From NCBI RefSeq assembly GCF_003605405.2, contig NZ_QYTW02000009.1:116489-151613 (forward strand): a stretch of DNA of 35,125 bases, given 5' to 3'. The notes below the pieces were generated by a model. That model did no database searches. It had not been told where the DNA came from and was given only the letters and a program-made list of their open reading frames with translations. Shown here piece after piece: positions 1-35,125 of this stretch. The translations under genes and the position numbers were made by a program. The first letter of the stretch is position 1. Each line of letters opens with the position of its first letter. The stretch is from Siminovitchia terrae. Lineage in GTDB: Bacteria > Bacillota > Bacilli > Bacillales > Bacillaceae_C.

Positions 1-2
1 CA

Positions 3-35
3 CGCCAAGGCGCATTTGATTTGGCTGAAAGCTAA
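3..35 (+). CDS. 3' end of a host gene (partial)
   Basis: Frame 3 reads RQGAFDLAES and then TAA, directly before a hairpin terminator. This looks like the natural C-terminus of a host protein whose body lies outside the window. Frame 1 also stays open, to base 75, but it would run through the terminator. Too little is visible to name the gene. Confidence 0.25.
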   Translation, partial: RQGAFDLAES

Positions 36-39
36 AAAA

Positions 40-75
40 GAGGTCGCCTCCTTGACCAGTTGGCGGCCTTTCTAA
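40..75 (+). terminator. Rho-independent terminator of the upstream host gene
   Basis: AGGTCGCC (41-48) pairs with GGCGGCCT (62-69) with one G.U pair, and a short T-rich tail follows at 69-73. It separates the upstream gene from the tRNA unit. Confidence 0.6.
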
Positions 76-103
76 TAATAAAAAACTTTTTTAAGAATAC
101 TAG

Positions 104-132
104 TTGACTTTTAGTGTTAAACGTTATATATT
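104..132 (+). promoter_or_regulatory. Sigma-A promoter of the tRNA gene
   Basis: TTGACT (104-109) and TATATT (127-132) are 17 bases apart in AT-rich DNA about 30 bases upstream of the tRNA. Its location is what a stable-RNA promoter needs. Confidence 0.65.
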
Positions 133-161
133 ATTAATTGTCGAATTGATTATTACATATT

Positions 162-234
162 GATTCCGTAGCTCAGCTGGGAGAGCGCCACCTTGACAGG
201 GTGGAGGTCGCTGGTTCGAACCCAGTCGGAATCA
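162..234 (+). tRNA. tRNA-Val (anticodon GAC)
   Basis: A full cloverleaf is visible. The acceptor stem GATTCCG pairs with CGGAATC, the anticodon stem is CCACC/GGTGG with loop TTGACAG (anticodon GAC, valine), and the T-loop is TTCGAAC. The discriminator base is A234 and no CCA is encoded. The gene is intact, as expected when a phage recombines at a tRNA 3' end and restores it. The integrase gene begins about 100 bases downstream, so this tRNA is the likely attachment target. Confidence 0.95.
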
Positions 235-330
235 TCGTTTCAAAACCTTGATATGACGCTGTTTCCTCTGCAAAAGGAACGGCGTCTTTTTCTGCAAAAA
301 TGCTTGCCTGTGACCAAAGTGTGACCAATT
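205..330. other. Probable attL (tRNA 3' half plus phage arm)
   Basis: Inferred from context. A tyrosine integrase gene points at the tRNA, and its stop codon (331) lies just beyond the tRNA. Such integrases usually use a core inside the T-arm and acceptor stem. No second copy of the tRNA 3' end occurs near 35067-35125, so the core length cannot be measured here. The 235-330 stretch holds only a terminator and then presumed attP arm DNA. Confidence 0.55.
255..291 (+). terminator. Rho-independent terminator after the tRNA
   Basis: GACGCTGTTTCC (255-266) pairs with GGAACGGCGTC (276-286), and a T-run follows to 291. It ends tRNA transcription before the opposing integrase gene. There is no matching T-run on the minus strand. 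Confidence 0.8.
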
Positions 331-1476
331 CTAAAATAATTGATCGAATACATTACTTGCCTCCTCGTCATCTTTCTCTGTCACATGAGAGTAAATGTTC
401 AAGGTTGTTTTTATATTTTTGTGTCCGAGTCTTTTTTGCACAACCTTCATATTTACTCCCTCGCTCAAAATTAATGAAGCTGAAGAGTGCCGCAAATCAT
501 GGAATCGAATCCTTTTTATTTTATCATTATGTCGGATCATAAACCTATTCCAAAATTGCGTTACAGAATCCGGCCTAAATGGGATGCCGCATTCATCCGA
601 AAACAGCAGCATAACTTTCTTGCTGTCTCTACCTTTAAATCCTTTCCATTGAGTTCCCATTTCCATTTTCAAATTTAATTTCCTGACATAGGATTTATGG
701 ATTTCTTTCATCAACACTTCAGGGATGGTCACAGTTCTTTCTTCTTCTGTTTTCGTTTCTTTTAAAACATGCCCCTTCTCTTTGGTGTATTGCAATGACC
801 TTTTGATATGGATTTTTCTGTTCGGAAAGTCCAGTACGTCATCGGCAAGTGCTAATATCTCCCCGCGCCTTAATCCAGCGGTCACAGCTAGCTTAATAAT
901 TAACTGTTGATATGGCAGTAGTTCTTTTGCCAATTTAAAAAGTAGTTCGATTTCCTCTTTGTCGTAAAAATCTACTTTCTTCTTCTTTGCTTTTGGGCGA
1001 TCAACTCCCTCTATAGGGTTTGCTTTGTCGTCTATAATCCTCCATTTAACCGCGTACTTGAAAAGGGATTGCAAAAGGTTGTATTTCTTTTCTAAAGACC
1101 CTCTGCCAGCTTTTCTTTCCTTTGTAAAATACTGTACAATATGAAAAGTGGAGATGTCTTTCATTCTTTTCCCCTTGAAGTAGGGCTTCATGTATTTCAG
1201 GACATTGTTGTATTTTTCAAGAGTAGATGCAGACAGTTCAGTTTCTGCATAATTGCTTTTCCATCTTTCAAGAAAATCTGAAAAGGTCGGATTCTCATCT
1301 TCCAAGTGTTGGCTGTCTAGGACTTCCATTTCAAATTCTTGGAGTAATTTCTTAACTTGCCTGGGTCCTGTGGCTTGCACGGTTTTTGTTTTCCTTTTTC
1401 TTTTCCCTTCAGCATCATATCCAAGTTCCACATAAAGACGGTATCTTCCTTTTGATACTTCTTTAAAAGAAGCCAT
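331..1476 (-). CDS. int: Phage integrase, tyrosine recombinase
   Basis: A 381-residue site-specific recombinase that inserts and excises the prophage at the tRNA. Residues 1-55 resemble the arm-binding (AP2-like) domain, about 60-160 the SAM-like core-binding domain, and 170-381 the catalytic domain. The catalytic set is visible: R203 in GLRRGE, H326 and R329 in FHDLRH, H352 in LGH and nucleophile Y362 in NIYSHV. The length is normal for Gram-positive temperate phages. The ATG at 1476 follows AAAGGGG. It lies downstream of the repressor gene on the same strand but behind a hairpin terminator (1493-1519), so it may have its own weak promoter or depend on readthrough. Confidence 0.95.
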   Translation of the reverse strand: MASFKEVSKGRYRLYVELGYDAEGKRKRKTKTVQATGPRQVKKLLQEFEMEVLDSQHLEDENPTFSDFLERWKSNYAETELSASTLEKYNNVLKYMKPYFKGKRMKDISTFHIVQYFTKERKAGRGSLEKKYNLLQSLFKYAVKWRIIDDKANPIEGVDRPKAKKKKVDFYDKEEIELLFKLAKELLPYQQLIIKLAVTAGLRRGEILALADDVLDFPNRKIHIKRSLQYTKEKGHVLKETKTEEERTVTIPEVLMKEIHKSYVRKLNLKMEMGTQWKGFKGRDSKKVMLLFSDECGIPFRPDSVTQFWNRFMIRHNDKIKRIRFHDLRHSSASLILSEGVNMKVVQKRLGHKNIKTTLNIYSHVTEKDDEEASNVFDQLF

Positions 1477-1492
1477 TTTTAATCCCCTTTCT

Positions 1493-1519
1493 AAAAAGTA
1501 GGCGGGTGATCAGCCCGCC
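1493..1519 (-). terminator. Terminator between repressor and integrase
   Basis: On the minus strand GGCGGG and CCCGCC (1501-1506 and 1514-1519) form a six-pair GC stem around a 7-base loop, followed by TACTTTTT. It should limit repressor-promoter readthrough into int. Confidence 0.7.
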
Positions 1520-1543
1520 GTGATTAAAATGTAGCGCTAAACT

Positions 1544-2185
1544 TCAATCTAATTCCACTAAATACATAACTACTTTTCCGTGAATTTTTAATTCGGCATT
1601 GTCCGTTGTTGTTTCATAATCAGAAAACATATCATCGGTTGAATCTGGTCTAAAGATAATTTTGTTTTCACGTTGATGAAACCTTTTAACAGCATAATCT
1701 CCGCCGTCACTATAGACAACTATGTCGCCGTTTTTTATTTCCTCTAATGGTATAGGATTAACACCGATCAACGAACCGTGAGGAATTACTTTATTCATGC
1801 TGTCGCCGTTTACTCTCATCATAAATATATCTGATCGTCCGGCCCATTTGCCCATGATATTGTCCTGTATGCTGATTGTTTCTAGTTCACCTTCTTGTAT
1901 GCCGTCCACACAAAGTGGGAGACCAGCTGATATACCGACCGGGTAGTAGCGATATTTGGATGAAATCTTAAAATCCTCTTTTGCTTCCTTCCACCCCATC
2001 AGATAGGCTGGATCCACCTTCAGAAACTCCGCTAGTTTAGAAATTGTGTCAAGTTTTAAGTTTTTAATATTTCCGCTTTCATACCTTTGTGCGGTCGCTT
2101 CCGTAACCCCTAGTGCATTTGCTACTTCCAATAGTGTTTTGTTTCTCTCTTCCCGTGCTTTTTTTATTCTTTTTCCTATATTCAC
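1544..2185 (-). CDS. CI-like repressor, HTH plus S24 peptidase
   Basis: Lysogenic master repressor of the LexA/CI type (213 residues). Residues 4-60 form an HTH_3 domain (LLEVANALGVTEATAQRYESG). Residues 80-213 form an S24 serine peptidase with S129 (NGDSM) and K167 (YAVKRF). The sequence ISAGLP (A87-G88) matches the Ala-Gly autocleavage site, so induction through RecA in the SOS response is expected. The GTG at 2185 was chosen because a perfect AGGAGGTGAT lies 4 bases upstream; the GTG three codons earlier would overlap that site. It is transcribed from the leftward switch promoter, whose spacer holds an AACTTACG operator, so it probably autoregulates. Confidence 0.92.
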   Translation of the reverse strand: MNIGKRIKKAREERNKTLLEVANALGVTEATAQRYESGNIKNLKLDTISKLAEFLKVDPAYLMGWKEAKEDFKISSKYRYYPVGISAGLPLCVDGIQEGELETISIQDNIMGKWAGRSDIFMMRVNGDSMNKVIPHGSLIGVNPIPLEEIKNGDIVVYSDGGDYAVKRFHQRENKIIFRPDSTDDMFSDYETTTDNAELKIHGKVVMYLVELD

Positions 2186-2205
2186 CGTTATCACCTCCTA
2201 TACTT

Positions 2206-2234
2206 ATAATACTCCTAACTTACGCGAAAGGCAA
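2206..2234 (-). promoter_or_regulatory. Repressor promoter (leftward)
   Basis: On the minus strand TTGCCT (2234-2229) and TATTAT (2211-2206) are 17 bases apart. Operator O1 occupies the spacer, so repressor or Cro binding there would shut this promoter. The predicted start falls close to the ribosome site. Confidence 0.7.
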
Positions 2235-2324
2235 GTTTACTTAACAAAAAAGCCTATTGAACTTACGTAAAATGGTTGTCTTTTGTATTTTTGTTTGATA
2301 GTATAAACTTACGAATTACGAAAG
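2217..2324. promoter_or_regulatory. Lysogeny-switch operators O1-O3
   Basis: The octamer AACTTACG recurs at 2217 (O1), 2260 (O2) and 2306 (O3), always in the same orientation. O1 sits inside the repressor promoter. O2 touches the upstream edge of the rightward -35 and O3 lies just past the rightward -10. O2 contains the palindrome TTACGTAA. This is the expected layout for a shared CI/Cro operator set. The binding proteins are inferred from the flanking HTH genes. Confidence 0.7.
2276..2304 (+). promoter_or_regulatory. Early rightward promoter
   Basis: TTGTCT (2276-2281) and TAGTAT (2299-2304) are separated by 17 bases, upstream of the Cro-like gene. Operators O2 and O3 flank it. It should drive the early lytic operon. 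Confidence 0.65.
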
Positions 2325-2335
2325 GTGGTGTCGAA

Positions 2336-2575
2336 ATGGAGTATCAAATTAACGTAAACCTCTTAAAATCTAAAATCGCATTAAAAGGTTTTAACAGAAA
2401 TGAACTGGCTTATGAATTGGGCATTTCACCAACATCCGTTACTAATCTAACGAAAGGAAGGCACAATCCGTCTTACGAGCTTATGAATAAGTTATATGAG
2501 GTGCTTGAACTGACACCTGATGAAGCAACAGAAATTTTTTTTAGTTCTAACTTACGTAAAACGAAAGTTTCTTGA
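2336..2575 (+). CDS. Cro-like HTH repressor
   Basis: A 79-residue single-domain HTH_3/XRE protein. The recognition unit NELAYELGISPTSVTNLTKG spans roughly residues 21-40. It is the first gene of the rightward operon and diverges from the repressor, which is the position of Cro. The ATG at 2336 follows AAAGGTGGTG; an upstream in-frame start at 2276 would overlap the promoter and was rejected. The last codons are built over a fourth operator copy (2549-2567). Confidence 0.85.
   Translation: MEYQINVNLLKSKIALKGFNRNELAYELGISPTSVTNLTKGRHNPSYELMNKLYEVLELTPDEATEIFFSSNLRKTKVS
2549..2567. promoter_or_regulatory. Fourth operator copy O4 inside the cro-like gene
   Basis: AACTTACGTAAAACGAAAG closely matches O3 (AACTTACGAATTACGAAAG). 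It lies in the coding sequence for the C-terminal SNLRKTK, about 240 bases from O3. It may serve looping, a transcriptional roadblock, or control of the next gene. Confidence 0.55.
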
Positions 2576-2608
2576 CGGACAACCATCACAAGGGGGAGGT
2601 GCATTTGT

Positions 2609-2815
2609 TTGAGACGCGTAAGAGGTGCAAAAGCTCTATCAAATTATCTCAAATCTATTAATTGTGATATGTCAGAGGCAACGATCTACAGGTTAATGCG
2701 AACCAAAAGCATACCTTTCAGACGTCCGAGTCCAGGCATACTTATCTTTGACTTGGACGCTATAGATCAGTGGTTATCTAGTGATAGTGAAAAGGAGGCC
2801 ATCCAAAAATGCTAG
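2609..2815 (+). CDS. Excisionase-like HTH_17 protein
   Basis: A 68-residue winged-helix protein of the MerR/excisionase type. SEATIYRLMRTKSIPFRRP followed by ILIFDLDAIDQWL is the usual helix-turn-helix, wing and W-L tail. Likely role is as recombination directionality factor for the integrase, or as a small early regulator. The start is TTG at 2609, 8 bases after GGGGGAGGT; another TTG at 2605 is out of frame. Its stop overlaps the next ATG. Confidence 0.7.
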   Translation: MRRVRGAKALSNYLKSINCDMSEATIYRLMRTKSIPFRRPSPGILIFDLDAIDQWLSSDSEKEAIQKC

Positions 2816-3009
2816 TTTCAGCGAGAGATTATCAGCTTGTTCTGGAACTAATAGTTGCACTTGAGCGATTGGTTGAGATTGTGGAGCATCGAGCTCTTTG
2901 TCAAATTATATCCGATTTGTTTGGAAGTTATCTCGCCTTTTACCAATTCATGTCCGATTTGCTTGGAGTGGAATTTTTGTGGGAAAGAAAGGAGGTCATC
3001 CAAAAATGA
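2809..3009 (+). CDS. Small early phage protein, unknown
   Basis: A 66-residue protein, not recognised. It is rich in Leu, Val and aromatic residues and reads as two or three amphipathic helices (LVLELIVALERLVEIVEH). It starts 9 bases after AAAGGAGG and overlaps the preceding stop. It ends in an ATGA overlap with the next gene, so the three genes are translationally coupled. Confidence 0.65.
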   Translation: MLVSARDYQLVLELIVALERLVEIVEHRALCQIISDLFGSYLAFYQFMSDLLGVEFLWERKEVIQK

Positions 3010-3173
3010 CTGAAAACAAAACCGGATTGCAACTTAGCGTGGATGGCGTTGACGAGTTTACCAGTAAAGTTGAACACGCTCTTGAACTATTAAAAGAGGC
3101 AAGCGCCATATTAAATGACGCTTCCAATAATACAAAATTTGAGATAGTCGTTAAAACTTTAGATCAAAAGTAG
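3006..3173 (+). CDS. Small early phage protein, unknown
   Basis: A 55-residue protein, not recognised. The ATG at 3006 follows AAAGGAGG by 10 bases and overlaps the previous stop (ATGA). An upstream in-frame start at 2898 lacks a ribosome site and would overlap the previous gene fully. The centre is a helix (KVEHALELLKEASAIL). Its 3' end overlaps the opposing zinc-ribbon gene by 23 bases. Confidence 0.6.
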   Translation: MTENKTGLQLSVDGVDEFTSKVEHALELLKEASAILNDASNNTKFEIVVKTLDQK

Positions 3174-3342
3174 TTCCACAGTATTTACATTTGGGGTCAG
3201 TGCTTTTAACTTTAATCTTTTTATCACATGTGGGGCATGTGATATCAATTCCGTTTTTTCTAGCATGATCTTTAATACTTTTGGAAATGGCTTTGTTGAG
3301 ATTCTTACCAAAGTTTTTAGAGATATCTATCTTAACACCCAT
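3151..3342 (-). CDS. Leftward zinc-ribbon mini-protein
   Basis: A 63-residue protein encoded against the early operon. The N-terminal half is a basic helix (FGKNLNKAISKSIKDHARK). The C-terminal half is a zinc ribbon with CPTC and CKYC knuckles about 14 residues apart. The ATG at 3342 was chosen because GGGAGGTG lies just upstream on the minus strand; the longer frame to 3423 has no ribosome site. An extended -10 (TGATAGAAT, 3376-3368) lies upstream. It could be expressed in the lysogen; its function is unknown. Confidence 0.65.
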   Translation of the reverse strand: MGVKIDISKNFGKNLNKAISKSIKDHARKNGIDITCPTCDKKIKVKSTDPKCKYCGTTFDLKF

Positions 3343-3367
3343 ATTTATACACCTCCCTTCCACAATC

Positions 3368-3376
3368 ATTCTATCA
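3368..3376 (-). promoter_or_regulatory. Extended -10 promoter of the zinc-ribbon gene
   Basis: The minus strand reads TGATAGAAT, an extended -10 without an obvious -35. Predicted start is near 3361, giving a short leader before GGGAGGTG. Confidence 0.4.
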
Positions 3377-3413
3377 AATCGGGAGGAAAAATTTACTAGA
3401 GAGGAAGAGTTAA

Positions 3414-3677
3414 ATGAAAGCAATTGGAATTGTTCGCCGCATCGACGATCTAGGCAGGGTCGTTATTCCAAAAGAAATCAGAAAGACAATGAAATGGGGC
3501 ACCGGTACACCGGTTGAATTCTTTGTTGATGGTGAGTCTATTGTTTTGAAAAAATACCATACTGCTGAGGAAGAGAAAAACCTCATTGAGTTGCTAAAAG
3601 AGTTGGAGGCAAACACTCAAGATAATGTGGTCCGGTCTGTTGTAGGTAAAACCATTCAATTTATTGAAGGAGCGTGA
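3414..3677 (+). CDS. AbrB/SpoVT-family transition regulator
   Basis: An 87-residue DNA-binding protein. Residues 1-48 are the swapped-hairpin SpoVT-AbrB domain, with the signature GIVRRIDDLGRVVIPKEIRK. The C-terminal part is a helical tail unlike that of host AbrB. Family members bind AT-rich promoters as dimers or tetramers and control growth-phase transition genes. In a prophage it may tune phage or host stationary-phase genes, notable given the sigma-H-like sites later in the window. The ribosome site is AGAGAGGAAGAG before ATG 3414. Confidence 0.88.
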   Translation: MKAIGIVRRIDDLGRVVIPKEIRKTMKWGTGTPVEFFVDGESIVLKKYHTAEEEKNLIELLKELEANTQDNVVRSVVGKTIQFIEGA

Positions 3678-3682
3678 GGAAA

Positions 3683-3835
3683 GTGTTTTTGTCGATTATA
3701 GTCATTGTTCTGTGGTTGGCCGTCGGCATAATCTGGTCGTTTAATGAAGACGGGATACCTAAATTTGCTTTTTGGTTAGCCATTATATCGATAGTTTTTA
3801 ATCATCTAGCTGACATTCTCAAGGAGTTGAACTAA
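3683..3835 (+). CDS. Small two-TM membrane protein
   Basis: A 50-residue protein with a hydrophobic segment at about 2-18 (FLSIIVIVLWLAVGIIW) and a second at about 28-44 (FAFWLAIISIVF). GTG 3683 was chosen because GAAGGAG ends 10 bases upstream; the in-frame GTG at 3674 is only one base from it. The stop is followed directly by the next ATG. Function unknown. Confidence 0.6.
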   Translation: MFLSIIVIVLWLAVGIIWSFNEDGIPKFAFWLAIISIVFNHLADILKELN

Positions 3836-3931
3836 ATGTACATCGGTCCAGTAGCTTTGATTTTTTTAGTCTTATTTTGTCTGTGCTTAGGTAGCTATTT
3901 TTCAGCAATATTGAAGGAGGATGAAGAGTGA
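3836..3931 (+). CDS. 31-residue single-TM protein
   Basis: [20 protein letters not shown] starts a single membrane helix with a short acidic tail (KEDEE). The ATG at 3836 lies 9 bases after AAGGAG and immediately after the previous stop. The stop overlaps the antirepressor GTG. Clean coupling on both sides supports it as a real gene of unknown function. Confidence 0.5.
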
Positions 3932-4710
3932 ACGATTTAACAATCAATGGCACTACAGGCGTGTGTGGAATTACAGTTCCCAATATTGCGGGTGGTTTTG
4001 GTGAAGGTAAGAAATCAATGTTGGTTCAACACATTGCAGAAATTCATGAAAAGGAAATGAAGTTTGTTAATCAGGCTATAAACAATAACCGCAATAGATT
4101 TAAAGATGGGGTGGATGTAATCGATTTGAAAGGATCCGCTTTCGAGGTTGATTTGGTCAACCACGGAATTTTAAATCAAAATGCCATCAACAGATCAAAT
4201 AATATTTACGTTCTTTCTGAACGCGGTTATGCAAAGTTAATAAAGATATTTGATGATGATCTCTCTTGGGACAAGTACGATGAATTGTTAGACGGTTATT
4301 TTGGAATGAGGGAAGAGAAACCAAAAACCCATCTTGAAGTGCTGCAGTCAACAATTGGACAAATGGTAAAACATGAGCAGCGAATTGAAGTGGTTGAAGG
4401 GCGTGTCGATTCATTGGAAGACAACATGCGAATCAACGGTGCTCAGGAACAAAAAATTAACAGCAAAGGCAGAGGTAAGGTTGTTGAATGTCTTGGAGGA
4501 AAAAAATCAAAAGCATACCAGAATATTAGCAAAAAAGTCTTCTCTCAATTTTGGAAAGAGTTCCAACGTCACTTTGAGATTCCTAGATACGGAGAGTTGC
4601 CAAAGGTCCGGTATCAAGAAGCGCTTCAATTCATTGATGAATGGTCGCCGGATACAAGCACCCGCCTTGAAATAAAAAATTTGAATGAACAGCAGCAATT
4701 CCAACTTTAA
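3928..4710 (+). CDS. Antirepressor, ORF6N plus ORF6C domains
   Basis: A 260-residue phage antirepressor. Residues 15-125 match the ORF6N-type DNA-binding domain (the [13 protein letters not shown] and [14 protein letters not shown] region). A linker helix ([17 protein letters not shown], 148-164) leads to an ORF6C-type domain (about 165-255; [31 protein letters not shown]). Such proteins oppose CI repressors or activate lytic promoters. The start is GTG 3928 behind AAGGAGG. The gene lies in the early rightward operon, as in other Gram-positive temperate phages. Confidence 0.88.
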
Positions 4711-4729
4711 GAAATGGATGGTGAGCGTA

Positions 4730-5377
4730 ATGCCTAAATTAATAGCGATTGATGGGATTAAGAAAGAAAAGCCGGATTATCATTCAATGTATTTAAAAGC
4801 ATTAAATGGTTTGTGTGAAAGATCTTTAAAGGGGAAGGAACAATTCCAAGACATTGATTTGGATACCCGGAAAAAGTTGATCTGGCTAAGTGTAAAGTTG
4901 ATTATCTCAGATAAGTCGAAGGATAAGAGTTACGAATCTTTAGTTTCAGATTTTCAGTTTATGTCAAGTGTTAAATCGCTAATGGGTACTTTGACACCAA
5001 AAGAATTTCAGACCATTTTTCCAATCGATAAAGAATATGACGGGGAAAAATACGAGATGAAGGATTATTTTTACACGAAAGATTTTATCAATAAATTTGG
5101 CGAGGACAAGGTTATTGGTGATGAGATTACAGAATTTCTTTGGGAATATCAAAACTGGTCAATTTGTTTTTTTGTGGTTGAAACAACGTGTATTATGAGC
5201 GCGATTCGTCGTGCAGAAGGCCAAAAAGGGCTTGCGGAAGAGTTCTTCGAAAAACAAGATGTTACTACTTATACAGTGTCAAAGGAAAACGGGAAATTGT
5301 ATTTGACAAATAATGACACCGGAGAAGTAGAGAAAATAAAAAAGCCCATTCCAAGATACATGAAAGTTGTCAAATAA
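4730..5377 (+). CDS. Early phage protein, unknown
   Basis: A 215-residue soluble, lysine- and aspartate-rich protein with no domain I can name. It sits between the antirepressor and the replication module. ATG 4730 was preferred because GGTGAG lies just upstream and it leaves a short gap after the antirepressor stop; ATG 4685 would lie inside that gene. The middle contains aromatic stretches (WEYQNWSICFFVVETTCIM). The end (KKPIPRYMKVVK) is basic. Confidence 0.75.
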   Translation: MPKLIAIDGIKKEKPDYHSMYLKALNGLCERSLKGKEQFQDIDLDTRKKLIWLSVKLIISDKSKDKSYESLVSDFQFMSSVKSLMGTLTPKEFQTIFPIDKEYDGEKYEMKDYFYTKDFINKFGEDKVIGDEITEFLWEYQNWSICFFVVETTCIMSAIRRAEGQKGLAEEFFEKQDVTTYTVSKENGKLYLTNNDTGEVEKIKKPIPRYMKVVK

Positions 5378-5443
5378 AAAACTCACTAGCTAAGCGGCAA
5401 CTTAGATAATGAGCAGCAGGGTAACACCCTAAAAATAAAGTCA
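5372..5443 (-). ncRNA. Candidate leftward small RNA (about 70 nt)
   Basis: On the minus strand an extended -10 TGATATAAT (5457-5449) is followed within about 20 bases by hairpin AGGGT-gtt-ACCCT (5430-5418). Next is a strong terminator hairpin: CTCATTATCTAAG (5413-5401) pairs with CTTAGCTAGTGAG (5394-5382), then TTTTTTATTT. On the plus strand the hairpin is followed by A-rich sequence, so it cannot terminate the early operon. The unit contains no ORF. Promoter plus terminator within 85 bases indicates a short RNA opposed to the early operon. The start site is inferred. Confidence 0.55.
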
Positions 5444-5448
5444 TTTGT

Positions 5449-5457
5449 ATTATATCA
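5449..5457 (-). promoter_or_regulatory. Extended -10 promoter of the candidate small RNA
   Basis: Minus-strand TGATATAAT is a perfect extended -10. A nearby TTGACA is only 6 bases upstream and cannot be its -35; at normal spacing the -35 is poor. Confidence 0.5.
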
Positions 5458-5492
5458 CAATGTCAAAAGGTTTTTCATTGAGGTGAAATGAA

Positions 5493-6236
5493 TTGACAGT
5501 AATGAGAAATAAAAAAAGGATGAATCCATTTGTTCAAATCGATAAGACGATGCTATCAGACGAAAAAATATCCTGGAAAGCCAAAGGAATACTTTCTTAT
5601 CTGTTAAGCAAACCTGACGGATGGATTACTTATATAACGGACATTGAAAAACGATCTGCAGACGGCAGGGATTCCGTTAGATCAGGAATAAAGGAACTTG
5701 CAGATGCGGGTTACATAATCCGGAAAAGGATTAGGGATAAGGGACAGTTTAAGGGATGGGAGTACGAAGTTTATGAGACCCCCGATGTCGGAAAAACCGA
5801 AAACGGAAAAGCCGATGTCGGGAAATCCGATTTCGGTAAAACCGACGTCGGAGAATCCAACACTAGTAATAATGATAGTAGTAATAATGATTTAAGTAAT
5901 AAAGAAGATAGTAATAATGATAATAATATACCCTATGTCGAGATAGTAACCTATCTCAACCAAGCGGCTTCAAAAAAATACCGTCATACAACACCGAAAA
6001 CAAAATCGATTATCAAGGCTCGCTGGAATGAGGGCTTTAGGCTGGATGATTTTAAAGCTGTAATAGATATCAAATGTAAAGAATGGCTGTCGGATGAAAA
6101 AATGAATAAATTCCTTCGACCTGAAACATTGTTCGGAACGAAGTTCGAATCCTACCTAAACCAAAAAGGCGGTGCAACAAGTGGAAAAGCTAACGATTCC
6201 GGGAACATTGCAGAAGAATATAACATACCATTCTGA
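5493..6236 (+). CDS. Phage replication initiator (DnaD-like / Phg_2220_C)
   Basis: A 247-residue initiator. Residues 10-95 form a winged-helix DNA-binding domain (WKAKGILSYLLSKPDGW, DSVRSGIKELADAGYI). Residues 98-143 are low-complexity pentapeptide repeats (DVGKT-like, then SNNDS-like). Residues 147-230 match the conserved C-terminal domain of phage replication proteins (KTKSIIKARWNEGF, FLRPETLFGTKFESYL). Start TTG 5493 lies 6 bases after GAGGTGA. It should bind its own internal iterons and recruit the loader encoded next. The pentapeptides exist because the coding DNA carries the origin repeats. Confidence 0.85.
   Translation: MTVMRNKKRMNPFVQIDKTMLSDEKISWKAKGILSYLLSKPDGWITYITDIEKRSADGRDSVRSGIKELADAGYIIRKRIRDKGQFKGWEYEVYETPDVGKTENGKADVGKSDFGKTDVGESNTSNNDSSNNDLSNKEDSNNDNNIPYVEIVTYLNQAASKKYRHTTPKTKSIIKARWNEGFRLDDFKAVIDIKCKEWLSDEKMNKFLRPETLFGTKFESYLNQKGGATSGKANDSGNIAEEYNIPF
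5782..5934. repeat. Putative replication origin: five iterons plus AT-rich 15-base repeats
   Basis: Palindromic iterons CCGAnnnCGG-type begin at 5782, 5797, 5812, 5827 and 5842, exactly 15 bases apart (CCGATGTCGG, CCGAAAACGG, CCGATGTCGG, CCGATTTCGG, CCGACGTCGG). They are followed by AT-rich repeats AGTAATAATGAT at 5865, 5880 and 5910, with a degenerate copy at 5895, on the same 15-base register. Iterons next to a melting region inside the initiator gene is the lambda O-type origin layout. Function is inferred. Confidence 0.7.
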
Positions 6237-7020
6237 TGTGTGTGATCGTCACACTTACATCAAGGCAGGCCAAGAGGTTGTTAAGCCTATTCAAAAGATG
6301 GTGATCGATGGTGTACTGGTTTGCCCTCGTTGTGAATTGGAGCAAGGTGACCGCGAACTACAGGAAGCAACACAAAAGGAATACGATGAATTCTTAAAGC
6401 AAAAGAAATACAACACTTTTTATAATCGTAGCATATTGGCGGACAATACAATTTTAGCAGCTACCTTGGAAAATTATCATACTGAGCACCAAGAGGAACG
6501 AAAGAATAAACAAACAGTTGTAGAGTCAATATCCCGTCTTAGAAATGGCCAAGTATTTAATTTGATCCTTCAAGGTAATCAAGGTGCTGGAAAAAGTCAC
6601 TTAGCTTACGCGGCTTTACGTGAATTAAATGAAAGTGGATTAGATGTATCATGTCTATTCGTAAATGTGGAAAGCATGATGCGGTTAATCAAAGACTCAT
6701 TTAATAATAAAGAGAGCAGATATACAGAGAATTATTTTGTGGAATTGATGTCTGAGGCTGATTATCTTGCACTGGATGATATTGGAGCGGAAACCGGCGC
6801 GATCGGAACAGACAAAATTGCTACAGATTTTGTTCAAAGGGTTCTATATGCTATTACAACCACCAGACAGGATAAATCAACTCTAATAACTACAAACCTA
6901 TCCAGCGAAACTCTATTCAGGATGTACGATAAAAAATTAGTATCACGGCTGTTTAGAAATCCTAAGTTTGTTGTATTCAAGGAAACCAAGGATAAGCGGA
7001 TGAATAATATTCCCTTTTAA
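6181..7020 (+). CDS. dnaC: DnaC-type helicase loader ATPase
   Basis: A 279-residue AAA+ protein that loads the replicative helicase at the phage origin. The N-terminus has a zinc site (C21, H24, C48, C51). Walker A is GNQGAGKSH (K138) and Walker B is LALDD (D199, D200), followed by sensor TLITTN and arginine finger SRLFR. GTG 6181 was chosen because AGGCGGTG lies 6 bases upstream; GTG 6172 in the same frame overlaps that site. The gene overlaps the initiator by 56 bases in another frame, indicating coupling. Confidence 0.9.
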   Translation: MEKLTIPGTLQKNITYHSDVCDRHTYIKAGQEVVKPIQKMVIDGVLVCPRCELEQGDRELQEATQKEYDEFLKQKKYNTFYNRSILADNTILAATLENYHTEHQEERKNKQTVVESISRLRNGQVFNLILQGNQGAGKSHLAYAALRELNESGLDVSCLFVNVESMMRLIKDSFNNKESRYTENYFVELMSEADYLALDDIGAETGAIGTDKIATDFVQRVLYAITTTRQDKSTLITTNLSSETLFRMYDKKLVSRLFRNPKFVVFKETKDKRMNNIPF

Positions 7021-7044
7021 AATAGTGAACGGATGGTGATCAAG

Positions 7045-7266
7045 ATGTGTGAAAAGTGTAAAGGTACAGGGATGGTAGTTGAGTTAGCTGAAAGTGGTGT
7101 GTTAGAAGGTGAAATTTGCTATTGTGATTCTTCAAAGAAAATAAGGGAACTACGTGAAAAGTGGTCAAAGGCCAAAACGTTAGGCGAAAAGATAAAAATA
7201 GAGCTTCAAATGGCTGTGGAAAGAATCGAAAATAAAAAGCAATTAGAAGCGAGGGAAGAACTATGA
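7045..7266 (+). CDS. Small zinc-knuckle protein
   Basis: A 73-residue protein beginning CEKCKGTG, the DnaJ-like CxxCxGxG knuckle, with a second Cys pair at ICYCDS. A charged helix follows (KIRELREKWSKAKTLGEKIK). ATG 7045 was preferred because GGTGAT lies 6 bases before it; ATG 7033 in frame is possible. It ends in an ATGA overlap with the next gene. Role in the replication module is unknown. Confidence 0.7.
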   Translation: MCEKCKGTGMVVELAESGVLEGEICYCDSSKKIRELREKWSKAKTLGEKIKIELQMAVERIENKKQLEAREEL

Positions 7267-7550
7267 CTAATTCAGGTAAAGAATTAAAAAGTATCGCGCT
7301 TGTTTTTTGCGAATATCTAGGTATTCCCCCGCTACAAACAAACGATGTAAGAGAATGGTGGATCCACGCTTTAGGATATTTGGATAAAGCAACTATTGAT
7401 TATCTATATGAGAACTTTGTTGATGCTCCATGTTGGCAAGTGAAAATGATGAAAGATGATTTGCAGGCCAGAAAGATGGAATTGAAGATGTGTCAGATCC
7501 ATGACTCCAGTCGTGAAGGTACAGGAGAGGAGGAGCGTGTACTATGCTAA
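7263..7550 (+). CDS. Phage protein, unknown
   Basis: A 95-residue soluble protein, not recognised. It overlaps the previous stop (ATGA) and the next gene start by 7 bases, so it is part of a coupled early operon. It contains aromatic motifs (VREWWIHALGYL) and a basic helix (KMMKDDLQARKMELKM). Confidence 0.65.
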   Translation: MTNSGKELKSIALVFCEYLGIPPLQTNDVREWWIHALGYLDKATIDYLYENFVDAPCWQVKMMKDDLQARKMELKMCQIHDSSREGTGEEERVLC

Positions 7551-7807
7551 ATAAACCAAGTGAATTGTTATTCAAAGAATTTTATCGAATGGCAAAGGAG
7601 CTTTGTAGTTCTTTAGGAGTTACTATTCATTCCGAAATGACCAGTTCCGAGATGTTCCGGGCTGCTTGTGAGAGGATGGCAACCGAAAAGCTTTCCAAAG
7701 TACTTACGTGTTTCGAAGAAGATGATAATTGTTTGTTTAAAAAAATGCAGGAGATTATTTTCAAGGAGCTACAGAGTAGAGGAATAAATCCCCTTTCAGG
7801 AACGTGA
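7544..7807 (+). CDS. Phage protein, unknown
   Basis: An 87-residue mostly helical protein of unknown role. The ATG at 7544 follows GAGAGGAGGAG and overlaps the preceding stop. It is the last gene of the coupled group before an intergenic hairpin. Confidence 0.65.
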   Translation: MLNKPSELLFKEFYRMAKELCSSLGVTIHSEMTSSEMFRAACERMATEKLSKVLTCFEEDDNCLFKKMQEIIFKELQSRGINPLSGT

Positions 7808-7818
7808 AAATTCGGAAA

Positions 7819-7844
7819 GCCCACTGTTATAAATAGCAGTGGGC
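7819..7844. other. Stem-loop without T-run
   Basis: GCCCACTG (7819-7826) and CAGTGGGC (7837-7844) form a perfect 8-pair stem around a 10-base AT loop. Neither strand has a proper T-run, so it is an RNA structure or a protein site rather than a clear terminator. Confidence 0.5.
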
Positions 7845-7885
7845 ATAGGGCATAAGCTCGAAGATTAAGCGAAGGAGTGAGAAGC

Positions 7886-8008
7886 TTGGAAAATATTTGT
7901 CCTATCTGTGGTGAAAGCGAAATGAAGCATTGGAACCAAGGAATTTATGAATGCGAAGATTGTGGAGCAATGGTTCCGGATTATGTTTTACAAGATATGT
8001 ATGAGTGA
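7886..8008 (+). CDS. 40-residue zinc-ribbon protein
   Basis: MENICPICGESEMKHW is followed by YECEDCGAMVPDY, giving two CxxC knuckles about 19 residues apart, a complete mini zinc ribbon. The start is TTG 7886, after GAAGGAGTGAG. The gene stands alone downstream of the 7819 stem-loop. Likely a nucleic-acid or protein-binding accessory factor; function unknown. Confidence 0.65.
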   Translation: MENICPICGESEMKHWNQGIYECEDCGAMVPDYVLQDMYE

Positions 8009-8072
8009 AAGAAGTGATCCCATGTAACAAATCAATCAAGACCTACGGGGTGGATGATGCTATTAATCAAGA

Positions 8073-8177
8073 ATGATTCATAAAAAGGCTTATGAATTAC
8101 ATTGGAATGTAGCCCTTAGAAAAGTAAATGTATATTACAACGGGGATGAAACTGAAGATCATCAACAAATTGGCTAG
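8073..8177 (+). pseudogene. Possible remnant of a small phage gene
   Basis: A 34-residue frame (MIHKKAYELHWNVALRKVNV then YYNGDETEDHQQIG) looks protein-like but has no ribosome site. Its ATG overlaps the stop of a 20-codon frame beginning GTG 8014. It lies antisense to the 3' end of the leftward membrane gene. It may be a truncated gene interrupted by that insertion, or chance. Confidence 0.2.
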
Positions 8178-8369
8178 TGCCACTGATCTATTTTCTGCCA
8201 AGTAACCAAAGTAAAAACCGATTGGACTAAGAATTAATGTTAATATTCCTGTCCCCACCTGGATGTTAAACACTAAATAAGGAAGCCAAGAAGCGATTCC
8301 AACAATCAAGATTACAATAGATATCCAATAAAAGAACTTAGTTTTCTTATTTATTGAGGCTTCGCTCAA
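8097..8369 (-). CDS. Leftward three-TM membrane protein
   Basis: A 90-residue integral membrane protein with hydrophobic segments at about 12-28, 36-55 and 63-82 and short basic ends. TTG 8369 was chosen because GGAAGGGGTG lies 6 bases upstream on the minus strand; the longer frame to 8414 starts within the upstream terminator. It is the only gene in this stretch read leftward, as in the lysogen, and has an extended -10 promoter (8464-8456). Superinfection exclusion or host-membrane modification is plausible but not shown. Confidence 0.65.
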   Translation of the reverse strand: MSEASINKKTKFFYWISIVILIVGIASWLPYLVFNIQVGTGILTLILSPIGFYFGYLAENRSVALANLLMIFSFIPVVIYIYFSKGYIPM

Positions 8370-8411
8370 TTTTTTCACCCCTTCCAATATTAGAAGAAGA
8401 ACAAAAATAAA

Positions 8412-8437
8412 CAAAAAGCCAGGATTTCCTCCCGGCT
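8412..8437 (-). terminator. Leader terminator upstream of the membrane gene
   Basis: On the minus strand AGCCGGGA pairs with TCCTGGCT and a T-run follows. It lies between the extended -10 promoter and the membrane gene, so it may be an attenuator. On the plus strand no T-run follows. Confidence 0.55.
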
Positions 8438-8455
8438 AAATACATATGCAAATTG

Positions 8456-8464
8456 ATTATACCA
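8456..8464 (-). promoter_or_regulatory. Extended -10 promoter for the leftward membrane gene
   Basis: Minus-strand TGGTATAAT is a perfect extended -10. Predicted start is near 8449, about 12 bases before the leader hairpin. Confidence 0.5.
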
Positions 8465-8483
8465 TATCTGGGAGGTATCTTTG

Positions 8484-8681
8484 ATGAGATTACAAGATAT
8501 TGAATTGACTGGTACAAATAGACTGGAATTAGATATAATGAAAATACCGTTAAGTTGTGTAATTGTAATATCTGATGGAAAAGCTAAGATAAGAGAACTA
8601 CCATCATATGGAGAATATAAAATTGTAACTTATCAAGGGAAAGTGAAGCGGATGAGAAGGGAAGAAGGTGAGGAATTTTGA
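8484..8681 (+). CDS. XtrA/YqaO-like phage protein
   Basis: A 65-residue protein resembling the XtrA family of PBSX and skin prophages. The conserved features are DIMKIPLSCVIVISDGKAK and the basic end KVKRMRREEGEEF. The function of the family is not established. ATG 8484 follows GGGAGGT by 8 bases; the TTG one codon earlier is closer than usual. Its stop overlaps the TTG of the DprA-like gene, so the defence-like cassette is coupled to this early phage gene. Confidence 0.6.
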   Translation: MRLQDIELTGTNRLELDIMKIPLSCVIVISDGKAKIRELPSYGEYKIVTYQGKVKRMRREEGEEF

Positions 8682-9550
8682 GTAGTAATGTGAATAGGAA
8701 TATGTTACTATTATTGAAACAATTTGGGTTTTCAGATAATACCTTAGACGCTATATATAACCAAGAGGAATCAATATTAGAAGTTATTTATGATGAAAAT
8801 CATATCTTTCACAATAAATATTTTGATATTTACACTGAAAAAGAAAAAGAATTGGCTAATAACTTGAACTTGCTTTTAGAGTTCGAAAAAAAATTTATCG
8901 ATAAAATGAATGACTACAAAAAAATGGGAATTAAAATTTTTTTCAAATATAGTGATGACTTTCCAAAACATATTTTCCCGGTGGGAAAAGAACCTTTATT
9001 TCTGTACAGTTATGGAAATACAGAATTACTTGAACAAAGATATAAAAAAGCAGCCATTATTGGGACAAGGAAATCAACAATTATGGGTGAAACCAAGACT
9101 AAAGAATATGTTAAGGAATACGTAAAAAAGGGTTGGGTAACTATTAGTGGGTTGGCTAAAGGCATCGACACCGTTGTACATAAAGAAACCCTAAATTATG
9201 GTGGATTAACTATAGCGATACTACCTACTTCTTTTGAAAAAATTTATCCTGCGCAAAATAAAGGTTTATTTCAAAAGATTATAGAAAAAGGTGGATTGGC
9301 GCTTACAACCATAGGGCCTTTTGAAAATACATATAAATCTAGCTTTTTGGATAGAAATATAATAGTAGCAAAAATGAGCGATGAAATTTTGATTATTGAA
9401 GCATCTATTAAAAGCGGTACATTAAACACTGTTCGTAATGGTTTTTATCTTGGAAAACCGATTTATTATAACAAAGAATTACTTTCTGAAGAAGTAATCA
9501 AATATATAGCAGAGTATAATGCTGTCGAATATCAAGCCAGAGGTGAATAG
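8678..9550 (+). CDS. DprA/Smf-like protein, ShosA-like antitoxin candidate
   Basis: A 290-residue DprA-family Rossmann protein. Visible signatures are GTRKST (129-134), SGLAKGID (157-164), ILPTSFEKIYPAQN (181-194, where DprA has a GxGxDxxYP-like segment) and EASIKSGTLNT (241-251). The N-terminal 120 residues are helical and there is no C-terminal winged helix. True DprA loads RecA on incoming ssDNA. Here it is paired with a phosphoribosyltransferase, as in the toxin-antitoxin defence system ShosTA, where the DprA homologue is the antitoxin. TTG 8678 follows AAGGTGAGG. The sequence is visibly more AT-rich than the structural genes. Confidence 0.8.
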   Translation: MSSNVNRNMLLLLKQFGFSDNTLDAIYNQEESILEVIYDENHIFHNKYFDIYTEKEKELANNLNLLLEFEKKFIDKMNDYKKMGIKIFFKYSDDFPKHIFPVGKEPLFLYSYGNTELLEQRYKKAAIIGTRKSTIMGETKTKEYVKEYVKKGWVTISGLAKGIDTVVHKETLNYGGLTIAILPTSFEKIYPAQNKGLFQKIIEKGGLALTTIGPFENTYKSSFLDRNIIVAKMSDEILIIEASIKSGTLNTVRNGFYLGKPIYYNKELLSEEVIKYIAEYNAVEYQARGE

Positions 9551-9551
9551 T

Positions 9552-10682
9552 ATGCCATTTTACATAGTGCTGTCCAGAAATGTTTTCTTTACCGAAGATG
9601 ATGAAATACGTCCAGAAACCCTAGAATTAATAGAACGTGTAAAAGGTACAGATATATTTATTGCGATAATGTCTAGAAAACTAGGGACTTATAAGGGTTT
9701 AGTAGATCAACTACTTGGGGATGGTCACCAAGTAATGTTTACTGATCGAAATAATTGGTATAAAGATCAAGGCGTTAATCGTAAACAGATTCTATTTGTT
9801 GGTGCGGTTAAACAAGATATGTGGATAGCTGCAAATAATAAAGCTTTATTAATTAACCCATTGTGGTTAGACAATGTCGAGGATGAAATTGAAGAATACG
9901 GATTTGCGTTAGAAAGTCCAAGTCAATTGATTGAATGTATAGAAATTCTCACTCTCGAGCCAGTAGCATTTGTGAATGAAAAAATTTCTCCTAAAAGTAA
10001 GTTGATAGCGATTTCTAACGCTAATAAGTATTATAAACTAACTCCAAAAAACAACGAAATGATTTATAAATATACAGGCATATTGAAATACAATAAAGAC
10101 CTTCATTTATACGCACTGTATTTTCATTATTTGACATTAATCATTAATAATGATGATTTTGACAACATTGACTATTGGATGACATTTCCTTCATCTAGTG
10201 GAAAAAATGAGAATGCAATATACTCAATAGCCAAAAACACAAGGTATTTATTTAAAAATCGATATAAAGATGAAATATTAATACGTCATACTCCTGCACA
10301 AAAATCTACTTCAATTGATTCAGCAAAGAGAATAGAGCAGGGAGCAGGTCGACACTTTAACACGTTAAATTTAAACCCTAATTATAAAGGGAAACTATCG
10401 GGGAAAAGAATTGTTGTTTTAGATGACTTTGTAACTAATGGCTCATCTTTTGAATCAGCTAGAAATTTATTAGAAGAACAAGGTGTTAAGGAAATAATAT
10501 TTTTGGCAATTGGTACCTTTAAAAAACTATATCAATATGAAGTCTATGAACTTCAAGGGAATGTATTTCAAGAAGGATATAGTTATGAATGCAGGAAGGC
10601 AAAATTTTTAAATTTTAACTATGATGATAGTGCCCTTGCTGTTACGGAAAAAATTTACGACATACTAAATAGTCATAAGTAA
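9552..10682 (+). CDS. HAD-like plus phosphoribosyltransferase protein, ShosT-like toxin candidate
   Basis: A 376-residue two-part protein. Residues 1-105 look like a HAD-type fold without its catalytic aspartates: the first strand reads YIVLSRNVFF where DxD is expected, and VGAVKQDMWIAANN resembles motif IV. Residues 200-376 are a type I phosphoribosyltransferase with PRPP loop IVVLDDFVTNGSSF (287-300; D291, D292). ATG 9552 follows AGAGGTGA one base after the DprA-like stop. The adjacency matches ShosTA, whose PRTase is the toxin and DprA homologue the antitoxin. Substrate and activity are unknown. A terminator ends the unit. Confidence 0.75.
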   Translation: MPFYIVLSRNVFFTEDDEIRPETLELIERVKGTDIFIAIMSRKLGTYKGLVDQLLGDGHQVMFTDRNNWYKDQGVNRKQILFVGAVKQDMWIAANNKALLINPLWLDNVEDEIEEYGFALESPSQLIECIEILTLEPVAFVNEKISPKSKLIAISNANKYYKLTPKNNEMIYKYTGILKYNKDLHLYALYFHYLTLIINNDDFDNIDYWMTFPSSSGKNENAIYSIAKNTRYLFKNRYKDEILIRHTPAQKSTSIDSAKRIEQGAGRHFNTLNLNPNYKGKLSGKRIVVLDDFVTNGSSFESARNLLEEQGVKEIIFLAIGTFKKLYQYEVYELQGNVFQEGYSYECRKAKFLNFNYDDSALAVTEKIYDILNSHK

Positions 10683-10743
10683 TGTTGGTGTAACTTACAG
10701 TTATACAATTAAGAGAGAGAAAATGTCCACCCAGCCCACTGGA

Positions 10744-10786
10744 GGACACTGAATGACGCAAAAGCGTTGTTTGGTGTCCTTTTTTA
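10744..10786 (+). terminator. Terminator after the DprA/PRTase pair
   Basis: GGACAC (10744-10749) and GTGTCC (10774-10779) close a long hairpin with an inner GACGC-AAAA-GCGTT stem, followed by seven Ts. Confidence 0.85.
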
Positions 10787-10980
10787 TTGGCTAAAAAGAA
10801 CTGACGAATCTTGAAAGAGCAATTGAAGGATTGGAAACGTAACTATTGAGAGCACGTAGCAAGTCATAGAAACGCCGTGTAGAGGTTTTAACAGATTCAG
10901 ATATAAATAGTTCAATCAATCGCCCTGTGTATGCAAAGGGGAAGGGCATAGCATACAGGCAAATATAAGGAGGGGTCGGA
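10787..10980 (+). other. Gap before the late activator, possible decayed gene
   Basis: No intact gene is visible. One frame reads NLERAIEGLET, stop, LLRARSKS, stop, KRRVEVLTDSDINSS and on to 10969, compatible with a small gene carrying two nonsense mutations but not proof of it. CCTGTGTATGC (10924) and GCATACAGG (10951) form an imperfect inverted repeat just upstream of the activator ribosome site. Confidence 0.25.
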
Positions 10981-11433
10981 GTGAAGAGAAACGAAATTGA
11001 GCAAATATTAAAGGACTATCACTGGATGATCAACAGCATCAAGGTTATGCGAGAGTCATTGAAGGATCCCGGGGAAGGACTGACGGCTCAATATGGCGTT
11101 GAATCATCTTTGCCCAAGCCAAAGGGAATGACTAGCGATCCAGTGCATAGAGAAGTCATAAGACGAGGAAAAAGGGTGAAAAAAATACGGGAGTTCGAAG
11201 AAAAGATATTGGAATTCCAAGGATTGTTCCATAAAGTTCATGATGAAAGGGAATGTGAAGTTCTTTACTGGCTCCTAGAAGGGAAAAGCTATCGGTGGAT
11301 TGGGTATCATATGGGGCTGTCAGCCTCTCACATTCAAAGGTTAAGAAATAACATAATCGATCATATGTCTGATACAAATGTTACAAATGGTACAAAGGAT
11401 ACGGATTTGAAAAATGAAAAATGTGCATGTTAG
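10981..11433 (+). CDS. ArpU/RinA-family late transcription activator
   Basis: A 150-residue regulator of the ArpU/RinA type, expected to switch on the late packaging, structural and lysis genes. Residues 1-75 are helical and basic. Residues 90-130 form a sigma-like HTH (ECEVLYWLLEGKSYRWIGYH followed by SASHIQRLRNN). Start GTG 10981 follows AAGGAGGGG. Its position between the early block and the packaging block fits this role. It is followed by a terminator. Confidence 0.82.
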   Translation: MKRNEIEQILKDYHWMINSIKVMRESLKDPGEGLTAQYGVESSLPKPKGMTSDPVHREVIRRGKRVKKIREFEEKILEFQGLFHKVHDERECEVLYWLLEGKSYRWIGYHMGLSASHIQRLRNNIIDHMSDTNVTNGTKDTDLKNEKCAC

Positions 11434-11492
11434 ACTGGGAGGAAGATCAGCGCGGCGTTATTCCGTGGCTGTTCCTCTATTATGTATCTGTC

Positions 11493-11527
11493 GGTGCTGT
11501 CCCCTGGAAAAGGATGGCGCTTTTTTT
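11493..11527 (+). terminator. Terminator after the ArpU-like gene
   Basis: GGTGCTGTCC (11493-11502) pairs with GGATGGCGCT (11512-11521), with several G.U pairs, and runs into seven Ts. Confidence 0.7.
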
Positions 11528-11557
11528 ATTTGCAAGTTTTTGTCGAACGAATGCAGT

Positions 11558-11583
11558 AGGTAAATAGTCCTTTTTGGCGAAAT
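11558..11583 (+). promoter_or_regulatory. Degenerate sigma-H-like promoter, site 1
   Basis: AGGTAAA (11558-11564) and GAAAT (11579-11583) have the same 14-base spacer as sites 2 and 3, but both boxes deviate. The flanks share GGTAAATAGT and CCTTTT with site 2, as though 15 bases were deleted. It lies upstream of the 89-residue gene. Confidence 0.35.
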
Positions 11584-11609
11584 GAGTAGTCAAAAGGGAG
11601 GGAATCTAC

Positions 11610-11879
11610 TTGTCTAAGTCAAAATTAGAAATGCTGGTAGATGATCAACAATTTGGAGTAGGGAACAAAAGCGTCGACACAGGAATTATGATTAATGATC
11701 ATAACGATGCCGTTGATTATTTGATTCTTGAGTTTAATGACCGCTTCGAAGTTTACCTGAATCTTTACGACGAAAACGAGCCGCCCTACAGAAATATACT
11801 GACATCCGGAAAATCAAGAAGTTTAGAAGTTGCAAAGAAAATTGCTGTAAGAAAGTTAAACAAGTTAGCTTATAGTTAG
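11610..11879 (+). CDS. Small orphan protein behind site 1
   Basis: An 89-residue soluble protein, not recognised. It reads as a compact beta-alpha fold (AVDYLILEFNDRFEVYLNLY, then a basic C-terminal helix SLEVAKKIAVRKLNKLAYS). The start is TTG 11610 behind GGGAGGG. A terminator precedes it, so it is not simply read with the ArpU gene. Confidence 0.65.
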   Translation: MSKSKLEMLVDDQQFGVGNKSVDTGIMINDHNDAVDYLILEFNDRFEVYLNLYDENEPPYRNILTSGKSRSLEVAKKIAVRKLNKLAYS

Positions 11880-11898
11880 TTTTCGGGTAAATAGTTGC

Positions 11899-11923
11899 AG
11901 GAAAATATCTCCTTTTGTCGAAT
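11899..11923 (+). promoter_or_regulatory. Sigma-H-type promoter, site 2
   Basis: AGGAAAA (11899-11905), a 14-base spacer and GAAT (11920-11923). This matches the sigma-H consensus (AGGAwWW and GAAT) and, from recall of the B. subtilis spoVG promoter, its spacing. The embedded TTTTGTCGAA also matches a Spo0A box. The predicted start is just upstream of AAAGGGGA. Confidence 0.6.
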
Positions 11924-11946
11924 TAGTGAGCAAAGGGGATGAAAGC

Positions 11947-12141
11947 GTGGAAATATGTAGATACTGTAATACTCGTATGATGCAACAAGATACAGATCCT
12001 CTACCGGGAGGACACTCTACATTATTTGTTTGTGTTGATGACAATTGCAAAGCAGTTTATGAAAGATGGTATGACAAAAACAACAAAAGAACACCTGAAC
12101 GAGATCGATGGTTCAACCCAAAAACAAAAGACTTCGAATGA
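11947..12141 (+). CDS. Small zinc-finger orphan behind sigma-H-type site 2
   Basis: A 64-residue protein with an N-terminal CRYC knuckle and a second Cys pair (FVCVDDNCKAVYERWY), then a basic, aromatic tail (RTPERDRWFNPKTKDFE). GTG 11947 follows AAAGGGGATG; the longer frame from GTG 11926 would begin at or before the predicted transcript start. It has its own promoter and terminator, the usual form of a moron gene. Function unknown. Confidence 0.65.
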   Translation: MEICRYCNTRMMQQDTDPLPGGHSTLFVCVDDNCKAVYERWYDKNNKRTPERDRWFNPKTKDFE

Positions 12142-12146
12142 TTATG

Positions 12147-12169
12147 AGCACCCACTGCGGTGCTTTTTC
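12147..12169 (+). terminator. Terminator after the zinc-finger orphan
   Basis: AGCACC (12147-12152) pairs with GGTGCT (12159-12164), followed by a T-run. Confidence 0.7.
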
Positions 12170-12191
12170 TTAGTCCCAAAACAACATAAAT

Positions 12192-12266
12192 ATGACGAAG
12201 CTAAAGGAAAAGAAAGCAAAAAAAGGAAAGCGACGTTCTCCGGGCAAGAAGAAACGTCGCAAATGA
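12192..12266 (+). CDS. Possible 24-residue basic peptide
   Basis: ATG 12192 opens a 24-codon frame composed almost entirely of Lys and Arg (KKGKRRSPGKKKRRK at the end). No ribosome site is visible. The coding DNA also forms hairpin GCGACGTT/AACGTCGC, which may be the real constraint. Confidence 0.2.
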   Translation: MTKLKEKKAKKGKRRSPGKKKRRK

Positions 12267-12275
12267 AAGGGGAGT

Positions 12276-12296
12276 AAGGGAGCTAAAAACTCCCTT
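12276..12296 (+). terminator. Weak terminator-like hairpin
   Basis: AAGGGAG (12276-12282) and CTCCCTT (12290-12296) pair around a 7-base A-rich loop, followed by CTCC rather than a T-run. Confidence 0.35.
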
Positions 12297-12457
12297 CTCC
12301 AACTGTAGTATACCATGTTGACGTAAAAACCATGAAAAAAATGATTGGTTTAATCTAGTATTCCTATTTTTATTCATTGTGCACTTAACAACGTACTTTT
12401 TCTAATACTTTAAAACAGTACAGATGTAGCGCCAACTTAACTTAATTGGTAAGATAT

Positions 12458-12477
12458 CCCTATACATATGTGTAGGG
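12458..12477 (+). promoter_or_regulatory. Inverted repeat over the lipoprotein ribosome site
   Basis: CCCTATACA and TGTGTAGGG pair over nine bases with a two-base loop. The right arm contains the start of the AGGGGG ribosome site of the lipoprotein gene. It may mask translation, or be an operator over a TATACA -10. Confidence 0.4.
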
Positions 12478-12487
12478 GGTTAATGTC

Positions 12488-13189
12488 TTGAAACGTATTA
12501 TTATGTTCATATTAGTGTCTATAATTCTAGTCGGGTGTTCAATTGAAAGGGAATCACCCGAAGAAAGAGAAAAACTGAAAGCGAAAGAGCAAGAGACAAT
12601 TGAGCAAACAGATGGCCTTGAGGAAGGCTATGAAGTCGAAGAAGTGATAGAGTTAACTGCTCAAGAGCAAATGCTTGAAGATATAACAGATTTATTTGCA
12701 GATGATTTAGCTTTTGATACTGGATCATATGTTAAAGGAGATATACCAAAAGGAGAGTACGCATTTGTTACTTTCGAAGGTAGCGGACAATATTATTCTG
12801 AAAAAGATGCAGGTGGGAATATTATTGATAATGAAAACTTTGATAGTTTCGGATACGTAGAAGTACATGAAGCAGGAAACATTGAAACTAGTGGGGTATT
12901 AGTGAAAGTAGATGCATTGGATGAACTAGAGGTATCTGGAGCGAAAGAGCTTTATGAAACACTAAATAACACGGAAGAGTATATGGACTCAGGTTGGTAT
13001 AAAGTAGGTGTGGATATAGATCCTGGTGAATATGTCATTGAAAGTTTTGGGGACGGATATGTCGCTGTTATGACTGGACCTGTTGGAAACAATGAGATTA
13101 TAAATAACGAAAATTTTAATGGGAGATACTCTGTGAATGTACAAGAAGGTCAATACTTAGTAATTTCAAGAGGAACAATTTCTAATTAA
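12488..13189 (+). CDS. Prophage lipoprotein with a duplicated domain
   Basis: A 233-residue secreted lipoprotein. A signal peptide ends in lipobox LVGC with acylated C17, followed by an acidic linker. Two copies of one domain follow (about 78-136 and 167-230), sharing GxYxxGxDIxxGEY and II(D/N)NENF. It is anchored on the outer face of the membrane. Surface lipoproteins of prophages often alter superinfection or host surface properties; that role is an inference here. TTG 12488 follows AGGGGG. It stands alone between the regulatory and packaging modules. Confidence 0.8.
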   Translation: MKRIIMFILVSIILVGCSIERESPEEREKLKAKEQETIEQTDGLEEGYEVEEVIELTAQEQMLEDITDLFADDLAFDTGSYVKGDIPKGEYAFVTFEGSGQYYSEKDAGGNIIDNENFDSFGYVEVHEAGNIETSGVLVKVDALDELEVSGAKELYETLNNTEEYMDSGWYKVGVDIDPGEYVIESFGDGYVAVMTGPVGNNEIINNENFNGRYSVNVQEGQYLVISRGTISN

Positions 13190-13214
13190 AGTTAGACATA
13201 AAGAACAGGAGCTG

Positions 13215-13595
13215 ATGAAGATTAATCTAATTCAATGTGAATCTTGTAAAGGTTTGATCTCTAGTGCAGCTGTTAACATCCATGACAAACAAATTAAACC
13301 TGGCATTCAAGCAAGAGTATGGGATTGTAACCATTGTAAGCATGAGCATTTCATTATGGTGATGGACAAGACATCTAGGCGTATGATGCAGGAGAACAAG
13401 AAAGACAGACAGAAGATCGGAAACATTAACAAGAGAGCACAGATGCTTAAGGGAGAGAATCAATTGACCGAGGAACAAGCTATGAAGAACCTATCCCAGG
13501 TTGAAAAGATTCAAGCCCGTATAGATAAACGCACAAAGGAACTCGATGAACATAGTCAGAGGTTAGCGAATGAATATCAAGAAGCGTTGCGGTAA
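13215..13595 (+). CDS. Zinc-knuckle coiled-coil phage protein
   Basis: A 126-residue protein. The N-terminus has two Cys pairs (CESCK, CNHCK), and residues 60-126 form a charged helix likely to coil (NLSQVEKIQARIDKRTKEL). It overlaps the HNH gene by 26 bases and so belongs to the packaging operon. ATG 13215 has AGGAG only 3 bases upstream, so the start is less certain. Confidence 0.7.
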   Translation: MKINLIQCESCKGLISSAAVNIHDKQIKPGIQARVWDCNHCKHEHFIMVMDKTSRRMMQENKKDRQKIGNINKRAQMLKGENQLTEEQAMKNLSQVEKIQARIDKRTKELDEHSQRLANEYQEALR

Positions 13596-13947
13596 GGTTG
13601 GTTGCAATGCACTGATTGATATAACAGAAACATATTGCAGAAAACATACCAACCATAATCATAAGCAGTACGAGAGGATAAGGACATTAACAGAAGAAGG
13701 TCGAGCCTACAAAAGATTTTATAGTACAAAGGAATGGAAGTCGTTACGCTATCAAGCTTTCTTGCGTGACGGCTTTTGTTGTGTCCAATGTGGCCGAGAA
13801 GCAGAGGTCGGAGATCACATCATACCGACTAAAGTGAGATGGGATTTAAGGCTGGATATAGACAATGTGCAATCGATGTGCTTTGAATGCCATAACAAAA
13901 AGACAGCAGAGGATGAGCAGAAGTATGGCATATGCCCCCCCACCTAA
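13570..13947 (+). CDS. HNH endonuclease
   Basis: A 125-residue HNH nuclease. The motif is visible as GDHIIPTK (H83), N99 in DIDNV and H108 in CHNKKT, with zinc pairs C71/C74 and C104/C107. In HK97-like phages an HNH protein next to terminase assists specific cos cleavage. It starts inside the preceding gene (ATG 13570) and ends at a GC-rich non-coding stretch before TerS, the usual cos position. Confidence 0.92.
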   Translation: MNIKKRCGKVGCNALIDITETYCRKHTNHNHKQYERIRTLTEEGRAYKRFYSTKEWKSLRYQAFLRDGFCCVQCGREAEVGDHIIPTKVRWDLRLDIDNVQSMCFECHNKKTAEDEQKYGICPPT

Positions 13948-14000
13948 AATAACCCTTGGGGGAACTGCTGCCGGAAAGACGGTGCGCACCTTTCTCTCCG
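13934..14000. other. Candidate cos site
   Basis: This unusually GC-rich stretch overlaps the HNH gene end. It contains a C-run facing TTGGGGG and the perfect 10-base palindrome GGTGCGCACC (13981-13990). The non-coding gap 13948-14070 sits between HNH and TerS, where cos is found in many HNH-bearing siphophages. The cleavage point cannot be read from sequence alone. Confidence 0.4.
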
Positions 14001-14070
14001 AAAAATGCGATTATGAAAGGTCAAAATTGGTCGGAACCTAATAATTGGTAAAAATAGGAGGTGAGCAGGT

Positions 14071-14568
14071 ATGAGAGGGAAGCCTTCTCGAAGATTACAC
14101 TCTAAAGACGACTTAAAAAAACATAAAAAGGGCAAGGATCACGTTGCCAAGGAAATTGCCAGGCAAGATACTTTGAACGATTACGATCAATTGCAAGTTA
14201 AGCCCATTCCGAGCCACTTATGCTATTACGGCAAACAAGAATGGAAAAGGATTATTCCCTTGCTGCAGCAACTTCCAATAGCAGAACTGGATAGGCAAAT
14301 GATTGAATCGTATTGTCAGCTGCATGGATTCAAAAGGCGATTGCAAAAGGATATACAGGAATTTGGGGAAGTAACTAATTTTTATGATGAGGACGGTAAT
14401 CTTACCAATAGAAGGATTAATCCCTCATACAATGCTTACCTTTCAACAGTGAAAGAAATACGGATGATAGCAAACCAGTTGGGTATGACAATTAACAGCA
14501 GGCTTGAATTGGCGATACCGGACGGGGAAAAAGAAGAGGATGAGATTTTAAAGTTGTTGAAGGGGTGA
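14071..14568 (+). CDS. terS: Terminase small subunit, P27 family
   Basis: A 165-residue DNA-recognition subunit of the packaging motor. It has the basic N-terminus, the central KEWKRI-type helix (KQEWKRIIPLLQQLPIAELD) and the C-terminal segment INPSYNAYLSTVKEIRMIAN that are typical of phage P27-type TerS. ATG 14071 follows AGGAGGTGA. It should bind the adjacent cos. Confidence 0.88.
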   Translation: MRGKPSRRLHSKDDLKKHKKGKDHVAKEIARQDTLNDYDQLQVKPIPSHLCYYGKQEWKRIIPLLQQLPIAELDRQMIESYCQLHGFKRRLQKDIQEFGEVTNFYDEDGNLTNRRINPSYNAYLSTVKEIRMIANQLGMTINSRLELAIPDGEKEEDEILKLLKG

Positions 14569-14572
14569 TTTT

Positions 14573-14851
14573 GTGGCTAGGTTTATAGCGAAACAACCAA
14601 ATGGATTGTATCTTCGATTTAGTACAATTGTTGATTGTCCAACTCACATAAACATGACGAAAGAGGATTATTTAAACAATGTCACTGGAACCGTTAGAAA
14701 TAGGGATGAAGGTGAGATCATTTTAAATCAACATCTACAACCATTTTCAGAAGTGATTGAACGATTTGTACCAAATAATATGACTGAAAGTGAATTCAAA
14801 GATTTATTACAAGAAACAAAAGATATAAATGCGAAATATAGAACAACCTGA
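14573..14851 (+). CDS. Small phage protein, unknown
   Basis: A 92-residue soluble protein, not recognised, between TerS and TerL. GTG 14573 follows GGGGTGA, which overlaps the end of terS. A terminator lies directly after its stop, so the TerL cluster may need its own promoter or antitermination. Confidence 0.65.
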   Translation: MARFIAKQPNGLYLRFSTIVDCPTHINMTKEDYLNNVTGTVRNRDEGEIILNQHLQPFSEVIERFVPNNMTESEFKDLLQETKDINAKYRTT

Positions 14852-14877
14852 AGACACTCACTTAGAGTGTCTTTTTA
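14852..14877 (+). terminator. Terminator inside the packaging block
   Basis: AGACACTC (14852-14859) pairs perfectly with GAGTGTCT (14865-14872), followed by TTTT. It separates terS from the terL group. Confidence 0.75.
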
Positions 14878-14901
14878 TTACACGAATAGGGGTGGGATAA
14901 C

Positions 14902-15141
14902 TTGTCTGTAGAAGAATCGAATAAGGTTATGGAAATATTAGCGAGAGCAACACGAGAGTTTGATGTTTTAAATGCAACTGCTAGAGTGATGGGTAAACAA
15001 ACTGCAGAGAGCGGAGAGCAGCTGCATAAATTAGGCAGAGGGCTGGTTGAGCAAGCTCACAAAGCAATTGACCTAGGTTTTACACCCAACGAACAACAAA
15101 AGATGTGTAGGATGCTAAAAGGAGACGAAATCCGATGTTGA
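14902..15141 (+). CDS. Small helical phage protein
   Basis: A 79-residue all-helical protein, not recognised. TTG 14902 follows AGGGGTGGG. It overlaps the following gene by 7 bases. Its location in the packaging cluster suggests a minor packaging or accessory role, without direct evidence. Confidence 0.6.
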   Translation: MSVEESNKVMEILARATREFDVLNATARVMGKQTAESGEQLHKLGRGLVEQAHKAIDLGFTPNEQQKMCRMLKGDEIRC

Positions 15142-15389
15142 TTGTAAGATTAAAAGGTGTTTTTAATAGCGAGGTACACGATAGGGTTAGAGAAAACATT
15201 AAACAGCAAATTTCAGAAGGATTAATTGTCCATGATGATGCAATTGAAATTACTTTTGCAGATGATATGTGCCTAGAATGTGGCAGTATTGAATATGAAG
15301 AAGTGAAAATGTCCAATCAAAAAGGCAATGCACTCGAACACATTTTAAATTGCGTAAACTGTGGACATCAAAGGAATCTCTTGAAATGA
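15135..15389 (+). CDS. Zinc-finger phage protein upstream of TerL
   Basis: An 84-residue protein with MCLECG and NCVNCG knuckles about 25 residues apart in its C-terminal half, probably zinc-binding. The N-terminal half is beta and helix. It is coupled at both ends: it overlaps the previous stop, and its stop overlaps the TerL ATG. Confidence 0.65.
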   Translation: MLIVRLKGVFNSEVHDRVRENIKQQISEGLIVHDDAIEITFADDMCLECGSIEYEEVKMSNQKGNALEHILNCVNCGHQRNLLK

Positions 15390-17113
15390 ATTTCAACGAT
15401 CCGGGAACGCAATATGCTCGAAAGGTTGTCAACGGAGAAATCTTAGCAGGAAAAAAGGTTATACAAGCGTGCCAGCGTCATTTAAACGACTTAGAAAAAG
15501 ATAACTTTGACTATATATACATTCCTAAACGTGCTGAAATTGCGGTCAAGTTTATGGAGATTCTTCCGGATATTTCAACCGGAAAGCCAGTTAAACTTGC
15601 TCAGTTTCAGCTTTTTATTGTCTATTCATTATTTGGTTGGTACCGGAAAGACAATACTGATTTACGCAGGTTCAACAAAGCATTAATAAGTATGGCCCGA
15701 AAGAATGGGAAGTCTGCTCTGATCAGTAGCATTGCAATATTTGAATTCTTGGGAGGTAAATTCCCGATTCAAAACAGGCAGATTTATTGTACAGCGCAAT
15801 CTAGGGAACAAGCGTCAATTGTTTTCGATATGGTTGTACAGCGTTTAGACGGGTTACTTTCAAAGTCAGAGGCTATCCGAGAATCAGTACACAAGGTACG
15901 CAATGAAATTAAACATGTTCCGTCTTATAGTGTTTTAAAGCCGTTATCCAAAGAAACTGGAAATATCAACGGATTGGCTCCAACACTCTCAATTTTGGAT
16001 GAATATGGAGCAAGTAAAGATAACAGCATGATGGAAGTGCTTGAGTCTGGATCCATGCTACAGCCCAACATGCTGACTCTGATTATTTCTACAGCATATT
16101 TTGATTTAAACAGCCCAATGTACACGCAGGAATACCAATACGGCCGGAAAATCCTCAACGGGGATACTGATAACGAGAACTATTTTGTTCTGGTATATGA
16201 ACAGGATGATGAAAAAGAAATCTACAACGAGGAAATGTGGATTAAAAGTAACCCGTTGATGGAAGTTGAAGCGATCAAGGACACGCTTATTCGTAATTTA
16301 AGGAAACGGGTAAGTGAATCAATTGCTAAAAATGACTTACTTGGTCTGATCGTAAAGAACTTCAACATGTGGAAGCAGGGAGCAGAAAACTCCTTCCTGC
16401 CAGCAAAAGAATGGCAAGCGTGCGAAACAGACCCAATTAATATTTATGGTCGTGACGTCTTTTTAGGGCTAGATTTATCGCGAACAGATGATATTACGGC
16501 TCTATACCACATAGTACCGTTGGAAAAGGAAAGGTTTTATGTAGATGGGCATTCCTTCATTGGTACTGTTGGTGGATTAGAGGCAAAGTCCAAGAGAGAT
16601 AAAATCGACTATCAAATGCTAATAGATCACGGTTATGCTACGGCAACCAATTTAAAGAGCGGTTTTATCAATATAACCCAGGTTGTCCATCATGCAGCAA
16701 GATTAATAATGGACAACAATCTCAATGTAATAGCGTTTTGCTATGACCCTTGGAGCATTTCAAACTTTTTAAGTGAATGGGAAAAGGAGTATCCAGATTT
16801 AGATATTCCGTTCATCGAAGTACCACAAAACTTTAAATTTCTATCGGAGCCGATTAAACAATTCCGGTTTGGTGTTTATGAAAGGAAAATACTCCACAGC
16901 AATAATCCGTTATTGAATATCGCGATTAATAACGCAGTCGTTAAATACGACAATAATGCGAATGTCATATTGGACAAGCAAAAAAACAGGGAAAAGATTG
17001 ACCCAATTGTCGCTACAATTACTGGATTTTCTGAAGCCCGGAATTATGAATATCGTGGTATGGACATCAAACAAATCGAAGAATACATCCTTAGCAATGA
17101 TTTTGGATTTTAA
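15386..17113 (+). CDS. terL: Terminase large subunit
   Basis: A 575-residue packaging ATPase and nuclease. Walker A is ARKNGKSAL (K109), Walker B LSILDEYG (D205, E206), and the coupling motif is IISTA. The RNase-H-like nuclease begins at LGLDLSRTDD (D363, D369). ATG 15386 was chosen because AAAGGAATC precedes it and it gives an ATGA overlap; the frame continues upstream to 15350, inside the previous gene. Length and motifs are normal for HK97/cos-type enzymes. Confidence 0.95.
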   Translation: MNFNDPGTQYARKVVNGEILAGKKVIQACQRHLNDLEKDNFDYIYIPKRAEIAVKFMEILPDISTGKPVKLAQFQLFIVYSLFGWYRKDNTDLRRFNKALISMARKNGKSALISSIAIFEFLGGKFPIQNRQIYCTAQSREQASIVFDMVVQRLDGLLSKSEAIRESVHKVRNEIKHVPSYSVLKPLSKETGNINGLAPTLSILDEYGASKDNSMMEVLESGSMLQPNMLTLIISTAYFDLNSPMYTQEYQYGRKILNGDTDNENYFVLVYEQDDEKEIYNEEMWIKSNPLMEVEAIKDTLIRNLRKRVSESIAKNDLLGLIVKNFNMWKQGAENSFLPAKEWQACETDPINIYGRDVFLGLDLSRTDDITALYHIVPLEKERFYVDGHSFIGTVGGLEAKSKRDKIDYQMLIDHGYATATNLKSGFINITQVVHHAARLIMDNNLNVIAFCYDPWSISNFLSEWEKEYPDLDIPFIEVPQNFKFLSEPIKQFRFGVYERKILHSNNPLLNIAINNAVVKYDNNANVILDKQKNREKIDPIVATITGFSEARNYEYRGMDIKQIEEYILSNDFGF

Positions 17114-17126
17114 GGAGTGATTAGTT

Positions 17127-17261
17127 GTGAGTAAAGCACCTAAGCAAAATGCGCGATGCCTTGAATGCGAATGGGAGCTAAAAGGAACCCACAGGTGGTT
17201 AGATGGCATTAAATGTCCTGAATGCAACGGGATTGTACTTACTGAGGTGGTGAAAAAATGA
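17127..17261 (+). CDS. 44-residue zinc-ribbon protein
   Basis: Two knuckles (RCLECE and KCPECN) about 20 residues apart form a complete mini zinc ribbon. The start is GTG 17127, after AAGGAGTGA. It ends in an ATGA overlap with the membrane gene. The position between terL and portal is often taken by tiny phage genes. Function unknown. Confidence 0.65.
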   Translation: MSKAPKQNARCLECEWELKGTHRWLDGIKCPECNGIVLTEVVKK

Positions 17262-17455
17262 ATATTAACAAAGTAACAGACGCGCTAAAAGGAGTGGGTC
17301 TTTTTTTATTGGCGAATTTAACAGGAATTCTATTTTTAGCGGGAGTTGCTGTCATTGTATATGGATTCTTTCAATTTGGAACCAAAACCGGGATTTTTGC
17401 GTTGGGGATAGCAGCTGTACTCATATCTCTCATTCTAGCCCGAGAAAGGGGGTGA
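17258..17455 (+). CDS. Small two-TM protein between TerL and portal
   Basis: A 65-residue protein with hydrophobic segments at about 12-36 and 44-60. Short membrane proteins occur at this place in several Firmicute siphophages (some classified as DUF1056; assignment here not certain). ATG 17258 follows GAGGTGGTG. Function unknown. Confidence 0.65.
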   Translation: MNINKVTDALKGVGLFLLANLTGILFLAGVAVIVYGFFQFGTKTGIFALGIAAVLISLILARERG

Positions 17456-17461
17456 GGGTGA

Positions 17462-18709
17462 TTGCGGATCTTCTATCAATCCGAGACACGCGAATATACG
17501 CAGGAAGAAGCAGGGTTATTAATTAGTATGCTACCAGGCTTTACTGGTACTGCATCAAATTTCACTTCTGCCAAAGCAATTGAAAATAGTGATGTATTTA
17601 CTGTTATTAACTTGTTAGCTAGTGATGTGGCGTCACTTGATATTGACATGACTCAAAATGACATAGTTCAGTCAAACGAAACTGCGAATTTGTTCAACGT
17701 CAATCCTAACGGGCTGTATTCAGGTGGAACGCTAAAATTCATTATTACGGCAAACGCCTTGTTAAACGGCGAGTCTTTTTGTGAAGTCATTCGAAACAAA
17801 AAGGAGAAAATTATTGCATTTTACCATCTAAGAAATTCTCAAGTTGCTATCAAACGAGATGCTGAAACTAATTACAGGCTAGTTTATGACGTTTCAGATG
17901 ATAAAGGGAAGATCAGACGGAAGCAACCAAGAGACATCCTCCACTTTAAGTTTTTTACCCTTGATGGCATACGCGGCGTAAGTCCGTTAAGGTCACTTAA
18001 AGATGATCTATCCATGCAGCGGGACAGTAAAAGGTTCTTGGCCAACTTCTTTAAAAATGATACCCAAACAGGCGGCATCTTAAAGATGAAGCGCGGGATG
18101 TTGTCGAAAGAGGCTAGGGACAAAATCAAAAAGGAATGGCAAGAATCAAATGCTGGCGTGGATAATGCTCACAAGGTGTTGGTTATCGATGAAACCTTTG
18201 AATATGAGCCTATAGAAGTGGATACAGAGGTTTTGAAATTGATTAACGCCAGCACCTTTTCTACCGAAACCATTGGTAAAGTGTACCGAATTCCACGCCA
18301 TAAATTGGGGTTGGAAACATCAAATATGTCACTTGAACAAGCCAATCTGGATTATCTGACTTCCACGCTCAACAGTTATTTGAAAGTGATAACGAATGAA
18401 TTGAACTATAAGTTGGCAACTGATCGCAACAGTAAATACCAATTTGATACTTCACCGTTTAAAACAACCGATGTAGAGACTCACACGAAGCTCACGCTTG
18501 ATAAGTGGGACAAAGGAATCATCAGTTTGGATGAAACCAGAAAGCGATTGGGTGAACAACCCAGGAATGATGACTTTGGCAAAAAGCACATTGTCAGCTT
18601 GAACTATACCACTTTGGACAAACTCGAAGAATATCAAATGGCAAAAGCTAAGGGAGGTGATAAACATGGACAAGACGGAAACAAGGGAGCTGGTGACCAG
18701 CAAGATTGA
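17462..18709 (+). CDS. Portal protein, HK97 family
   Basis: A 415-residue portal that forms the dodecameric DNA gate at the capsid vertex. Typical features are SDVFTVINLLASDVASLDI near residue 40, GNAF-like NALLNGESFCEVIRN (about 100) and ETIGKVYRIPRHKLG in the C-terminal half. TTG 17462 follows GGGGGTGAGG. It overlaps the protease gene by 44 bases, as is common for this pair. Confidence 0.93.
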   Translation: MRIFYQSETREYTQEEAGLLISMLPGFTGTASNFTSAKAIENSDVFTVINLLASDVASLDIDMTQNDIVQSNETANLFNVNPNGLYSGGTLKFIITANALLNGESFCEVIRNKKEKIIAFYHLRNSQVAIKRDAETNYRLVYDVSDDKGKIRRKQPRDILHFKFFTLDGIRGVSPLRSLKDDLSMQRDSKRFLANFFKNDTQTGGILKMKRGMLSKEARDKIKKEWQESNAGVDNAHKVLVIDETFEYEPIEVDTEVLKLINASTFSTETIGKVYRIPRHKLGLETSNMSLEQANLDYLTSTLNSYLKVITNELNYKLATDRNSKYQFDTSPFKTTDVETHTKLTLDKWDKGIISLDETRKRLGEQPRNDDFGKKHIVSLNYTTLDKLEEYQMAKAKGGDKHGQDGNKGAGDQQD

Positions 18710-19244
18710 AATCCGGGAAGATGATGACGGCAATCGCACTTTGTCCGGTTATGCCGTTAAGTGGGAGAAAAAATCACACGTTATGGGCTACTATCGGAAA
18801 TTCCGAGAACAATTTAAAAAAGGTGCTTTCGCTGATTCTCTTGGAAAAGAAGATCAGCGTTTTTTATGGTCTCACGATACAGGCAAGGTACTAGGAAGGA
18901 CTAAAAATGGCACCTTGCGACTGGAAGAAGATTCAACAGGTTTGCGTTTTGAACTTGATTTACCCAAAACAACGCTCGGAAATGACACCTATGAATCTAT
19001 CAAGCGCGGTGACGTGGATGGTGTAAGTTTTGGATTCCAAAAGATTTCAGATGAAATCGAGGAACCTGACGACGATCTAATGTTGCGGACAGTTACGAAA
19101 GCTAAATTGCTGGAAGTATCTGCAGTTGCTTTCCCAGCTTATCCGGATAGCGAAGTGAGCGCACGTGGATATGACCCGATGAAGCATTTTGTCGAGGAAC
19201 AGGAAGAGTTAAGAGCAAAACTTTATGTATTAAATAATGTTTAG
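18666..19244 (+). CDS. Prohead protease, HK97 family (U35)
   Basis: A 192-residue capsid maturation protease. Catalytic H70 lies in FLWSHD and S121 in DGVSFGF, with LLEVSAVAFPAYPDSEV near the C-terminus. It should remove the N-terminal delta domain of the capsid protein encoded next. ATG 18666 follows GGGAGGTGA; the GTG three codons earlier overlaps that site. Confidence 0.93.
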   Translation: MDKTETRELVTSKIEIREDDDGNRTLSGYAVKWEKKSHVMGYYRKFREQFKKGAFADSLGKEDQRFLWSHDTGKVLGRTKNGTLRLEEDSTGLRFELDLPKTTLGNDTYESIKRGDVDGVSFGFQKISDEIEEPDDDLMLRTVTKAKLLEVSAVAFPAYPDSEVSARGYDPMKHFVEEQEELRAKLYVLNNV

Positions 19245-19255
19245 GAGATGAAAAC

Positions 19256-20431
19256 ATGAATCGTATTGCAGAAATCTTGAAAAGAAAAGCAGAAATTAAC
19301 GAAATGTTAAAGGATGAAAAGCGCAGCAATGATTTGGATTACAAGGCTCTTGAAAAGGAAATTCGTGAGTTGAATGAGGAGTTGGAAGAGCTGCAGACGC
19401 GTGAACGCCTCATGAAAGAAACCGAACAGCTTAATAATGGGGAAGTTGAAGAGCGCAGCCTACATGAACAGGCTCATCAAGGCGGCGAAGAAAGAACTTT
19501 GATTGAACCCACCGATGAACAGAGAGAAGCGTTTAAGGCTTACCTTGAGACACGTGAAATTGATGGCGGGTCACTCAAAACGGATTCCGGTTTTGTTGTA
19601 ATTCCGGAACAAATTGTACTGGAAATTATGAAGTTAAAAGAAGTGGAGTTCAACCTTGACCAATACGTCACTGTAAAGCAGGTAGGTTACGGAAGCGGCA
19701 AATATCCAGTTGTTCGGCAGTCTGAGGTTGCTGCTCTCCCGGAAGTTGCAGAACTTGAGGAAAACCCTAAGCTTGCTGTCAGACCTTTCTACGAATTAGG
19801 ATATGACATCAAAACATATCGCGGTTACTTCCGTGTTTCCCGTGAAGCTATCGAAGATGCGGCAGTTAACATCTTGGCTGAATTGATGACCTGGATGGCT
19901 CGTACTATTGCGGCTACGCGTAATGCTGCAATTATAAAAGCTATTAAAGAAGGAACACCTGGTGAAAAAGGCAAAACGCTAAAATTGGCAACCAAAAATG
20001 CGGTCGGTATTGATGGCATTAAAGATGCGATTAACCTTAACTTGAAGCCAAACTATGAGCATAATGTAGCAATCGTCTCTCAAACAGCCTTTGCCACACT
20101 TGACAAAATGAAAGACAAGCAAGGTAACTACTTGCTACAGCCGGACATCAAGGAAGCTAGCCAAAAACGTTTGCTCGGCGCTCAAGTCGTTGTCCTACCA
20201 GATGAAATGCTTGGGGCAAAGTCGACTAATACAATCATTATCGGTAACTTGAAAGACGCAATTGTCCTGTTTGACCGTAGCCAATATCAAGCGTCCTGGA
20301 CTGATTACATGCATTATGGTGAAGCCTTAATGGTAGCTGTCCGCCAAGATGTTCGTATTCTTGATGAGAAATCGGCAATTATTATCAATTTTGAAGCAGA
20401 AGCTCTGACAGAGGAACCAGAAGGGGTTTAA
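19256..20431 (+). CDS. Major capsid protein, HK97 fold
   Basis: A 391-residue capsid precursor. Residues 1-90 form a charged coiled-coil delta scaffold (LEKEIRELNEELEELQTRER). The HK97 fold follows from about 100 (TDSGFVVIPEQIVLEIMKL, RVSREAIEDA, AIVSQTAFATLDKMKDKQGN, DVRILDEKSAI). The cleavage point probably falls near residues 80-105 but cannot be fixed. ATG 19256 follows GGAG. Confidence 0.94.
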   Translation: MNRIAEILKRKAEINEMLKDEKRSNDLDYKALEKEIRELNEELEELQTRERLMKETEQLNNGEVEERSLHEQAHQGGEERTLIEPTDEQREAFKAYLETREIDGGSLKTDSGFVVIPEQIVLEIMKLKEVEFNLDQYVTVKQVGYGSGKYPVVRQSEVAALPEVAELEENPKLAVRPFYELGYDIKTYRGYFRVSREAIEDAAVNILAELMTWMARTIAATRNAAIIKAIKEGTPGEKGKTLKLATKNAVGIDGIKDAINLNLKPNYEHNVAIVSQTAFATLDKMKDKQGNYLLQPDIKEASQKRLLGAQVVVLPDEMLGAKSTNTIIIGNLKDAIVLFDRSQYQASWTDYMHYGEALMVAVRQDVRILDEKSAIIINFEAEALTEEPEGV

Positions 20432-20447
20432 GAAGGAGGTAATTTAG

Positions 20448-20774
20448 TTGCTTCCACTTGATGTAAAACGAGTCAAGAGTCATATGAGGGTATCCCATAA
20501 CCTGGACGACGGGGACATCAAAGAGTACCTTGAATTTGCAAAACATGATGTGATTGAAGCGGTGTTTGATAGTAGAGACGTGAGCTTGAACAAAACCGAA
20601 TTGGAAAAGGATCCTTCTTTTCGTAAAGCGGCGATCATGCTCACGTCTTATTATTATGAAAATCGGTTGGCTATGCAGGAAGTTTCTAAAAGTGGCGGCG
20701 TACAAGAATCACCTATGTCTGTCACTCACGCGATACAAATTCTTAGAGCACATAGGGATAGGTACTTGAAATGA
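20448..20774 (+). CDS. Head-tail connector, gp6-like
   Basis: A 108-residue adaptor (Phage_connect_1 / HK97 gp6 type). It opens with VKSHMRVSHNLDDGDIKEYL, the usual DDxxIxxYL start, and has the conserved helix FRKAAIMLTSYYYENR. It builds the ring below the portal. TTG 20448 follows AGGAGGT. It overlaps the next gene by 4 bases. Confidence 0.85.
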   Translation: MLPLDVKRVKSHMRVSHNLDDGDIKEYLEFAKHDVIEAVFDSRDVSLNKTELEKDPSFRKAAIMLTSYYYENRLAMQEVSKSGGVQESPMSVTHAIQILRAHRDRYLK

Positions 20775-21106
20775 GCCGTATGAAATTTGATTTTTCCAAG
20801 CTGAATCAGCCGATTACTATCAATGAATTAAAAAACGTTAGTAACAATGGTAACCCTACAAAACCACATCCGGTCACGTTTTATGAGTGTTTTGCCCATG
20901 TTGAGACTGTTAGTTTAAAAGACTATGAGACAAGCATACAGACAGGGACGCAGCATAATATCAAGGTGTTTATTCGGAACTATCCCGGCATTACAAACAA
21001 GATGCAGATTAATTGCAATGGCCAGGATTATAACATCAATCAAGTTCTGTTTGATTATCGACAATCGGGGTTCACCGTTCTTATTGCGAGCGAGGTGACC
21101 CGATGA
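20771..21106 (+). CDS. Head closure / head-tail adaptor
   Basis: A 111-residue beta-barrel stopper of the Phage_H_T_join type, judged from the fold pattern (ITINELKN, FYECFAHVETVSLKDYE, QDYNINQVLFDYRQSGFTVL) and its fixed place after the connector. The ATGA overlaps on both sides show coupling. Confidence 0.78.
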   Translation: MSRMKFDFSKLNQPITINELKNVSNNGNPTKPHPVTFYECFAHVETVSLKDYETSIQTGTQHNIKVFIRNYPGITNKMQINCNGQDYNINQVLFDYRQSGFTVLIASEVTR

Positions 21107-21498
21107 GCGTTCAAATTAAAGGTTTGAGAGAGGTGATATCCAATCTCTCAAAAAAAGAGAGGGACATCATACGGGCTGCGAAGGCGGGGAATTTGGCAGG
21201 CGGAAAAGTCATCAAGGAAGAATTAAAGAGCAATGTTCCCCGCAGTGGCTACAGCGGAGCGAACCCACAAGCGAGATTGGCGGATAATGTGGTCATGAGC
21301 GGTAATCGAACAGATGGTGGTTCTGGGGAAAGCTATGTCGCGGTGGGATTTAACAAAGCAGCAAATTTCCGGGCGCATATCCCCGAGTTCGGGTCTATTT
21401 CTCAATCGCCGCAGGGATACATGACGAAAACCGTACATGCTACTGAAAGAAAAGTCGCTCAAGAAATGGAAAAAGCGATCAGGGGGGCGATAAGTTGA
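21103..21498 (+). CDS. HK97 gp10-like tail component
   Basis: A 131-residue protein of the HK97 gp10 family that joins head and tail. The opening QIKGLREVISNLSKKERDII and the pattern GSGESYVAVGF...HIPEFGS are typical. It is coupled at both ends. Confidence 0.85.
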   Translation: MSVQIKGLREVISNLSKKERDIIRAAKAGNLAGGKVIKEELKSNVPRSGYSGANPQARLADNVVMSGNRTDGGSGESYVAVGFNKAANFRAHIPEFGSISQSPQGYMTKTVHATERKVAQEMEKAIRGAIS

Positions 21499-21890
21499 GC
21501 GGTATATACGAAATTGATTCATTGCAGCTGGCCTATGAGACCTTTCTACACGATGAAGATTTAATGAATCTTATTGGTGGTCCAGATAAGGTTTTTAAAT
21601 ATCATGTACCGGAAGAAAACAGGCAAGAGACTCCAATCATTCGGATTTACCCAATATCTGAATTGCCAACTGGATATGCAGATAACAAGCAACATGCCTG
21701 GGATTGTATCTTACAGATTGATGTTTGGGATGATTCCGATGCCAGGACAATCGCTTTAAAGATTCACAAACTCATGAAGTCAATCAATTTTAAACAAAGC
21801 ACCCCTACTTTTGAGTATGACCCGGACACTTATTTATACCGGGACTGCCGAAGGTACAGGGGTGTTTTAATTTCTGAAAAAGGAGAATGA
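21495..21890 (+). CDS. Tail terminator protein
   Basis: A 131-residue protein in the tail-terminator slot (gpU/gp17-like, DUF3168 type). The pattern LQIDVWDDSDARTIALKIHKLM fits. It caps the tail tube at the head end. TTG 21495 overlaps the previous stop. Confidence 0.75.
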   Translation: MSGIYEIDSLQLAYETFLHDEDLMNLIGGPDKVFKYHVPEENRQETPIIRIYPISELPTGYADNKQHAWDCILQIDVWDDSDARTIALKIHKLMKSINFKQSTPTFEYDPDTYLYRDCRRYRGVLISEKGE

Positions 21891-21892
21891 AA

Positions 21893-22489
21893 ATGGCAGC
21901 AGAAAAGAAAAAAACAGGCGGTACTATTGGTATTGACAAATTTTATTATGCAATACAAACAGTAGATACAGAGGAGACAGTATCTTATGGAGAAAAAGTC
22001 CGGGTCCCTTATGCCCAGAGCGTCAATATAGAAACAGAGCAGGAAATTGCGAAAGCCTACGGAGACAACAAGGTTGCTGAAATGGCTGTCTCCACAGGTT
22101 CTACTTCCTTAGAAATGCAGTTTCACGCTATCCCAATTGAGGATCGTGTTGCTTTACTAGGGTTGGAACAGGACGAGGATGGTTTGGTTATCCAGCGATC
22201 ACAAACTAACCCTCCATATGTGGCTGTTTGCTTAGAAAAAACAACTACAGATGGCGCTGAACTATTAGGACTTACAAAAGGTATGTTTATGCTGCCAGCA
22301 ACCGAAGCACAGACAAAAGAAGATTCTCTTGAATTTGGTAGCGACACTTTGAGCGGAGAGTTTGCAGGGCGCACCTATGACGATGCGGCAATCGTCCGCA
22401 TACGAGTGGGTAAAAGCGACGATGCAAAGCGTCAAAAATTCGAGAAAATGGTCTTCAATCCTGCTGGCACAGTTCCGGAAGGAGTTTAA
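21893..22489 (+). CDS. Major tail protein
   Basis: A 198-residue tube protein of the phi13-type major tail family. Typical features are the conserved IGIDKFYYAI start and VAVSTGSTSLEMQ-like centre (here EMAVSTGSTSLEMQF). ATG 21893 lies 8 bases from AAAGGAG; the ATG at 21887 is too close. Confidence 0.88.
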   Translation: MAAEKKKTGGTIGIDKFYYAIQTVDTEETVSYGEKVRVPYAQSVNIETEQEIAKAYGDNKVAEMAVSTGSTSLEMQFHAIPIEDRVALLGLEQDEDGLVIQRSQTNPPYVAVCLEKTTTDGAELLGLTKGMFMLPATEAQTKEDSLEFGSDTLSGEFAGRTYDDAAIVRIRVGKSDDAKRQKFEKMVFNPAGTVPEGV

Positions 22490-22492
22490 AAA

Positions 22493-22672
22493 ATGGCGAA
22501 ATATGAAGTGATTCACGATTTTACGGATTTGCAGGATGATAACCAGGTTTATTTTAAAGGTGATTCGTTTCCGGATCCGGTTAACAAACGAATAAAAAAA
22601 GAACGAATTAACGAGCTGCTAAGCAATAAAAACAAGCAAGGCAGGGCTGTTATTAAAGAAATTAAGGAGTAG
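22493..22672 (+). CDS. Small phage protein after the major tail protein
   Basis: A 59-residue basic protein (MAKYEVIHDFTDLQDDNQVY start, GRAVIKEIKE end). ATG 22493 follows GGAAGGAG. Small proteins of this type often sit between the tube gene and the chaperones. Role unknown. The stop lies inside a terminator hairpin. Confidence 0.7.
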   Translation: MAKYEVIHDFTDLQDDNQVYFKGDSFPDPVNKRIKKERINELLSNKNKQGRAVIKEIKE

Positions 22673-22696
22673 GTTTAGCGCCTACTCTTTTTATTT
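22667..22696 (+). terminator. Terminator between tube and chaperone genes
   Basis: GAGTAGG (22667-22673) pairs perfectly with CCTACTC (22681-22687), followed by TTTTTATTTT. It probably lowers chaperone and tape-measure expression relative to the tube protein. Confidence 0.8.
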
Positions 22697-22711
22697 TGGA
22701 GGGAAAAAATA

Positions 22712-23056
22712 ATGGTTAAGCATTATGACGAATCAACAAAAACTATCACGCTGGTTACTGATGTTAAGTATGACAATGGCGGCAAGCCTAAGTTAGAAAC
22801 CAAGGAATTTTTATTCCCTATTTTTGTTAAGGGAGTTTACACAAAAAAAGCGATCCAGCTCGGGAAAGAACTTGAAGGAAATAACTACGTTGTTCCAGAG
22901 GATCTATTTGATAGATTGACTGCTTTTATTGTGGATATGTACGGAAAGCAATTTACAACTGATCAGTTGGTAGACGGGATCCATTCTGGAAAAATTATTG
23001 AAACCTATATTGATATTTTGATGGGGACTTTACAAGGCGATTCAAAAAACGAATAG
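22712..23056 (+). CDS. Tail assembly chaperone gpG
   Basis: A 114-residue chaperone that coats the tape measure during tail assembly, placed between tube protein and tape measure. It ends QGDSKNE just after slippery site A_AAA_AAC. ATG 22712 follows GGAGGG. Confidence 0.82.
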   Translation: MVKHYDESTKTITLVTDVKYDNGGKPKLETKEFLFPIFVKGVYTKKAIQLGKELEGNNYVVPEDLFDRLTAFIVDMYGKQFTTDQLVDGIHSGKIIETYIDILMGTLQGDSKNE

Positions 23057-23262
23057 ACGGCGAAGAGGAACTGACAGATGAAGATTTTAGTTTTTCCAGG
23101 CAACAGGAAAACCTAGATCAACTCTTTGCCGCACTTTTAAAAGAAGGTCATTCCATACATGACATTTACGAAATGGACATATTAGAACTTTTACGTTTGA
23201 AAAACTTAAAAGCAAAAAAGAAGAAGTCGAGAAAAGTAGAGTCTTTCTTCGACCTCTTTTAA
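22712..23262 (+). CDS. Tail assembly chaperone gpGT (-1 frameshift product)
   Basis: The heptamer AAAAAAC (23044-23050) is in the correct A_AAA_AAC register. A -1 shift there re-reads C23050 and opens 70 codons (RIDGEEELTDEDFSFSRQQE and on to FFDLF) ending with TAA 23260-23262. The fused protein is about 183 residues. The extension has no start codon or ribosome site of its own, which supports frameshifting as in lambda G/GT. Confidence 0.85.
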
Positions 23263-23282
23263 AGAAAGGAGGAAAATGACGA

Positions 23283-26200
23283 ATGGCAATTGGCGGCACA
23301 CCAGTAGGGAATATGATCATCAAAGTGGATCTTGATAGCGCTGGTGTAGAAAAATCCATGACTGGCCTGCAGCGTCAACTTAAAAGCTCTAATAAAGCAA
23401 TGGGTGCACAGCTTTCAGCCTTTGGTCGTGGTGAAAAGTCAGCTGCAAAATATGGAGTTCTGATTGAAGGTTTGACCAACAGACACCGTATACAGGCACG
23501 AATGGTTGAGGAAGCCAGAGAAAAATATAGGGCTATGTCCAATCAATATGGTGAAAATAGCGTTAAGGCTCAAAAGGCATCCCAGGTGCTTAATGAGCAG
23601 ATTGCTAGATACCAGGAGACTGGTAGGGAATTGGACAATGTATCTGCTGAATTTAAAGAGTTTCAAAGAGTCCAGGACATCCAAAATAAAGGCTGGTATA
23701 GAGCTGCTGACAGTATGGAGCAATGGGGCGGCAAATTAAAAGGTGCCGGGGCCGCAATGGATCATACAGGTCAGCAACTAACGCGTAAAGTTACTCTACC
23801 GTTAGGAATCGTTGGTGGTCTTGCGGTTAAGACCGGTATGGATTTTGAATCTGGAATGTCAAAGGTTGCAGCAATATCGGGAGCTACTGGTAAAGACTTC
23901 AAAGCCCTTGAAAAACAAGCGAGGCACTTAGGCGCAACAACAATATTTTCGGCTAAAGAAGCTAGTGAAGGGATGCAATATTTAGCTTTAGCTGGCTGGA
24001 AAACAAAAGACATTATGGCTGGTATGCCAGGTATGCTTAACTTAGCTGCAGCTGGTGCTCTTGATTTAGGGCGAGCAGCCGATATTACAAGTGATACAAT
24101 GGCAGCTTTCGGCATGGATGCTAAAAAAGCCGGACATGCAGCTGATGTCTTCGCGTATGCACAAGCGAACGCTAACACGAATGTGGAGCAACTAGGCGAG
24201 GGTATGAAATATATTGCTCCTGTCGCAAATAACCTAGGTTGGACACTGGAAGGCACATCAGCGGCGATGATGGCACTTGCAAACCAAGGGTTAAAAGGTT
24301 CTATTGCTGGACAAGCCTTTGCTTCTTCGCTTAGTAGGCTGGCATCCCCTGGAATGCAGAAAAAAATAAAGGGTTTCGGTCTATCCTTCTTTGATGCGAA
24401 TGAAAATATGAAACCTTTACCTGATATCATCGCTGAAATTGAAAAGAAAACAGAAGGTATGACAGCCAAGCAAAAACAAGCGATGATTACCACTCTTTTT
24501 GGTGCAGAAGCAACTAAACATTGGTCGATTCTTCTGAGTACTGGAAGCAAAGAGCTTGGAATTATGACAGAGAACCTAGAAAATGCAGATGGCACAGCAG
24601 CGGATATGGCAGCGACAATGCAGGATAACCTGGCCGGAAGTCTTAAGGAGTTAAGGTCTAAGCTAGAAGATTTATTTATTACGACATACAAAAACCTTAA
24701 CCCTGCATTAAATAGATTGGTTGACAGTGCCAAAGATGCAACAGACTGGTTTGCACAATTAAGCCCAAAAACTCAAGAGAACATTATTAAGTTCGGATTA
24801 TTAGCAGCTGCTGCGGGTCCAGCTATAAGTGGTTTTGGTAAGCTCACATTTGGTGCAGGGGCATTATTGGAAGTGTCAGGAAAGCTTACGAAGACTATAG
24901 GGATGGCGGGAAAATCCGGAGCAGTAGGAGCGATTGCTGGCTTGTCAAAAGCTGGTGTTGTTGGATTGGCCATTGCTGGTGTGGCTGCGTTGTCTGTTGG
25001 GGTTTATAAACTTGTACAAAAATCAAATGATGCTAAAGAAGTCAATCTTGATCTGACTAAATCTTTAAGTGATCAGGCAGTTGGTTTGCAGAAGAGCGTA
25101 GATACTTTTGATAAGTTGTCTGATAAAGCAAAGATCAGTAATGAAGAGTTAGCGCGGTTAAATGATTTAAATATCAGGATATCCCAATCCAGCAACCCGG
25201 GCGAGATTGAACAACTTCAAAGGCAATATGATGAACTTGCTAAAAAATCAGGATTGTCAAAGTCTGAACTTGAACAGTTATTTGCTGCAAATCAAAACAT
25301 TATCAAACAATCCCCGGATGTTAAAAAGTCTGTTTCCGATCAAGGGAATGCTTTTGTGGAAAGTACAGCTGCTGTTAAACAGTACATTGAAAAGTTGTAC
25401 GAGATGTCACGTACACAGATTGAAGCTGAGAGGGTAAAACAACTCGAAAGGGAAAAAGAGTTAAGGAAAGAAATTGCATCCCAGCAATCTGAATATAAAT
25501 CCGCAGAAAATGATCTCAACTTGTTGCTAGACGCTCAGAATATGAGTAAGAAAGAATTAAAGGCTAAGCAAACAGAAATAAATAAAGAATTGCAAAACAA
25601 CATTCTAACAATGGGCGAAAAGAAAGAGCTGGAACAGCAGCTTACAACACTCCAAGATGCTCAAAAAGGAAATCTGAAAGAAGAGATCCAAAAAAGACAG
25701 GATATTCTAGCTCAAAAAGACAAGAGTGTAAAAAAATCTGAGGAAGAATTAGAGAAGATTAAGGCCCTTGATCCAGCGATTGCCAATATCAGACTTAAAC
25801 AAGTCGGCATTAATGAGGAAGGAGAAAAAGGTCTAGCTCAGCTGGATAAGGTAATTGCCAAAAACCAAGAGGAAATGGCCCAGTTAGAAGCTAAACATCA
25901 AAAAAATGGTGATTTAACGGCAGAAGAACATAGGCGTTACACAAAATTGTCTGAGACAACCCAAAAGCAAATTGAAGCTCGCGATTATATCCACGATGAA
26001 CTTAATCTTTATAAAGATCTTAACTCACTTGCCCAAGCTAAGAAAGACAAGCTTTCCAAGGAAAAACAGCAAAAAATTGAGAGTCTAGCAAAAACAACTG
26101 AGATTAAGGTTGAGGAAGGCAACATCGTTAAACAAATACAAAAGAAAAACGATGAACTTCTTAAAGAGAGAAATAGTCTCGAGGAAAGCCGTAAAAAGCA

Positions 26201-27374
26201 AGGGGCAAACACTAAGGAAATTGACAAGCAGATAGCTGCTATTGATAAGAAAAGATTAAAAAATGATGAAGTGCTCGAAAAAATATTAAAAGAACTCGGG
26301 ATATGGGATCAGGTTAAAGGTTCCATCCAAAAAGCATCTGGTGAAGTTGGTAAAAAGAACCAGAAGCAAAAAGAAACAAACAAGGAACTGGACAAAGAAA
26401 ATCAAAAACATGATCAAGGCAAAAAGAAACAGCAGGAAAAAAATAAGGCCATTGATCAAGGTACAGGCAAGCAAAAAAGCCAGGGGCAGCAGATTGATAA
26501 TAATAATAAGAAAACCGATAAAGGTATTCAAAAGGAACAACAGCGCACCAAAGAAGCTGGTAAGTCCGTAGATAAAAAGGTCACTGCTAAAGATCATGGG
26601 ACTGTAGCAAAGATTGATCAAAAAGCCAAAGCTCCGAAAGATAAAAGAGTAACAGCTAAAGACCATGGATCCGTTGCAAAAATTGATCAAAGAGCGAAGG
26701 CTGCTAAGACCAAAAAAGTAAACGTGACAGCTGGTTCATCAATAACCACTTTAAATAGGCAGGCTTCTAGTCCAGTTACGAAAGTGGTTAATTTTGTTGG
26801 CAAAGGTTTAGGGAAATTGAAATTCTGGGCAAAAGGGACACCGCCTCAAGGACATCCAGGTGGTGCAGCAGTTGTAGGTGATGGCGGCGGCCGTGAATTA
26901 ATTAAGCTCCCTGATGGTAGGTCCTTTTTGTCACCGTCCACAGATACCTTGTTAAACTTGCCGCGTGGAACTCATGTAATTCCGCATCGAGAAACGGCTA
27001 GGCTTTTGAAATCCGTTAAACATTATGCTGCTGGTACAAAAAATTGGAAGAGCATGTTTGAATTTGAAAATGTGAGAAATAACGAATTCATGAAACTGCT
27101 TGCCCTCACTGGTAGAAACTCAGAAGCCAAAGTTCAATTTGCGACTAATACTGCCAATGTCCAAAAAGGCAATGACAACCAACATCTTGAGAAGATAGTC
27201 GAGAAGTTAAGTGAACAGGTTAAAGACACGAAAGAAATTGTGTCGCTTCTTGCTCAATTGCTAATGAAAGATCCTAACATATACATCGATGGGCGGATGG
27301 CAAGTGTACCACTGGAAAAGCATATAACCGAAATACAAAACAGGAATAAGGAGATGAGGGAAAAATTTGTCTAA
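23283..27374 (+). CDS. Tape measure protein
   Basis: A 1363-residue protein that sets tail length. Residues 1-140 are coiled coil. About 175-480 match the TP901 core (GMDFESGMSKVAAISGATGK, MMALANQGLKGSIAG). Two hydrophobic segments follow near 500-530 and 555-575. Residues 680-1090 are long Lys/Glu/Gln coils. A 23-residue tandem repeat (VTAKDHG...AKA) lies near 1100-1140. There is no obvious lysozyme or peptidase domain. ATG 23283 follows AAGGAGG by 10 bases. It overlaps the Dit start by 8 bases. Confidence 0.93.
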   Translation: MAIGGTPVGNMIIKVDLDSAGVEKSMTGLQRQLKSSNKAMGAQLSAFGRGEKSAAKYGVLIEGLTNRHRIQARMVEEAREKYRAMSNQYGENSVKAQKASQVLNEQIARYQETGRELDNVSAEFKEFQRVQDIQNKGWYRAADSMEQWGGKLKGAGAAMDHTGQQLTRKVTLPLGIVGGLAVKTGMDFESGMSKVAAISGATGKDFKALEKQARHLGATTIFSAKEASEGMQYLALAGWKTKDIMAGMPGMLNLAAAGALDLGRAADITSDTMAAFGMDAKKAGHAADVFAYAQANANTNVEQLGEGMKYIAPVANNLGWTLEGTSAAMMALANQGLKGSIAGQAFASSLSRLASPGMQKKIKGFGLSFFDANENMKPLPDIIAEIEKKTEGMTAKQKQAMITTLFGAEATKHWSILLSTGSKELGIMTENLENADGTAADMAATMQDNLAGSLKELRSKLEDLFITTYKNLNPALNRLVDSAKDATDWFAQLSPKTQENIIKFGLLAAAAGPAISGFGKLTFGAGALLEVSGKLTKTIGMAGKSGAVGAIAGLSKAGVVGLAIAGVAALSVGVYKLVQKSNDAKEVNLDLTKSLSDQAVGLQKSVDTFDKLSDKAKISNEELARLNDLNIRISQSSNPGEIEQLQRQYDELAKKSGLSKSELEQLFAANQNIIKQSPDVKKSVSDQGNAFVESTAAVKQYIEKLYEMSRTQIEAERVKQLEREKELRKEIASQQSEYKSAENDLNLLLDAQNMSKKELKAKQTEINKELQNNILTMGEKKELEQQLTTLQDAQKGNLKEEIQKRQDILAQKDKSVKKSEEELEKIKALDPAIANIRLKQVGINEEGEKGLAQLDKVIAKNQEEMAQLEAKHQKNGDLTAEEHRRYTKLSETTQKQIEARDYIHDELNLYKDLNSLAQAKKDKLSKEKQQKIESLAKTTEIKVEEGNIVKQIQKKNDELLKERNSLEESRKKQGANTKEIDKQIAAIDKKRLKNDEVLEKILKELGIWDQVKGSIQKASGEVGKKNQKQKETNKELDKENQKHDQGKKKQQEKNKAIDQGTGKQKSQGQQIDNNNKKTDKGIQKEQQRTKEAGKSVDKKVTAKDHGTVAKIDQKAKAPKDKRVTAKDHGSVAKIDQRAKAAKTKKVNVTAGSSITTLNRQASSPVTKVVNFVGKGLGKLKFWAKGTPPQGHPGGAAVVGDGGGRELIKLPDGRSFLSPSTDTLLNLPRGTHVIPHRETARLLKSVKHYAAGTKNWKSMFEFENVRNNEFMKLLALTGRNSEAKVQFATNTANVQKGNDNQHLEKIVEKLSEQVKDTKEIVSLLAQLLMKDPNIYIDGRMASVPLEKHITEIQNRNKEMREKFV

Positions 27375-28830
27375 AAAATCTTTTTCATTTAACGGCATAA
27401 GAAAACCTTGGCTGCACATGACCAGAGGGAGAAATAAGCCTTTATTTGTCCCCATCCAAAGAAACATATTAAAAGTACCTGGAATGGCCGGGGCTTATTT
27501 GCAGTCAAGTGAAATACAACCAATGGAGTTTGAACAACCTATTGCTTTCATTGCAAAGAATGATGTACATGCTTTGCAATTGAAGGATGAGCTTGCAGCA
27601 TGGTTAATAACCGACACCCCAGCTCCGTTAGAATTCGATGATGAGCCAGGGCGCACTTATTATGCATTAGTCCAGAACACAATTGAAGACTTTGAGAGGA
27701 TAGCAATATTAAGGCAAGGAACGATTCAGTTTCTTTGCCTTGATCCATATGGTTACGGCCCCGAAAAAATCCTAACTTTCCCGACTGATGCTGTCAAAAT
27801 CGACAACAAAGGCACAGCCGAAGCTGACCCTATATTTGAATTGACAGCGAAAAAGAAAACAACCTTTGCCATGATCAGTAACGGCGATGAGGTATATAAC
27901 TTAGTTGGCAAGCCTGCTGATGTAGACGAGCAATTGGTCAATGAAAAAACGTTGATCTTTGATGAACGTGGTGACACACTCAGTTCCTGGACTTCTGCTG
28001 GCACAGCCATAGACCATATGGGTAAAGTGACAGGTAAACTTGTACCTGACGGTACTGGCATTGTCGTTGAAAGCTACGGCACACCCGATAAGGATCAGTG
28101 GCATGGACCAGCACTCATGAAAGAAATCACTCCTGTCCAAGACTTTGAAATTGAAATGCGCTGCCGTGCAGAAACGACAAACCCAAAACAGACGTATCGG
28201 ATTGAATTTTACTTGTACGATGAACACATGAACGTTCTCGGAAAAATGGCGATATGGGACAGTTCGGACAAACGTATTCAATACGCCGCAGAAGGTCGTT
28301 ACGGGCCATTCTTAGGTTCTCGTATCCACTATCCTATATACTCAGCTAACTATCTAAAACTGGAAAAGCATTTCCACGGTATGGTCCGAATGCGGCGCAT
28401 TGGAAAGAGGTTCGAGTTTTATGTAGCAAGGCTGACTTCTGGTGCTGGATCAAGCGGCAAGCATTATGACACTTTAACTAAGGTTTACAACGATGTGGCA
28501 AACGAGTACCAGGGCAAGCTTAAATATGTTCAAATCCATATCGGCAAGTACAGAGGCACCAGCAACGCCAATTTACCACGGATTAATGCTATTAAGGCAT
28601 ATAAGCATACGACAGCTACTGTAGACCAGACGCCGTATATTATGGATGCCGGAGACGTACTGACGCTTGACCATAAAACTAAAGATATTCTTCTTAACGG
28701 AGAATCACGAAAGGATCTCAAAAATTTTGGAGGTTCTTTTTTTAAGCTTAAAAAAGGTGAAAACATGCTGCTGGTTTCCCCGGAGGATACGTTTGATACA
28801 AGGGCTATATTCCAGGAGAGGTTTTTGTAG
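27367..28830 (+). CDS. Distal tail protein (Dit) with inserted domain
   Basis: A 487-residue baseplate hub. The N-terminal part (1-150) is the sipho_tail Dit core (MSKKSFSFNGIRKPWLHMTR). Classical Dit proteins are about 250 residues, so the extra 200 or so (about 195-425; IEMRCRAETTNPKQTYRIEF, ANLPRINAIKAYKHT) are an insertion with beta-sandwich, carbohydrate-binding character. The last 60 residues return to the Dit C-terminal part (KDLKNFGGSFFKLKKGEN). Start TTG 27367 overlaps the tape measure. Confidence 0.85.
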   Translation: MSKKSFSFNGIRKPWLHMTRGRNKPLFVPIQRNILKVPGMAGAYLQSSEIQPMEFEQPIAFIAKNDVHALQLKDELAAWLITDTPAPLEFDDEPGRTYYALVQNTIEDFERIAILRQGTIQFLCLDPYGYGPEKILTFPTDAVKIDNKGTAEADPIFELTAKKKTTFAMISNGDEVYNLVGKPADVDEQLVNEKTLIFDERGDTLSSWTSAGTAIDHMGKVTGKLVPDGTGIVVESYGTPDKDQWHGPALMKEITPVQDFEIEMRCRAETTNPKQTYRIEFYLYDEHMNVLGKMAIWDSSDKRIQYAAEGRYGPFLGSRIHYPIYSANYLKLEKHFHGMVRMRRIGKRFEFYVARLTSGAGSSGKHYDTLTKVYNDVANEYQGKLKYVQIHIGKYRGTSNANLPRINAIKAYKHTTATVDQTPYIMDAGDVLTLDHKTKDILLNGESRKDLKNFGGSFFKLKKGENMLLVSPEDTFDTRAIFQERFL

Positions 28831-28841
28831 GAGGTGGTACC

Positions 28842-31800
28842 ATGTCCCAAATCCACATTTTAGACGGGCAGAATGACTTGATTTTGGATTATGTCCAAGC
28901 CGATGACATCGTAGATGATGACCACCGAAAATCATTAGAGGATACATTGGAAACATACGAATTTATTGCAAAGGGTGAACGCAGCTATACGGAGCATCTC
29001 GGAAAAAGGAACCGTCTCATCATACCCGATGAAGACGGTTCTTTAGTTGAGTTTGTCATCTTTGAAGCTCCAAAATACAACGACTCGGAAGGACGTAAGG
29101 TCCAGGTCTTTGCACATGCAAGTTACCTTGAATTGCGTAAAGCCGGAATCATTTACCCGGACTTGAAAGGCAAGAAACGTACAGCTTCACAGCATGCGGG
29201 ATTTGCTTTAAACGATACTGGATGGCAAGTAGGCACAGTTGAAGCAAGCGGAGAAAAAACCTTATCCATCAGTGAACATACAAGCCCGTATGAGTTTCTA
29301 AAGCATATCGCTAAGGAATACGGTGTTGAATTGCGTTTTAGGGTGGAACATAACGGTAAGCAAATAACAGGACGCTATGTCGATCTATTACAACGTGTGG
29401 GCGAATGGCGAGGTCGTGAGGTTGAGTTTGGCCGTGACCTGGACGGCATCAGAAGGGTAGAGAAACAGGACATTGTCACGGCTTTGCTCGGCTTGGGTCC
29501 CGAGCAAGAAAACGGCACGCGTATCGAGGTATTAGTAGAGGACTTTGACGCCTTGGAGCGCTGGGGCAGGGTTGACGAACATGGCAATTTAAAGCACTTG
29601 ATTGAGCCGTATGAAATCGAATCCGAACGTACCGAAATGACCGAAACAGAAGCCCGGCGATATACTAAAACAGCGTTGAACAAGCGAATCAATACGCAGG
29701 TGACATATGAGTGTACAATCGTTGACCTTGAAAATGTCCCAGGCTTGGAGAACGAAAAAATCCGTTTTGGTGACACTATCCGAATCAAAGACACGTCATT
29801 TGTCCCACCCTTATATCTTGAAGCACGAGTATTTGAGCAGGAGCGCTCCATTAAAACAACTGCTAAAAAGGATATTAAACTTGGAGATTTTGTCGAATAT
29901 ACCGAGGAAGATGTTAACGCCGTTTGGAAACAATTGAAAGAGCAAATAAAGAATCGCGTATCTTACTATGAAATGGTCGAGTACACATACGACAAGCTCA
30001 CCATTGACGATAAAGACGAAACGTATTTCGAAGAAGGGAAGTCTTTTGCTGAAGCTGTTGGGATTGAGGCCAAAGGGCATGCTGATTTTGTGGCAAGCAA
30101 TGCCGAAGCAAATGCCAAAGATTTCGCTATTATCCAAGATGCCCTTATCAAAGCGGCCGCCGAAGGCTATGCCGATTCAAAGGCTCAATCAGCACTAGAT
30201 CAAGCCAAGATGTATTCAGTTGCTAAAACTGTTTACGAAAATAAGATGAAGGAAATTGCCGAGGATATTGGCAAAAAGGCACCAATTGAGTATGTGGATG
30301 GGCAACTGAGACATGCGATTGATGGGTTAGTGATTGGTGGAAGGAACCTGGCCAGAGAGACAAGTGAAATTCCAAGGACGGTGACTATCGGTCAATACGG
30401 ATATAGTGGATTACTGAAAGTACCTATTGACGGGGTTCTAGTTTCGCATGGAGATCAAGTTACGTTTAGTATTTACGTGGAAGATATTCCAGATGGCGAA
30501 TCAGTATACGCTCGGCTTGACTGGTTTAAACCTGATGGAACTTATGATTCAGTGGCGTATGCTATTGGAAAAACTTCCAATAACGGTCGAATACAAATTA
30601 CTGCAAAAGTGACCTCTGATACCGCTTATACTGAAATACGTGGAAGGGTAATGCCTTACCTTTGGAGTAAAAACTATAATGTTAAAATTTCAAGCGAGAA
30701 ATTAGAAAAAGGCAACAAAGCCACCGACTGGACACCTGCCCCTGAAGACATGTTTTCCGAAATTGAAAAGAAAGCGGACGGCTCAACTGTCTACACTATC
30801 GAGCAGGTAGACAACAAATTTAATAACTATGTCGGCATTACACAGTACACCACAGATCAGGCCGAGATCGTCCAAGGTTTCCTTGATTTTGGTACACGCA
30901 TAGCACAGAACGAAACAGCTATTGGGCTAAAAGCCGATGATACGAAAGTTAATCAGATTAATAATTCCTTAACTCAAAAAATCGGGAATGTTGAAGTTAA
31001 GGCTGATGAAGTTTTTACTCGAGTAAGTGAGGTTAAGGCAGAGGTTGATGGGCTTGAGATTGGTGGGCGGAATTTTATTCGTAATTCCGATGTGTACCTG
31101 ACGGACGTTAAGTATGTGTCACACACATTCTCGCCGGAAAATGAGGTACTTATATCTCCTGAAGATATGGAGAGTGGACCTTTCACAATCTCCGTTGACA
31201 TTGATGTTAAGAATGCTACGAAAGGAACTTACACGGGAAGAGTTGGTGCGGAGCTATCGGTAGCATATACTGACGGAGAGAACGCTTGGTTCGGAGCTTG
31301 GTTAAAGATACCGGATACTCCTATAACAAATAAATTACGTCTGTCAGCTACATTTCCTAAGGTGACAAAGAAAATATCCCATATACGTAGTTTCGGTATA
31401 TACATTCAGTGTATCGGAGATAGCATGACGGTGGGACGTCCAAAAGTAGAAAAAGGCAACAAAGCTACCGATTGGACCCCCGCTCCCGAAGATACAGACG
31501 CAGCAATAAGCGACGTCAAAGGCCGTGTCGAAACAGCCGAAGGTGAAATACGTACACTTGCCGGAGAAGTAATCGCCAAAGCAAGCAAAACAGTCGTTGA
31601 CAGTTTAGAAAAACGCGTCACCAGCGCCGAGGGAGAATTGAAAGTCCTGCCCGGTGAAATCAACGCTAAGGTCAGCAAAGATGGAATTATCGGCGCATTA
31701 AACCTAACGCCAGAAACAGCACTCATTGACTTCAAGCGCGTCAAAATGACGGGTGAACTCGAAGCCAAGCATATTAAATCGCTAAAAGGCTTAAATATCA

Positions 31801-32444
31801 ACGATCAATTTATCGTCGACGCTAATGGTAAAGTCACTATCGGCAACCAGCGTGTAACCATTGACGACAAAGGAATACAAATACGCCGTCCTGACGGTGC
31901 TGTGGCGGTTGATAACGGGCTGATGCATAATGCGTACAGTGTTAGCGGAAATGACCCACACTATATGAAACGGGGAAAAGCCACAGGCGGGGCTACCAGT
32001 CCTTTCTATTTTAAAGCTTTCCAGGAATACTCAGGCTCAACTTTTATCGGCTACAAAGGCATGCTGGACGGACGGGGCGACCCTAACGATTTCCAAACAT
32101 ATAGTGATGTACGGGATACTAATACTAACGGTATTGTATTTCAGCGCTACGAATATATCCACTCCGCAAGATATTTTGTTGTGAGTTTACAGGTGGCGTC
32201 AGGCGCTGGCGCATTCGCGGTCATGCTTTTTAATGATGGCTCAGACAACCTAACGTCAAGGGTCTACTATAAAAGGATTGAAAGTACTTTTTCAGGTGAA
32301 CAGCTTTGCATTGTCGATATAGGCAAGCCTACTTATTCCAGAAAAGAAATGCACATGAAATTCGGTTGGACACATGGTATGGGTCCTGCAAGTGAGAAAA
32401 TTGAATTCCGGGTCCAACGTGTTATCCAAACAGACTTCATCTAG
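28842..32444 (+). CDS. Tail-associated lysin / receptor-binding hub (Tal)
   Basis: A 1200-residue tail-tip protein. Residues 1-350 match the prophage tail endopeptidase/Tal hub (LLGLGPEQENGTRIEVLVED). Two homologous carbohydrate-binding-like modules follow (495-636 and 737-884), each from G-L-x-I-G-G-R-N to EKGNKATDWTPAPED. Coiled segments separate them. The C-terminal 250 residues (beta-rich; GLNINDQFIVDANGKVTIGN) look like a fibre tip that contacts the cell. ATG 28842 follows AGGAGGTGG. Confidence 0.85.
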   Translation: MSQIHILDGQNDLILDYVQADDIVDDDHRKSLEDTLETYEFIAKGERSYTEHLGKRNRLIIPDEDGSLVEFVIFEAPKYNDSEGRKVQVFAHASYLELRKAGIIYPDLKGKKRTASQHAGFALNDTGWQVGTVEASGEKTLSISEHTSPYEFLKHIAKEYGVELRFRVEHNGKQITGRYVDLLQRVGEWRGREVEFGRDLDGIRRVEKQDIVTALLGLGPEQENGTRIEVLVEDFDALERWGRVDEHGNLKHLIEPYEIESERTEMTETEARRYTKTALNKRINTQVTYECTIVDLENVPGLENEKIRFGDTIRIKDTSFVPPLYLEARVFEQERSIKTTAKKDIKLGDFVEYTEEDVNAVWKQLKEQIKNRVSYYEMVEYTYDKLTIDDKDETYFEEGKSFAEAVGIEAKGHADFVASNAEANAKDFAIIQDALIKAAAEGYADSKAQSALDQAKMYSVAKTVYENKMKEIAEDIGKKAPIEYVDGQLRHAIDGLVIGGRNLARETSEIPRTVTIGQYGYSGLLKVPIDGVLVSHGDQVTFSIYVEDIPDGESVYARLDWFKPDGTYDSVAYAIGKTSNNGRIQITAKVTSDTAYTEIRGRVMPYLWSKNYNVKISSEKLEKGNKATDWTPAPEDMFSEIEKKADGSTVYTIEQVDNKFNNYVGITQYTTDQAEIVQGFLDFGTRIAQNETAIGLKADDTKVNQINNSLTQKIGNVEVKADEVFTRVSEVKAEVDGLEIGGRNFIRNSDVYLTDVKYVSHTFSPENEVLISPEDMESGPFTISVDIDVKNATKGTYTGRVGAELSVAYTDGENAWFGAWLKIPDTPITNKLRLSATFPKVTKKISHIRSFGIYIQCIGDSMTVGRPKVEKGNKATDWTPAPEDTDAAISDVKGRVETAEGEIRTLAGEVIAKASKTVVDSLEKRVTSAEGELKVLPGEINAKVSKDGIIGALNLTPETALIDFKRVKMTGELEAKHIKSLKGLNINDQFIVDANGKVTIGNQRVTIDDKGIQIRRPDGAVAVDNGLMHNAYSVSGNDPHYMKRGKATGGATSPFYFKAFQEYSGSTFIGYKGMLDGRGDPNDFQTYSDVRDTNTNGIVFQRYEYIHSARYFVVSLQVASGAGAFAVMLFNDGSDNLTSRVYYKRIESTFSGEQLCIVDIGKPTYSRKEMHMKFGWTHGMGPASEKIEFRVQRVIQTDFI
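30324..31493 (+). repeat. Duplicated binding module inside Tal
   Basis: Module 1 (30324-30749) and module 2 (31050-31493) share both ends, at protein level and in DNA (AAAAAGGCAACAAAGC near each end). The middle has diverged, suggesting an old duplication or acquisition of paralogous binding modules. Confidence 0.7.
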
Positions 32445-32455
32445 GAGGTGTGCTA

Positions 32456-32761
32456 ATGGAAATTGAAACTTATAGAGACAATCCCGATGGCAAATACGTC
32501 AAAGTATTCTTTTCCGTAGAAAACGGTAATGTCACAGGAGTTACTATTGGTAATCAAGCCATACCCGTAGAGCAGGGTTTCCAGTTTTTTGTAGAACCCC
32601 ATATCGCCCTACAGATCGACAAATGCGAAATGTATATGGATGGATTCACGCCAAGGTTACGAGTTAAAGAAGGCGAGGAAATCGAAGTTCCCGACGAAAA
32701 AGAAAAACGTATCCGGGAGCTGGAAGAAGAACTGGAAAGGTTGAAAAATGAGGCCGAATAA
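32456..32761 (+). CDS. Small tail-region protein
   Basis: A 101-residue protein after Tal. The N-terminal 75 residues are beta-rich and the end is a strong coiled coil (RIRELEEELERLKN). ATG 32456 follows AGGAGGTG; the GTG two codons earlier overlaps it. It may be a minor fibre or tail accessory protein. Confidence 0.7.
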   Translation: MEIETYRDNPDGKYVKVFFSVENGNVTGVTIGNQAIPVEQGFQFFVEPHIALQIDKCEMYMDGFTPRLRVKEGEEIEVPDEKEKRIRELEEELERLKNEAE

Positions 32762-32785
32762 TATAATCGAAAGGTGTGGGCATCA

Positions 32786-32992
32786 ATGCAATTAGAGATT
32801 ACTAGAAGAAATGAAAACATCGTTAATGGAGAAGTTGAAAGCGTACAGGTGCATTACAAATTATCCAGCGATGATTATAGAAGTATGCACAATGGCTTCA
32901 TTGAGACAGACCGGATAGATGCAAGTATTCCGGAATTAAAGGAGATTGTAAAGGAAACATTAGCTGAACAAATTTCTCAAATAGCCGAGTAG
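32786..32992 (+). CDS. Small phage protein, unknown
   Basis: A 68-residue acidic protein with a beta N-terminal half and a helical end (IPELKEIVKETLAEQISQ). ATG 32786 lies 6 bases after AAAGGTGTGG; the GTG four codons earlier overlaps that site. It closes the tail operon, with its stop inside a terminator. Confidence 0.65.
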   Translation: MQLEITRRNENIVNGEVESVQVHYKLSSDDYRSMHNGFIETDRIDASIPELKEIVKETLAEQISQIAE

Positions 32993-33005
32993 GGCTTTTT
33001 TATTT
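32983..33005 (+). terminator. Terminator ending the tail operon
   Basis: AGCC (32983-32986) pairs with GGCT (32993-32996) and a long T-run follows (to 33005). The stem is short but the tail is strong. Confidence 0.65.
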
Positions 33006-33008
33006 TGC

Positions 33009-33033
33009 AGGATTTCCTCTTCTTTTGTCGAAT
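33009..33033 (+). promoter_or_regulatory. Sigma-H-type promoter, site 3
   Basis: AGGATTT (33009-33015), 14 bases, GAAT (33030-33033), preceded by TTGC. The boxes and spacing match the sigma-H consensus and, from recall, spoVG. TTTTGTCGAA within it also matches a Spo0A box. It lies right after a terminator and 28 bases upstream of an isolated gene. Confidence 0.65.
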
Positions 33034-33060
33034 GGATAAAGGGAGAGTGAGGAGTTTCCT

Positions 33061-33567
33061 ATGAAAGTATTACCATATGAACAGGATATGAGATTGGCGT
33101 TTAACAATGATTCTATTCGGTTATCATTCCAAAAGCTTAAAGAAGCAATACAAAGCACAGATAACCAAGAAGTATACACAGCGATTGGCGAATTATTATT
33201 ATGGGTAGTTACGACAGATGAATGGCATATTGAGAATGGTTTAGCAGATTATAAAGAAAGAAAGGGAAAAGATGAAGACGGGAAAATTCTGTATGGAATG
33301 AGACATGCATTCAATTGTTTAAAACATAACATGTCTTTTTTTCAAATCCATCACAAAAAAGGTGGTTTAGAGTACCCCATTACTTCCCCATTAGAAACTA
33401 AAGAAATTACAATATTATGGATGCCGGCCGGGAATATTCTGAATGGCAAACACGAAAGTCAAAAAAAGAACTACATTAAATATGTTGAAGGCAGGGAGGT
33501 AGTTGAGACTTTTAAAAGTGCTATAACTTTCCTTAATAAAGAATTCGCGAAAGTAACGTTTAATTAA
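33061..33567 (+). CDS. Orphan 168-residue protein behind sigma-H-type site 3
   Basis: A soluble, mostly helical protein with no domain I recognise. It contains His, Trp and acidic residues (LLLWVVTTDEWHIENG, MRHAFNCLKHNMSFFQIHHK). ATG 33061 follows GAGGAG. Terminators on both sides and its own promoter make it a monocistronic moron between tail and lysis modules, a common site for host-affecting cargo. It may be expressed in stationary phase of the lysogen; function unknown. Confidence 0.72.
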   Translation: MKVLPYEQDMRLAFNNDSIRLSFQKLKEAIQSTDNQEVYTAIGELLLWVVTTDEWHIENGLADYKERKGKDEDGKILYGMRHAFNCLKHNMSFFQIHHKKGGLEYPITSPLETKEITILWMPAGNILNGKHESQKKNYIKYVEGREVVETFKSAITFLNKEFAKVTFN

Positions 33568-33575
33568 TTATTATG

Positions 33576-33607
33576 AAGTACATCCGCTAGGGTGTGCTTT
33601 TTATTTT
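33576..33607 (+). terminator. Terminator after the orphan gene
   Basis: AAGTACATCC (33576-33585) pairs with GGGTGTGCTT (33590-33599), with two G.U pairs, followed by a T-run. Confidence 0.75.
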
Positions 33608-33627
33608 GTCAAAAAGGAGTGTTTCAT

Positions 33628-34101
33628 TTGAAGGATCATATCATCTATTCTATTTTCGGCACCGTAGGTGCTTTTTTTGTTTCAGTTTTCAACTTTTTAT
33701 ATGGTGAGGACCCGGTGCGTTATATGGCGTTACTGTTATTCGGTTTGGTCATTGCCTTAGACTGGATTGGCGGTCATCGCGCTGCCAAGAAGGATGGGTC
33801 TTATGCTTCTGAGTATGGAATCGAAGGAGCATACAGGACTGTATTTTTATTGATCATGCCTGCCATTGGTCATTTAATTGATCAAATCACGGGCATGCCA
33901 GGCATTGCATTTGGATTTATTATTGCGGCATTTGGTCTTCATATATGGAAAAGTATGACGGCCAATGTGGTACGTGCTGGCTGGGAAAAATGGGTTCCTG
34001 AATGGGCTATGAATGTTGTTGCAGACGAGATTGAACATAAGATAGCCCGGGCCACTAAAAGACGCCAGGAGAAGGAAAAGTATTTAAAGGGCGACGCATA
34101 A
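33628..34101 (+). CDS. Phage holin
   Basis: A 157-residue membrane protein of the Cph1/TcdE-type holin family (Phage_holin_4_1). Membrane segments are visible near 5-23, 30-48, 75-92 and 95-112, with a charged C-terminus (RATKRRQEKEKYLKGDA). It times lysis and releases the endolysin encoded next. TTG 33628 was chosen because AAAAAGGAG lies upstream; the longer frame to 33592 starts inside a terminator. Confidence 0.88.
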   Translation: MKDHIIYSIFGTVGAFFVSVFNFLYGEDPVRYMALLLFGLVIALDWIGGHRAAKKDGSYASEYGIEGAYRTVFLLIMPAIGHLIDQITGMPGIAFGFIIAAFGLHIWKSMTANVVRAGWEKWVPEWAMNVVADEIEHKIARATKRRQEKEKYLKGDA

Positions 34102-34116
34102 GCGTTGCTCTTTTTT
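34091..34116 (+). terminator. Terminator overlapping the holin stop
   Basis: GCGACGC (34091-34097) pairs with GCGTTGC (34102-34108), followed by a C and six Ts. It lies between holin and endolysin, so it may attenuate the latter. Confidence 0.7.
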
Positions 34117-34142
34117 AATAATTAAAAGGGAGAGGGTATAAA

Positions 34143-35066
34143 ATGAGTAAAATTGCAGACTTATCACATCATCAAGGTAATATTAATTGGGCAAATGCAA
34201 GTAAGGAGTTAGACTTTGCTATCCTACGGGTGCAAGACGGTTCCAGGGTAATTGATCGCCAATATAAAAATTATGTCGCTGGTGCAAAGCAATACGGCGT
34301 TCCGTTTGGTAACTATGCCTTTACACGCTTTGTCAGCATTGCCGATGCAAGAGTGGAAGCACGAGACTTCTGGAATCGTGGCGATAAATCAGCCGAGTTT
34401 TGGATCGCTGACGTGGAGGTCAAAACGATGGACGATATGCGGGCAGGTGCTCAAGCCTTCATTGACGAGCTACGGCGTTTGGGAGCCAAGAAAGTAGGTT
34501 TGTATGTTGGGCATCATGTTTACAAGCAATTCCAGGCTGATAAGATTAAAGCTGATTTTGTTTGGATTCCGCGCTATGGAGGACCTGAACCATCTTACCC
34601 ATGCGATCTATGGCAGTACACGGAGACCGGACGTTTGGCAGGGGTAGCTGGCAATGTGGATTTAAACAGGCTCACAGGCAGCAAGTCATTGTCATACTTT
34701 GTTGGAGGGATGGCAACAGCTCCGCCAGCTGCCAATCAAAAGCCAGTTGCTAATGCTCATATCGTCAAAGCAGGAGACACGTTGTCCGCTATTGCTAAAA
34801 AATACAAGACGACTGTAGCCGAGTTGGTCCGTATCAACGGCCTAAAGAATCCTGACGTTATTCGTGTGGGGCAAACAATTAAACTGCCAGGATCTGCCCC
34901 AGCAAAGGCACCTACTCAAAAAGCCGTTTACCACACGGTAAAACATGGCGATACAGTGAGTGGGCTAGCCGTTAAATTTAAGGTTACCCAGGCGCAGATT
35001 AAAAGCTGGAATCAGCTTAAAGATATCAATAAGATTAATGTTGGCCAAAAGTTGAGGGTTAAATAA
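34143..35066 (+). CDS. Endolysin: GH25 lysozyme with two LysM domains
   Basis: A 307-residue cell-wall hydrolase. Residues 1-185 are a GH25 muramidase with DLSHHQ (D6) and catalytic D90/E92 in WIADVEV. Two LysM repeats bind peptidoglycan (206-249, [19 protein letters not shown]; 263-306, [19 protein letters not shown]). There is no signal peptide, so release depends on the holin. ATG 34143 follows AAGGGAGAGGG. Confidence 0.95.
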
Positions 35067-35125
35067 ATATAGCGGGAGTGTAAACTTAACCGTGTAAGTG
35101 AGAGAGCGTACGGCTCTTGCTTCGC
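35067..35125 (+). other. Downstream edge of the window
   Basis: This holds no gene. AAGTGAGAGAGC and GGCTCTTGCTT suggest a terminator hairpin cut off by the window end. No copy of the tRNA 3' end is present here. Confidence 0.4.

Follow-up and report, generated by a model that had tools for sequence, protein, structure and literature searches.

Described relatives and the present locus

The reference ShosTA pair is that of P2-like Escherichia phages (Rousset et al. 2022, PMC9122126), for which structures are available (PDB 8zva-8zvd, 9vzo, 9w2p, and 9w2q). An excerpt of PMC12593503, citing Pu et al. 2025, describes ShosT as a phosphoribosyltransferase (PRTase) and pyrophosphatase disturbing purine pools, and ShosA as a DNA-binding protein; the triggers reported in excerpts differ by source, being SSB in one and T7 Gp0.7 in another. 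PsyrTA and RqlHI similarly combine a DprA-like partner with a PRTase domain on the toxin, and PMC4670107 states that the PRTase domain of RqlH is needed for genotoxicity, which the DprA-like RqlI restrains. Phage defense hotspots are also already known from P2/P4 phages, where one fixed place holds different genes, defense genes among them (PMC9122126).

The locus analyzed here lies in the window, by which we mean the whole 35,125-nucleotide stretch of Siminovitchia terrae DNA under study. Judged from its gene content, the window is most of a prophage, which also contains HNH, terminase, and portal genes. xtrA, a DprA-like gene, and a PRTase gene follow the early genes and precede a probable regulator gene, with a strong terminator after the PRTase gene. 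The features are as follows:

331-1476, minus strand: integrase
1544-2194, minus strand: CI-like repressor
6172-7020: DnaC-like loader
8417-8437, strand not assigned: hairpin upstream of xtrA, terminator-like on the minus strand
8438-8483, plus strand: promoter-like region of xtrA (tataccata, then GGGAGG)
8484-8681, plus strand: xtrA, a small phage gene and left border of the slot (Pfam PF17356, PBSX_XtrA, 7e-16; the mechanical frame runs from TTG 8481)
8666-8681, plus strand: 3′ end of xtrA, with a possible ribosome-binding sequence AGGTGAGG, then TTTTGA holding the TTG start of the cargo
8678-9550, plus strand: shosA, putative DprA-like antitoxin and probable DNA sensor (290 aa, TTG start; assigned by PADLOC, tree, and family profile against PDB 8zva/9vzo)
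9552-10682, plus strand: shosT, with a HAD-like N-terminal domain (about residues 1-135) and a C-terminal PRTase domain (PRPP motif VVLDDFVTNGSS)
10725-10788, plus strand: conserved right-border element with a terminator hairpin (10741-10782)
10981-11433, plus strand: probable late-gene regulator, the next backbone gene (phrog_1058, unknown function, 2e-32; phrog_36, transcriptional regulator, 1.6e-9)
34143-35066: endolysin

As the preliminary description had stated, the DprA-like and PRTase genes are one base apart (shosA stop at 9548-9550; likely shosT start at ATG 9552, within an open frame of 9519-10682). The pair is also AT-rich as claimed, since G+C is 31-33% over 8001-11000 against 36-46% elsewhere in 1-kb windows. 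The overlap with the XtrA-like gene was likewise found, such that the shosA TTG (8678-8680) lies over the xtrA stop codon (8679-8681), an arrangement that recurs in other loci.

Similar to Escherichia ShosTA (PMC9122126), the window pair shows the shosA-shosT order, the domain architecture and fold of ShosT, and the PRPP-binding motif, and it is inserted in a variable hotspot of a prophage. However, the two pairs are only 19-31% identical, depending on the alignment, and the comparison copy, P24C9, may not be the one tested by Rousset et al. The window pair also occupies another hotspot, its start codon overlaps xtrA, and its ShosA is shorter at both ends. In contrast to the P2/P4 hotspots, the window slot lies between xtrA and the terminator before the regulator, and the borders of xtrA slots are near nucleotide-exact in many loci, the start codon lying within the xtrA stop. 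The backbone order of xtrA, terminator, and regulator is that of the xtrA-xpf region of PBSX-type prophages; 17 loci, many of that type, look empty, whereas the window slot is filled.

Family membership of ShosA and ShosT

The profile search proposed together with the ShosTA reading returned ShosA and ShosT as the best PADLOC models for the two proteins. ShosA matched its model at 3.3e-63, compared with 1e-23 to PsyrA. Scores to housekeeping DprA and ComF alone, named beforehand as the opposing outcome, were not obtained; ShosA scored 164.9 bits against the NCBIfam dprA equivalog (cut-off 191.15) and ShosT 26.2 bits against comF (cut-off 233.55). Furthermore, ShosA fell outside the DprA clade in a tree, although it matched Pfam DNA_processg_A at 9e-50, and another DprA is encoded in the same genome. 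The housekeeping DprA/ComF reading was rejected on the PADLOC models, the NCBIfam cut-offs, and the tree.

Family profiles, tree, and structure comparison all agree with the ShosTA assignment. The PRTase gene product scored best to ShosT and carries the HAD-like N-terminal domain, and VIA-align structure comparison showed it to be ShosT-like over 348 of 376 residues; taken alone, only two pieces of the window ShosT match the solved chain. Residues D291, D292, T295, and G297 of its PRPP loop were invariant in 18/18 alignment rows. The ShosA motif residues G.R, SGLA.G.D, RN, and KSGT were similarly invariant (17/17 rows), and residues of this type have a DNA-binding role in DprA.

In the window ShosT, Arg-Asn comes directly after the first strand (residues 3-8), and no DxD, a motif of HAD enzymes, was seen by eye at this place, making pyrophosphatase activity by the usual HAD route doubtful; the HAD-like domain may instead have a structural role. 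Membership in PsyrTA/RqlHI, whose toxin is a helicase-PRTase, was rejected, because no helicase family matched the window ShosT in Pfam up to E 1; the PsyrT profile reached only 0.0037. ShosTA being already known, the window pair is a distant new member, and the newer part is its surroundings, namely the slot.

The right border of the slot

The terminator at 10741-10782 is part of a stretch folding at −31.7 kcal/mol (z −5.75), and 0/200 shuffles were as stable. The preliminary description had given the pair a terminator of its own. A strong terminator is indeed present 3′ of the pair, but it is probably not the cassette's own, because the same conserved element is present where the slot looks empty; we therefore rejected this part of the claim. 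The element, consisting of AGTTCTACCAGCCNACTGGAGGACACTGA followed by the hairpin and a T-run, is noncoding and follows xtrA in 95 of 99 loci, as detected with a profile built by iteration on these same loci, in which some matches are weak. Rfam gave no match on 10600-10900 at E up to 1. Among 54 sequences, 8 of 18 consensus pairs were kept by changes on both sides in at least one sequence.

The distance from the xtrA stop codon to the element is 3-48 nt in the 17 empty-looking slots, and at least 374 nt in the others. In 19 of the 32 coupled loci with the element (those where a frame starts on the xtrA stop, described below), its start lies at −1 to +14 nt relative to the end of the first cargo gene; the other 13 mostly contain several cargo genes, the window among them, where 43 nt separate the shosT end from the element start. 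A pattern search allowing at most one mismatch gave 53 matches in 45/394 genomes, the window copy being too divergent to match. As many as 50 of these matches were within 8 kb downstream of a same-strand xtrA match, and with the reversed pattern in the same 394 genomes, none were among the matches listed. The following regulator (10981-11433) matched phage_rinA at 0.0007, below the cut-off.

In 14/99 loci, the xtrA end or the element occurred at least twice. Several of these look like tandem cassettes (L130 with L188, L140, L184, and L187), and others have only a second terminator-like match. In L130/L188 (G225), the tandem order is xtrA, cargo, element, partial xtrA, RelA/SpoT-like gene, and element. 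In L171 (G000:C45:8225-16719), a second xtrA region in the genome of the window, three cargo genes were found, of which the first is DUF1643; one full and two partial element copies lie between and behind them, and a sequence like the xtrA 3′ end follows one partial copy. L222 (G000:C10:16000-27000), also in this genome, contains a partial and a full element with no recognized xtrA nearby, and is possibly a slot that lost its xtrA.

The left border of the slot

Of 397 genomes of the order, 97 gave a match to xtrA (PF17356), and among 14 named control genomes only Bacillus subtilis did so. We used 100 match rows, mostly higher-scoring, leaving out weaker and often partial ones. Two were dropped, as our own profile gave no usable xtrA frame in them, so that the set comprised 99 loci, namely the window and 98 others; the rows are partly non-independent, since L130 and L188 are one prophage with two xtrA copies. 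In 33/99 loci, the nearest downstream frame begins at a TTG overlapping the xtrA stop codon. Of these coupled frames, 32 have at least 100 codons; grouping them with phmmer at E 1e-3 gave 25 clusters.

The TTG opens a frame of at least 100 codons in 31 of 40 xtrA genes ending in TTTTGA, as compared with 14/93 other frames of the same loci that have TTGA at their end and span 60 aa or more (p 6e-12). The corresponding values were 82/594 for other TTTTGA sites and 137/364 for frames with ATGA, GTGA, or TTGA at their end, a class that includes many true gene overlaps. In the 33 coupled loci, the final 30 bases of xtrA were conserved at 1.48 bits per column and the next 30 at 0.26; as xtrA is a conserved coding sequence, the informative point is solely how sharply conservation falls.

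Pairing of the xtrA 3′ end with the anti-Shine-Dalgarno sequence averaged −11.9 kcal/mol in coupled loci against −4.9 in 14 empty ones, and we infer that this end would supply the ribosome-binding site of shosA. The 3′ end also paired better than the mean of its synonymous versions in 29/32 coupled loci (mean z −0.69). However, an internal xtrA stretch gave z −1.13 in the same control, so that selection on synonymous sites for a ribosome-binding sequence was unsupported; the strong pairing appears to result largely from the encoded amino acids.

Cargo of the slot

The same place held different cargo in different phages. The cargo set comprised 81 proteins from 40 of 41 loci with an E-E/D-F-type xtrA and a recognized regulator, leaving the window out. 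Pfam counts were putAbiC 4, HNH 4, DUF1643 3, PIN_8 2, MrcB_N 2, RelA_SpoT 2, UPF0489 2, and SIR2_2 1. In PADLOC, 26 families matched, including mREase_IV 4, AbiP 3, AbiC 3, PDC-S33 2, and PDC-S25 1, and 9 of 20 hand-picked cargo proteins scanned singly matched a model. As a control, 81 late genes gave mainly terminase and portal, with N6_N4_Mtase 2 and HNH 2, among the best 25 of 42 Pfam families; putAbiC, PIN_8, MrcB_N, RelA_SpoT, and SIR2_2, all found in the cargo, were absent from these best 25. PADLOC also matched the control set (76 families, with methyltransferases in two members among the matches listed, and the first member matching PD-T7-4). Since both sets matched PADLOC, no enrichment is claimed from it, and an enrichment of defense genes in the slot is only indicated, by the domain content.

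Slots were filled in 54/60 loci whose xtrA ends in E-E/D-F against 21/35 others (p 0.001; kinship uncontrolled, four loci lacking the element excluded). When the regulator was taken as the right border, the numbers were 41/43 against 6/18 (p 8e-7; kinship uncontrolled, with 37 loci without a recognized regulator left out). Several cargoes are small, membrane-protein-like, and without a known family. Six slot cargoes (L098, L103, L107, L108, L123, and L141) form one cluster of such frames with no known function, and are candidate exclusion or defense proteins.

No paper describing the xtrA slot was found in limited literature searches, which, being thin on subscription papers and preprints, are weak evidence of its novelty. 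We tentatively propose, at somewhat less than an even chance, that a large prophage family has a dedicated cassette socket, made up of xtrA and the terminator element, in which the xtrA 3′ end gives the ribosome-binding sequence and the TTG. If so, an inserted gene would need neither its own promoter nor its own start signal to be expressed, and the element would end the transcript. Recombination in the conserved flanks would swap the cassettes, partial xtrA ends could act as new leaders where cassettes are stacked in tandem, and many cargoes without a known family would be undescribed antiphage systems. A question thereby raised is whether conservation of the XtrA C-terminus serves the protein or the start signal encoded there. 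As a distant prophage member of a toxin family with recent structures, the window pair could be used to test which ShosTA features are general. The slot is the more useful, as its two short sequence borders make it possible to read out what cargo this prophage family carries, and the 25 clusters among the 32 coupled first genes are candidates for one plug-in construct.

Expression and proposed function

Upstream of xtrA, the sigma-70 scan of 8438-8483 gave no match. On visual inspection, many of 60 xtrA genes had an upstream hairpin similar to that at 8417-8437, and the upstream region was more stable than the mean of its own shuffles in 48/60. A −10-like box occurred in 42/60 loci, compared with 1.6 expected, for a pattern chosen after seeing the sequences. 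Together with the downstream terminator, the hairpin and box rather suggest that xtrA and its cargo form a separate transcription unit, rather than following the lytic programme, the first of two options offered in the preliminary description. ShosTA is presumably made in the lysogen.

The pair is very probably a ShosTA toxin-antitoxin antiphage module, carried as prophage cargo in the slot that runs from the xtrA stop codon to the terminator element, and protecting the lysogen. The present data establish the family of each protein, by sequence and tree, the common fold of ShosT, the pairing of the genes, and the slot with its borders. ShosT would be the toxin, whose PRTase domain would bind PRPP. 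Once released, it would upset the purine-nucleotide pool and damage DNA, and the infected cell would stop. ShosA, which is DprA-like with the conserved DprA-fold residues, would restrain ShosT and probably sense an infecting phage through its abnormal DNA or DNA-protein complexes. The module would thereby shield the lysogen from other phages, to the benefit of the prophage. Toxicity, antitoxin action, purine effect, and phage protection are assigned from papers on relatives, and the window copy presumably works as they do.

The pair might alternatively be an addiction module, in which prophage loss frees a stable toxin and phage defense is a side effect. The description of relatives as toxin-antitoxin systems and the location of the pair on a prophage here and on plasmids elsewhere are consistent with this, but a relative protects against phages, and other slot cargoes match recognized or candidate defense families, which points to defense as the shared benefit; we therefore regard addiction as unlikely. 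The module might instead assist lytic growth of the resident phage, for example by altering nucleotide pools or excluding co-infecting phages after induction, which would fit the TTG start on the stop of a phage gene. This appears quite unlikely, as xtrA has an upstream hairpin and −10-like box, a terminator closes the unit ahead of the regulator, and the cargo varies among phages. Both domains also occur in competence proteins, and with the Pfam match of ShosA, a housekeeping-type DprA and ComF-like pair acquired by the phage for recombination or DNA uptake might be considered. The sub-cut-off scores, the position outside the DprA clade, the presence of another DprA in the genome, and the conservation of shosA-shosT as a unit make it highly improbable. 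The ShosTA defense reading is preferred.

Relatives and neighboring genes

At E 1e-12 or better, the ShosT profile (six rows) matched in only four of the 397 genomes of the order, including that of the window, indicating that close relatives are rare. Scans gave seven ShosT loci in genome contigs and 13 in viral contigs, one of the latter being this same prophage. The plasmid collection gave 38 records, of which five were examined, and the phage collection only three, all P2-like phages, two of them one genome. ShosA adjoins ShosT in 32 of 34 ShosT loci, and the remaining two end at a contig edge. The usual order is shosA-shosT, which is reversed in L004, L038 (Tunicatimonas), and L043. In another prophage (L041), whose left border is cut off by the contig end, a ShosT with 47% identity is followed about 9 nt after its stop by the right-border element.

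Within the window, a 105-aa membrane-protein-like frame upstream of xtrA (8097-8414, minus strand), with no convincing family match, is a possible second accessory gene. The lipoprotein-like gene after the regulator (12488-13189), which had no Pfam match at 0.01 and weak PHROG matches (best 2e-8), could be another. In L042 (7102-9140), ShosTA lies between genes that, judged by eye, resemble an ArpU-like regulator and the terminase genes of another prophage type, suggesting that ShosTA may often be located at the early/late boundary.
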